Part shown: positions 1-64,000 of the stretch, piece by piece | Layout: the number at the start of each line of letters is the position of its first letter | Position numbering within the stretch: position 1 is the first letter of the stretch | NCBI RefSeq assembly: GCF_963675165.1 | Contig: NC_087377.1 | Span: 8,635,122-8,699,121, forward strand | Length of the DNA stretch: 64,000 bases | Direction: 5' to 3' | From: Halichondria panicea | Taxonomy: Eukaryota; Porifera; Demospongiae; Suberitida; Halichondriidae | Made by a program: the position numbers and the translations under genes | The notes under the pieces: model-generated | Database searches by the model: none | Seen by the model: the letters and a program-made list of their open reading frames with translations, nothing else | What the model was told of the DNA's origin: nothing

Positions 1-108
1 CTAATCATAAAACTAAACGCACAGTATGTCTGTTGCAGGTAAACAAGAGAAAATGAATTATGACCTCATGTCAAGCTTAGCGCCTGTTACAGATTCCAAC
101 CTACTCAC

Positions 109-3100
109 AGCAAATATCGGAGAGCACTCTTTGGTCTTGCTGCTGTCCTCTTTGGCCCCCCACTCAGCATGTACTCGTATGAGGTCATACGTCTCTGGCT
201 CCTCAACACAGCGAGGGTACGGGAACTTGAGCAGCGTCAGCACTCCTGAAAGGGGAAAATATGATGTGGAAGGAAATGCACAAGATATAAATTACATGTA
301 CATGCAAGCAATAAAAGTCGAAATTTTCCAGAGTATGACAGCCCACCTCTTTAAGTGCAACCACTTGCTCAAGGATAATCCCTATACATGTAGTTTTATT
401 GTAATTTGCTACGACCACCCACCCACCTGACTGGCCTCCGATGACTGGCTTGCTTGCAAAGTGCTCCCTCAGCTGCTGCACCCCAGCAAACCTTCCGAAC
501 CCGAAACAGAACTCATTTCCATCCCACCTCACAGGGAAGTGCTTCACCGTGTGCTTGGCCCTATGGGAGGGTAAGGGTGCATGGAGGGAGGTTGTGTGTA
601 TAGTGGATTCATGTAGTAGCTACTGCACTTACGTTATATGTAAGTCAGAGTGTTTTGAAATCTTACAGGGAGACTTTTACATTGGGCCAAAATCACGAAT
701 CAAGCAAATTAATATGCTACATAATACAAGTATGGCTGCATAATAGCCTAAAAGGGGGTGGTTAATATCTTTTTCAGTATTACGCTAGCTGTAGCACATA
801 CAGGCACTATAATCACCAGATACGCTTAGATCAAGATCAAGGACATTCTATGATAGTGCCGTATTTAAGGCATTAGCCTCCCTCACCTGACAGAGAGAGT
901 GTACTCCCCTGGGTTGGAGGTGCTGTCCCTCAGAAGATAGCTGCCGTCCTCACCGGTGGATATAAGAATACTCTCAGCAACATGGCGGCTGATGTTGAAG
1001 TGATACCAACTGCGGGCATGTGTGTGTGGGGGTGGATGGGGTTAGGTTACGTTTAACATGTAATTTAATCAGCAAATGTAGAAATAGCGCAAGTCATCGT
1101 GTCATGCTTGAATAGAACAGTATATAATAGCTACATGTAAGTACATTAAGAATAATTATAATTTAGACATGCATGTATTATAATTATGATGTTACAGAAT
1201 AATAATACAAGATGTTGTATCAGCTTGCATGTGTTTTTTGTACATAATTATAAATTATTGCATGCACACTAAAAATAAACGTACTCAATTTCACCATTGA
1301 GCAATTGTTTTAACAGCTGTTCTAAGCAGTTGAAATGCCAACTTAGTAACCATGGATTCTCATAATGAGTTTGAAACGACTACAGTTACAAGCCAGCTGA
1401 GCATTTTAACTATACAATTCCACGCACACATGTACATTTATAATTATTGACCACAAGACGAAGAAACCTGGAACAAAATTATCAATTTCAGTCAGTACTA
1501 CAAACCATGCTACAGGTCCCCTCTGTGCCCGCCCACTCACTCGATGTCCTCCATGTTGAGCGGCTGTTTGGACAGGTCCAAAGGAGAAGCTCCAAAGCCA
1601 CTGTCCATTGTGCTCATGCGTTCGTTCAAGCCTGTATGATGACTAGGCAACATCGCCGCAACTGTAGAGGTGTGAACGGAAATTAAAAATCAAATTACGT
1701 TACGCATTGCCATGGCAAAGTTAAGATGTCCCAAGAGAGGATACCGTATAGGTAATTTTCGTGATTTTCGTGGTTGGAGGTCTGACCACGAATACTTTAC
1801 CCACGAATGAAGCGACCTTGCCTACCTTTACCTGCAGTGCAAGCAGCTACCACGAAAATATTACCCACGAAATGTCTCAATAACAAATATTTTGTCCCCC
1901 GAAAATTACTCGCTATACGGTACTTGCCATTAACTGTATACGTTGAATGATAGGAGCTAAATTGACTATAATTATATGTATTATTTATAGTACAAGAGTG
2001 TTTCCACAGATACAACAATTGATTTCTATGCAGAATATATGGCTGTGCTAATGTACTATTAGGAGGGCTAGTACAAGATACCGTCGGCAACTGTTTGTTC
2101 ACCGGGTGAGAAAATAAACAAACAGTGCAGTGTGCAGTAAGTGGGTTAAGCGGGTGAACAAACTTCACCACTTCAGATGTCAGCTATAAATACCATACAA
2201 TCACAATATCCCCAGCCATAGTAGCCCCGTGCATACACCCACCCACCCACATCAGTAACACAATACGTCTTAAATGGTAATTATTGCACCAATAATAACA
2301 CTATTTGGCAGCGCTAACTAATGCAAAGTACTGTAGGCAAACATAGACATAGACACAAACGGCCTTAGGATCAGAGACCATACACAAATTGGCCTTAGGC
2401 TCAGGGACCTAATTGGAACTTCCACAATTTGAATGACCATCTAACAACCAATCAGACATACAATCACAGCGGACAGTTCAATTTCCTATTTCATACACAT
2501 AATTATTGTACATACAACACATAAAATTCCCTTCATAAAACCTAGTCGGCAAATACTTGACATAGTTAGGGAAGAAACTTGATAAAATTAATGATACTGC
2601 TGTCTGTGCTAATTTGTGAATTTGGAAAATATAAAATGAAGCCAAACTTATAACTGAAAGGAAGAAATCTAAGTGGAAGTCCTTGGTGTACGTACATCAT
2701 GGGGTATGTACAGAGAGCTTAGTTAAGCAGAAATGTATATTAAAATTGAAACCATGCCATCATTGATTCAATGTGTGTACTTGAAGTGGTGTGAGAGAGA
2801 CAAATACATGTACATGTACATAGCGAGGTTACCTGCATGCATGAGTGTGCAAATTAAGGCATTCTAAGGAACAATCAAGGTTTCCAAAATAGGAACCGGT
2901 TTATTCTCTTTATGCTTATTGATTGATGCTGGAACAACGTTTGAAACACATGGTCTAAAACGGTCTTCAATGATGCAAAATGTGATTGAAGACAAGTTTA
3001 TGGATGCAACTCCCCAGGCTAGATGGCATATTAAACAGTTGGCTATATTAAACTGCTGCTATTATTGGGAGCACCTTTGTAAGCCTATGTGCTTTCCCCT

Positions 3101-3672
3101 GTGGATAAACTTATTCAATTCAATATTTGGCCTTGACTGCCCCACACAAAGTGAACCGACTAAGCTGGGACACAACCTCATCTATACGTACATGTATGTC
3201 ATATCAGCCTTATTAAAGTACATAACTATTAATTTACATACCACTAGCACTACAAGCAAGTCGAAATTAAGCAAAATATTACACAAACAAATGGTAACGC
3301 AACAACCACTTAACGAGCCCACAACAACTCACTTTTGGTAGATCTTAGCTCCACTAGACCGATAGCTTCTCCGGCTGAGTCACTGCTAGAGTCACTAGAG
3401 ACACTCATGGCTCTGTGCTCACTCCCAAACGCATTAGCCATGTTTGGAGTGGAACCAGCTCTTGTTGAATATAAGCTAGATCTTTGAACGTGTAGACCTT
3501 TAGACGGCTTGCTTCGTACAGCACTAGTACTAGGAGATCTCCAAGACTGGGGACACTCAAAGTCAGGAGTATCGAACGTCAAGTGGCCTTGGTAGCTTGC
3601 CAAACGGTCACGATCATTCACATGCCTAGGTTCACTGACCTTCTGTATGATATTAGTTGGCATTCTTGACAT
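109..3672 (-). CDS. DAPP1: DAPP1/Bam32-like SH2 adaptor (5' part; PH domain off the left edge)
   Basis: Five exons join in phase on the minus strand: 3672-3333, 1661-1541, 1009-887, 560-427 and 245-109, each with GT donor and AG acceptor. The first encodes a Ser-rich leader with no recognised domain. The next encode a full SH2 domain from [10 protein letters not shown] (about residue 154), with the phosphotyrosine-binding Arg in GSYLLRDS (about residue 181) and [17 protein letters not shown] in the second half. After it comes [19 protein letters not shown], which closely resembles the human DAPP1 linker around its phosphorylated tyrosine. The last exon ends in phase 0, so the gene continues leftward, where DAPP1 has its PI(3,4)P2/PIP3-binding PH domain. 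The family is a cytosolic adaptor recruited to membranes downstream of PI3K. The start is uncertain: Met at 3672 is used, but an acceptor-like CTTTCAG at about 3710 could join an upstream exon. The leader is longer than in vertebrates. Confidence 0.85.
1743..1922. repeat. MITE, 'ATAGCG-GGTAATTTTCG' family, in DAPP1 intron 1
   Basis: Inverted ends resembling ACCGTATAGCGGGTAATTTTCG flank about 180 bp rich in CCACGAA/TTCGTGG motifs. Related full or half copies occur at 38,872-38,992, 44,817-44,882 plus 45,494-45,608, and 46,230-46,425. It has no coding capacity. Confidence 0.7.
1923..3332 (-). other. Rest of DAPP1-like intron 1, no gene seen
   Basis: AT-rich intron sequence between coding exons 1 and 2. 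It holds a short imperfect direct repeat around GGCCTTAGG (2,360-2,400) and TACATG runs. Open frames here are short and show no domain or splice support. Confidence 0.6.
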
Positions 3673-3729
3673 ATTTTCGGTTGAGGGCGTACTGTAGCTG
3701 TATGGGTGCTGAAAGTAAACAACATTCAC

Positions 3730-4049
3730 TACAGTACAGTCTAGAGCTAGCTTTGGCGGCTATGAAGTTAGCACAACATCATGTGACGTTGTGTAGGAGG
3801 GGGCGTAGCTTGTTTTAATTAATGTCAGGAATTAGCCGCCCTCTTCAGGAAGTGAGCCACACGAATTTGTTAGGTATGGATCACCAGTCTACCTAGTCTC
3901 ATGGATCAGCCCAGAGGAGGAACGCCAGGGTCAATAGGGTCACGTTTAATGAAGGATTAAACATTCTTGTTCTGGGTTCTTGACCTTTGCTGCATATAGC
4001 AGCTTAGCGCTTCTGTTCTTTATTTGCCTGCTTGGAAAGCTTACTATAC
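3730..4049. other. 5' flank of the DAPP1-like gene
   Basis: Probable promoter or 5' UTR region of the minus-strand DAPP1-like gene, ending at the TIR element that starts near 4,050. No TATA box or CpG-rich core stands out, so the promoter is assigned only by position. Confidence 0.3.
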
Positions 4050-5631
4050 CCATAGATAGTGTAGTAAGAGGGATTGGAAACGGACCGCGATTGTCGGCCA
4101 GTCCAGGCTGCGCAGGAAGTTAATTCACTGCACCGGAAGCTAATAATAGTTTCTTCACATCACCTTGGGATGGCAGCACAGATTACAGAGCAGACAGACA
4201 GCACATGAGACCTTGATAAGAGCTAGAGCTAAAGAGCAGTGATGAGCATCGAAGGTATAAGTCCAAAATACCAGTCTACATTTGTATAGCTAGCTTGCTT
4301 GTCCATTTTAATATTTGTCCCTTTTAATACAGAGAAACACTCTACTGAGATCGAGAGAAGCCACTAAGCCTCTGTTTGTGAAGACGAAGGATTCAAGATA
4401 TTTAGCAGTGCCAGCATCATGTAACTGCACTGACTTTGAGCAACAAAGTTGTAGCTATGAATGGATGATTTACAAGGGAAATACAATTTAATAGCTATCA
4501 CTTTAGCGTATTGTGTATTCACACTCTTATACTCTTAGTGTATATAGTTCATTCGATTCATAATTATAATTATGGTTGTTTGATCACATGTAAAAAAAAT
4601 AATTATGTGCATCAAATAGAAATGTAGTTAAACACTTCGAGAGGGTTCTAGCCGATTTGCTCACTCAGAAAGGCACTTGCATCAGGGAGGATGAACAGGT
4701 CTCCTACCATGTCAATGAATGATTTGACTGCAAAGGGGCGAGGGGAGTTTTAGGTTTACAATACACATTGTATATATACGTACCTGACTGTGAACTTCAG
4801 TCCTCCTTGTGGCATCACTACAGCATCTTGTTGCAGCCAGTGCACTTAGCTCCTTACGGCTAGAAACCGATTTTTCCCAGTGTCCCAGTCGTCCAGGTAT
4901 TCATTCTCCAACCCTATAGTATATATCACCCATGGGCAAGTAAACAAGACGGTAGTAACATAATAACGTATGACCAGTATATACATGTACATACGTCAAT
5001 TTGTAATTATACATGTAGACTAAACATCACAGCTACTGCCAAAATAAGGCTTTGTTCAGTCAAATGAAGGTGTCTATTGCACAATATACAGCACTCACTA
5101 TAATATAAAGGCATTTAGAAATACTCACGACAAATTATATGCCAAAGAGAGGTACGGAAAAGTGGACATAAATTTAGGTCAATTTGTCATTTTATCACCA
5201 TGTTGTGAACTTTTCTTAGTACTTAGCAGGGCCAACTCAACACCATTTCATTCCTTACCTAATTCTCTATCAACAACATCATCAATCTTTAATATTGCTT
5301 GTATAACAAAAAAGATATAGGTACAGAAAGTCATTCCAGTTTGAAAATGCCGCCAATTTCTGATATAGGACTGGTAAATAAGGTCCCAATAAATAATAAG
5401 TATCTACATGGTAAGAGAGGCTCTAATAAATACTGCTACTAGTTTTAGTGCTTTACCTTTGTCCTAGAACAGGAGAAAACCTTGTCTTTGTATCTCTGGA
5501 CGGGCGTGATTTAGCGCTTATAGCTGCGTTACGCGCAGCCTGGATTGTCCACAAGGCCCCCAAGTTCATTACATTGCATTGATAAGCCCACGTGATCCCG
5601 TTTCCAATCCCTCTTACTACACTATCTATGG
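4050..5631. mobile_element. TIR element, 1.58 kb, non-autonomous
   Basis: The sequence beginning CATAGATAGTGTAGTAAGAG at 4051 is repeated inverted, almost without mismatch over more than 30 bp, at 5598-5630, and the similarity continues inward (CCAGGCTGCGC). A shorter relative with the ends GTAGAGGGATAGGAAACG lies at 13,014-13,520. No transposase is encoded. Inside, on the minus strand, is an exon-like stretch (about 4,650-4,724): acceptor CAG, then frame VKSFIDMVGDLFILPDAS ending SEQIG and stop. An upstream segment at about 4,785-4,920 has a donor (CAG|GTACGT). I do not recognise the protein. Confidence 0.7.
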
Positions 5632-5929
5632 CCACAGAAGGCTGATTTCTATATCTTGTGGTTTTGAAGAATGCAATAAAAGGTCAAAGGTTGCAATTAA
5701 ATCCTGGATCTCCTCTCTCAAGCTGATTCCTCTGGGGCGCGATAGCTCAACCGATTTCTGTTGTGATTATAAAGAGGATCAAGCTATTGATGGTGTATAA
5801 ACTCAGGGGCGCGAGGGTAAACTCAGTTTTACATGTAAAACATAGGGCCACGTGGTGTTTTAATTAGTGACCTTTTGACACTGGCATTCCTCCTCTGGAA
5901 TCAGCCACCCTTCCTTTGGCAGTCTACCC

Positions 5930-5975
5930 TTGCCTCGAACCAGGCCGCTTTAGAAGAGGCCTGGGTTCGAGGCAA
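5930..5975. mobile_element. 46-bp hairpin MITE with 10-bp TSD
   Basis: TTGCCTCGAACCAGGCC is followed a few bases later by its inverse GGCCTGGGTTCGAGGCAA. The direct repeat CAGTCTACCC lies on both sides (5920-5929 and 5976-5985). It belongs to the TAGCCTCGATCCCAGGCC family described at 21,174 and 44,883, and is the smallest copy here. Confidence 0.75.
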
Positions 5976-5996
5976 CAGTCTACCCAAGATAGTCAG

Positions 5997-6262
5997 TATG
6001 GAGCGCCAAAGTGGACAAAAATATCGACGATTGATAGGCCAAGATCGTGAGTACATAAATCGATCCAAAAGTGGGCGCGGTCATACATTTTTGATGATCG
6101 AAAAATATTGACGATGGATAGGCCAAGATCGTTAGTACATAATCGATCCAAAAGTGGGCGCGGTCATACATTTTTGATGATCGAAAAATATCGACGATGG
6201 ATAGGCCAAGATCGTTAGTACATAATAATCGATCCAAAAGTAGGCGCGGCCATACATTTTTG
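5997..6262 (+). repeat. Left TIR with tandem subterminal repeats
   Basis: A unit of about 70 bp (ATAGGCCAAGATCG, AATCGATCCAAAAGTGGGCG, CATTTTTGATGATCGAAAAA) occurs three times in a row. These are candidate transposase-binding arrays. Confidence 0.8.
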
Positions 6263-6766
6263 ATTATAATTTATATCACACGGTGAGTCTAGTCAATCAC
6301 AATAAGTCGACAGTAGTAGTGACTAGACTAGGCTTAGCCTCGAGACCAGGTGTTTTAATCTGCCTGGATTCTAGGCTAGACTAGATCTAGGCGCTAGGCT
6401 AGGGCTGCGGTGGCGCTGGGGTGATTATTACTGGCGCATGCGTGTTAGCAAATGACCACGTGTTGTGTAGCAAGTAATATGGAGGACAAGGTCAAAGCAA
6501 CAGGCCATTAATAAGAGAACGGTTAGCCAGGCAATTTAACCCTTTCGCAACGCTGAGTCAGCACTATCGATGGCTCAACGCTGAGTCAGCACCACTCAAC
6601 ACTGTAGTCCAGAGGCTAATGGGATCTCTCAGATCTACTATTGTGCTGGACTTCTCTTAAATTGTGAGGTACCATTGCAATAATGTATCAGTGTGTGTCT
6701 GTCACTATTGTGTAAATAGTAGTAATAATTATACACAGTCATGTAAACAAGTTTTACACAATAAGA

Positions 6767-9700
6767 TTATTCACTTTGAGTTTCACAAAACTGGCACACA
6801 AAACAGTCCATGTCCATAGTAGATGTATGACTCAGTGATGGATGTGCACATAATTGATGCAGCCATGCATCACAACGAGAGCATTGTACCCAATTGATAT
6901 CGTTTGTGTTAGTTTTGTCTTCTTTTTTAAAACAAGCTGCACAAAATAATGGCTCTTGTTTTAGAAGTTGAGTGGTGAGAGAATAAATTTGCTCAATGGT
7001 TGGCTTAGCTAACCCAGTTTCTGTTTTTCTTTTTTTTTTCGTTGAAAAAAATCTCAGCTGTGATTGTTGGTTGCTATTAGGTGCAATGACTCTCTTTCTG
7101 GTCAGATTTAACGCTTTGGTATTGCTTTCCATTTGGTTTACAGCATGAAGCATTGTCGATGCTGCATTTACTAGCTTGAGCGCAGCATGAAGGGCTTCAT
7201 TGTGTGAGATTTGGGTACTGCTGTGATGAATCTCTTGTAACTTAGCTTGCAGCTTTTGACGTATTTTGTCAGTCTCTGATGTAATTGGCTGCTTTACCAG
7301 TGTAGAGAAGTACATTTCATCAATGTCATCTTTTTCCATAGGGACAATCTTGCCGGAGTGGTTCCCAGTGTCTCCTAAGCAGATCATGTGTACATGTTTA
7401 CACACAGTGCAATGGATAGTGGCATCTAGACAGGTTCACGTGTACATGTGAAAGCAGGTATTGCAGGTTGAGCAACGTAAAGGGCATTCACATTGGCTTA
7501 GAACTTTAGTTACTATATACTGCGTGTCTTGTGAGCTCTGTGAGGGTACTTTCCATTGGTTAATGCTTAGTTGCGTCTCCTTAAATCCACTTGCTTGCAT
7601 TTGAATTGCTTTTTTATGCCTTTTGTTTATTTCACAGATCCTATGTGACTGTTTCCCTTTCTCCAACTTTCTGAACCGCTCGAATATCTTGTCTCTGGCT
7701 AGTTTAAGGAGGGTTGTAACCAGGTAATCAATCCGTCTATTTTGCTTGTGCTGAAGGTAAACAACTTTCAGAGTTCGATGAAAAGTCTCTAAGTGCATGT
7801 TGGTGTTCACTGTGGTGTGACACCTGTATGCATAAGCCCATTGATCTAAGCGAGTTGTATAGTGCATCTGAAAGTAAGAGAAGAACTTCTTTTGTTTTTG
7901 ACTAACTTCTGTAATGAAGTGTTGGAGGCATAAACGAAATTTTGATTTATCTAGCTCTGTAAGGAGTAAACGGAGCTGATGGTAAATTTCTATTTGATCA
8001 CTCCTATTGGGTACATACTCTTGGAGTGCATGACGCCAAGCTCTGTCTATATGCCATGTACAGAGTAGCTTTTTGGTTTGGTTGTCTCCAAATACAGCTC
8101 TCCATGCAGTAAAGAACTGTTCTGCGTCGTCGGACATAAACCATTGAGGAGAGATGTCCCCTGTTTTCTCTTTAACAGCCTTGAAAAATTCCACAAGAAT
8201 CAAAGAGTCTTGCCGGTTTGAAATCATCCATGCAACAGGTACTCCTTCATTGTACTCGTCCAGGACGAGTAAGGTTAACAAATTAAAGTCGTACATGTTT
8301 GTACCATGAGTAGTGTCGATACACATAGTTAAAGAACCAAACTGCCTCATCATGTCCCTTTGAAATTCAGTTTGAATTCCTATAATAAAATCGTTATCAC
8401 TAACATTGTCTATTTTATGACCTTGCTTTAGTCCTTGTTGCTTGAAGATTATTACTGGGTTGTGGGTTAGTGTTGACATTTCTAGTACCCATGCTGTTAA
8501 GCTAGTTAAGTCGTTGGCATGTCTCATAATGCCCTCAATGTTGTATTGATTCTTAATGTTATGCAGGTCTTGCTTCGTGACTAAGTGCTCTCTGTGTAGC
8601 TTACCAGGTACTGAGTCATAGATGTCGTCAAGAATGCGCTCTATTGGGGTACCCTGGTATAGTTTACCAGCCATCTCCATTCGCTTGGAAGTAGGTAAGC
8701 GTAAATGAGCAAGTTGGGTACTGTGGTCGTAATGAGTTGAACAATATTTTAATACCACTTTATTGGTTAATAGGTTTATCTCCGCTCTCATATGAGCAGT
8801 ACATTGTTCACCAATTTTGCTCGTACCTTGAGTCTTGGTTTGCCTTACACCTTTACTCATACATGTGTACACTCCTGCCCGATTGCAATAGTAGTAATAT
8901 ACCTGAGTGGTTTGATATGTCTTTGGAGCACAATGCTGAATAAAGGAAGATTTGTTGGCTAATTCTTCTGCCTCCTTCCATTCCAGAAATTCATCAAAAG
9001 TATGAAAATTGGCTTCGTTCACTTCCATGTTCATATTGTGGCTCAATTGTAAATGAGCTATAAGATCAGCGATTGTCTTCAATCTACACGAAGAACATGT
9101 AAGTATAGAATAATGTAAGTAGAATACGTTTTATTATATGTTTTATTCATACCTGAATGAACATTTACTGCACGTTATTGTGCCTTCACTGAGCTGAGCT
9201 CCTTGATGGCACCTATGAATGTGCTTAGAAACACTTGGTCTGTGGGCATAACTGTTCGGGCAATGTGGGCATAGGAAACTAGATTTTTTGTTTCTGCCAT
9301 TTGAGCTCACTGTGGTCTTCGTACGTATACACGTTTTACTGACATTTGCTCTACTTGTTAGGTCTGCTAGTGGCCGTTTCTTGAGTGTGGCCAATGAGTT
9401 GCTCGACAATACTGGAGCCAAAGACAATTGCCGGTGAGACGATTGTGATGTATGTGAGGTAGTCGTTGGTTTTGCCTGGTGAGTAGTATTATCCCCTTTA
9501 AGAATTTTGGCACAGTGAGAGACTGGTTTCGATGTTTGGATAGATGTAGAACTCGTAGATGGTAACACACTTACTCTAGGTTCATATGGTGATGCAACCT
9601 TACTATCCATGACCTGTTTTTGTTTTGTTGGGGAGGTATCTACCTTTTGAAAAGACGCGTCTGTGGTAATTATCCGACAGTGGAGTCTCTTAGCTCTATT

Positions 9701-9775
9701 TGGCTCTAGGTACACAGGCTGGTATTTAAATTCAGGGGGTACATCACTCCTAAGAAGTGCATTCCGTGCGTTCAT
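6767..9775 (-). pseudogene. MULE transposase with C2H2, SWIM and PHD zinc fingers; one in-frame stop
   Basis: Exon 1 (9775-9153) and exon 2 (9083-6767) join in phase across GTATGA...GTAG. Order: a Ser/Thr-rich N-terminus; C2H2 finger FLCPHCPNSYAHRPSVSKH; a second finger created by the splice (CSKCSFR + LKTIADLIAHLQLSH); a FLYWCH/GCM-like Cys-His region; then the MULE DDE core. Candidate catalytic residues are Asp in CIDTTHG (about 464), Asp in MSDDAEQFF (about 526), then CTWHIDRAW and Glu in MHLETFHRTLK (about 640). The C-terminus has a SWIM-type run (QCECPLRC...CFHMYT), an in-frame TGA at 7436-7438, then a PHD finger (PLFCAACF...WLHQLC...CQFC). The frame is otherwise open, so this is a nearly intact transposase with one nonsense change. 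It would act in the nucleus on the 6500/12,841 ends. Confidence 0.85.
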
Positions 9776-9832
9776 AGAGCTGTGCAGATTGTCAACGCAT
9801 TATTATCACACCAACCATAATTTATATTTTCC

Positions 9833-12684
9833 TTACAGTAGCTTAAAATTGAGGATTTCTTCTGCCATGATCTTTCTAAATATGCACATTTGTTCCTTTT
9901 GTATAAGGAAATTATATTGATTAGTATTGTGCACTTATTGAGATATGTACCTCTTGAAAATCCCATGGCATTCCCATTGTTCGGTATAAGGCAAACTATA
10001 AAATGAATATTATGTGTTACTGAGTTCATATAATTATTATAATACTAGCTGACATTGTGAATGCATTGTACGTACAGTGCGTGATGAGCATACCTGTGAT
10101 GCAAAAACTCCACAATCATATCCGTTTGTTTGCTCAGGCTGATCCTATAATACATGATTGTAGGTATTTCAGTGTGTAAGTCGTACTTTACAAAACCTTA
10201 CAGTTTTATGAACATACTGCCAGTTCTCCCAATCTGGTATAGGAAGGTTTTGATCCTTATTCCTCTCTTCAAGAAAGGACCTTTTGACAAGACAACATTA
10301 TGTATTCACGTACCTAGCACGGCGTAATTATGTACCGTATTGTTTGCCAGTATTTTTCCTTATTTGCTTTGTATGAATCATAGTATTCCACAAGCTTTGC
10401 CTTGATGTCAATAACCTAATACAAAAATATATTTCCACGGTTTTTTACCTCTTGTAATTTACACGTTTTATAATGATATTTTAGTACCAGTAAGGTCCAA
10501 TGAATTCCCACATCGTTAATGACACATAAGAGGAGGTCCTTCTCCATTAGGTTTTCCTGTTGCAGTTGCATAATGTATAACACACCGATAGTTTTGGGCT
10601 CAGTATTACCTTTCTGTACCACCTCCTAACCCCTGAATAACCCGTTAAGCATAGCTTTGAGAAGAACTGTGATCCCAAGATAAAAACAGACTTTCCTATC
10701 TGTGAAAATTACAGTTGTAAGGATTTATCAATGCATGCATGGTCTTACAAACCTTTTGGGCTTCACTGGCTATAAGATTACCATACTCTGTCATAACCTA
10801 CATGTATACAAGAATTAGTTTAATCGTTCTGACAAAATTATGATTGCGTGGACTCACAATATCTGTCAGATATGCGTTTGTGAATAAGCAACTAGCCTGA
10901 CTGAGAGTCACAGGCATGGTCTGTAGTCCCTGTTCTGGACGTGATAATTCTAAGTTTTAATTGTGTTACTAAATTTATGTGTGTATATATACCTTCCAAC
11001 TGATAGAAGAGCATGAAGGGGTCTTGTTGTAGAACAGTTACTGTGCTAACAACTTCCACCTGTATGGTAACAGCTTTATCATAATTGTCATTGTGTCAGC
11101 GTTGATCTTCACATCACTGTGGATGAGCTAATGCTTACCTTTGAATCATCAATGTGGAACCACTGTGTGGGGTCCTCATGGGAACAAACAAATGATGTGT
11201 AGTGGTTCACACCAAATCCAATTTCTAAGTATCTTATAGCAGCCACAAGTTTGTATCTAGCTGTCTTTTTCTCTCCACAAACTGTGAGTAGTGTACTCTA
11301 TGGTTTATAGGAAATCCATTGGTGGTTTAATCATAAAGTGTAAATTGCTTGCTTACTTGAATCTGAACTTGTGGTGATCCATCACTGCACAAATTAATGT
11401 ATATGTTTTAATTGACATCATCTTTTTTGCGGTACATATCACTTACTTGCTTCGGGTCTTTGAGACATGTACAGCTAGTAATCTAGGAAAGTCAATTATG
11501 CGTGCTTCTTTTATTTTCTTGCCGTTCTTACATCTATTGAAATAAAAATACATGATCCCTATTAAGTAAGTGTTTACACATGTTGTTAGTGTAGTTATCA
11601 ATGTCTATGATTAGATTATTGAGCCTGCTGCCTGTGTGTCATCATTACTCAATACTCATTACTCAATGCACAGCTGTACACATGTACCTTGAGCAAAAGC
11701 GATCTACTTCCACTTTCGAAGATGTAAAATCAGTTATGAGATCCTGGATATGGGCTTTTCTGGGACCCTTTTAATAGACAAAATGAGTATGTTGTATATA
11801 ATTATGACGGTCTAATTACATGTATGTGTAGCTCAATGCACAGCTGTGGGTTTGTTTGGGAACATACGTCGCCACATTGGGGGCAGGTTACTGTATGGAG
11901 AAACCAAAGAGTCAGTCATTATGTAGTAATTGTACGAATAAAATGTGTACCAGAATCTTTTTCCATAAAAAAGCAACACTCCTTGAGCACCTTCTCTGAT
12001 CTAAAAAAAACTTGTAATAATTAGCGGGCACTGTATAACACCTAAATCTTATTACCTTTGTGATGTGCTGCACAAACTGTTGATTAAAAACACAAAAAAA
12101 GCATGTGCATCGTCAGGACGTCCAGCAACAAAGCAAATATTAATGTCTGCATAAAAATATGGTGTCACCACCTACATGTTATTCTGTATAATACCTTGTA
12201 GATAGGATGGTAACATGTCCATTTTAATGAATGTCTTTTTTGCTTCCCTTTCGTATAGGTACACATCGTCAAGGTATCTCAGAAGCTCTACTGTGCACGT
12301 CTTGCCTGTATGTATGGATTCGTTGCTACGGCAGGACATTCATAGTTATAATTAATTATACGGACTATATACACAAGACTTAATAATGTCCTTATTTATT
12401 GTGTTACCTGAATTACACAGCGTGCACTCTTCTTCGTTATGATTCTCTGCAATATGCCTCATCCTATTCATAAAATGCCCATGGTTAACTAAACACTGAA
12501 ACACACTGCTTGCATAGCAGGTATTTCCAGCATTCCGGATTCCTTTGGGTCTGCTAAGGTTGGACAAGTAGATACCTCTACAAGAAGGAGAAGACTTAGA
12601 ACTATCTCTAGAAGGAGAAGAAGAACTGGAAGTCTTTGCACCCTTGCCTACTTTGCCTAAGCTAAGACTTAGTCTTTTAGCCAT
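9833..12684 (-). CDS. Transposon-encoded USP-ULP1 double protease
   Basis: Many small exons link in phase from Met at 12,684 to the stop at 9833-9835. After a Ser/Lys-rich leader comes the USP Cys box GIRNAGNTCYASSVFQC, then DDAHAFFVFLINSL, a zinc ribbon (TCPQCGD ... FCSR|CKNGKK) and the USP His box GVNHYTSFVCSHEDPTQWF with HIDDSK, ending DPFMLFYQLE. The next exon continues in phase (G|AA) into a complete ULP1/C48 domain: FILGSQFFSKLCLTGYSGV, RRWYRK, His in NDVGIHWTLLVID, Asp in EYYDSYKAN, Gln and Cys in PEQTNGYDCGVFASQ, then MGMPWDFQE and EEILNFKLL. Main exons: 12,684-12,408; 12,305-12,195; 12,146-12,056; 12,000-11,951; from 11,890; about 11,264-11,139; about 11,070-11,017; about 10,963 to 10,094; 9995-9951; 9895-9833. 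USPs remove ubiquitin and ULP1 enzymes remove or process SUMO-like proteins. All catalytic residues are present. The fusion is read from phase, not from a transcript. Confidence 0.8.
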
Positions 12685-13013
12685 TTCAACACTATTTCAC
12701 AATAGAATTTAGTGGTGCCATGCACATGCTGCGCTGTGTAATGTGCAGCAATGTCCAGCCCCACCCCCAATTTTCCTGCTGACTCAGCGTTGCAAAAGGG
12801 TTAAAATTGCCTGGCTAACCGTTCTCTTATTAACGGCTTGTGTCAAGCAGGCTATTAAGCTTCTCGCATCTATTGCTGAGAGCTCGGCTGAGAGCACTAC
12901 ACCCAGTACATCCACTTCATTGTCAACGCCTTCACAGCATGGTAAGTGTTAAGTGCAGCTAGCTAGCTTGAGTTTATGGAGTTCTCTGTAGATCTTTTGT
13001 ACTCTGTACTATA

Positions 13014-13520
13014 CCATAGTAGAGGGATAGGAAACGAAGTGGTGCACGTGATGATTTTACATTGAATCTGCAGTGGAGCCTTGAAAATTATCCGCGCTAC
13101 GCCCTATGAACGAGGCTATTAAGCACATTTTTGCCGGGTAACTCCCAAAGCTGTGTTTCCTCGAGACATCATCTCTTTCAGCAACTTATAACACGCCTAG
13201 TCCATGAGCCACGTGTAGTACTTGCTAATGACTGACCACACCCAGTAAAAAGAGACTTTCCAATAAAGTTATATGTTCCCAAGGCTGTTTTAGAGCTATT
13301 GGAACATGTAACGTGTAAGCGTGCTGGTTATGACTACTACAATAGGTATAGACCTTGAAATATAAGTGAGTTGCACGGACTAAGCACAGTTACTTGTAGT
13401 TTATTATGCACTGAGTGTAGAAATAGATATTGTTGTGATGGCCTCGATTAAACCGCAGCGTAGCGCGGATGTTACTCGAGATACCAACCGTTTCCTATCC
13501 CTCTACTCTTCAATCTATGA
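13014..13520. mobile_element. Small TIR element (relative of 4,050-5,631)
   Basis: Ends CCATAGTAGAGGGATAGGAA at 13,015 and the inverse near 13,520 (CCTATCCCTCTAC...CTATG), about 500 bp apart. No open frame of note. It sits inside the IS3EU-like element, so it inserted later or was carried along. Confidence 0.6.
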
Positions 13521-13629
13521 CTATACTAAGCTATAAGTACGTACGTGCTAACATGGTGCTAATTATAAGGCACATCTTTATTGAGCTAGAGTGATGTGTG
13601 ATTGTGTGAAAATAAGTATCACATTAATA

Positions 13630-14037
13630 CCATATAAGCGTTTTTTAAAGCGCCCCTCTAAAGATGCGCCATGAAGCCTCCAAAGTAATTTTTGAAACTC
13701 CTAATGGAGCTCCACCACGTGTGAGTAATTATTTTTTGACGGTGCATTGGTAAATAGAGGTAAAATGAGCAAGCCAATCACAGAATTCTTCCTTCCACAT
13801 TTGGGCCACACAGTGCCTCTTTAACGTGTGCAACGTACGCACAGGCCTGTTGGAAGAACAAGAAAACTGCTGCAGGTGCCATGCACATGCACAGTCCATT
13901 TGCAAAGCTGTTTTTTTACCTCCAATTAGAAGGCGCTCTTCTAAAGACTCGAAACTAATTTTCCAACCTCATAATAGAGCCACCTTTACCAGCGTAATTA
14001 TTTTAATGTGGCGCCTTAAAAAGAGCTTATACGGTAT
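13630..14037. mobile_element. MITE with ATATAAGC/GCTTATACGG ends
   Basis: CCATATAAGCG...AAAGCGCCCCTCTAAAGATG at 13,630 is mirrored by GTGGCGCCTTAAAAAGAGCTTATACGGT at 14,037. The inside has two imperfect copies of a segment around CTAAAGA...CGAAACTAATTTT. Non-coding. Confidence 0.55.
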
Positions 14038-14140
14038 GGCCATTGGACAAATAAATTTTGGTATAATCAAGAGTAGAATAAATTGAGAGTGGTGCTATAT
14101 AATTAGTGCATACACAATCTTACTAATAATGATCCATTAG

Positions 14141-16679
14141 GTGTGAGGCATGGTGCCAGTGGGTCATGCAGCAGAGCCGTAGAAGCCCTTCGTTCCGTTA
14201 GGGAACGACTCCAAGAAGGAACGTCTTCCAGGGAACGACTCCAAGGGGGAACATCCGAGCAGAAGGCAAACTTTGCCCCATATGAGAGAAAGAGTTCAAC
14301 GAAACACAAGAGTTGGACTGTGAAGTTAGTCTGTCTCAGCAGTACAGAAGCAAAAAAAGTACCCTGCAGTGTGTATGACCGAAATGTGCTTGTCAGTGCT
14401 GGGTTAGGAGAAAAAAAGACAGTAATCCCAGACATAGAATGCTCTGCAAAGGACTTCAACGAAATCATAATCTCATCATTCTCCAAGTTGAATGGGTGTG
14501 GAGGGTTCGAGCTGCTTCGATGTGTTCCAAATACTAAAGATCTGGAATTAATTTCACCAGTAATTGCAGCATCTCCCAAGGTACTAAAGAGCGTCATTGG
14601 CAATGGCCGGGTATTCATCCGACCCATTCAAAAAAGCTTAGATGTCAATCCTATAGCAGGAAACTCTAATGAGGTAAAATACAGAACATGCACCTTCAGC
14701 TAGTGGCTACATGTATAATTATCTATCTCTAATAGCTAAAGGAGAAGTGTTTACACTGTGACATTAAAGTGCCAGTGGTTGACCTACGTGCTCACGTTAA
14801 CATTTGCAAGTGGAAGAAGTCAAGGTACTTGCCATTAATCAATTATAATTATGTATATACTGTACAGTCTGAGCCGTGGACTCGAATCAGACAGTGATTC
14901 AGACGACTTTGAAGACCCTGTTCCACCAAGAAGGCCTCCTTTGAGGTTGATACTTTACAAAAATTAATGATGATTTAACAATGTCATTAATTGCTTTACA
15001 GCTTGAAACGAGAACTTCATTGGGATAGTGATGACACTTCCCCCCCACCGAAGAAGCCAACATCAGAGCCCCTTATTTCAATTTCTTCTGAGTCTGACAA
15101 TGATGTAAGTAGGAAGTGTATACATTTACTAGATTTTTGATGATATCTTTTACTACAGGTTGAACAAACCGAGCAAGAGATGATAGACCGTGCAATTTCT
15201 CTCTCTAAGAACAACAGGTAATTTACGCAAGTTGGTTGTAGTTGAGATTAAATGAATGCCTTATTCAGTTCTGAATCAATTGCAACAATAGCAGACCTTC
15301 TGAAGTCTCTCTCCAAGTATGTGACAGTGAAGAAGTGACTGTAACTGTGAGACGGGAAAATGTTCTCGACGATGCTTTACGCACCGTTAGGCGTGGTTCT
15401 TTTCCAATCGACCACACTATCATTGTAAGAAGGTACTTTACATTGGCCACTATAATTGATTGCATGTGTTACTGTAATATAGGTGGAGTTTCTTGGGGAG
15501 GCAGGTGAAGATGGGGGTGGTTTAAAACGGGAGTTTTGGTGTCTCCTGTTTAAGCAAGTGAAGTCATCTTTGTTTGAGGGGGTTGGAGATCGCCTGGTGC
15601 CAAGGCATGATGTTGTTGCACTGCAGGTTCACTATTCTTATGTATAGATTTGCCTCCATTATAATTATGCTATTCTAGAACAAGAAATTTGAACATGTTG
15701 GCAATTTGATTGCTATGGGGTTACTCCAAGGCAGCAGTGGTGTTCCATTCATTGCACCTCCGATATACGAGTACTTATGTGGCGTGAGTGCAGAATCGGT
15801 GAATGTCAGTGTGGAGGATGTTCCGGCTTACGAAGTCAAGGAATATATCTCTCAGGTGAACACCTTATCATTATTAAAAAATAATATATAACTGCATGAT
15901 TTCTTTTTAAGATCGAGGCAGCTGAATGTAATGAAAGCCTTAGACAGGCTTGTCAGAGTGATATCGACACTGCACTTGAAGCTGGGTACACCAAACCCAT
16001 TGCTTCCATCACCATGTCAGAGAAACCTGGGCTTGTAAAAGCACTATTGCTCCACTTCGTTGTGTACCGAAACAAAGCAGTTCTGGACCAGTTGCGAGCT
16101 GGGCTCAACATTCTAGGGATGAGGGAGGCCATGTCCAAGTACAGTGAGATTCTAAAACCATTCTTTGTTGAAGGAATGCAACCACCTCTTTCAGCAAGTA
16201 GGTTGGCATCCCTCTTAATTTGTTTGTTACCTCCATTTTATTTTGTTCAGATATGATTAGGTCTCTGATAGGTGACGTGCATTTTTCAGAATCTGGAACT
16301 TCTGAATTAGTCAAAGAGAAAGCGTCGTATATGCTTTTTTTGGATATGTTGCATAACATACAAGGTAATAGGTAATTAGATTAAAAATCATGCTACACTA
16401 AACGGCTTCCCCCCGATTTATGCAGATGGAGGCAGCGAGTCAGGGTTGAGCCTTGGTCAGGTTCTAAACTTCTTCACTGGCAGTGACTACCCACCTGTTT
16501 TGGGCTTTGATAGTCGAAACCCTGTGAGTATTCACTTCAGCTCCACTTCAAACTATCCCTTGGCCTCAACATGTGCATTGCAATTAACATTGCCAACCAA
16601 GTTTCATGATGATGAACTCCGGTTTAAAGAAAACATGGAGTATGGAATACTAAACCATGGAGGTTTTGGAATGTGCTAA
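14141..16679 (+). CDS. HECT-type E3 ubiquitin ligase carried by the IS3EU-like element
   Basis: Eleven exons splice in phase: 14,141-14,673; 14,736-14,824; 14,868-14,945; 15,002-15,104; 15,159-15,217; 15,295-15,424; 15,483-15,626; 15,679-15,855; 15,912-16,197; 16,251-16,364; 16,426-16,679. Exon 2 holds a C2HC knuckle like a UBZ finger (CLHCDIKVPVVDLRAHVNIC). Exons 3-4 are acidic and proline-rich. Exon 5 has a UIM-like helix (EQEMIDRAISLSKNN). From exon 7 on it is a HECT domain: VEFLGEAGEDGGGLKREFW, HVGNLIAMGLLQG, and the active-site Cys in LASTCALQLTLP (codon 16,572-16,574), with the end GILNHGGFGMC. HECT enzymes accept ubiquitin on this Cys and pass it to substrates. No Met lies in the first exon, so an upstream start exon is missing from the model. 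It is convergent with the transposase (339 bp between stops). Confidence 0.8.
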
Positions 16680-16855
16680 CACTAACATTCGTGTATTTTT
16701 CAGATATAATCAGCTATCAGTGTTTTTTCGATTCACATTCATTACTACCATGACAGTTTAATTTTGGCATCACATATGTAATCACTTTTGTGCCTCATCA
16801 CTTTCGTCAAATATATGGTATATACCTTATATGATTGATTCTAATAACAAGTTAA

Positions 16856-17012
16856 CAAAATTAATTTATTCAACATCACATGACAAAACAAATATAAACA
16901 CTAAAACACTAGCTATATACAAATTAATTAATATGTAGCCAAAATTAATTTATTCAGCATCACATGACAAAACAAATATAAACACTATAACACTAGCTAT
17001 ATATAAATTAAT
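16856..17012. repeat. Two-copy ~80-bp tandem repeat between convergent genes
   Basis: CAAAATTAATTTATTCAACA with the following ~60 bp is repeated once, nearly unchanged. It lies in the 3' flank shared by the HECT and transposase genes, so it may overlap both 3' UTRs. Confidence 0.65.
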
Positions 17013-17017
17013 TACAG

Positions 17018-18543
17018 TCACTGACATGCTTCAACATAAGCCCGAGTGATAATATACAAAGATATCCCAAGATCATCACAGGTTTCAAGAGGATCAACAG
17101 CATGTGCTAGCTCAATGTGCTGCTCTCTACTTATGCAATTCCTAGTCTCAGGAATAGTGACACGATCAAGATCATCAGACACAGTGACGGGACCTTCCCA
17201 GTCAATTCCAAAATATTCCTACAATAAATCACATTGTGATAACACTGAAGAAAACATTAATAACTAACACTCTAACACCCAAAACAATTACATTGTACTC
17301 TTACCAATGTATCACTTGCAACACCTTGTATAGCAGCAGCATCACCTGACCCTTGTAACAATCCTTTCGTCCACAACTGGTATGGAGTCTGATTCTTCTC
17401 AGTTCTTAAACGATGATGAGCATACGATTGGCGAAATTCATCCAAATGGCTGTTGATTCGGGGGATATATATGTAATGCAAGGAAAACAGGTCTGTATTG
17501 CACAGAGGGTCCAACAATCCATCTTCTTGTAAGGAGGAGAACACCTCGTAGTAGAGTGATATGCATCCTGTGAATAGGTCCCTCCACAACCTCTCAATTC
17601 GTTGATTGTGGACACTCCGTCCTGTAATAAAACTTTTACGTCCGGGCCCACGTTCTGGATGATCAAGCATAAACTGAGACACCAGCACATTTTCTCCTCC
17701 CTTGTCACTTCGGACTCTAGAGGGTAGACCATACTCATGAACTGCACTCAAAAAACTGTCTAAAACTGTCTCTGCCCTGTTGTTTGTGGAAGCTTTCATA
17801 TATACAGGGAGTCGGGAGTAGCCGTCAATGCCTCCATGTATGACAATACGCCATTTAATGAGCCTATGATAACCGTCTATGTGCCAGAGGCTGTTTGGCA
17901 TGCATACATTATATTTTCGCCGGTGGAGAACTTGCCGGAAGCGTGAAGCCACACCAATGGGATCAATTCTCTTCAGACTTTCCCTGACTCTTGCGCGCTG
18001 GATCCGAATACCTATACTCCACAAAAAGCCACTTAGTGATCGTTCTCCAGAATTAGGATGCGTCCTGATAAAATTTGTTGTAATATCATCAAGCTCAGAA
18101 TCGCTCAACCCTGAGAATGTTATCTCATCTTGCATTCCGTATTGAACTATTCTTCTCCTTATTGTACGAGATGAAACGCCTAACATTTTCCCAATGGCTG
18201 TAGTTGAAAAATGAGCTTTTAGCAGCAAAATAAGGCTTTCTTCACTAATTGGTATTTGTGGTCGTCCCCTAATGTGACAACGGTGTTCATCATCAATCAC
18301 CTCATTAATACACACAACTATGTTTCTCACATGTTCAACTAATATTTCTCCACATCCAAAAGGTAACAAATCTTCAGCACTCAGAATATCTCCAAGGACC
18401 ATCTCAGCAGTACAAAGTGCATCTTCGACAACAGTTAAATCACCTTCAAGTATCATCATGTTTGTTCTCGTAATAGTATCTTCAGCCTCAAGCAAGAAGT
18501 CAATCATCTCAGAAGCTGACATTCTAAGGAAAGAAATCGCCAT
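17018..18543 (-). CDS. IS3EU-like integrase-core (DDE) transposase, 479 aa
   Basis: Exon 1 (18,543-17,305) and exon 2 (17,218-17,018) join in phase 0 (DTL|EYF). Met at 18,543 begins a helical leader. A helix-turn-helix follows (ISEESLILLLKAHFSTTAIG, VSSRTIRRRI). The rve/DDE core has Asp in WHIDGYHRLI, Asp in RVRSDKGGEN and Glu in NQRIERLWRDL. The exon 2 part (EYFGIDWEGPVTV...) is a small C-terminal domain. It would catalyse strand transfer of the 5997/20,010 ends. The frame has no stops, so it could be functional. Cellular genes of this kind are often annotated only as integrase core domain proteins. Confidence 0.82.
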
Positions 18544-18596
18544 GTGAGGAAAATGGTACCTAACAGTGAGGGTGTGTCTTTATAGACTTATTTGTG

Positions 18597-19170
18597 CACT
18601 TGTCAAAGTAATGCCCCACCTCCCCCCTACCGGGGATAGGTGGGGATTAGTTGGGGATTAGACTTGAAGTTGCTCCCCTACCTCAGAGGAGGTCTGACAT
18701 GCACGAATCACTACAAGTTCAGTACATTGATATCATTGCGGTCACGTGATAATGTCCAGGCCAAATGCACTGAACTTGTAATGCACTGAACTTGTAGTGA
18801 TTCGTGCACGCATGTCGGACCTCCTCTGTCCCTACCTAGGGGACTTAGACAGATCACCTGATGCATGCATTGGGTCAAAAAATCACATGCCATACTCATC
18901 CTTCCAACACATGCTGAGTACAGTGAGAGCAGTTTATTAATCCTAAGCTAATCTCTGCCTTTTTGCTTTATAAGAGTATAGCTGTCAATATTTATATAGT
19001 GATTCTGTATTTGTTATCTTCTCGCTAGTGATAGGTCTATTCCCCACATAACCCCCATGTTGTACTAGGGGGATTAAACCAAATAACATGCCCAAAGGTA
19101 GGGGTATTATATCATGTGATTGGTCTAATCCCCACCCCCGGTAGGGGAGGGGGAATTAGATTGACAAGTT
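18597..19170. mobile_element. Small TIR element with an internal hairpin
   Basis: ACTTGTCAAAGTAATGCCCC with CCTACCGGGG at 18,597 is matched inverted by CCCCGGTAGGGG...CTAATCTGACAAGT-like sequence near 19,165. Within it, 18,683-18,830 forms a long hairpin (arms containing CACGAATCACTACAAGTTCA). Non-coding. It lies upstream of the transposase start. Confidence 0.55.
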
Positions 19171-19657
19171 CATTAGCCTTCATTACATTGTAAAGCATTA
19201 CAAAGTTTAATATTCTAGGTAGGTATATGCATACAATAGCTCACGTCCAGTTTGGGGAGGGACGTCCTTTCCCCACAATATAAATACATACGCATACACG
19301 TCATTCTGTTAGGCTACCTATGATTTTGAGAAGATCCTCAACCTTACACCATGACTCTTTTATACTTACAAGAACAAACGAACAAAGTAGAAAACGGTTG
19401 TGTTAGCCTACTAAACTAAAGATTAATAAAACAGTACCAAATAATTATAGTACCTTAATACTCTATGCCCTCCCTCAATCGAATTAATCAGCTTGGCTCA
19501 CTTATCATGCTCTTGATCTTGGCAAAGAAAATAGCTGCTATTATTGTAGGTGAGAACTAGAGTAGAGACCACGCCCTTTACATAGCAGTCTCATAGAAAG
19601 GGCGTGGTCTTCAGTAGAAAGTGCTGATTTTACTAGGCCTTGAATCGAGGCTAGGCT

Positions 19658-19718
19658 GACACGTTCTTAGCCTCGAGACCACGCCGATTGAAATAAGACG
19701 TGGTCTCGAGGCTAACAC
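19658..19718. repeat. Hairpin of the CCTCGAGACCACG type
   Basis: TTAGCCTCGAGACCACG and its inverse CGTGGTCTCGAGGCTAA are separated by about 20 bp. It resembles the TAGCCTCGA MITE ends seen elsewhere. Confidence 0.6.
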
Positions 19719-19784
19719 CTTCTTGAATATCAAACATCAATGTCTACGATTGAGAGGTCGAAATCATAGACTAAATCATCACAC

Positions 19785-20010
19785 AGGTTGCATGTAGATC
19801 GAATATCAATTGGCGCGGCATTATCAAACTATCAAAAATGTATGGGCGGCCCACTTTTGGATCGATTATGTACTAAAGATCTTGGCCTATCCATTGTAGA
19901 TATTTTTCGATCATCAAAAATGTATGACCGTGCCCACTTTTGGATCGATTATGTACTCACGATCTTGGCCTATCAATTGTCGATATTTTTGTCCACTTTG
20001 GCGCTCCATA
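19785..20010 (-). repeat. Right TIR with tandem subterminal repeats
   Basis: Inverted counterpart of 5997-6262 with about two to three of the same units, diverging toward the inside. It carries the same terminal GGCGCTCCATA and the flanking AGTCAG. Confidence 0.8.
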
Positions 20011-20394
20011 AGTCAGAGCATGCAGTCAGAGCATACTCTAGATGGGCGTGGCCATCTAAGCATAGTCTAGTCAGCGAGGGGTCCGACACTGGAATTTTTA
20101 GCGTACAAGATTTCAAAATCTCGAGATTTCGGGAAGATTTCGAGATTTCACGAAGATTTCAGAGATTTTAGAGATTTCACCAAAGATTTCAGAGATTTCA
20201 CAGAGATTTCCCCACATGCATCACTGGGGTTGAAGATAATTCTGTTATTATTGAGTGTGTCTAACTATAGTCCAGCCTAGCTACTGTAATACTTATCAGG
20301 AAACATAATTTATATTATGAACATTCAGAATTAACACAAAAAAATACTATAGGTATACGTATACTAAGCTAGCTAGCTATATAGCTATACAGAT

Positions 20395-22010
20395 CTACAA
20401 TGTTTGCAATACCATCTCTTGTTTTTTTTTTATTGTATAGTCTATACATTTCTCATGGAACCAATTACCCTCTACCTTACAATGAGCGTTATCACATCCC
20501 ACCATCTTGCTTCCGTCATCTGGGCAACGGCAGTAACAGAAAACTTCAATATTTACAATTTTGTTCTTTGTGGACAATCTGGTGCTTCTTAATGTTAGAA
20601 GAGTGGGGAATGGTTCCATCTTTTCTTTTTCGATGCATTGCAGAAAATGCTGTCTCATGGCTCACATACATACAAGGATTGAGACCAAACGCAATATGTG
20701 TGATATTAGCAATTGCGAACAATCCGCAATCAGATGTGCCACTCTGTCTCTGCACATTTACTACGTTAACATATAAAACAGACTTGCTCGTGCGTACTAA
20801 TTTGGCCAGTATAACTTGTGTGTCTATACTTAACTCCGAGTATAGGGAATCATAAAGGTATACATCCGTTCCTTGTTCACAATTGATGGTAGATATAGCA
20901 ATCCAGTGATTGCCACGCGTGTGTAAAATTTGAATAGAATCTGGTGGCAGAGATTTGACAGACTTCGATTGTTGCAATACTGTAGGCTTCAATCCACCAT
21001 ACTAATTGACCTCTCAATAGCTCGTGGGCACACATCATGTGCATGGTTGTCATTTAGCCATTGTTGTTTATGGAGCAGAGTAATTCTATCTGCTTGGTAA
21101 ACATGTAGATTATTTATTTGTTTCCAAACAATCCTGACAGATTTTGAGCTCCCGGAGCTATCATCATCCCCAATAGCCTCGATCCCAGGCCGAGTTTTCG
21201 CTTTTATAACGGTTAGGCGAACAATTTGCCTAACCGTTATAAAAGCGAAAACTCGGCCTGGGATCGAGGCTACATCCCCAATAACAATTACGTCTGGGTT
21301 AGTGTGGCTTCTTGATATAAACTGATGACTAATAAATGATTCGCATTTTGCTGTCAGCAGAAATTCTTTAGCAGTTACAAGTTTTTCTTGGTCAGCATTG
21401 TACCGTGCTTACATACTTGAAGTATTTGTAGAAGTTGCAGCTTGGGATTTGACCTCGATGCAGCTGTTGGAAAGGGTACATATGTATGCTGATGTTGGAA
21501 TGTATGTGTGTGTTATCTTTGGATTATCGAACACTTTGAAAAGACTGCAACCAGTAGCGCTCTTTTGCTGTTCAAACCAGGAACAGAGAACACCAATAGC
21601 ATCCACTGACAGTTCTACCGAGAACTGTTTGTATATACTGTTGGTTTTTCTGATTCAATTTAGCAAACTGCAAAACCTTTCCTATTGACCATTTATTATC
21701 CGTTTCAAAAACACACATGTCTCCAAGGTTCAACACTTGTGCAACAAAAGGCTCTGGGCTATCCTGAAAATAATTCTTCTGAGATGTGACACTGTCAGAA
21801 GAGAAAGGTTGCTTGTTCCTCACTCGGAATAATCTATCTGAAGAAACTCTCTCTCCTTCTTGAAACAGCCAAACGGCTGTGGTTTTCCTAATGAATATAG
21901 GCACTTTATTAACAAACACTTGAAGAAATGGCTTCATTGAAAAAGCACTCTCTTTCAATTTCTTAGCGCATGGCTCCTCTGCTGCTGATGGCGAATAGGT
22001 ATCAGGTATG
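20395..22010 (-). pseudogene. Decayed ULP1-like protease with PHD finger
   Basis: Pieces in three frames read in order on the minus strand. About 22,010-21,600 (KPFLQVFVNKVPIFIRKTT ... GDMCVFETDNKWSIGKVLQ) is an unrecognised N-terminal region, followed after a shift by VDAIGVLCSWFEQQ. A C48 protease region then has QWLNDN, His in RGNHWIAIS, Asp in YLYDSLY, and Gln/Cys in RQSGTSDCGLFAIA (20,992-20,660). After another shift comes MRQHFLQCIEKEKMEPFP and an ING-type PHD finger (VFCYCRCPDDGSKMVGC ... WFHEKC), ending at 20,395. Frame breaks lie near 21,605, 21,000 and 20,660, and a MITE interrupts it at 21,174. ULP1 enzymes remove SUMO and PHD fingers bind histone tails. Catalytic residues survive in fragments. 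Confidence 0.75.
21174..21272. mobile_element. 99-bp hairpin MITE with perfect 9-bp TSD
   Basis: TAGCCTCGATCCCAGGCC opens a near-perfect inverted repeat (arms about 45 bp, loop near CGAACAATTTG) closing at GGCCTGGGATCGAGGCTA. CATCCCCAA is duplicated on both sides (21,165-21,173 and 21,273-21,281). Removing the insert and one TSD copy joins the ULP1 coding frame, so it landed in coding sequence. Confidence 0.85.
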
Positions 22011-22071
22011 TACTGTACTCGGTGATCCAGGACATAGATTTATGGGTACGTAAGTTGGTAAAGAGTTTGAT

Positions 22072-25000
22072 TCAGGAAGAGAATGCTGAAGTTTTTTTTA
22101 ACTTGTGCTCTAAGTCAGGAGATATCAAGCAATCAGCCAACGCTTTAATATCATTTCCAATGTCAACTGGATTATCTTCACAAACCTCTTGAACCAACAT
22201 TGTTGTAGTACACTCATTTGACTTGTGGCAATATTCGTCCTCACTGTCATCTGAGTCTCCAAAGATATCTGATTCTGTCACAGTGGGAATATCATCCCAC
22301 CGTTGATTCTCCTTCAGTAGCTCAATCATACCCAGTGCTTCAACTTTCTCTCTTGCTTTTATCTTGGATCTGACTATAGCCTCGGCTATGTCAGAATCAG
22401 TGATTTCACTCAACAACGAGGTGCGAGAGAGAGAGTTTGTACCACTTTTTGCTTCATGCTTTTTTTTGTGGAAAGATGATGTTGGTCTCTGAGGATTCTG
22501 CTTGAAGTTTTGACTGAATTTGTAACCGATGTACACGTCTTAACAAACCCAACATCCCAAAGTTGATAACAGTTGAAAACATGCTATTCATACTTCGTGC
22601 TGCTCTAAATAAACCTTCACATGGTTGAGATCCTAGCATCCATGGCAAAAACGAATCAGGGTGCTGCTTGAGCTCATTTCGAATCGTATAAAGAAGGGTT
22701 ACAAGAGAATGTGCGTTAAGTTCAATACACATGTAGGCATTGAATGTTATGAAGTTATCTTGGAGATTGTACCGTGGATGTAGCTTTATCCACTCACGCC
22801 AGTAACGTATAAAAAAAGTAGGATACCATATCTTCTCAATTCTTTCAGTGGGACTCAATTCCTTACTTAGGTAGCTGTCGACAACACACTGCATCAATTC
22901 CACGTATTGTTTTGTAGCTTTGGAATCAGGAAGGCTTTCTAACAGATGAGCTGCTTTGACAATGTTAATAACGGCATCAAAGTTCTGTTTATCCTTGTGG
23001 TCAACGTCTTTTTCCCGTAAACCATGAATGTCTTTCCCATAAGTGGCCATAAGTATTCGTATATGGTGTACACCAGCAACACAACTACCCATTGGTAGTA
23101 TAACCGATGGCTTAAGAAGTCTGCACTTTAATTTCACTCCAATGTGGACAATATCTTGGACGTAGGCTATTGAGCTAGGCCTTTGTAAGCAAAACCATGG
23201 GTGCCATTTGGATGGAACTTTCGGAGCAGCTAATATGGGCTTAGGAATTAGGTCCAACAATACATTACATTTTGAATCCTTTAGACCTGCACACACCTGC
23301 ATTGCAGTCAATAGTCGGGTGTCCCCGTCTGAGCCAAAACTTAGAACCTTTAAACCCCTTTTTTGACACTCTTGTACTATGTACTTCCACCGTAACATGA
23401 TGTGCTCAGTGGTAAACTTGTTATCAGTTCCAAAACATGCTAAGCAGAATGGTGGAATGTTCACAGATAACGGTTTAGCCATGTATACATATGCATACCT
23501 AGCCATCTGATTTTCAGAAAACACCCTCTCTATAGCCTCAAATGAAACAGCCAAGAACGTGTCTGATTTGGGAAGACCATATCTATCCAGTGGAAGAACA
23601 AAACCAACGCATCTATCTGTTTTGCTGTCATACTCCACCCGGGATATTACTCTAGTTGCATCTTCTCCTATGGACACAATGTTAGGTCCATTATGTTTAG
23701 CAATATGTTCAACTAGCTCATCAAATCGGAACTCTCCTTCACTTATGGTTTTGTAGTCCGAGTGGACAAGCCGCTGTACAGTTCTCAGGGATGGTAATGC
23801 TTGTGATAAGTTTTGTTGTAAAAAATCATAAGCTAGAGGCCCAGCATAAATAAACAGTGATGTGGCAAATTTCTTTAGCTTGTCAGAATGCCTTCGCCCA
23901 TGTGGTAACTTGCTGGCATTTTTTTCAGCATTTGACATCAACTGTCTAAGAATTGGAGTACAAGAGCTTAAGAGTAAGTCAGGTGACATTTCACATTCGT
24001 TACTTCTGAGTAAGTGTTGTAACTTTTTGTTTTCGGTGGTGAGTTGATCAATTTCATTGGTAATCGAGAAAAAGTCAATTATCTTAGTTTGATCTGGACA
24101 TTTTTGTACAGTCTCTAATTTTCTCTTGTGCCTACCATAACGGGAATAATCTAAGACAGTTATTTGTGCAGTGGCCCCTCCCTTATTTTCTGCCATTATC
24201 GTACAGGAGAGAGGGGCCTCTTCAAAATTCTGAGCTTTGATGTCTTCAGGTAGCACTGTCGATTGCTGCTTGTTGAGAGGGTAGGCAAAACGTTCAGGTG
24301 TTTGCTCGTTGAGAGGGTAGGCAGGTGGTTGCTCCTTGAGAGGGTAGGCAGACCGTTCAGGTGTTGGCTCGTTGAGAGGGTAGGCAAAACGTTCAGGTGG
24401 TTGCTCCTTTTCAGGTGGTTGCTCGTTGAGAGGGTAGGCAGAACGTTCAGGTGGTTGCTCGTCATTGAGAGTGATGGCAGAACGTTCAGGTGTTTGCTCG
24501 TTGAGAGAGTAGGCAGAAAGTTCAGGTGTTTGCTCGTTGAGAGGGTAGGCAGAATGTTCAGGTGTTTGCTCATTGAGAGAGTAGGCAGAATGTTCAGGTG
24601 TTTGCTCGTTGAGAGGGTAGGCAGAATGTTCAGGTGTTTGCTCGTTGAGAGGGTAGGCAGAATGTTCAGGTGTTTGCTCGTTGAGAGAGTAGGCAGAATG
24701 TTCAGGTGTTTGCTCGTTGAGAGAGTAGGCAGAACGTTCAGGTGGTTGCTCGTTGAGAGTGATGGCAGAACGTTTAGGTGGCGTGTGCTTCCTGAAAGAG
24801 GTAGAATGTTCTGAGTCTGTGTCTGATGACTGAGCAGTGGACACTGACGTTGTAGAAGGAGATAAAAACGCTGCCAAAGTACTCTGAGTGCCTCCTCCAT
24901 TCATGAGTATTTTGCACTTGGTAACGTGCCTAGTCCAATTAGATATTGAATATGTCGTCGTATGTATTCTACTGGGCTGCAGGTGAATTCTTGTTTGACA

Positions 25001-25576
25001 TGCAATGCACGTCACACATACTGATATGCAATGGCTCTTTGATAGGTTGGTCACCAATACTGAGAAGTGAGTGTTTTCTCTCAAACGTTTCACATGCTTT
25101 ATTGATTGATTCTTCCTTACCCAGGCAGAAATACTGCGTCTCACTTTCTTTGTAATAAAAGCAGTTGATTCAAACTCTGTGTCACTATCCGTACTATGCA
25201 TTCTGTTTGGCATTTTGTTTGGCTTGGATCTATTCTTTATTTTATCCTCAGGCTTATGAACAACTCCACACGATGCTACTTTTATCCTCTTTCTAACATC
25301 AATGACAAAGTTCATTATCCTTATTCTGTGGCCAGGAGGAAAAATAAATGACTCAACAGGTGAGCTTGGTACATGGCTGGGGGTATGATATTCTTTCTGA
25401 TTGGATTTGATAAACTTCTCTATCGTTTCTATAGAATTTCCAGGATTATCACTGATGTCCATAGTAGAAATCACATCAGCAATATCATATCCCGAGGCAA
25501 GCAGGCAGTTGACAACGTACTCTGGAAGGACTGACCGCATGAGAGAGATCACATCGAAACTGCTCCCTGTTGCCAT
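22072..25576 (-). CDS. Large putative DDE transposase with 11-residue repeats
   Basis: One open frame from Met 25,576 to 22,454 (1040 aa). An overlapping frame from about 22,500 to 22,072 continues it after a shift at a run of eight A's near 22,465 (minus strand). N-terminus: MATGSSFDVISLMRSV. A possible Cys/His finger follows (CVTCIACQ ... HVTKC). About residues 265-425 are a tandem repeat of the type LNEQTPEHSAY. The C-terminal ~600 residues hold conserved-looking blocks IVSIGEDATRVISRVEYDS, KVLSFGSDGDTRLLTAMQ, CLACFGTDNKFTTEHIMLRW and LGSQPCEGLFRAARSMNS. The Asp of GED, the Asp of SDGD and the Glu of CEGLFR are candidate catalytic residues (inference). It is the only plausible transposase for the 20,075/26,106 ends. 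I do not recognise the superfamily. Confidence 0.65.
24263..24790 (-). repeat. 33-bp coding minisatellite
   Basis: About 14 tandem units of 33 bp (core TTGCTCGTTGAGAGGGTAGG on plus), encoding LNEQTPEHSAY-type repeats in the transposase. Some units are shortened (PPEKEQPPER, KEQPPAYP), the pattern expected from slippage or unequal exchange that kept the frame. Confidence 0.9.
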
Positions 25577-26116
25577 TACCTATAATTACATAAAGCAATT
25601 CATATGTAACTTGCTAGAGGGGTATACGTTTACAGGTCTAAGTTTTACATACCTTATAGCTTTACAGCAGATTCCGAGCAGATTCCGAGGTGATATTGGA
25701 AGGAGGGACTGATTGCTAGTTTCAGATTCTGAGATGTACACATAATATAATAATGATAGACATAAAAATTATGACTATTATCCTATAGTACCTTCACTCA
25801 AGTTCTGTTCACTGTGCATGTGAAGAAACTCGCAGGCTATTCACCAGCCTGTGCAGTACCAGGTACTAGGTGCAGTACAGTGCAGTCTAGCTAGTTGTTA
25901 CTGGCACAAGCATGCGCTAAAATGACTCTAAGTAACATTGAGATTACAATAAGATTACGGAAAATGAGGTCAAAGCCGGAATGACAAAGGTTGGGATTTC
26001 AGAGATTTCAGAGATTTCAAGATTTCGGGATTTCATGAGATTTCATGAGATTTCAAAAGATTTCAAAAGTAGGTGTACAAGATTTCACCCAGTGTCGGAC
26101 CCCTCGGTCTAGTCAG

Positions 26117-28140
26117 AGAGTCTGAAGTAGATCAAGGACCTTATGCACAGCATGCAGTCATCATCATGGCCCCTACTAGGGAGCTGGCACAACAAGTAAG
26201 CTCTATTACCTATGTTCTTCCCCACTATACTATCTCTCACTTTCTTCCCCCACTATCCTCCCCCCATTATAATCACAGATTGAAGAGGAGACACAAAAGT
26301 TTGCCAATTAAGCCATTGGGTATTCGTACTGTCAGTATAATAGGTGGAGCCTCTCGTGAAGAGCAAGGATTCTTGTTGCGCCTCGGCTGTGAGATTGTCA
26401 TAGCAACGCTAGGACGACTACTAGATGTACTGGGTAAGTACCTATAATCAACAGTATTGCACAAGTGTTAGTTTATCATGTGTTATAATTATCTTGCAGA
26501 GAATCGTTACCTTGTGCTGGTCCAGTGTACTAACGTTGTACTGGATGAGGTATGTACATGTAAATTTACTTTTATTCGAGTGTGTATAGACCATACATGC
26601 AGGTTCACCCCCCCCCCCCCTGTAGGCTGATCGTATGATAGACATGGGGTTTGAACCTGATGTCAAGAAATATACTAGAGCACATCCCACTCTCAAATAT
26701 GAAGCCGGACACTGAGGGCGCAGAAAACCCTGAGGTCCTATTGAGTAATATTGACTCCCAGCATAAGTGTAGACAAACTGTCATGTTCCCAGCCACCATG
26801 CCCTCAGGGAGCAGTAGAGAGGATGGCTAGGAACTACCTACTACCTGCGTAGGCCTGCTGTTGTCTACATTAGTGCAGCAGGTATGTACACATGTACCAG
26901 TTGTAGCAACTCCATAACTTTAATTCCGTTCGTCCAATAATTTATGATTTTCTGAAAGCCTTTCAAGGCCTTTCAAATGATGTGTTAAATTCAAATGTCT
27001 AGTTTCAGCCTGTTTTTGACAAAATACCATGGTCTTTAAATTTTTTGGCCTATTTCACAATTGAGATTTGAGCACTTGGAGGAGGATCCTAAGCGTTCAA
27101 AAAATCAGAAAATTATTGAATTTGGATCACCAGACCTCTAGTTAGAGAGCTAGCTAATTGAACCCGTGGAAAGGGAAAAACATTACCTGTATATTTTTTG
27201 TTCTCGTTCATAGCTAGCTAGTCACCATGGCTACTATAATTACTAGGATCCCCCACAGGTACAGAGTTACATGTACAGGTTTTTCTACAAAATGTATAGC
27301 TGCCCAACTATCAGATGTTATGTTGTGAATGTGTGTGTGTGTTGCTGCAGGAAAACCGACGGAGCGTGTTGAGCAAATAGTTCACTTTGTCTGAGGGATA
27401 AAAGCGTAAGAAGTTATTGTCCCTCCTGGGTAGTGGACTAGACCCTCCCATCATCATCTCAGAAGAAAGGTGCTGATGTCCTCTCTAAAAGTCTGGAGAA
27501 AATGGGAGTGAGTACTTTCATGTTCTTAGACTATAGGCATAATTATAATTAAGTAGTGTAGTGTGTTCTTTTGTTATGCGCAAGCGAGGTATACGGTAGC
27601 GTGTGTGTGTGTAGACTAGGCCCTGATAAATTATGCAAGTTTTGCATAACGACGTTCTAATGGAAAAAAAAATGGCTGGAAGGTGAATATTATGGATCAA
27701 TTCATGTCAGCAAGATAACCTGAGAATTAATTATGTCTTGTGTCGGTTGAGTTGTCTATGTTTTAATTAATTTGAATTTGTCCCTGTCACATTTTTATGA
27801 GAATAATAGGCTGTTTATTGTGTAGCTTTGACACCTCCACCGAGGCATCAGCACCCGCAGTGCTTTCAATTAGCTGCACCAACTGTAGTATTGGTATTGA
27901 AGTATAGTACATGTTGTGTTGGTTACTGAACCTTCTTGTTTCCAGTATAGTGCTGCAGTACTGCACGGTGGCAGGAATCAAGAACAAAGCTATACTAACA
28001 CACATCTATTAACTAGGATTAGCACAACTTATACCTCCCCACACTTGTACTCCCTATTAGAGTGTATGCTTTAAAGAGCCTCAAGAATGAAGAGAAGGGT
28101 ATTCTAGTGGCTACTGACGTGGTTGGCATGCAGAGGTATA
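26117..28140 (+). pseudogene. DDX23: Decayed DDX23/PRP28-like DEAD-box helicase fragment
   Basis: Successive pieces, with introns retained, match the helicase core of the U5 snRNP helicase DDX23 in order: VDQGPYA and [12 protein letters not shown] (motif Ia; about 26,130-26,195), IEEETQKF (frame-shifted), [36 protein letters not shown] (TPGR is now TLGR), [18 protein letters not shown] (motif II DEAD), [11 protein letters not shown] (SAT region altered), GKPTERVEQIV (about 27,350), and LKNEEKGILVATDVVG (about 28,085). Stops and shifts lie between them (for example after KYEAGH, and WTRPSHHH in place of a normal motif), and the N-terminal part is absent. It begins exactly at the TSD of the element ending at 26,106. 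Introns show it is a duplicated gene copy, not a retrocopy. Confidence 0.8.
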
Positions 28141-28149
28141 GACATCAGT

Positions 28150-28829
28150 TAATTCCAGTGTGTGTGTGCAGTACACCATCTTACCATGCAACTGTACTAC
28201 TAGGAAAGGGAGAGGAGAAAAAAGGATGCAAGGGAGCTAAAAGGCAAATGGACAAAGAAGTCAGAAGAGAAGAAGAAAGAAGAAGAAAAAATGCGGAGAG
28301 ATGAAGAGGAGAGGAAAAGTAGAAGAAAAGAGAAGGAAGAGGAATTAAGAGGTGAGGCGCAAGAAGATAAAGGAAGATAAGGATGATGAAACAAATATGA
28401 ACCAGGAGAAGGTGGAGGAGAAACTAGAGGAGGAGACAGGCCATCTAGTCAATACAGTAAGCTAATGATTTTACTCATGACTAATTGTAATGTTCTGTCT
28501 TTCAATATAGATATCCCATTGCTCAGTAACATTTAACGTAGGAGTAACTTATAATAGCCATGGGGAAAGAGAAAGGGGAGGACGAAGGGGAGGACGAAAG
28601 AGAAAACCCAAATAAAAAGAAGAACGAACATACATTGTATTATTCAGTTACTTATATACATAACTTATAATAATATAAGTAGCTATTAGTTGACTCTATA
28701 TATACTGTGTTGTTATAAATATTATTTAACAGGAGTGCATGAATATTAATACTCCTGCTAATAATTATAGCCTCAGGAATTTAATTTATGTGTGTGGGCG
28801 TTCTGCGGTCAAGCATAGGTCAAGCAATC
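28150..28829. other. Spacer with a Glu/Lys-coding purine tract
   Basis: A purine-rich tract at 28,200-28,440 (GAAGAAGAAAG-like) makes long but unsupported frames on both strands. It may be a further decayed piece linked to the helicase copy or simple-sequence DNA. The remainder is AT-rich. Confidence 0.4.
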
Positions 28830-28909
28830 ATTCGAGCAATAAAAAGCGCGACAGCACAAAGTTTCTCTATTCGATATTCTGAAAAGAACGAGTATAAAGT
28901 TTTGCAGAG
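28830..28909 (+). other. Possible 5' non-coding exon of the GAREM-like gene
   Basis: Sequence less AT-rich than its surroundings (AAAAAGCGCGACAGC) ends in a good donor, GCAGAG|GTGAGTGAGG, at 28,909/28,910, with no downstream exon before 32.3 kb. Position and strand fit a 5' UTR exon, but this is inference. Confidence 0.3.
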
Positions 28910-31900
28910 GTGAGTGAGGTTAAGCTATAGTTTATTCAATTCAGGAGGCTTTTAACTACACAATCATGTTTGTTTAAAGTTTTGATAAGGCTATGGTTAT
29001 TGTTTGACAATTGAAATTATGCAGTTTACTTCTTGTTGCTGTTCAGCTTACAGTAGATTAGTACATCAATGGCACGCTTATCCTTATATAGGTGGCTGCA
29101 TAAAATGTATGTATGTTTAGCATTAATTTTGGTAGTTCACTTTAATATCTTGCTTGTTGTTATAACAACCATGACCTCTAGCTAGCTCTGCTGGATTAAT
29201 TATAGGTTGCCATGCATGTTGAGTGATGAAAGTTGTTGTTGTATAGAGTGAAGCAATTTTTAGGTGTGTTGCTAGCTGGATAGCTATGGTGTGACTTTTG
29301 AGGCATTTTTTGAGGGGTGTCTTGCAGATGAACATTCCCAAACTACCAATAACCTTTTGGTGTGAATTTCATTAGATAAGCTTCTGTTTAATATGATTAA
29401 CGCTGTATTAAAAGCACAGATAGCGTAAAATGTATGTATTCCAATCCTTTTACACGTCCATGTTGTTGTTCATAGTGACAGCTTTGCTCCATTTAACTGC
29501 ATTGGTGGGCCTTCAAGTCAGATTAACGCAATGAGTTGACCATATTTTTTATTTATACTTGATAACAATATTATTTGTATTGCTCGAAATGTGTGCAATG
29601 ATCTCTGATAAGCAACGCACATTTGTGTGGTAGCTACGAGTTCACGATGGGTAGATGGGTAAATTGAGATTCGCTCACTCAGTATTCAGGGCACTTGTTT
29701 AGCTCATAATTGATCATGTTGTTGTATGTAATTATAAGGTGTTAACTAATACAGACTTAGTCATGAGACTGAACTCATGACTTGTAGGTAATTCATGGAT
29801 ACATTCATTCCAATCTGTGGGTATGAATGTAAGTGTTACTGCATTCAGACTTAGCTTTGAGAAATTGAGAGAGGCATGTCAACAAATTGCATCAGTCTGT
29901 GTAATACCTTGTAAGTACTTCTAGCCTCAGGCAACCACCACTATAATACACCAATTTTGGTATTCCACTACAAGCCAATTAGAGTTTGTGTCATCCCATC
30001 TGCCTTGTATATAAGTTGTATTCCCACTTTACTCAAGTGTGTGTTTCATTAAATACACAGCTTTGTTTGAGGTTATGCTGCCAACAAGGGCTCAGTAATT
30101 GTCTTGTTGGCTGGCATGTAAACAAAGGAAATGGCATGAGCCAATTTTTGACACACCACTCATTGTGTGGGAGATATAATAGCATTAGTTACTTGTACAA
30201 TTGTATTTTGGGTGCCTGTATTCTTATATGCTATGCTCCGGTCTGTGCCAGTCACCTTGTTTGTCATGGCATGTAAACAAACCTTCTCAGCTAAAGGAAA
30301 TGAAACCAAATACTTTGCACGTGGTAGGTTGCTGTAATTGTACCTCTATGTTTCCTTGTATCATTGTAGGGATGCAGTGAGCGTGTAAACATTGTGTTGA
30401 TGAGATTGGGCTGTAACCATGCATACCTTTGTGCACTACCTGTTTCTATCCGTTAATATTGGGAAAGAGATAGCTATGGGATAAGGCAAATTAAATATAA
30501 CTTCTGCAGTAATTTCGTCTGATAAGCTTGTTGGGAAAATGTAGTTGCTTTGTTGTATGTAGATTCATGACTGATTGGCTTTAGGAGGAGCCTGTTATAT
30601 GGCAAAAACAATAATTGATAGCCCACAATCTCAGCAGGAGGTTTGTCATGCTGTGTCCCCCTAACAGCCACCATTACTCACCCCTCTTTTGTTAGTGATT
30701 GTTTTGTCTACACACACAGCTCTAATCTCTATAATGATCTTTGCTGTGTTCTTGTTCCTTTTGTGTCTGAGTACACCCACTTTGTTTTTTAGACACTAAT
30801 GATATTTAGCAGCTGTTTGTTGCTGCCCCAAATGAGCTTGGCTCCTTCCTCTGGTAGTGAACCAATCTGTCACTTCCTGAACAGATAGTTGCCATGTTTG
30901 ACCACCTTAGCTTGCAAGACATCACACAGTTACCAATGCCTTAGAACAACATCCTTGATAGATAGCAGCCTGTCCATTCTATTGTAAGCCTCTAGGAAGT
31001 ACCCTTGGATACCTCTGCACCTGGTATAATCACAAAGAGCTAGAGACCTTAGAAGGGATTGCAGCATGCGAAAAGTGTCCTTTGAATGTATTTAGGCTTG
31101 GGTCATATGCAACCTTAAGTCATATTCACATGTTGATGATGTTACAGTAATTCATGGAATGGTTGCAGCAGGTGCAAAGCATGAGAGACCACATCTTATA
31201 TTGTGGTCCCTCACATCAATGGTTAGGGACAGATACTCAAAGGCATTGCATCCTTGCACCTGCTTTCATAGGTGCTATTTGCTATTATTAAACCTTATTG
31301 TGGCCAGCACTTGTGTATCCTCAAAGCATATGGCTCATCACCTGTTTCTGTGGTTTGAGAGGTGGCTCTTTGGTCTTAGTGTGCTGCGTGCACTGGCATG
31401 GCCATGTGCAGACCAGCTGCTCTGCTGTAAGCACAGATGGATGATATAGGGCTTGCCTGTTTTTAATTGCTGTGCCAGTTAGTGTTAATTGCATTGTGTA
31501 CATTGGTTAACCATCAAGCTGAGTGAGACAAGGGTGACCTTTATTTCTTGGCTTACAGCAGTTTAATTTCAAGCAAATACGTTTCTAAGTAATGTTGTAT
31601 CACATGCAATTTGATGCATTCTGTACCGGTAGTATGTTAGCAGAAATGAGTTTCAGCGGGGGAAGCAATTGCTAGTGTCCGTTGTATAGTGTGTATAGTC
31701 AGTCGTGCAGTGTTTGAAATTACAGGAACAAATGAAATAAATTATGCAAACAGTGTACATAAAAGAAGGGTGATACTTCATTTCAGCTACCACAAAATAA
31801 CCAATGTAGCGGGTAAAATTGTGGGAACCAGCTGTAGTTTTTGCTTATGGATTAAATCTGAAGTTGTATTTTCAGTCTGCATTAATTATAGTGGTATAGC

Positions 31901-32499
31901 ATCTTCCACTTAAAATGTGGATAGCATAGCACAGGAAAGAGTGGTTTTTGACATGTGAACTTTTAGTCCTGTCTCACATGTCTCCTCCATGGTAGACATT
32001 CGGGCTGCATTCTTATTAACCAGGACATAACTTCCTTTCAGACATTCTATACATAGTTACTGTGGGTGTAATCCATATATTACTTTACATGGCATGTGGT
32101 ATGACGATTTGTGACCTGACATTTTAATGTGGGAGTCTTTAGTGATGTATGTACAGGGCATTGATGTGTGCAGAAACTGTGGGAGGATTCACCTTTGGTG
32201 TAACGTGTCGACATTTGTCTCTGGAAATTGAACTTACCACACACACACACACACTCCCACAGAATTCAGAGAAAGAGAATAATTCACTAATGTTGTGACA
32301 CAGACTCCTACAAAGTGTTTATAATCATATATGATTGTTTGGCATCAGAATAAGCAGTTTTACTAATCTCCAGTTCTCACTTCAAGTCGCACACCCACTA
32401 CACGTGTACACCACCCATAGTTCTACTACTTCTTGGCTTAAATTAAGCTCACTGGTATCTCCTAAACTTCGTCCTCGCTATTTCGAATCAAACAAAGAG
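28910..32499 (+). other. 3.5-kb stretch without coding features
   Basis: Probably first intron and 5' UTR of the GAREM-like gene. I saw no conserved frame, RNA gene or terminal-repeat element. A short (AC)n tract lies at about 32,240. A likely acceptor is CACTTCAAG near 32,385. Confidence 0.4.
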
Positions 32500-34078
32500 A
32501 TGGCTGATGACAGAATCTACGAAATGCTCAACCCTGCTGACCAATGGAATGGCAACCCTGTAAACGGGAGTAAGCTGGTGCGGGCACGCCCACCGGCGCC
32601 TCAGAGAAGTGTGTCTGTCGGAGACAGCTACTACTCAACACCTAGGTGAGTGTAAGAGCTCTAGGTAACATCTATGTTTGTGTATCTGCATGCTCTGGGT
32701 AACATCTACGTTTGTGTATCTGCATGCTCTGGGTAATATCTACGTTTGTGTATCTGCATGCTCTGGGTAACATCTATGTTTGTGTATCTGCATGCTCTGG
32801 GTAACATCTATGTTTGTGTACATGTACGTATCTGCATGATCTAGACAGCATCTACGTTAGTGTACGTTCAGTGTTTACATTGGAGTATGTGTTTAATGTT
32901 CCGGACACTAATACAGGATGCTGCCATGATTGTACCTTCACTGTTAGTCTAGGTACCACATGCCACGTGTATGATATCAGTGAATCTCAGTTTCAGACTG
33001 GTAGGATGTAATAATAATAATAATTGTGCCCACTGTATTATTGTGCTTACTGTCACACAGGATGATCAATGCCACTCCTCCCCTCCCCCGTACTCAACCT
33101 CCGTCCGTGCCCCCTCGTAACAGGCACTGCTCTGAGGGAGAGGGCTTCAACTCGGGATCATTTGGTAGTTCCCCCAGTGAAAGAGGGCTATTCTTCCCAG
33201 GGAGAAAGACTCCCACGACAGGTTAGCCTTCGTATACTTCTATTTAGCAAATGCATGTATGTTTGTGTAAGTTTGTAGAATGTGATAATTGTTCCTGTAA
33301 TCGCATTGTTACATTGATTAGAGCCACAATGTTCTAATGTACTCTTTGCCCCCCCCCCCATCCAGGTATCACAAAATCCCCCAGTGTGCATAGTGTCAAC
33401 TCCATCCATTCTTGTACGGCCGTCGAGGAGCTTCCTCTCTGTGACTTCATGACCAGGTGAGTCATAATGTACATGCACATCTAGTCACATTCACTTGATG
33501 CGTACATGTGCAATAGTCAAGGAAATAACCCATTGAAAGCTAAATGAGTCCTAATAGTATGGATTGTCCTATCCTATGAACAATCAAACGATGCATTCCG
33601 TACCTATTAGGAGCTCTATCACATGGTGTGTTAATAATGTTAATTTACATGCAAAGATCGGTAACTAGTCTCAAGCACAAATTAATTTTCTTCAGATACT
33701 CCAAGAATTTGCCGCTACGTGTGAAGGCGTGCAAAGGTTATTATGGAGAGTGTGACAGCACTGCAGTGACCACTGGGGATATGCTCAACCTACACTTTGT
33801 CAAAAACACCAAGGTAATTATCAGCCTGGTGTTTTTCTTCCTTTTGAAAGAAGCTGTGATAGAGTGACAATGTGCTTTGTGTTTGTGCATGGGCTCCGTA
33901 TTAGCAGACTCTCTACAATGTCCAATGTACTGTAGATAACAATCATGAGGTGTTGATTGAACTGATCATAAGATGTCCTCTGGGCAAACAAGAGGCCTTT
34001 CACTACATCCATTGTCCACTTTAGCCATGAGCAGTGTATTAACTATACAATTGAAGCTCAGGCCACTGACACCACCAT

Positions 34079-34135
<57 letters not shown>

Positions 34136-37100
34136 AATGCTTATTGAAGTATCCGACCCAGACCAGGGCATTGTCAAGTTCAGTGTACCCCTAAACTCGT
34201 CCATCAGGTTCTCTCCGCTCTACGATCCTCGTCACAAGGTGGATGAGGCCAAAAGGGGATTCAAATTTGATACTGTGGGAGACATATTTTCAGCCAAGGT
34301 ACGTTTATATACAGTACATGTACCAATACATACACATCCAAATGGTCAGTGCATGCTCAAAGGGTAGATCGTACATAGAGAACGTCCAGTTATAGTTATA
34401 CGGAGTACTTTTCATAGCCTCTAGGAAAGCGCCTACCTAAAGGATGTTATGAAATAAAATAATAATTTGTTCTGTGGTAGTTGTGGTAACTGAAATTCAG
34501 ATTCACTGTATCTGTTTCCCTGTGCAGGTAATGCCCAAGGTAGTACGAGCCACCAGGGCCTACACTGGGGGCAGCAGTGACAGCTCTGTGGCTGAGAATG
34601 AGATACTCATCATCAAAAACTCCAAAAGCAAACTAACTGGTCAGTTGACCTGGCATGCTTTTTAGAAATAAAGTTAGCTGTTTGTGGTGGCCCACTTGTG
34701 GTGTGGAAGTCCTGTGCATACATGTAGTTTGTCACCTTATCTCTTACCACATCTTACAATTACTGTATTGGCCAGTAATACCTGAACAGCTGGTTTTGCA
34801 GCTACTGCACTGGTGCCTGACTGGCCCGACCAGTCAAGCTGTTTGGTGTTCGTATATAAATTTTATGGGAGCCCGAGAGATTTTGTATAACTTTATGTAT
34901 GATTTTTTAGCATCTAAAACTATACCCACCCACCCACCCTCCACACACACACACACACACACAGGCAAGCAGCTTCGAGTGTTCAGTCTCTCCACTAAAC
35001 GCAAAAAGACACTGAGTGAGAATTGTGCCGGTCATTTCACCACCAACCCTACCCAACTCCACCTGCCCCTCTGTGAACTCACTACCAGCATGGCAGACTG
35101 TTTCCCCGTCAAGGTGAGCCACGAGACAGAGAGACTATGAGCCCTGCTCTTATAAATATAGCAGGTTGTTGTTTCTTGGGCTTTCAATATCGTGGGAACA
35201 TAGGTTTGGGGTACATGTGTATTCAGTATCGTGGGAATTGAGGTATAATTGTAATGAGTAAAATTCTTCTGGGAACCTAGCCTTTGAACTTGCAACCACT
35301 AATCTGGCCAATCAGTTAAATCAGAAAGAGATGTCCTATGGGTCTACCCTTGTGTACTGTTATTGTAGTAGGACGCTGTTTTTGCGTGGTGTAGCTCATG
35401 CATTTTACAAGAGTTGCACACGTTTGATTAATGATGTCCGACTAGACAATGTGTGTTTCGACCACCAGTACACACATTGATTTTGCACCATTCTCGTGTA
35501 TTTATACTTTCCTATTAATGGTTTCTCTCCCTCACACCACCACAGGCCCTGCTTATGGTGGGACGTGATGCTCTGGACACAATCCTCACAGATTTGCAAG
35601 GAGAGATAGTCACCATGACTAAAGTACACACTGAGCAATCCGTCATTGCCACAAAGTGAGTGATGATTTGCTTAGTTTACAGAGAAGAGTTGCCATTTTG
35701 CAGCTACATGTATTCCTTAAGTACATTTTTATATTGTCTACAATAAAGGAGTGGCGGGTTTACCAATTATAGTAAAAAATGTGTCTGTGTGACCAACAAT
35801 GTAAACTACAAAGTTAAGTACCACAACCTGGTGACATACATTGTATAAACTTTGCATTAACTCTCTCTCTCCTATGCAGCTATTCTGAAGATGGCGATGA
35901 TTGTGGCGAGGAGACAGAGATTGCGGAGATACCCTTTGACTTGGACATAGAGGTGGAGGCCCTCGCGCTGGATGACCACGAGATAGACCGACTGAGAGCG
36001 GAAACTGCGTAAGTTGGTGTACACCCACTCACACTACATACAGTAATGAAGTTAGCACATGTCCATGGTGTAGGTGTCATCTCCCTTGGGGCCGTTTCTA
36101 CATTGTAAGCTCAATTATTTTATGCTGCATACTAGCATATTTGCAGCTGGGGTACAAATTGGTCTTAACGCTCTAGTAATAAGATTGAGCTCATCCCTGC
36201 TTTATCGCTCACACACACTCACACAGGCAAATGCATGACAACTTTGACCCCTACTCGGTGTGTATCTACCAAACCATGCCCACCAGCCGACTCTACGATA
36301 TCCAATGTCATCTTTATAAAACGACTTCAGGAATCAATGATTTCAGGTAGGTACTCTCCTCTCTCCATTATGTACCTGAGAACCACTTATTTGTCTAGGG
36401 ACACAATGATATCACTCATCGTTATATAATTATAATTCTTGCTTTATTAAATATGAGATTGACTTGAATGGATTTTTCTTCACACAGAGGTTTGGACATT
36501 GTACGACCCATATCCATCACCAAGAGAGCGTCGTCCACCAGCTCCGTTAGCTCAGCCCCAAACACTCCTGGGGTGAGTAATACATGTACATGTTTATTGT
36601 GTCCAGCACTCGTCTAATATGATTTGTTCTATTGCAGCATTACCAACCGCTCAACGTTGTGGAGTTTAATGATAAAAAGTGTACAGATTATTACGTTGTG
36701 ATGGCTCCCAAGAGAAGCTCTTCTCAGCATTCACAGGTAACAGTTAATAGCTTTGCTCACTCACACACACACAACACACTAGTCTTTTGTCAAATATAAT
36801 CTGTGGCAGTATGTTTTAAGCACACATACAATGTTTCGGAATAGTAGTTAAAGGTAGCGCATGTTGCAAAAAAAAGTTCTTGGTTGTTGTGAAACAGTTG
36901 TGTATAGTCTTTTGTCAAACTAAGAAGACATCCACTGTACTTCAACACACACAGGAGGAGAACGGGTCTGACAACTCCGAAGACTCTGGGATTTCCCAGT
37001 GCTCACAGATCTCAGTGCTTGAGCAACAACACCAAAACTTTGAGTCTAACATGTCCAAAATGATGGAGGAAATCACTCGTCTCAAGTCAAAGACAGAACA

Positions 37101-40100
37101 TCTGACAAGACGCTGTGACTCTCTTCAAACTCAGCTCAGGATGGTCAACTCTGCAGGGAGGTGAGTGATGTGTGTGTGTGGGGGGAGTGTGGAAGAATAG
37201 TTGGTTGGCTGGCTGCCTGACGAGTATGTAAATTGAGGGAAAATGTCGTTTGTGTTTACTCCCTTAATTTGCTCTGTGTACATTGTTACATTTACATAGT
37301 GACTCTTCCCTTCCCCAGGAACCGTGATATCAGTGAGTGCAGTAATCTTTCTGAGAGCCCTCCCTTCTTGGACAACAGACCACCAGCACCACTACCACGT
37401 GAGTAACATGGATATGAAGTTGGTAACATAGCCTGGATGGTAATTTCTGCTTTTTGCTGCTACATGTTGAATTAGGCTTGATAGCATGCATACCCCACAC
37501 ACACATGTATATTATGTAAATTAATCCTCACTCACCTTCCCTCCCCCGCTCACAGACAATGTTCGTGTCCGCTCTCCGACACCAGTAGAAGACCCCGCTG
37601 GCCCATACCATCTGATCGCAGACCACGAGAGAAGATCCTCTAGTCCTGCTATTGCAAAAATACAGCTCTCAAATGAAGAATTCCTCACATCCATAAATCA
37701 TCAACAGGTACTTTATAGTTTATTAGATTTTTGTTCTGCTGTGGTGTGTTTGGTGGTGGTGTCCTGGTGTTATTGGGATACATATACCACTTGTATATCA
37801 TGTAGATGTCTGTGTCTACGGTTTAGTTTGGGTGGGCAGTTGTCAGTAAATATAATTATAGCCATTTCTAATTGTTTAGTTCCAGTAAAGACGGCTCTCT
37901 TCCTACTGGCTTCCCTGTTGAGACTAGTTATGTCAGGTTTCCATAATTATTATCTGCCTAGAATTGTTTTGATGGTGGTGTTCAATCAACCAGTCTATTG
38001 GGTTTGAAGTAATGCAACTATTGTTTATATCTCATATACCACATAATGAGGATACCCCTATAATCTGAAATGGCCTCATTTATGGCGTGGTTGTGTGGGG
38101 ATGTGCTCACAATGGGACTATTGTAGTGGTGTAGTGTTTTGGCTAATTATGTCGTATTTTCCCATTCTATTTATGTCTCTATTCAAGCTTGCCACATTCC
38201 TGCAATAGTCTGGAACTGTATGTTATTATTAGGGCAGACCTTTCAGTTTGAGAAGTAGTATAATCATTTAGGAGGGTTGTTGTGTGTCCGGAATAAAGAG
38301 GCTAACAGTGTGTGTGTGCTAGTTGAATCTCCTGTAATGTAGGAAGTTTGAGCAGTGTCCAAAGTGTAGGGTCTTTCTCAAATGTGTGTAACTTGTCCAT
38401 GTTACCTTATATCTACTGAACCCATCCTTATTGTCTGTCATAAGGTTTGTTTACAACCTCGCACAAGACATGGAGCGTGCAATAACCGCATGTAATTGTT
38501 CATTGTTAACTATATTCCCAGGTTACTAGTGGTATGATCAAATTAAGACAATAGCATTGAGTGGTCATACCATGCAGTTATGTCATTGTTTAAACATCAC
38601 AAGGCGACTTTGTTTCCATTGTGTGTTGATTGAGCGTGTTGTGTATTAAACTAAGGAATGTTTCCAAATGCAGAATGCTACCCTTGAGTATACGGTCACC
38701 ATTGGCGTGAGTATGCATTAGACACTATGTGATCCTAAGTGGATGTATGCTCAGTCACCATGGTGTGAGACATTTTTCCAATCAAAATTTAATCCTAAAG
38801 TGGATGCATGCTCAGTCTCCCGTGGTAAAAACTTGCCGCACTGGTGCTCTTGTGCCTAATACAGTATAGCGAATAATTTTTTTGTAGATCGGCTATTTTT
38901 GTGAATTTCGCTCTTTCAAGGATGCATTTTCACTTCTTCGTTGAAATCTACAAATATTAGCCCTTGACCGAAAATTACCTGCTATACGCTATATGGTACG
39001 TGTAGCTCTGTTAGGTATAAAACAGTAGGCACTATACTCCCCCACGATTGCTATTGTTTTCGATTTGTTTTGACTTTTGGAGGTATGGTGCACGTGTTTA
39101 CTGTTAGTTTTGTGTGCATTGTCCAGTTTAACCATTGGCTAGCTAATGCTATTCATGTGAGAAAGTGCAGCTAAAGTGGGTGGTGGCAGACCATAGGAGT
39201 GTGCCAAAGGAGTGTTGATTGATTTTACTTGAGTGTATGAATTTTATCTATCCACAGGTCAAGTGTTGTGGTATGATTGGGGCTCTGATAGGTTGGGAGA
39301 GGGGAGACTGGATGTCTGGTTTTGTTACCAGAGTATTTTGAATTGCTTTTATCTGTGTGCTGCCTATTGATTTACCATCTGGTACTACTCCCAAGTGAAT
39401 TTTGATACCCTTTGCTTTACTGCATGGGTTAACTTCCTTGGATTTTCCTTCTCAGAATAATTATGTACCCGAGAAAACTGACCTGATTGCAGTGAATTAA
39501 TTTTGTTACATTCCTGTTCCATTGTTGACCGGTATCTTAATTGTTACTAGCTGTTGGTTTGGTGTGGTGTGATTTGTATGGCATCTGGTTTCAAATAGAA
39601 TTAAACTTACAAGTATGGTGAATGTCCAACAAGGTTATGGTGTGGTAGTGTGTTTCGGAACTTGTGAAAGCCTGTGAATCAGGATAGACAGGCATGTTGT
39701 CAGTGTGTACACTCTCTTTGTGTTTTGTTAAGTGTACCTAAGTGTTTAAACATTGATAATTATACTAGGGTGACTGCTTTATAGTTTATAGTGGGATTGT
39801 GCTCATGCACTGCAAGCTGCTAGATACCCACCCATTCATGACTGATTTCAATGGGTTTTTTTCCACATTAGGTTCTTAACCTGCTGGATGTGATGGGCAT
39901 GAAACAGTACCAGGACAAGTTCAAACAAGAACAAGTCGATGGTGAGATACTGGCAGAGTGTGATGAGACTGTACTCACCAACGATCTCGGAGTGACATCA
40001 AGACTGCATCGAATGAGGCTACTCAAGATTATATCAGGTACGTATATTTGGCTATTAACTACTAGTACAGGTTTTTAATCTAAAGTCTCCATCACTGTTG

Positions 40101-40348
40101 TACATGTATGCATTTTCAATAATTTGTGTTTTGTCGTTATAATGCTCCTTTACCTAATCGCCTTACATGATCTATTTACCGCTTTTTAAATTGATGATCC
40201 TTACTGGATGTTACTATAGTCAATAGTGACTAATCGTATTTTCTCTCTTTCTGCAGGTCGCCACTCAGCCAAATGCATATTAGCTGGAGAGGACCCCTAC
40301 CCTAAGAAGGCTGCCACTCCAATACTAACAGAGAGTGGCTCAGAATGA
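32500..40348 (+). CDS. GAREM-like adaptor: CABIT domain + SAM domain, 726 aa
   Basis: Seventeen exons splice in phase to one 726-aa frame: 32500-32645, 33061-33221, 33366-33456, 33696-33813, 34134-34298, 34528-34639, 34965-35113, 35546-35655, 35880-36008, 36227-36346, 36488-36572, 36638-36736, 36955-37160, 37319-37398, 37556-37707, 39872-40037, 40257-40348. Met is in MADDRIYEM. Residues about 54-69 are proline-rich SH3 sites (PPLPRTQPPSVPPR). A single CABIT domain follows (about 120-390; LPLRVKACKGYYGE, FPVKALLMVGRDAL). Then a Ser-rich region, a coiled coil (about 510-560; MMEEITRLKSK) and a C-terminal SAM domain (about 625-697; LLDVMGMKQYQDKFKQEQVD). CABIT plus C-terminal SAM is the GAREM plan; THEMIS has two CABITs and no SAM. 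GAREM1 binds Grb2 and promotes ERK signalling below receptor tyrosine kinases. Tyrosines in DRIYEM and DSYYSTP are possible docking sites. Confidence 0.9.
32646..32845 (+). repeat. ~34-bp tandem repeat in intron 1
   Basis: About five copies of GCTCTGGGTAACATCTACG + TTTGTGTATCTGCAT begin at the donor site. The exon 1 donor (AG|GTGAGT at 32,645/32,646) abuts the array. Confidence 0.85.
34079..34133 (+). repeat. (CA)n microsatellite forming the intron 4 acceptor tract
   Basis: An uninterrupted CA tract of about 54 bp ends in CAG at the 3' splice site of exon 5. It takes the place of a normal polypyrimidine tract. A shorter (AC)n plays the same part before exon 7 (34,943-34,964). Confidence 0.85.
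37708..39871 (+). other. Intron 15 of the GAREM-like gene, with one MITE
   Basis: 2.2 kb without coding support; the frame at 37,741-38,007 is chance. A MITE-like inverted pair lies at about 38,872-38,992 (GTATAGCGAATAATTTTTTT...AAAATTACCTGCTATAC), of the same family as 1743-1922. Confidence 0.5.
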
Positions 40349-41047
40349 GAAAACATTGTTCATGATGTTATTTATTGTCTGTCTGTTTCCGTATGTGAAG
40401 CTGTACGTTTTAACATTGCACACTGATCAACTAAGATCTTTTATTTATTATTTCCATTTCCGCTCCGTTTTTCTAGTCTTCTTTCGTTTAAACTCCGGTC
40501 ACCTGACCATGAGTTCTTTTGCATCTGCTGGATTATTCCTGCTCAATCATTTTTTGTTGAATTTTTGGCGACCGCTTTTATTGTCCGTAATATATAATTA
40601 TAATAAATTATTATTCAATTTCAAATTATTATTATAGTAAAATAGAGCTATACTTATGTAATGCGCATGTGAGCTATATAGGGCCTGCGTGATTATTTTA
40701 GATGTGGTTTCCACGATTCGTTCCCATAAAGCCAGGAAAGATATACTGAAAAAAGAGCACTGAGCTAGCTGAAGAAAGGGATCGAATTGGAAAGGTACAT
40801 TATTCATGATCTAGCTACATAATAAGTATATATTATGGACCCCCCCCCCCCACCATACACGTACACTAGCTAACTCAATCGATCCAAGTCGTCTTGCAAT
40901 TTTGACCAGTGTTAGATGATCGTGTACACATTATTTACATTTTTATCATACACTGTAATAATATTATTGTGTATGAAATCGAAGTTCTCGACCCCCATGC
41001 ATTCTCGACCCCCATGCATATATGCACACCCACTCGATCAGAGCAAT

Positions 41048-43282
41048 ATGGCCCTATCACCTGCAAGTATCGCTGTCATAATAGTGACTCTCCTCCTCCT
41101 CTTCTACATGGCTCTCATCAGCCTCGTCGCATTCTTCAGGTGATGAAATTCTGTCAATATTCTGTCAATAATTATTCTGTCAATGTCAATGCCAATGAAA
41201 AAAAAGTAATGAGATTCTAAATGCGTTTTATTATTAGCACGTACTTATTTTAGCGTTAATTTTGCTAAAATAGTTAATAGTATGGCTAAGAGTGCAATAT
41301 GAGATAATAGCACGAGTAACAAGCAAACTAATAATTATTGTACACCAAGTGCTATTAACCTTTCCAGTGCTTGTTATGAGTGGTATTAATCCCTTATTGC
41401 ACGAGTAGCCATACTATTGATATCTAATCGTGTATTATGAAGTTTTCTGCAGTTTTTATTAACATTTTCGGCCGCAGCCGTTATTCGAAAATTGACAGCG
41501 TGCAATTACTTGACAGGTAATTGCTCGCTGTCAATGACAACGTACAATTACTGGACCAGATGTGATACGGGATTAATTGCTGTACACTCTCCAATCGCTA
41601 ATAGTACATCATATGATTAGGTTTATAATAGCATATATACCGTATAATCTGGTTAGTAAGCGCATGCGTTTATAGGGGAAAGAGCAGGCCTCTATGTGCC
41701 TATTATCCGAATCACTTATAAATATTAACCACGCCCATGACGTTTCAATGAAGCAAATCTCCATTAGCTTGCTCGATCGTTTGTCTGCAAGAGGTCTATA
41801 GTCATATCTAACAGCAGTAACACAACTACCGGTAGTGAAAGAATCTAAAGAAGTGTGGAGACTAGTTTTTGGGAAGAGAACTGTGCAGAAAACTATGCGC
41901 CTTCTATCAAGGCTCTTGGTCTGCTAACCAGTATGCGCCTTTATAGTTGATGTGCGCTTATTAACCAGATTATACGGTAGATTGAAAGCCTCGATCCCAG
42001 GCCGCACTTCCTCGCTTTGAAGTAAGATTGAAAAGGAAAGTGATTGGAAACGAAAATGTTTGTGTGAAACACTCCGCGTTATAGGGCGTGGATAGTCAGC
42101 ATGTTCATTACCTGTTGTGACTGCCCTACAAGTGCTGTACAAAGAAACAGTGAAATTGATCACTTTTAATGTTGAAAGTAAAGAGAATCTAGCTCTAAAA
42201 AGTCGAATAATCCGCTCAGCCACTATCACTAAACAAATAACAAGAAGGAACAGCCCTTACTATGAAGTCGTGGGAGGTCAAGGCCCGTGGTATGTCTACT
42301 AAAGTAGTTTGAAGGACTATACTGCTAACGTTTATGAACAGTACAGCTTATCCATAATTATCATGAAGCCGTTCTATGTAGCACTTAGATACATAATAAC
42401 CAAGTCAAGCAATGTCCTTTGCTGTTTTGACTTCACAGCAGGGAAAGAGAAAAGAGTAATTCAAGCTAAACTTAACAAAAATTGGAAACAGAGTTAAGAC
42501 AACGGATTTAGATTGTCAGTGGTAGACTCTACCAAATTTTATTTTTTCATATCTATACGTACCGTACTTATTCGATTTAAAGCGACCCTCCAAATATGCG
42601 ACACCCTCAATCTTTTCTAATTTTCTGACCTCTAAAAGTAGCGACTGCTGCGTTAACAATTATTTTTTTATGTCGCATCCTAAATAGAGGTCAAACCACA
42701 GCCTCGATTCCAGGCCGCAAGAAACAATGTAATTTAAGCGGCCTATAATCGAGGATAGTAGAGTATATAACTTCCAATTAGATGTGACCCTCTAAATATG
42801 AAATATGCGACCCTCTAAATATGAAATATGCGACCCTCTAAATATGAAATATGCGACACCATGCAGGACTTCAACATAATTTTCAACCTCCAAAAGAAAC
42901 GACCTCTGGCTTTGTAATTATTTAAAGTGTCGCAATGGTTTCTATAATTTTAGATAATGATCTCGGGACCACAATCTACTACCGGGCCAATAAACAGCTT
43001 GTAATAACTAATATATATACATGTACATCAACTTCCACATGCAGATTTATGATTGACAAAAGGAGGGCAACAAATAGCGAGTGGAGGATATCTGAGAAAG
43101 AGCTGTTCATATACGGGATAGTGGGCGGAGCTATTGGAGGTTTTTGTGCAATGTGGGTATTTCGACACAAGACATCAAAGAGACAATTCTGTGTTCCCTA
43201 TACTGTGCTTTTTGTGTTGAACTTGTTAGTGATGTTAACCATTATAATTGTTCTTATTGCTGTGCCCAGTGCACTTGGGTGA
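41048..43282 (+). CDS. DUF1294 small membrane protein, copy 1 (109 aa)
   Basis: Exon 1 (41,048-41,139) encodes MALSPASIAVIIVTLLLLFY..., one membrane span, and ends in phase 2 at CAG|GTGATG. Exon 2 (43,045-43,282) starts in phase after CATGCAG and encodes FMIDKRRATNSEWRISEKEL, GIVGGAIGGFCAMWVFRHKT, KRQF and a last hydrophobic span. DKRxA...RIxE...GGxxGA...FRHKTxK is the DUF1294 signature. Length and three to four spans fit the family, which has no known function. The 1.9-kb intron holds a MITE (41,639-41,978), a long inverted repeat (about 41,230-41,420) and the 5' part of a duplicated block. Confidence 0.8.
41639..41978. mobile_element. MITE with ACCGTATAATCTGGTTA ends
   Basis: ACCGTATAATCTGGTTAGTAAGCGCA at 41,639 is inverted at 41,978 as TGCGCTTATTAACCAGATTATACGGT. 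The interior is 340 bp and non-coding, inside the copy 1 intron. Confidence 0.7.
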
Positions 43283-43660
43283 TTTGTGATAAGTTTTTTG
43301 AAATGAAAATGTCCATGCATGCAGAGTGTGCGTATAAAAATAATGGCCAAAGCTCTTTTCGTGATACCAACCGGTTCTCATTAATAGTGTAGGAGGGAGA
43401 AAATCGTCTGGTTACGTATACTCTGGGCATATTTTTCTATCAGCCAGGAATGTGTAATCATCCTGTTAACCGATTACGTGGATAATAACCCTAAATAGAA
43501 CTTGAAAGTATCTTACGTTTTGTAACATTCCATCCGACGACTGAAAAAGTATGCTTAGAGTAACCGGACGGTTCTCTCCCCCCCCACGCTACTAATGAGA
43601 ACCGGCTGGTATCACGAAACTAGGCCAAAGCACATAATAATTATTATTCCAGGCACCTAA
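42511..43660 (+). repeat. Direct duplication, copy A (~1.1 kb)
   Basis: Nearly identical to 49,824-50,885, from CTCTACCAAATTTTATTTTT through the DUF1294 exon and the CGTGATACC MITE. Copy A has extra units of a 23-bp tandem repeat (GCGACCCTCTAAATATGAAA, 42,785-42,855). Confidence 0.85.
43354..43622. mobile_element. MITE with TTTCGTGATACCAGCCGGTT ends and 9-bp TSD
   Basis: TTTTCGTGATACCAACCGGT at 43,356 and its inverse ACCGGCTGGTATCACGAAAC near 43,620. GGCCAAAGC flanks both sides (43,345-43,353 and 43,623-43,631). Nine-bp TSDs suggest mobilisation by Mutator-type transposases. A second copy in the duplicated block lies near 50,585-50,848. Confidence 0.75.
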
Positions 43661-44263
43661 GGCTTAGGTGCCTGGAATAATAATTATAGCTTAGGCTAAG
43701 CCAATGTACTGGTATTAGGCCACACCATAATTATGTTTCACGGATTTTCTGGGTCATATTTTTGCAGAATGCCAAAAAATAAACCAATTAGTGGTCTAGG
43801 TCAGAATAGCCACGTGATCTAGCAAAACGTTGTAATGTTTGCTAAAGTGACTTTTTGTGGTGTGTTGTGACTCTGTTTGTGGTTTATAATGCCCGGATAT
43901 TCATCAATTTTTCAATTTTTCCCTTCTGTTTTTGGGGAGTAAAACTTAAAAGTTCCTGAAACCAAGGGCACATTATATCTCTGTATATACGCCCTTGGTG
44001 AAAACATAAGATCAATTTGGTGTGGCCTTACAATACAAGATAATAACAAGGGCTTCTACATGCATGTATACGCCCATAATTCCCAGGCCGATTTTTCTTT
44101 AATAATAGAACAGGAACGGCTCTCTTCCAGAGAAAAATCGGCCTCTGGGAAGTTTGTTGGGAAGACTGCACTGACAGAAACAGAAACCTATTCTACTTAT
44201 ACAAGTACAATCTACTGTCTTGCGGCCAATTCTGTAGAGAAGAAGTTCAAGGCTTCGGATATA

Positions 44264-47200
44264 ATGGAACAAGCTCAGGTAAGTATTTAAAATACTAAGT
44301 AGATGCTAGATTATAATAATTTATTTACTATCTCATGATCTAAAATTATCATGTTAGCCATAAACTAACTGCATGTCCTGCAATCGAATCTGACAGTGGA
44401 ATTGCCGCCACTGCATGCACCGGAAGTACGGCAAAAGTACAGAAGGTTTACTTATTTCCGTATACTGAGTATGATATACTATCAGACACCAATATTTATA
44501 ATTTATTACATGGTTGTTTGTGCCACAAGGAATTAAGCTGTTTATTGGCCCGGTAGTAAGATTGTGGTCAAGGGCCTTTAGGCTCGAGATCATTATCTAC
44601 TATATACAAGGCCGACCAATAAACTGCTTGTGGCACAAATTGCCATGTAATAACTTGTTGCCTTGAAAACCATTTGCTGCATATTGAGGCACGACACACA
44701 CATACAGAGACTTGATAGAAACCAGCATAGAAAACCTGACTTGTTGCATAGGTATGAAAAAACAATTTAGTAGTTTTGTTCTGTTTTTGGTGGCTGGAAT
44801 TATTGTATAGTGTATACCGTATAGCGGGTAATTTTCGGGGGACAAAATATTCCCGGTAATATTTTTGTGGTAGCTGCTTGCATAGCCTCGATTCCAGGCC
44901 GCTCTCAATTGAGAAAGACGGCCTGGTATACACTGTCTGTGCATGCGTCAATTGCCCCCAAGAATCTTGGGGGTCGAGATATCTTAGTAAATTAGTCAGT
45001 ATACTGTATATTTACAATGATGTCATTGCACAAATATTAGCAGTTTTAATAAAATAACACAGATACTTGCAACATTTATGGCCTAGACTAGTGACTAGTT
45101 TTGTTGTGATGGCTTCTACTTCTCTTCTGCTCTTGCTCACGCTCTCTCCAGTGTTGAAAAGTCAGGTTTTGTCTTCTTTTGTACTGTGGTAGAGTGGTGG
45201 GCATTTTCTGTCAGTACCGACAGGCTCTGGTAAGTCTACTTGCTTCCAGACGCTTGTTTGATGCCATCTCAGTAAGATCAGTGCTGCTCATATGAGCCTA
45301 GAGTTGTGATGGCGATTCTCTCTCTCTTGACACTAAAAGTTTAATCAACAACGCGGGTGACCATAGTATAAAAGGTTAATTGATAAATTACAAAGAGTTT
45401 TACTAACAAATTTACTATTGAATCCACCCACACGCAAACGGTGGTTACCAGGCCCTCTAGTGAGAGGGGCTGGGATCGAGGCTACTGCTTGCACTGCAGG
45501 TAAAGGTAGGCAAGGTCGTTTCATTCGTGGGTAAAATATTCGTGGTCAGACCTCCAACCACGAAAACCACGAATATTTTGCCCCACGAAAATTACCCGCT
45601 ATACGGTAGTATCAGGAGTACATTAATACTCTTGATAGCGTGAACTTTTCGAGGCACTTATATTTCGTGGATTGGCCTCTAAAAGCATTTCGTTGCACAA
45701 TGTTCGTAGAATGACTGCTTACCGGAAGCCACGCCTTTAGTCTTTGCACATTACAGCAGATAATTGCTAACCCACGAAATCAGCGAACATTTCGCGCTAT
45801 ACGATAACTGCTTCGAAAGCATATGCTGCATAGTAAATTTACCACAGGAACCACACATTTCTCATTCAGTGTTTCACTATAAAAGCAATGATTTGAAGTG
45901 TTGGTTGGAGGGTGGGCTCAGGTCTCAAAAGGTCACTTTTCCCCAGTGCAATACAGGGGGGGGTTGGACAAGGGTGAACCGTTATGTAACAAGATTGAAT
46001 TCTTTGCCTCATTCCCAACTGATTCTTATCCTCCAATAGAGCATTTTTTCGTTAAAATGGGGGAAAATCGGTTTGGAAAGGAGGTTTTGCAAGCCTTTGT
46101 ACCACAGCTGAAGGCCACACAGACTGAATGTCTGGAGCTGAGAGAGATTCTACTGTCGATGACTCTCATCAGCTTGTAGCATCACAAAACAAGTAGGCCG
46201 GTCGGGGCCAAGGTACTTCATATAGTCCTATACACCATATAGCAGGTATATTTCGAGGGTATAAACTTTCGCAGAATGACCGTTAGAAAGGTTTTCACTT
46301 TAATTTTGGGGGAATAGCATCCTTTTTGCAGCATGCAGGCATGCGATATTAAATTCGTGGGTATAAATGTTCGCAGTAGATGCTTGATCAGCAAAAACCA
46401 CAAACATTTATACTATACGGTAGTACTGGGAAGCTACACTCTTACTTTCAAAATAACTAGTAATGTAATTTAGTCGACAAATATTTCACAATGTAAAAAA
46501 ACTTGCCTGATTCAGCAATATTTGTGCTCATGTGCTGTACTTCACTTAGACATAGATAAGAACATTCACTGGTTGGCTAGAGAGTCATAGTTGCTGTGAT
46601 CTAAAATGCTGAGCACTGTTTAGGGCTAGTAGAACACGTTTGGGTTACTACAGTGGAACCCCTGTTAACAACCACCTCTGAATAAAGGCCAGGCCCATGC
46701 ACCCAGGTCCCAAAATGAACAGTTTGTGTACAAAACAACCCCTCAACAAAGGCCACCTCTGTATAAAGGCCAAAACATTGTTCCCCAAAGGTGTCCGTTA
46801 TAGCTAGAGGGGTTCCACTGTACAACCAGCCCTTTGGGCTTCTAGACCATGTAGAAACTTTCTCTGTATATTTAGAACCTACCGTATATACTTCTAAATA
46901 AGGCGCTGCTTTTTAATATGATTGCGATTTTGAGGCTTAATTAGTGATGCAAACAAGTGCAAGTGTTACAATAATTATTCAGATGTTATAAACAAGTTAT
47001 ATGGTGCCTTGCCTTATAAGAGAAATCTCCAGATGGCGCCTTATTAGAAGGGGGCGTCTTTTAGAAGAAATACTGTATATACCGTATAGCGCGAGGGCTT
47101 AACTTTGCTGATTTCGTGGGTTAGCAATCCTACACCAAAATTAAGTCCACGAAAATTGTTCTTTAATTAGAATTATCTGCTATAATCTTTGCAGATTAAA

Positions 47201-48596
47201 GGCGTGGCTTCCACGAACATTCACATTGTGCAACGAAATGCTTTTAGAGGAAAATTCGAAATTAACATGTTACTGCAATGCCAGATAAACCACTACACTA
47301 CACTACACGCACATGACATGCATGCAACTAGCAAATCATCTCAAAACAAACTATTGTGGTATCTGTGTCAACACAAGCGTATATATACAACAAACGAAAG
47401 AATACTAGGGAGGTATAGTGCTATTATGCAGAAAGAATAGCCATGGCAAAGCACTCCTGTTTTAAAAAGCTGTCTCACAATTATAATATTTTCTTCTATA
47501 ATTTATATATACCCTATATTTATTATAGTCGTTGATATAAAGGCTATAGCTACATGTATCTGTATTGACTTTTAAAAGCTACATTGTCTTTAGCCATGAA
47601 GACTCTCGTTAATCCGGTCACCCTTAATTGGGACAGTGCAGCTTGGTCAGAATAGCTAGGTGGCTGTATTTCAGGAAATAGCCACGGCTTAAAAACGACG
47701 TACCTTACCTCGAATCTAGACTAATTTTGCGGTTCTTATCTCGAGGATAATGAAGGATAATGAATCATTCTGCTTTCTATTTATAAGTGTAATCCATGCC
47801 AAATCACATTTATAGCTATCACTGTAATAACATTATGCTTTTGACTGATTTGATATGCGTGCATGTATATAGATCTATACTGGTGGTACGAGGTCTACAA
47901 TTTCACTAATAATTGGTTTTACCATTCCCACAGAAAGCAGTAATGCATATGGCCATAGCAGTGTGCTGCTTTGTGGTTCTGATCTACATGGCTTACATGA
48001 GTGTCATCACAGTGTGCAGGTCAGTAATTATTCTTGCAGTACATAATTATATGCAACTGCATGTACAAGCTAATTATTAATTTTTATTAAGAACTTGTGC
48101 TGTGCACCACGTACATACCGGTGTGTCTGACAATAATCATTCAGTGTAGTCTCAAAGTTTTATAATTAAGAGATATGTTCAATTTCTTGGCAGCTTGCTA
48201 GTTGTTACTCCATTCAGCTTAATTCAATTGCTGCTTGTTGCACAGCTATAATTATATACTAAAGAGCTTGCATAGTAATGCCATTAAAAACTGTATTAAT
48301 GTTCGAGTGTGTTATTATCATCACTCACGTCACTTTAACATTATAATTATAATACTAGGTTTAAAGTTGACAAGAAGAAGGCTGAATTAAAACACTACAG
48401 GATACCTGAAGAAGACTTGTTTTGGTACGGCAGATGGGGCGGGGCTATTGGAGGTTTTTGTGCAATGTTGATGCTCCCACACAAAACCTCAAAATTAAAG
48501 AGAGAATTTTTTGTTCGCTATAGAAGATTGTTTGCGTTGAATGTGTTGGTGGTGCTAGTTCTTGTAGCTGTTCTCTTAGCTCTTGTGCTGAGGTGA
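44264..48596 (+). CDS. DUF1294 small membrane protein, copy 2 (about 112 aa)
   Basis: Well-supported exons are 47,934-48,019 (KAVMHMAIAVCCFVVLIYMA, ending in phase 2) and 48,359-48,596 (FKVDKKKAELKHYRIPEEDL, GGAIGGFCAMLMLPHKTSK, then a hydrophobic tail and stop). A tiny first exon, 44,264-44,278 (MEQAQ, donor GTAAGT), joins in phase 0, but Met at 47,943 could be the start instead. The sequence is clearly diverged from copies 1 and 3, and Phe-Arg before HKTSK has become Leu-Pro. It is probably a multi-pass membrane protein of unknown function. The first intron (3.7 kb) is full of small transposons. Confidence 0.7.
44883..45484. mobile_element. 602-bp non-autonomous element inserted in an older MITE
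   Basis: TAGCCTCGATTCCAGGCC opens it and GGCTGGGATCGAGGCTA closes it, with CTGCTTGCA duplicated at 44,874-44,882 and 45,485-45,493. Rejoining the flanks rebuilds a copy of the ATAGCGGGTAATTTTCG MITE (left half from 44,817, right half to 45,608). A second, partly eroded copy lies inverted at about 55,495-55,857. Confidence 0.85.
45630..45802. mobile_element. MITE, 'GAGGCACTTATATTTCGTGG' family
   Basis: GTGAACTTTTCGAGGCACTT ... TTCGCGCTATACGATA, about 170 bp. A related inverted copy is at about 47,085-47,240, and a third, split by an insertion, lies at 60,585-60,718 plus 63,046-63,150. Non-coding. Confidence 0.6.
46651..46820. mobile_element. 170-bp MITE with TA duplication (Tc1/mariner-type)
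   Basis: CAGTGGAACCCCTGTTAAC ... GAGGGGTTCCACTG, flanked by TA on both sides (46,649-46,650; 46,821-46,822). Three internal AAAGGCCA-like motifs. Ends and TA target fit Tc1/mariner-mobilised MITEs. Confidence 0.7.
46881..47078. mobile_element. MITE with ACCGTATATACTTCTAA ends
   Basis: ACCGTATATACTTCTAAATAAGGCGC-type left end is inverted at the right (GGGGGCGTCTTTTAGAAG...TATATACCG), about 200 bp, non-coding. Confidence 0.6.
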
Positions 48597-49598
48597 TGGT
48601 GATAGCGAACGTGAAATAAACTGCTGTGTTTCTCCATAGATGAATATTGGCAGTGCTTTTGTATATAGCTTTTTATAGAACTTTCAAATCCTGTATATAT
48701 AATATAGCCGGTAATTTTAATTTGTGTTAGAAAAAAAATTTTTTCAATTGGTTGTTTCAAAGAAAAACCTAAATCAAATTTTAACATGTATCCCATAATC
48801 AGTAAATTGATTAATAGAAGCCGCACAACATACCACGAAACCCTGTTACATAAGCTACAAGTTGATATTAGTCACACATCTTGGAAACACTCTGATCATA
48901 ATTATTGATAAGTTATTTCTCTTTTTAAATATGTACAACTGTGAGTGAAACTGTCTGGGAAAACGACAATATTCAGGTGGCCATACCCCAGAAGCCATAC
49001 ACCCCTAAATTCTTATGTGTGTTATTACCTCACCGTACTCTATGTATGTATGAAATTTCGGAGAATTCTGACAAGTCACCCGTTTAGGTAATGTTGAATT
49101 GGTATGGAATGGCCCACAGGCATGTTAATAATTGCACCAACTTGTATTGCAAAGTCCATATCCATGAAGATCCCATCACAAAACTTATACAAGCCGGGCA
49201 ATAGTACCTAAAGACTAGTTTGGTAAAAAAAAAAAGGAAAAAATAAAGACACCATTTTTGAGAAATGCTTAATTAAAGGTGACCTTTGACCCTTTAACGA
49301 GTGCCCACCCCCTTTAAGCATGTCACCGGAAATGTCATATCATAAGGAGTACGGTGGTACAGTTTTTATCTGTCATAATTAATCATGGCAGAAGTTATGC
49401 TCTAAGAAGCGTAGGTGGGTCACCAACATTTTTTAGTTTTGGGTGAATTTTCAAGGGATCGTAAACAAGAATCTATACGACATATAGGGCAAAAATTGGG
49501 TGTGGTTATGTAACTTATGGTAAGGTATGTATATACCAAGTTTAGTTGAAATCAGAGGGGGTGCTCATTTTTTTGTGTTGAGTTCACATGGAATGTCC
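48597..49598. other. Spacer after DUF1294 copy 2
   Basis: AT-rich sequence holding the 3' UTR of copy 2 (possible AATAAA at about 48,615). No gene, RNA or terminal-repeat pair was seen. Confidence 0.4.
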
Positions 49599-49680
49599 TA
49601 GCCTCGACCCCAGGCCGATCCGTCTCCAATTGAATGCTAGGTCGTTCTATTAAAAAAAAATCGGCCTGGGACCGAGGCTA
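49599..49680. mobile_element. 82-bp MITE with perfect 9-bp TSD
   Basis: TAGCCTCGACCCCAGGCCGA ... TCGGCCTGGGACCGAGGCTA, with GGAATGTCC at 49,590-49,598 and 49,681-49,689. Same family as 21,174 and 44,883. Confidence 0.85.
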
Positions 49681-49823
49681 GGAATGTCCCTGGTGTAGAG
49701 CTGGTAAGCTCCAACCAGCTAGAAGTTAGCATTTTCCATGTATAAGTCCCAGGCATACTTGTCCAACACATAAAGCATAAATGAAGCCATAATTGACCAC
49801 GTAACTTTCGGGGTTGCAAATAG

Positions 49824-50885
49824 ACTCTACCAAATTTTTTTTATACGTACCATATTTATTCGATTTAAAGCGACCCTCCAAATATGCGACACCCTCGATC
49901 TTTTCCAATTTTCTGACCTCTAAAAGTAGCGACTGCTGCGTTGACAATTATTTTTTTATGTCGCGTCCTAAATAGAGGTCAAACCACAGCCTCGATTCCA
50001 GGCCACAAGAAACAATGTAATTTAAGCGGCCTATAATCGAGGATAGTAGAGTATAACTTCCAATTAGATGTGACCCTCTAAATATGAAATATGCGACACC
50101 AGGACTTCAAGATAATTTTCAACCTCCAAAAGAAACGACCTCTGACTTTGTAATTTTTTAGCAATGGTTTCTATAAATTATAGATAATGATCTCGGACCA
50201 CAATCTACTACCGGGCCAATAAACAGCTTGTAATAACTAATACATGTACATCAACTCCCACATGCAGATTTATGATTGACAAAAGGAGGGCAACGAATAG
50301 TGAGTGGAGGATATCTGAGAAAGAGCTGTTCATATACGGGATAGTGGGCGGAGCTATTGGAGGTTTTTGTGCAATGTGGGTATTTCGACACAAGACATCA
50401 AAGAGACAATTCTGTGTTCCCTATACTGTGCTTTTTGTGTTGAACTTGTTAGCGATGTTAACCATTATAACTGTTCTTATTGATGTGCCCAGTGCACTTG
50501 GGTGATTTGTGATAAAGTTTTTTGAAATGAAAATGTCCATGCATGAGTGTGTGTATAAAAATAATGGCCAAAAAAGCTTTTTTCGTGATACCAGCCGGTT
50601 CTCATTAATAGCGTTGGAGGGAGAAAATACGTATACTCTGGGCATACTTTTCTATCAGCCAGGAATGTAATCATCCTGTTAACCACGTAGATCCTAAAAG
50701 AATTTGAAAGGCCGGTATCTTAAGTTATTGTGGGTAAGGCTCACAATGAATAACCAACATTCCATCCGACGACTGAAAAAGTATGCTCTGACGATTCTCT
50801 CCCCCCCCCCCCACGCTACTAATGAGAACCGGCTGGTATCACGAAACTAGGCCATAATAATAATTATTCCAGGCACCTAAGACTT
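49824..50885 (+). repeat. Direct duplication, copy B (~1.1 kb)
   Basis: Partner of 42,511-43,660. Small indels and substitutions separate them, for example fewer 23-bp units and a missing stretch near 50,160. It includes the orphan DUF1294 exon. Confidence 0.85.
50268..50505 (+). pseudogene. Orphan last exon of DUF1294 (copy 3)
   Basis: Begins after CATGCAG with the same phase as copy 1 exon 2 and differs from it by only a few residues (LLAMLTIITVLIDVPSALG at the end). The frame is intact, with the DUF1294 signature (FMIDKRRA, RISEKEL, FRHKTSKRQF). No first exon lies in the duplicated block, which was copied from within the copy 1 intron. It could be a dead copy, or an alternative last exon for copy 2, whose exon at 47,934-48,019 ends in the compatible phase. 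Confidence 0.7.
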
Positions 50886-51039
50886 AGATTTAGACTGTAA
50901 GACTCTGCAAGTATGGACTAGATCTACATTAATTGATTTAGGCTAAGTCAATTAGTGTAGTCTACTTACTGGCAGAGGAAATTAGTAGACTTTAATTGTG
51001 CCTCATGATCATCTGCACCTAGTCTTATGAATCAGCCGA

Positions 51040-51080
51040 CCTTGGAGAGTCCAAGGCAGGCTGATTCATTTGCACCATCT
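51040..51080. repeat. 40-bp palindromic hairpin
   Basis: GAATCAGCCGACCTTGG and CCAAGGCAGGCTGATTC are inverted around AGAGT. No function is assigned. It lies just before the decayed gene below. Confidence 0.6.
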
Positions 51081-51379
51081 AGTGCAGCAACAGCAACCCT
51101 CAAAGAAACAGAGAAGGACAGTGCTGGTAGTGTCATCACCTGTATCCTAGTATGATCCACTTGCTCACTCTGTGACTGCTCAAAGATATCTGGTGGGGTC
51201 ATCACCTGTATCCATGGGTCACTCAGTGGCAGTGACTGCTCGAAGAGGTCTGGATTTTTCTGACACTACAAGTAATGCTGGTGTGGATCCAGTACAGGTA
51301 GATTCTAGATCTAGCTGAATGGGCACGCTATATCTATAACAACGCTATAGTTTTGTACATCTATGCTGAATGTGCTCAT

Positions 51380-53480
51380 TCAGTCCAGCTACAATTGGAT
51401 GGAAGAAGAGGTCAGACAACATGTGGCATTTGTGTACCTCAACGGATTCAAGAACAAGTGGCCTAGTTTCACCTCAAGTCATTCCTTTTGGAGCTAAGTT
51501 GCCGATGGTATTAGCAAAACAAGTCAAAATTCACGTTCTAGTAAGCCACCACATACCCTAGCTTACAACGAACATATTCCGGCTGGTGCATAAAAGCTGA
51601 TATATAATTATTTTGCAGGTGTTGCCTGCCGGAGCAAGCTCAACAAAGATGTTCGGTTCCGTTTCTCTTCTCCTTCAAAGGCATTTTACCACTATTATCC
51701 TGATGGAGTACTGTTTGCTCCAGAGTATGATCCAAGCTGTGAAGACGTCAATTTTGATGTTCTGCTACTAAAAACGTTTCAAAAACTAACTGTCTCTGAT
51801 TCCGTTAATCAACTCTGAGAATTATCTCTAACCTGTTTGAGGGGTATGCAAGATATATATACTCGAGGTTTAATCATCCCCGAAAACTTCTTGGAGTTGT
51901 CCTTATCCGCTATGGAGAAGCTAAATGCAGCATGTAGAACAAATGTTGTGTAACTTGGTAAAAGGCATTGGAACAAAGCGACCATGTAGTGAAGAGCCTT
52001 GCTTAATTGCCTATAACTAGGATGCCTATGGGATTACTCGCGAGCATTGCGTTAATTTTTTCAGTTCAAGTACTATACCAAGGGTAATAAATTTGTATCT
52101 AGTTCAGGTGACAATTCCAATTCAACATTGTTTTTTTTATCTGTACGTTCAGTGTACCGATGATTATCGACAGTGGTTGGTGTCTATGTTCTCCCTGTTT
52201 GGCACCGAGTTTGTCAAGATGTTTAATGGTCCATGTGGAAAGTCAACCAAACAACGCAGTCTAGATCTGTCTCTGGAACAGCCTCGGGTGCACATGATCC
52301 AATGCGAGTACGTGCTCAAAATGTTGGTTACTATCACAGCTTCATGCACGTCTATAATTATTTATAGACCTGTGTGAACGTCCCTGGATTGTCTGAAGGG
52401 AAATTAGAGAGAGAGATAGCACACAGTGGCTTTTCTACAGGATCAGACATTCAGGTATTTGAGACACTTTGCTGTTTTGTAATAGTTTACTGATAACTTC
52501 TTGACAGTTGAAGATGCTGGAAAGTGCTCACTTGGCAAATCCTGACTGCAATTGGTGGTTGAAAGGAGATAGATGTGATGTAGTCGGAGGCCTAGGAGAG
52601 TCAACACGTTTTGTGTGGTCTGGGGATGTTGACCACAATGATGGTGAGGTACAAAAAATGTACCAAACATACCGAAATCTTCTTGACTTCATTGCCTCCA
52701 TGAGAACAATCACCTGTGACACAGTTGCCAACCTCAAGAAATGCTCTGCTCTGCTGTTACAAGAAAAGGAGTTCCTCGTGAAAGGTAATTATGATTATAG
52801 AGATGAAATAATTATATTATTGTTGTTGCATAGCTATCAAGAATGCTCAGAAAATCTATGTACACGGAAAAGCTCAGCAATAAAACTTGTCGGTCCAATG
52901 TGTTGTTCTCTGCAGGATGGACAGTTGAAGAGCTACAGAAAATGTCACTGTCAATATCAATGCCTTAGTCGGTTTCCTTGACGACAACGAATCTGTTCCT
53001 CCTGGAATCAATCTGTCCCAGAGTCTGGCAAACATCCAAGAACATCTCACAACATTTATTAGTTTGCTTTACCGTCACAAACGACATCCAGCCAGCAACG
53101 TTTACATGATGATGATCAGTAGCGAGCAACGTCGAGTCAAACCGTATGCACTCCCAATTCAGCTTATCCCTTATAAATCTGTTAACGAAAACATTATGCG
53201 AGCTCTGATTGTGAGATAGTAAAGGTGATGCGATCCCTAGGAATGAAAATTGTTGGTATGTGAAGGTAGATGTGGCTATAATAATGCATGACCATGTCTT
53301 ATTCGTATATAGGTTTCTGTAGCGACGGTGAATTCAACTCCATGAGGAATAGGGGGTATACCAGACCTATCTCTATGTTTCTCATTCGTTCTCAAGTTCA
53401 TGCAAAGTATGCCCGACTGTCTGAAAGCACAATGCTGGCTATGCTAACTCCAAATGGTAACAATAAAATGTATAAATAAT
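51380..53480 (+). pseudogene. Decayed multi-exon gene of unknown family
   Basis: Exon-like blocks with good splice borders read in order: TIGWKKRSDNMWHLCTSTDS (51,390), CCRSKLNKDVRFRF with SKAFYHYYPDGVLF (51,620), DDYRQWLVSMFSLFGTEFVK (52,155), TCVNVPGLSEGKLEREIAHS (52,370), a long block LESAHLANPDCNWWLKGDRC ... CSALLLQEKEFLVKG (52,508-52,783), VGFLDDNESVPPGINLSQSL ... VYMMMISSEQRR (about 52,932-53,210), a shifted VMRSLGMKIVG, and GFCSDGEFNSMRNRGYTRPI (53,310-53,457). Stops at 51,818 and 53,217 and a shift near 53,205 break it. The content reads like a conserved multi-copy protein, but I do not recognise it and name no function. Confidence 0.5.
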
Positions 53481-53664
53481 GATTACATGATGAACCACTT
53501 ATTCTTCAGTGTCTTCCAATCAGCTAATTACTGCTGAAAAACCAAACCCTGCTATGACTCCCACATTACTGTGTGAAATTTGGCTAGTCATTGGCTTTGG
53601 CTGTAGTGCAATGCCTCTCATGGGATGATGTGATTTCTGGGCTCTGTCTACGAACAGTTCCAGC

Positions 53665-53960
53665 TGATACCTATTGCAGGGGTGATAGTGCGCATGCGCT
53701 TCAAATTACCCAGAATATGTGTAATCGTACTACGAACGTAAAACCTTAGTAAATTACACCAGAAATTAGTCAGTTTAGAATATTTTCCGTATACTTTATC
53801 TCTATGACTGAGTTCTGTGAAGCTGTGGCTTCTGGAACAACGCAATAGAGAGCTAAGCTGATGTACAAAGATAGAAAATAGATGAGAGAAAGAAAAAAGG
53901 GGATTCACCAGATTCTGGAGAATAAACTAACGCATGCGCACTATCACCATGCAATAGGTA
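53665..53960. repeat. ~290-bp inverted-repeat element
   Basis: ATACCTATTGCAGGGGTGAT with GTGCGCATGCG at about 53,668 is inverted at 53,930-53,957 (CGCATGCGCACTATCACC...CAATAGGTACC). It is followed by a half copy of the TAGCCTCGAT MITE end (53,960-53,998). Confidence 0.6.
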
Positions 53961-54496
53961 CCAGGCCGTATTTTAATCGGCCTTGAATCGAGGCTAGTAC
54001 ATTAACAGCTTCCCCTTACCACTTTTTGCAAGTAACAAGAGCTGTGGCAGTGAGCCCAAAGAGAAACAGACTCTATTACTGCGATAATATATTTTTGATT
54101 CCTTTAATCACCGCTTGCTTTTTCATACCATGCAGCGTAGAGCACAGTACATTGTACGTGTCAGAGAACTACAGACTCTTCGATGGCTGAGGTGAGCGTA
54201 ATATTTTTAACCTCGTTCCCATCCGATATATATGTTGCATGCATGGTAAACTGTTCCATAAAACATGCTGTAAAACTAGAGTGGGCGTGGTCCGACTTGA
54301 GACCTTACGGCCAGGCCTTCGTACAGAAAACATTGATAGGGGGGGAGCAAAACTTACATTTCAAATAAGGGGCAAGCCGGATATCCGTGTACTCAGGTAA
54401 ACACATGCCCCCTGATGGTAAGTATATTTATATCTTGATTTTCGTGAAGTAGCTAGAGGTACACAGAGCCTCTGTCAGAGGCTTTTTTATGCTTGT

Positions 54497-55245
54497 CAGG
54501 GGCGGATCCAGGAAAAATGAAAGGGGGGGGCTAGTAGAGAGGGGCGAAGCCCCGTACGAGGGTGGCGGAGCCACCCAGGGGGTGGGTGTGGGAAGGGGAG
54601 CCGAGGCGAAATTTTTTGCTTTTTTACAATTTGCTCACACTTTTACCTTTGAACTGTCATATTAATAAGTGAATACTGAATATGAAAAAGTTAATCAAAA
54701 AACTCGTTCTAATCAACAAAAGGATGTATACTGTAGATGTTACATCTACATTCATGCACTCTTGGTACTACATGAAAGAATCACAATGCCTACCCAGACT
54801 GCACTGAGAGTGAGAGGAGGTAAGGCTGGTTCCTTGCAACTAGCTGAAAAAGTCTGAGATCTGCTCCATGTTGCAGCTCAACAGCATGCACAATAGCCTC
54901 CTTACAAGGCCTAGGAAGAGAGGCCTGGGATATGATCGAGGCTACAAACATTGCACAAGGAGCTGACTCAGCAACAGCAATAGTTGACCTATGCACTTTT
55001 ATATTAGTTCTAGCTACTAGCTAGCTAGTATGTACGTCCAGCTAGCTAGCCTACATCCTTTATACTCTTAGTAGCTAGACTTGGCTGTTGTCTAGCATCT
55101 CTTAAGTCAGTGAGTCTACATGCAGATGCATAAGTAACAAGGTTGGTGGCAAAATTGTTGTAACCTCAGACTGAGCAATACATAGGTAGTTTTTTCAAAA
55201 GGGGGGGGCTTCAGCCCCTCAAAATCACCCCTGGATCCGCCCCTG
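54497..55245. mobile_element. hAT-like non-autonomous element, 749 bp
   Basis: CAGGGGCGGATCCAGG at 54,497 is inverted as CCTGGATCCGCCCCTG ending at 55,245. The arms continue into G-rich stretches. CAGGGGCGGATCCAG ends are typical of hAT-type MITEs. The flanks share GCTTGT (54,491-54,496 and 55,245-55,250), shorter than the usual 8-bp TSD. No transposase. A TAGCCTCxx hairpin lies inside (54,892-54,944). Confidence 0.7.
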
Positions 55246-55494
55246 CTTGTGTTCCTATAGCACCTATGATATAGCTAAGGTTGTATTAGTAAGTAGTGTG
55301 CTATGTCCCAAATGGCTACACAAATGAGGTGAAGTTGATGTTTAGCAGTAGAACTGTTTGTATACTTTTTTACAGACGGCAAAATCAATTCTCACGAATT
55401 ATTCATGTTTAGACTCCCACGTTAGAAGTAAGCCTCGAGGCGAAACACGGATAGTACCGGAAGTGCACTCCGTTGCCAATCCCTTTCTCTTCTA

Positions 55495-55857
55495 TCTATG
55501 GTATAACTACCATTTGCGTGTGGGTGGATTCACTAGTAAACCAATAAAAGTACACTTTTTATAATAATTTATTAATCAATTAACCTTTTGTACTATGGTC
55601 ACCCACGTGGTTGATTAAACTTTTAGTTCAAGAGAGAAATCGCCGTCACAACTCTAGGCTCATACGAGGAGCACTGATCTTACTGAGATGGCATCAAACA
55701 AGCATCTGGAAGCAAATAGATATCATTTTTTATTTTATTATACTGACTAAAAGATATCTCGACCCCCAAGAATCTTGGTGGCAATTGACGCATGCGCAGA
55801 CAATGTATACCAGGCCGTCTTTCTCAATTGGTATATAGTGGCCTGGAATCGAGGCTA
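55495..55857 (-). repeat. Inverted copy of the 44,883-45,484 element
   Basis: The reverse strand matches the 44,883 element (TCGAGATATCTTA, GATGCCATCTCAGTAAGATC, AAAAGTTTAATCAAC, GAATCCACCCACACGCAAA) and keeps one TAGCCTCGATTCCAGGCC end at 55,857. The other end is eroded. Confidence 0.75.
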
Positions 55858-55860
55858 TAG

Positions 55861-56182
55861 TGTATAATTATAATTATAATAATTAGTGGGGGGGGTGGTC
55901 AGTTGCTTGGATACTGTCATGGTACCCCTGTCATCTGGGCTACCTGTAGGAAAGTTTCAAGTGATTTAAATCTAGTATGGTTCATGAGATATGAATAAAT
56001 AAATAAAACACATAGAATATTCTATATAGCTGCATGCATGAGAAAGAGTTAAAAAGAATTAAAGATTATAAACGTCATTGCTGTTAACAAACATGATTTT
56101 ATTTATCAATATAAGAATCCAAATTAAAGATCATAGCTAATTGTAACTAAACCCTTCGTGTGCAAATGCAGCCGTGTCTATA
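55861..56182. other. Spacer downstream of the fusion gene
   Basis: AT-rich sequence with a G run (55,885). It holds the 3' flank of the minus-strand gene at 56,183; possible AATAAA signals on that strand lie just after its stop. No other feature seen. Confidence 0.4.
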
Positions 56183-59100
56183 CTAAACATGTAATAGTTT
56201 GCTACAAAAGACACAAGAGTCTCCAAGCAACAATTGGCAAATAGTTCCATACTTCAGCTTAGTAGAACTAGTACCAGTTGCTTTGGTTACCGAGTAGTCA
56301 GAAGGAAGGGAGACGGCCACTAACGACGTATGTACTTCCTTCTTGAACGCTTCGGTATCATCATTCATCTCATAGCATTTCTCGACACTCAGTTCGCTGT
56401 TGTACTTATCAGATCCAAGCACTTCTACTATACTGTTTTTAGACCAATCAATTAGTTTCGAGAAAATATTGGAATTTCTTGACTTGTCCGAGGCATATTG
56501 GGAAACCAACATTTTGAGACGTTTGTTTTCTTTCTTGAAACGCATGAAAGACAGGTCAATTTTGGATTTAGACTCGTCACTCCATGCAAGGAAATTTTTC
56601 GCAAGTTTTTCTAGAGATCGAGTGATAATCACGTTCGAGTCCATATAAAAACCACCCCAATTGTACAGTACTAGAGCACGGGTGATAAACTTATCCAAAT
56701 TGTCATCTAAGAAATCAATTTGGTGAGGTTCAAGCGAGAATATTCTGCTAAATAGCTTATCACGATTGTATTTTGTCACTGTTATCTGGTAGCCAGCTTC
56801 TCTGAAGACATCGAAACGGCCATTATCGAGTGTGTTACTATGAACAAGAACGTTGGCACACGGATGGTAACGGAATACAGATTCGATGGAACGATGATCC
56901 TGCCAAGTAAATTTGAAATCGGGAGATGGGAAGTGAAAGTGAAACTGCAAGCAATCCTTACAAGGAGTTGGAGGGGACAATGGAATTAAACCAAACTTGC
57001 GGGCAGCATCAAACAGAGAAGGTCTTTGACGAATCTCGTACCAAACCGTTGCTCGAAGACGCATCATTGTCGCCACATCGGGATTAGGTGGTGGGTCGTC
57101 CCAGGGAAACTTGGCAAACCATTTGGGTGCTTCATCTATCGTAGTGTTGAACATATCCAAGGTGTGAAACATTGTTGTCAGGCCAACAGTACGAGAGGAG
57201 CTGCCTTTTTTAGAACCACCACCCCCAGGCATTTTCTCCGAGTTGATAAAAATCACCGGAGTCCCCATACCAACGCAGGGTAGAGCACTGTGGATTCGTT
57301 GTGTGATAACCAGTTTAGCTCTTGAATAACGTTCAATTAAATTGAAGGCTTCAATAAATAGATCTTGTCTGATTATACGGCCCACCAATGTATGCTTCAC
57401 ACGGATTCCCCTGTCTCTGATTTTTTTCGGAAGCATTTGAAAATACTCCTCCTTCACATCAACAATAAAAATCTCATTAGTTTTCTCAGATTTCACTTGA
57501 AGCATTAAAGTCATACAACCTGAGAAGTACGCAGGTACATGCAGATCCGTTAACATTTTAAGAGTTACAGTGTCTCGGCAACCGATCGGTGCCCTTTCCA
57601 TCGTATAAGCAACATTTTCCCTCCACTGTGGTGCCATTGGTGGGGAGATATGAATTGAGACCATTAGAGGGTGGACATTGGATGGGGGTGGCCAGCTAGC
57701 ACTACTATCTCCCCACCAAGCGTTGAGGAAAACCGTAACGGCTTGATCTTTTTTTGTTGTTGCAATTATATTATCTCGATCGAGAAAAGTATCCATAAAC
57801 GGAAGGAATTGCAGACCGGGAAAGTCTTGAATTTCATCACCAACATTCGCGCCACCTTCTTTTTTCACTCTCGCATCAAAAGAAAGAGTCCCGTAATGCT
57901 GATTCCATGGTTCGTCCGGTTCCAGTGATAGGAAACGGTACATGAAAATAGTGGTGGCTATAACCAGATCTTCAGCTTTGAAGTACTTACCTACAGTTTG
58001 AGCATCGAATGAAATCGAAGTCACTGAATCATACTTTTTAGAGGGTTTATAGTATTCGTTGTTGAGCACGGTTGCGAGTTGGTTGATGTACGCGTATTGC
58101 TTTGGAAAGCATGCCAGTTTGAAATGTTCTACAGTAGTCTTCGTATTGTTCAGTCCTATCCACGGTTTCGTACAACTGGGAATAGGGACGTTTTGTTTGT
58201 CTTGTAGTTGAACGTTTGGTTCAATGTACACTCCTCCGTACTTCCATAGAATGCCAAGTCCCACAACTACTTGCAGGTGTTCTTCAAACGATGCTTTGGC
58301 TAAAACTTTGTAAAACAAGTGTTTCGAAAACCATTCTTCGAAAGGAGTTTCTTGAACAAGTTCACCAATTAAAAGAAACTCGGCGGAAATCTTTTTGTTT
58401 GAGAGATCTGCAATGGATTTCATACAGTGTGAAGTACCACAATACACAAGAACAGGATTCCGTTTTGTCAGACTGTTCAAATTTGATAAAATTTTGTGCG
58501 AGAACGGCCGATCATATACCCAAGCAGAGCGTATTAAATTAGCGACAGCAGGGGGACTCTCAGCAAGAGGAGAAATATTGTTCTCAGAAACAACGCTTGC
58601 AAGATTTGTTGTTGTGATAGTCGAGCCAGTTGAAACAGGTCCTTGTATAAAGAAAATTGACCCCAAACCGACAGCAGCCAGCACCAAGAGTAACTGTGGT
58701 GGAGAAAACTTATCACCTCTTAAGTTTCGGTAGATATAGATGTAGAGACCGATGAGTACAGCACCTAATCCGATAATCATTTTCCAGGAGATAGGAAGTT
58801 GAAAGTACGCTAGATTGGCAGCGATGACAATACCACGTTTCAGGAGATTCAAGATGGCGTGTGTTAGTGGAGTGAAACGTTGTAGAACGTAGATTGAGGC
58901 TAAGTTGTAGGTGCAGTGAAAAGAACTTGAAATCACACCTTGGTGTAAGTTTTTCAAGAGAGCAACATATTGGAAGAAAGCCATTTTTGAGATAATAAAT
59001 GGGGTTAAAATAAACACACTGTTTAGCGAAAGAACGGCATACTTCTGAAAAGCACTGTCCCAAACCTTGCCCAATCTCTTCAGATAAATGTTTCTGATCG

Positions 59101-59632
59101 GGAAAGCGACGTTCGAACAAAGAGCAGCTAAAAGTCCAACCACGAGAAAAGTCGAGTCAAAAGCCACAAACAAACTAGCTCCAACCACCATGATGATGAT
59201 CGCCAAAAGTGTTGTGGAATTGAGCACTGTGTAGTCTCGATAGAGTACCAGAGACAGGCCGAACATGAACAGAGGCTCGCATGCTTTTACGACTTGCGTC
59301 ATGCTAGAGCTGACCATTGCATAGGCTGCATTCGTCGCCAAGTTCCCGGCAACATTGCCAATCGAAGCTATGAGTATCGTTTTTTTAGAAGCATCTGCAG
59401 GCCATATAGAATTTCTAGAGATAAGCTTTATCCACATAACGGAGACAATAGCACCAATCAGATGTTGTAAAAATGTCAATTCGAGCCATCGAAAATCTTT
59501 ACTTGCATCAGACCAAGAGTTCTTGTCGGGTTTGCTTTGCCCTCTCATAAAGTTCTTCGAAGAGATGGCCGTGATACTGTTGGCAGCCCACCACATTCCA
59601 ACCGATATAGCAATAAGAAGATTCGCCTTCAT
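56183..59632 (-). CDS. Transporter-glycosyltransferase-pyruvyltransferase fusion, 1149 aa, single exon
   Basis: One uninterrupted frame. Met at 59,632 (MKANLLIAISVGMWWAANSI) is preferred because an acceptor-like TATATACAG lies just before it; the open frame runs 33 codons further. Residues about 1-305 are a TPT/SLC35-type transporter with about nine to ten spans (TNAAYAMVSSSMTQVVKACE, GLYIYIYRNLRGDKF). A further span lies at 313-330. About 365-600 is a GT32/DXD-type glycosyltransferase region (GLGILWKYGGVYIEPNVQL, 458-476). About 630-880 is a polysaccharide pyruvyl transferase (AWWGDSSASWPPPSN, MERAPIGCRDTVT, AYFSGCMTLML, VITQRIHSALPCVGMGTPVI). About 900-1110 is a second GT32-like region (LVLYNWGGFYMDSNVIITRS, 988-1005). 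The likely role is import of a sugar donor into the Golgi and modification of a glycan, with the catalytic parts in the lumen (inference). Both DXD motifs lack the second Asp (EPN, DSN). An intronless gene is odd among these intron-rich neighbours; horizontal transfer or retro-origin is possible. Confidence 0.8.
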   Translation of the reverse strand: MKANLLIAISVGMWWAANSITAISSKNFMRGQSKPDKNSWSDASKDFRWLELTFLQHLIGAIVSVMWIKLISRNSIWPADASKKTILIASIGNVAGNLATNAAYAMVSSSMTQVVKACEPLFMFGLSLVLYRDYTVLNSTTLLAIIIMVVGASLFVAFDSTFLVVGLLAALCSNVAFPIRNIYLKRLGKVWDSAFQKYAVLSLNSVFILTPFIISKMAFFQYVALLKNLHQGVISSSFHCTYNLASIYVLQRFTPLTHAILNLLKRGIVIAANLAYFQLPISWKMIIGLGAVLIGLYIYIYRNLRGDKFSPPQLLLVLAAVGLGSIFFIQGPVSTGSTITTTNLASVVSENNISPLAESPPAVANLIRSAWVYDRPFSHKILSNLNSLTKRNPVLVYCGTSHCMKSIADLSNKKISAEFLLIGELVQETPFEEWFSKHLFYKVLAKASFEEHLQVVVGLGILWKYGGVYIEPNVQLQDKQNVPIPSCTKPWIGLNNTKTTVEHFKLACFPKQYAYINQLATVLNNEYYKPSKKYDSVTSISFDAQTVGKYFKAEDLVIATTIFMYRFLSLEPDEPWNQHYGTLSFDARVKKEGGANVGDEIQDFPGLQFLPFMDTFLDRDNIIATTKKDQAVTVFLNAWWGDSSASWPPPSNVHPLMVSIHISPPMAPQWRENVAYTMERAPIGCRDTVTLKMLTDLHVPAYFSGCMTLMLQVKSEKTNEIFIVDVKEEYFQMLPKKIRDRGIRVKHTLVGRIIRQDLFIEAFNLIERYSRAKLVITQRIHSALPCVGMGTPVIFINSEKMPGGGGSKKGSSSRTVGLTTMFHTLDMFNTTIDEAPKWFAKFPWDDPPPNPDVATMMRLRATVWYEIRQRPSLFDAARKFGLIPLSPPTPCKDCLQFHFHFPSPDFKFTWQDHRSIESVFRYHPCANVLVHSNTLDNGRFDVFREAGYQITVTKYNRDKLFSRIFSLEPHQIDFLDDNLDKFITRALVLYNWGGFYMDSNVIITRSLEKLAKNFLAWSDESKSKIDLSFMRFKKENKRLKMLVSQYASDKSRNSNIFSKLIDWSKNSIVEVLGSDKYNSELSVEKCYEMNDDTEAFKKEVHTSLVAVSLPSDYSVTKATGTSSTKLKYGTICQLLLGDSCVFCSKLLHV

Positions 59633-59931
59633 ATCCGAGACCTGTATATAATGTACGTATAATATGTGTATGTGTAAATTAATTGATCTTGGTCCAATAT
59701 CCTGTATACTTAATGTACAGTTAGAGGCCAAAATAAAGTTTCTGTTCCATTAAGCATGCAATGACGACATGGTACCCTATTATAAACGTGTATATACAAA
59801 TTTTAGCGAATTTGTAATTAACTATAATAATATAAAAAAGTCTGAATCTCATTAAAAAAAAAAATTTTTTCTTCTTTTTTTCTAATGTACTTTTGTATAA
59901 TGCAATGTACTTTTTTGAGAGTCTAAGCAAG

Positions 59932-60303
59932 CTATACCTTACTGTTACTATTATAGACGGGTAGTAATTTTAGCGTTTTCAGATTTTTCTCTGTTTTTAG
60001 GGTACTCATTTTGGCGGATTTGTAGCAAATTCATTACCACAATTATATCTCAAAAGATATACAGTATGAGTTTTAAGGTTGAATGGAAAGTTTGGAGTCA
60101 GACAGATGAAGAAAAGGGCTAGCTTACTTAGCATACTCTCAAAAGTACGTTACATTATACAAAAGTAAAAAAAAACAATTTTTTTAATTTTTTTAATGAG
60201 ATACATAATTTTTTAATTGCGTTTTATTAGTACTTAATTTAGTTAATTACAAATTCGCTAAACTTAATTAGTACCCGTTTTTATAATAGTAATAAAGGTA
60301 TAT
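59932..60303. mobile_element. AT-rich TIR element upstream of the fusion gene
   Basis: ATACCTTACTGTTACTATTA with GACGGGTA at 59,935 is inverted near 60,300 (TACCCGTTTTTATAATAGTA...AAGGTAT). A further inverted similarity (TTTAGCGAATTTGTAATTA; TTGTATAATG...GTACTTTT) extends to 59,790, so two copies may be nested. Non-coding. Confidence 0.5.
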
Positions 60304-60718
60304 TATGTTTGGTTCAAATTAATACACACGAAAGGTTGATGCCGAACCACTCAAGCAACAATTAATGCTGATACCTACAACCCAACACCAGTTCACATTA
60401 TATATTCACGTAGGAATGTATAGGGCGCCGTTTGTGCCAAAAGTGCTCAGTATTTTTTCCTGTAATATGGTTTACAATAACCTTAAAACTGCTGTATATA
60501 CTGCATGTTTAGAACTATAATCATATAATAATTAGTAGCGTGCTATAGTATAGCTATAATTATGAGTGCATGCATATACCGTATAGTGCAAAATATTCGA
60601 GGCACTTATATTTCGTGGAATGGCCTCTAAAAACATTTCGTTGCACAATGTTCGCGGAATTGCTGCTTACTGGAAGCCACGTACGCCTTTAAATCTTTGC
60701 ACGTTATAGCAGATAATT

Positions 60719-63045
60719 TTTTTAAAAATTATAATGTGGAAGGACAGTTAGAAAAAATAAACGTGTACGTATTTAGAGTTCTAAAGATTTGTGAGACTTT
60801 GGGTATATATACATGTATAGTCTATTCGCACTCGAACCGTGTCTCCGCTTGGATCAGGTCCATTGGAGACTGGCGAATGTCTCTTCTGCGGGTGGAACGA
60901 GAACCACGAACACAACGTATGGCTGATCTTGCCAATGAAAAGGCCAGACTGCATCTCATCCAGCCTACCACCTGACTGTAGCTTTCGTTTCTTTACGTGG
61001 CTAGGTCTCCAACCAGTCTCTTCACTACAACTGAGGCGGCCTCCTTGCCCATGCCTCCACATGCCGAGAAAACTAGAGGTGTGAACGAGCCATGCTCAAT
61101 TTCATTTATCCTTTCTCTTTTTTTCTCTCTCTCCATTTTCTGAAAAAGCGACTTGAGGGTTTGGACCTATAGCTTCTCGCGTGGGGGTAGAATACCCTTG
61201 TGTCAAAAAATGTGTTTCTGCCTTGGGTCCAAAAGCCTCTCACTCTGATGTCTGCTCTGGCTGTTTGATAGCGGAGGGACTCGCCTGTCAAAGGTTGTAA
61301 CTTGGGCTCAGTCTCAACGTCGTTATGTATTTCCTTCATGCAGGATGCTAGGAAGTTTGTTGTGTCGTCATGGCGCATGTGTATGAAGCCAGATAATTTG
61401 CAGATCTGGGAATGGTCTACCGTATAACTTTCACCACATGGGCAAGTTGTTGGTAGATTTTCCAGTGGCCAACAATAGCGAAGGTTGATGTGGTCATGAA
61501 AATCTGCTTTGGCATCAAAGAAAAATCCGTGCTCTGCAACAGGTATTGTATTAAGTGTGCTTGAGCCACCTTTCTCACGTGCTAGGGCCATAGCGCGTTG
61601 TTGGGGTTCTGGTAGGCGTCTCTGTAGATCATGCATCTGCCTTTATTTTGTACAATACGTCGTGACGTTGTCGCACGGCCATCTTTTGATTGAGGTCCTG
61701 GTCAATGCTCGTCATGACATCTGTCCCGTTGTCAGTAATCAGCTGGGTGAGTTTTGCTGTGCATTCAATTGAGTCAGCGTGTTTGCTCCTTGAATCCTTA
61801 ACAGGATCGTTGAACGACATACCTCCCAGCCGTGTAGGCAGTGTCATCAGCTCCAGCTCTGTGTCATTTAGTTCATGTTTCACTATTTTTGGTATTAGTT
61901 TGTGATCAATAGCGTCCTTCAGTGGTTGCATGTGGTCCCCCGCGGTAGGCATGGTTCTTTGAATAAATGTCCATCGATGCTGTAGTCCAAACACGAAACC
62001 AGTGTATGCAGCATGGGGTTGGGTGGAGGCAATGTCAGCAAGCCGAGACCCTGTTCCACCCAAGCGGTAACTTTTCCCTCTAAGTATGTGGCAACAAATG
62101 CTGGGGACCCAATCGCTGCACCCAGGTGACGCTGTCCTGACTTATTTGCTAAATCTTCTCCATCCTCAGACATCTGGATGCCTGTGCCTTCGAATTCTTT
62201 AACTGCTGCTGCTCGGCATTCACGTTTTTGATGGTTTTGGGCAGTACCCATACGCGGGTCCTTGTTGCAGTAGGATGTCCCAGTAGTTGCGTAAAATCTT
62301 CAGGTTCCCCCCAGCTGCGGCGTCATCGGCATACCATATTTGAACTGCACTGGGAGAATCATCCGTGGATAGCACACTCCTGCATTTGTCTATTAAAGAT
62401 ACAGTGCTTAGTGCATACATCGCCATGGACAGGGGACATCCCCTGGGTGGTACCTTCTTCTGAGGACAGTTCCATTCCTCCTGAGACAAATAGTCTGGAC
62501 GGCGACCGGTAGAAATTTAAGAGGACTGTTGCCAGAGGTGGGCATGTGTATCGGATGTTATGGAGGGCCACTGCACGATTCAGACAATTAAATGCATTAT
62601 CTGCGTCAACCAACAAAACGGCGTCTGTGCCTGCTGAAGCGAATACCTTTCTCAATGCATGTATATAGCAGCTTCACAACCAGACGGGTGGCCTGCACAT
62701 ACTTGCATAGATCCTGCAGCTTTGGTAATAATCTCTCTTGAGCACAGACACCAGGGACTTGCCAATAATACGTCTCAGGTCGTACTCCGGCCAGGGTTCT
62801 TCGAAAGGGGGATCAAACGATTGTTTAGAAGTGGGCTAAGCCCGACTGGGTCCACTTCCTGTGATGCTATGTGCCTTGCCACCGTCCGCCACCGCATCAC
62901 ATACAAATCTTTTGATGCTGACTTAAAAGATACCATCATACGTCTCCATATATAAGCATCTCCCATGGAGGGACCCGCGGCACCGTGGGTTGCTAGTGCA
63001 GTCTTCCTTACAACCTCAACAGTTAGACTTTCGAATAAGAATGGG
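60719..63045 (-). mobile_element. Retroelement insertion, 2.3 kb, 7-bp TSD
   Basis: It splits a MITE of the 45,630 family: left part to 60,718 (GTTATAGCAGATAATT), right part from 63,046 (GATAATTCTAATTAAAG). An unsplit relative at about 47,170 shows the uninterrupted junction AGCAGATAATTCTAATTAAA. GATAATT is present at both edges (60,712-60,718 and 63,046-63,052). On the minus strand the 3' edge is A-rich (ATTTTTAAAAAAA), as expected for target-primed insertion. It contains the broken reverse transcriptase below. Confidence 0.7.
61106..62966 (-). pseudogene. Reverse transcriptase, truncated and frame-shifted
   Basis: Pieces in several frames follow the RT order on the minus strand: SSKDLYVMRWRTVARHIASQ (62,930), RLIPLSKNPG, a gap, [20 protein letters not shown] (motif A; about 62,600), TTQG then [15 protein letters not shown] (motif B; shift near 62,440), the active-site IWYADDAAAGG (about 62,325), a thumb-like LGAAIGSPAFVATYLEGKVT, AAYTGFVFGLQHRWTFIQRT, LPTRLGGMSFNDP, a Cys motif PTTCPCGES, and a tail RVRGFWTQGRNTFFDTRVF. 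No endonuclease or integrase is visible. The type is common in marine invertebrates, but I cannot assign its clade. It is inactive because of at least four frame breaks. Confidence 0.8.
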
Positions 63046-63277
63046 GATAATTCTAATTAAAGAACAATTTTCGTGGACTTAATTTTCGTGTAGGATTGCT
63101 AACCCACGAAATCCGTGAAAATTAAGCCCCTCGAAAATTTCGCGCTATACGATATACTATAATTATGCTATTATTATAGGAGCACATAATTATTTGTGTT
63201 CCTGACTTCATGTGCATACTACAATTATATCATGCATGTATGTTAGTTGTGACACATGCACGAGTGCCACATGGGTT

Positions 63278-63335
63278 ATATTGGCTCAGTAGTGACTTAG
63301 GCTGGAGGGCCCGCAGGCACTACTGAGCCAATATA
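63278..63335. repeat. Hairpin with TTGGCTCAGTAGTG arms
   Basis: TATTGGCTCAGTAGTG (63,279) and CACTACTGAGCCAATA (63,318) are inverted around GACTTAGGCTGGAGGGCCCG. It is probably a small MITE. The rest of 63,150-64,000 shows no supported gene. Confidence 0.6.
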
Positions 63336-64000
63336 TTCAATGTGCACAGGAGTGAGCTGTGTAACAACTGATTTGTTGCATTCCTTGTGCATTCCTTTCA
63401 GTGTACACATCACTCCTTTTATAGGACAACTAGTTTCAACTACTTGTGGTGGCTGTGGAATGCACCCAGACGCACCACTGAATCTGTTGACAGTGTTATA
63501 CTATAAAAGGGACCGTTTCAGGTTACTGGGTGGACCGTGGGCTTTAGGTAACTTCAGCCACACTATGCCAGTATCTAGATAGTGGCACAGTTCAAGGCTT
63601 GACCTGTGCCATATGGCCGATATTGGCACAGTGTTTCCTTTGATCTGCCCACTCAAAATGCAACAAATATACATATCATAATTATAATAATATGTATATG
63701 CATGTAGCTATATACTAACACACTACCAAGGGCGTATGAAGAGAAGAGGGCATGCAACTCGCAATGTAACTGTAGTCGTCAAAATACTGATGAGTCAGCA
63801 GGATATACTCCAACCGCCCACACGTAAATAGGCATGATAGTGGTGTGTTTTCAGGTAGGTTGAGGGAATGCTTCAGAGTGTAAAGTACTCATGCATAAGT
63901 TGTAATTAAATTATTGTGCACTGTGCTGTATGTACATCCAACAGTAATTTAACTAGTGTTCAAGCTGGCGCTGTGCTAATGCCTCTCGCCATGTTTTTGC

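What the first reader, a model, noticed from the sequence alone, without database searches (positions are those of the whole stretch)
56183..59632. Four-part intronless fusion: sugar transporter + GT + polysaccharide pyruvyl transferase + GT
One 1149-codon frame carries a TPT/SLC35-like transporter, a DXD-type transferase, a pyruvyl-transferase block (PIGCRDTVT, FSGCMTL, QRIHSALP) and a second DXD-type region. A transporter tethered to the enzymes that use its cargo would channel substrate in the Golgi lumen. Pyruvylated glycans are rare in animals, and a single-exon gene stands out among multi-exon neighbours. Horizontal acquisition from an alga or other protist is a real alternative.
Basis: partly seen in the sequence, partly recalled or inferred. 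Interest (0 to 1): 0.88.

Follow-up and report, generated by a model that had tools for sequence, protein, structure and literature searches.

The report
Sponge transporter-pyruvyltransferase fusion enzyme
A breadcrumb-sponge gene joins, in one protein, a phosphate-type membrane transporter to an enzyme of the kind that puts pyruvate on sugars, which makes it a strong candidate for the maker of the pyruvate-bearing sugars found on sponge cell-adhesion molecules.

Summary
The 1149-codon frame is real and intact. The genome is the sponge Halichondria panicea: contig C5 has exactly the length of the contig of its RefSeq gene LOC135335898. That gene, a paralogue 92% identical, is uninterrupted in the genome. 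Three copies (C1, two on C5) are the only PF04230 hits found. Relatives include Xenia and Hydractinia; 59 of 68 aligned homologues span over 85% of it.

Best reading: a Golgi pyruvylation machine whose transporter imports phosphoenolpyruvate (exporting phosphate) for the attached pyruvyltransferase, fusing what S. pombe keeps as Pet1p/Pet2p and Pvg1p. The likely product is pyruvylated galactose of adhesion glycans (glyconectins). Cargo, acceptor, topology and activity are inferred, not shown. Contamination or a recent algal transfer is very unlikely.

The parts
56183..59632 (-). Whole coding sequence, 1149 codons plus stop, one exon
   Evidence: RefSeq paralogue colinear with the genome in one piece
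58697..59632 (-). Residues 1-312: ten-helix TPT/DMT transporter
59285..59287 (-). K116, equivalent of the first phosphate-binding lysine of TPT (Arabidopsis Lys203)
   Evidence: Aligned to 5y78 (numbering checked); K in 57 of 60
58835..58840 (-). K265-R266, equivalent of the phosphate-binding Lys-Arg pair of TPT (Arabidopsis Lys359/Arg360)
   Evidence: Aligned to 5y78; K 49 of 60, R 44 of 60
58649..58696 (-). Residues 313-328: eleventh helix, type-II-like anchor that would place the rest in the lumen
   Evidence: Helix in the model; hydrophobic stretch in 59 of 60 proteins, net positive charge before it in 51 of 60
58544..58645 (-). Residues 330-363: flexible stem
   Evidence: pLDDT under 50
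57917..58543 (-). Residues 364-572: GT-A domain 1 without DXD (E-P-N), probably not catalytic
56993..57910 (-). Residues 575-880: polysaccharide pyruvyltransferase domain
57575..57577 (-). R686 in PIGCRD, proposed equivalent of Pvg1p R217 / CsaB R148 (PEP)
   Evidence: R in 54 of 60; assignment by motif, not by residue alignment
57290..57298 (-). R779-I-H781, equivalent of Pvg1p R337/H339 and CsaB R306/H308 (PEP)
   Evidence: Profile alignment to 5ax7; R 56 and H 59 of 60
56186..56962 (-). Residues 891-1149: GT-A domain 2, GT32 / alpha-1,4-glycosyltransferase-like, D-S-N in place of DXD
59642..59643 (-). AG of a possible 5' UTR splice acceptor shared by the three copies
   Evidence: Flank comparison by eye, sequence; not tested with transcripts

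Best explanation
The gene encodes a self-contained glycan-pyruvylation machine of the secretory pathway. The N-terminal ten-helix antiporter carries phosphoenolpyruvate (PEP) from cytosol to Golgi lumen and phosphate back. An eleventh helix then places the C-terminal 780 or so residues in the lumen, where the Pvg1p-like domain transfers pyruvate from PEP onto a terminal sugar, most likely galactose, as a 4,6-ketal; the phosphate it releases is what the antiporter needs in exchange. The two GT-A domains flank it and most likely hold or select the glycan acceptor; the first has lost its metal-binding motif, and the second may be weakly active or inactive in this species. The main product in H. 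panicea is proposed to be pyruvylated units of its adhesion proteoglycan, glyconectin 2. Shown here: domain order, predicted folds, conserved substrate-site residues, conservation in sponge and cnidarians, no other PF04230 hit in the genome search. Inferred: topology, PEP as cargo, catalytic activity, acceptor and biological role.
Against: No activity, localisation or expression data. The carrier pocket is mixed: F177 stands where Arabidopsis TPT has Phe262, thought to keep PEP out, though diatom TPT2 proteins keep that Phe, have Gln and Asn for His184 and Tyr338, and the one tested carried PEP; here His184 is N97 but the Tyr is kept. The Lys-Arg pair is not PEP-specific: the genome's SLC35E1-like gene has it too. 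TIGR00817 score 84.2 is far under that model's cut-off of 317.9. A search for free-standing carriers gave 12 proteins, none named, so no relative of known cargo was found. Foldseek TM-score to Pvg1p is only 0.44 at 12% identity. Nine of 60 lack part of the pyruvyltransferase triad. Net charge after the eleventh helix is zero or negative in only 25 of 60. The genome search reads exon by exon and its counts are lower bounds. The glyconectin link rests on review passages; the primary papers were not held.
Confidence: 0.6

Rival explanations
1. One reading: the transporter brings a sugar or nucleotide sugar, and the two GT domains are the main enzymes, with the pyruvyltransferase domain as an accessory.
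Against: Nearest by sequence and fold is a phosphate-type translocator; K116+K265+R266 all kept in 42 of 60; GT-A 1 has DXD in 0 of 60 and the window's GT-A 2 has DSN; the GT-A domains are the least conserved.
Confidence: 0.15
2. A pyruvyltransferase fused to a transporter of the right fold that no longer transports, or carries another phosphate ester (triose phosphate, sugar phosphate), so that the membrane part is mainly an anchor.
For: F177 at the position thought to exclude PEP; Lys-Arg altered in some relatives (R266 in 44 of 60); the SLC35E1-like gene shares the pair.
Against: dN/dS is lowest in the transporter in all three comparisons (0.18, 0.18, 0.08) and pocket residues are kept in most proteins (K116 57, Y242 56 of 60).
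Confidence: 0.17
3. The PF04230 domain is a GT-B-fold transferase with another donor or reaction, and no pyruvate is transferred.
For: A 2019 review knew activity data for only three pyruvyltransferases; identity to Pvg1p is about 12%, TM-score 0.44.
Against: Pvg1p is the top structure by both programs and the RxH motif aligns; a phosphate-type carrier in the same chain would be a coincidence.
Confidence: 0.06
4. Contamination, assembly chimera or recent horizontal gene from an alga, protist or bacterium.
For: The six free-standing pyruvyltransferases with organism names are all from marine Flavobacteriia (Aquimarina, Cellulophaga) at 31-33% identity.
Against: 18.1-Mb and 7.6-Mb contigs, three copies, RefSeq gene; same protein layout in Xenia and Hydractinia and in many unnamed assemblies; fusion rows and 88 free-standing rows on opposite sides of a well-supported branch.
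Confidence: 0.02

Closest known systems
Pvg1p, S. pombe Golgi galactose pyruvyltransferase (PDB 5AX7)
   Same: PF04230-type fold, RxH motif, expected luminal type-II-like placement
   Different: Free-standing with its own single anchor; about 12% identity; not fused to a transporter or GT-A domains
Pet1p/Pet2p, S. pombe Golgi PEP transporters
   Same: Proposed role: supply PEP to a luminal pyruvyltransferase
Triose-phosphate/phosphate translocator of plastids (PDB 5Y78)
   Same: TPT fold, Lys/Lys/Arg phosphate site, 26% identity
   Different: Plastid envelope; the pocket His is Asn here; no enzyme attached
CsaB of Paenibacillus alvei
   Same: Ketal pyruvyltransferase with R148, R306, H308 at PEP; equivalents proposed here
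   Different: Bacterial, lipid-linked ManNAc-GlcNAc acceptor, secondary cell wall polymer
GT32 / alpha-1,4-glycosyltransferases (PF04488, PF04572; the GT32 label is recalled)
   Same: Second GT-A domain and its relatives match these profiles
   Different: DXD missing in the window protein; first copy lacks it in all 60 proteins

Membership tests
PF04230 ketal pyruvyltransferases (Pvg1p/CsaB type) | Profile match above curated cut-off | tested here: met
   41.3 bits against 25.3
PF04230 ketal pyruvyltransferases (Pvg1p/CsaB type) | Pvg1p-like GT-B fold | tested here: met
PF04230 ketal pyruvyltransferases (Pvg1p/CsaB type) | RxH PEP-binding motif (R337/H339) | tested here: met
   R779-I-H781 aligned to RLH of 5ax7, E 0.0083
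PF04230 ketal pyruvyltransferases (Pvg1p/CsaB type) | PEP-binding R217 equivalent | tested here: inconclusive
   R686 by motif only; alignments to 5ax7 did not reach it
PF04230 ketal pyruvyltransferases (Pvg1p/CsaB type) | PEP-dependent pyruvyl transfer to a saccharide | not testable with these tools
   Needs enzyme assay
TPT / phosphate translocators (PF03151) | Profile and fold | tested here: met
TPT / phosphate translocators (PF03151) | Phosphate-binding Lys/Lys/Arg | tested here: met
   K116, K265, R266 aligned with 5y78; all three in 42 of 60
Plastid-type pPT subfamily (TIGR00817) | Score above curated cut-off | tested here: not met
   84.2 bits against 317.9
PEP transporter | Pocket that admits PEP | tested here: inconclusive
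   His184 equivalent is Asn, Phe262 equivalent is still Phe
Pet1p/Pet2p orthologue | Closer to Pet1p/Pet2p than to other SLC35-type proteins | not tested
GT32-like transferase, domain 2 | PF04488 match | tested here: met
   35.4 bits against 23
GT32-like transferase, domain 2 | DXD motif | tested here: not met
   D-S-N in the window protein; DXD in 30 of 60 proteins
GT32-like transferase, domain 1 | DXD motif | tested here: not met

The most novel reading that the evidence does not exclude
A donor-channelling enzyme in which the membrane antiporter and the transferase run on one stoichiometric cycle (one PEP in, one pyruvate transferred, one phosphate out) in a single chain, and which makes the pyruvylated self-recognition epitope of sponge glyconectins; the family's local gene copies, with the pyruvyltransferase domain changing fastest between paralogues, tune the species-specific glycan code. 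It would be an animal glycan pyruvyltransferase, of which I saw none in print, and a fused carrier-transferase, present also in cnidarians.
Probability: 0.35. Interest if true: 0.93.

Novelty: new variant of a known kind. Interest (0 to 1): 0.84.

Why it matters
A pyruvylated trisaccharide of a sponge adhesion proteoglycan was described in 1993 (reference seen), and an antibody to it blocks cell adhesion. A 2019 review says the genetic determinants of most pyruvylated glycoconjugates are unknown, and the listings of my searches (1, 10, 2, 5 and 0 papers) showed no animal pyruvyltransferase. This gene gives a testable candidate in a species whose glyconectin 2 has been purified, plus a relative in the hydroid Hydractinia. 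The fusion also offers a natural test of whether tying a Golgi carrier to the enzyme that uses its cargo speeds or focuses glycan modification.

Tried and rejected
Processed retrocopy: considered because the long blastn match between C1 and C5 copies stops at the coding region; not adopted, because by eye the bases just upstream share stretches, among them 'tatacag|gtctcggat'. It is not excluded. Contamination and recent algal transfer: rejected. Lys-Arg as a PEP signature: weakened by the control that the genome's SLC35E1-like exon has it too. P0070, first taken for a eukaryotic fusion of PF04230 with a galactosyltransferase, has a C-terminal part that looks radical-SAM-like by eye and was dropped; it is the one of 69 hits left out of alignment A2. 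Free-standing carriers: the transporter profile gave 12 proteins among the 8000 candidates scored, none named, so no tree of the carrier was made. Viral relatives: the two patterns from A4 matched nothing in viral contigs. R217 by residue alignment: not reached even with 49 sequences. Organism naming by 18S: unanswered, replaced by contig-length identity. Fold lists rank only Foldseek's own candidates; families not listed are not excluded.

Counts on 60 proteins are the rows of alignment A2 (69 rows, the window protein included) that cover over 85% of the window protein; nine shorter rows were left out. The tree used 18 of the 60 fusion rows and 106 of the 120 listed proteins (206 found).

Recalled, from no call: the abstract of Guerardel 2004 as I remember it (eight pyruvylated oligosaccharides in glyconectin 2 of H. 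panicea); Galdieria TPT residue numbers, which one single offset (89) fits to the printed 5y78 chain indices, with four of the five spacings equal to those of the Arabidopsis numbers (indices; the fifth, Tyr to Lys, is 23 against 21); that TPT-family carriers work as phosphate antiporters and that Golgi members have both ends in the cytosol; the GT32 label.
Full report
What the frame is. window:56183-59632 on the minus strand reads as 1149 residues from ATG to stop. Pfam gives TPT at 7-299, PS_pyruv_trans at 660-798 and Gly_transf_sug at 914-1011, each above its cut-off; the region between transporter and pyruvyltransferase has no Pfam hit in this protein. The window lies at G000:C1:8635122-8699121 of a 131-Mb, 39-contig genome, and PF04230 is found at three places: this one and two on contig C5, in open frames of 1187-1205 residues. 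The search reads exon by exon and calls its counts lower bounds.

Which organism. The best protein match, 92% identical over the full length, is 'uncharacterized protein LOC135335898 isoform X2 [Halichondria panicea]' on a contig of 7597148 bases, exactly the length of C5. That protein matches the C5 copy in L004 over 1163 of 1163 residues without a break, the other C5 copy at 97.6% and the window copy at 92.3% from residue 9 on. So this is the breadcrumb sponge, and the coding part is one exon. Upstream of the ATG the three copies keep 'tatacag|gtctcggat', which may be the acceptor of an intron in the 5' UTR; transcripts were not available.

A conserved family. The search over the whole length returned 69 proteins, from 7989 candidates scored. 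By my count of the listed precomputed domains, 60 of the 69 carry both PF03151 and PF04230. Of the 68 aligned with the window protein, 59 cover more than 85% of it. Only three bear an organism name: Halichondria panicea, the octocoral Xenia sp. (33% identity) and the hydroid Hydractinia symbiolongicarpus (31%). The rest are unnamed, mostly from ENA.

Origin. In a quick tree of 124 pyruvyltransferase sequences (18 of the 60 fusion rows, 106 of the 120 listed hits) all 18 fusion rows fall, with 18 other rows, on one side of a branch with support 99; the other 88 rows are on the other side. The label 'fusion' is not a single clade in that tree: it needs 7 changes, at least 4 of them forced by starred branches, because those 18 other rows lie among and beside the fusion rows. 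At least two of them, P0084 and P0088, run on past the pyruvyltransferase into sequence like GT-A domain 2 and so look like truncated models of the same fusion; I did not check each one. The six hits with organism names among the 120 listed are Aquimarina and Cellulophaga (31-33% identity). In one search, 80 of 96 bacterial and archaeal loci are shown, led by Flavobacteriia, with Enterobacterales, Rhizobiales and others, at 27-42% identity. The fusion is therefore old within animals or passed early between them; its first source is not settled.

Active sites. A profile of the domain aligns 'vitqriha' with 'VITDRLHA' of Pvg1p, E 0.0083, which sets R779 and H781 against R337 and H339. Docking and mutation of Pvg1p and CsaB tie these residues and R217/R148 to PEP (PMC4872226 and PMC10435577, passages). 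R686 in PIGCRD is my motif-based choice for R217. Over 60 full-length proteins: R686 54, R779 56, H781 59, all three 51. For the transporter, the six pocket positions of Arabidopsis TPT listed in PMC6981301 (passages) map through the 5y78 alignments (numbering check) to N97, K116, F177, Y242, K265 and R266. The phosphate-binding Lys, Lys, Arg and the Tyr are kept; His is Asn (48 of 60; His in 7); the Phe thought to keep PEP out is still Phe (58 of 60). The same paper reports that diatom TPT2 proteins keep that Phe with His and Tyr changed, and that the one tested carried PEP in liposomes. So the pocket is compatible with PEP but does not prove it. As a control, the genome's SLC35E1-like gene also has the Lys-Arg pair, and the TIGR00817 score is far under its cut-off.

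The glycosyltransferase regions. They are diverged copies of each other (hhalign probability 97.7). The first has DXD in 0 of 60 proteins; the second in 30 of 60, with D-x-N in 12, the window protein among these. Fifteen proteins keep the pyruvyltransferase triad while the second GT-A lacks its first Asp, and 8 show a broken triad with DXD intact, consistent with separate losses in different copies. The transporter and pyruvyltransferase are the best conserved parts. I read the GT-A domains in this protein as acceptor-holding or weakly active.

Topology. A hydrophobic stretch after the tenth helix is found in 59 of 60 proteins, with net positive charge before it in 51 of 60; after it the net charge is zero or negative in only 25 of 60. 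Three sequons follow at 352, 495 and 829 (one lies before, at 138), and C398 and C403 are kept in 60 of 60. With both ends of a ten-helix carrier in the cytosol (recalled), the eleventh helix would send the rest into the lumen. This is inference.

How it would work. In S. pombe, Pvg1p in the Golgi relies on Pet1p and Pet2p to bring PEP into the lumen. Here one chain holds a phosphate-type carrier and a Pvg1p-like enzyme. The enzyme would use one PEP and release one phosphate; a TPT-type carrier swaps one for the other (recalled), so the fused pair would keep itself supplied and clear its own product.

What it may make. H. panicea is the source of glyconectin GN 2; in GN 1 of Microciona prolifera the antibody Block 1, which binds Gal4,6(R)Pyr-beta1-4-GlcNAc-beta1-3-Fuc, blocks adhesion (PMC7828597, passages). 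A review states that pyruvate occurs on glyconectins of some sponges, citing Guerardel 2004 (PMC6994554, passages); that paper was not held, and that its pyruvylated units include those of glyconectin 2 is my recall. Another review lists Aplysia, S. pombe, red and green algae and Microciona as the eukaryotic cases (PMC6801904, passages). Since the fusion genes are the only PF04230 hits found in the genome, they are the natural candidates.

Against this reading. There are no activity, localisation or expression data; the carrier pocket is mixed and no free-standing carrier of known cargo was found near it; nine of 60 proteins lack part of the triad; Pvg1p identity is only about 12%. The role of the product in adhesion is itself debated: AFM found calcium-dependent self-binding for the sulphated disaccharide but not for the pyruvylated trisaccharide, though under conditions the review calls non-physiological.

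Evolution of the copies. C1 against a C5 copy: dS 0.105, dN 0.035; by domain dN/dS is 0.18 transporter, 0.30 GT-A 1, 0.48 pyruvyltransferase, 0.28 GT-A 2. Between the two C5 copies the synonymous and non-synonymous differences are 11 and 3 in the transporter, 5 and 6 in GT-A 1, 3 and 15 in the pyruvyltransferase, 2 and 2 in GT-A 2: small counts, but notable in a domain whose catalytic residues are kept.

In print. Searches for pyruvyltransferase with sponge (5 papers), with Golgi and PEP transporter (10 papers), for pyruvylated with sponge and aggregation factor (1 paper), with panicea and glyconectin (2 papers) and a combined search (none) showed no report of this gene or of an animal pyruvyltransferase in their listings; of the papers listed I read passages of PMC4872226, PMC10435577, PMC6801904, PMC6994554, PMC7828597 and PMC9546453. 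Searches returned large unspecific lists of which I saw only the first 12 and 10. The library holds open-licence papers only.

Noticed in passing
L004 and L005 (contig C5): Two more copies of the fusion gene about 11 kb apart. Between them the pyruvyltransferase domain has 3 synonymous and 15 non-synonymous differences, against 11 and 3 in the transporter, 5 and 6 in GT-A 1 and 2 and 2 in GT-A 2.
   Followed up: partly
   Followed up: no
P0098, P0100, P0101: Sister sequences of the fusion side of the tree; P0098 starts by eye with what looks like the end of a GT-A domain 1 before its pyruvyltransferase, so GT-A 1 plus pyruvyltransferase may predate the join with the carrier.
   Followed up: partly
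window 7436-9130 (-), 17272-18579 (-), 22454-25579 (-): Long frames with MULE transposase, integrase core (rva_4) and P-element-like transposase domains; the third holds an internal repeat rich in PLNEQTPEHSAY.
   Followed up: partly
window 61106-62251 (-): Adjoining frames that look by eye like the end of a retroelement reverse transcriptase; the two stretches scanned had no Pfam hit.
   Followed up: no
G000:C4:3339794-3342032 (L010-L012): Exons of an SLC35E1-like gene (named by eye) with the same Lys-Arg pair as the fusion's carrier.
   Followed up: partly
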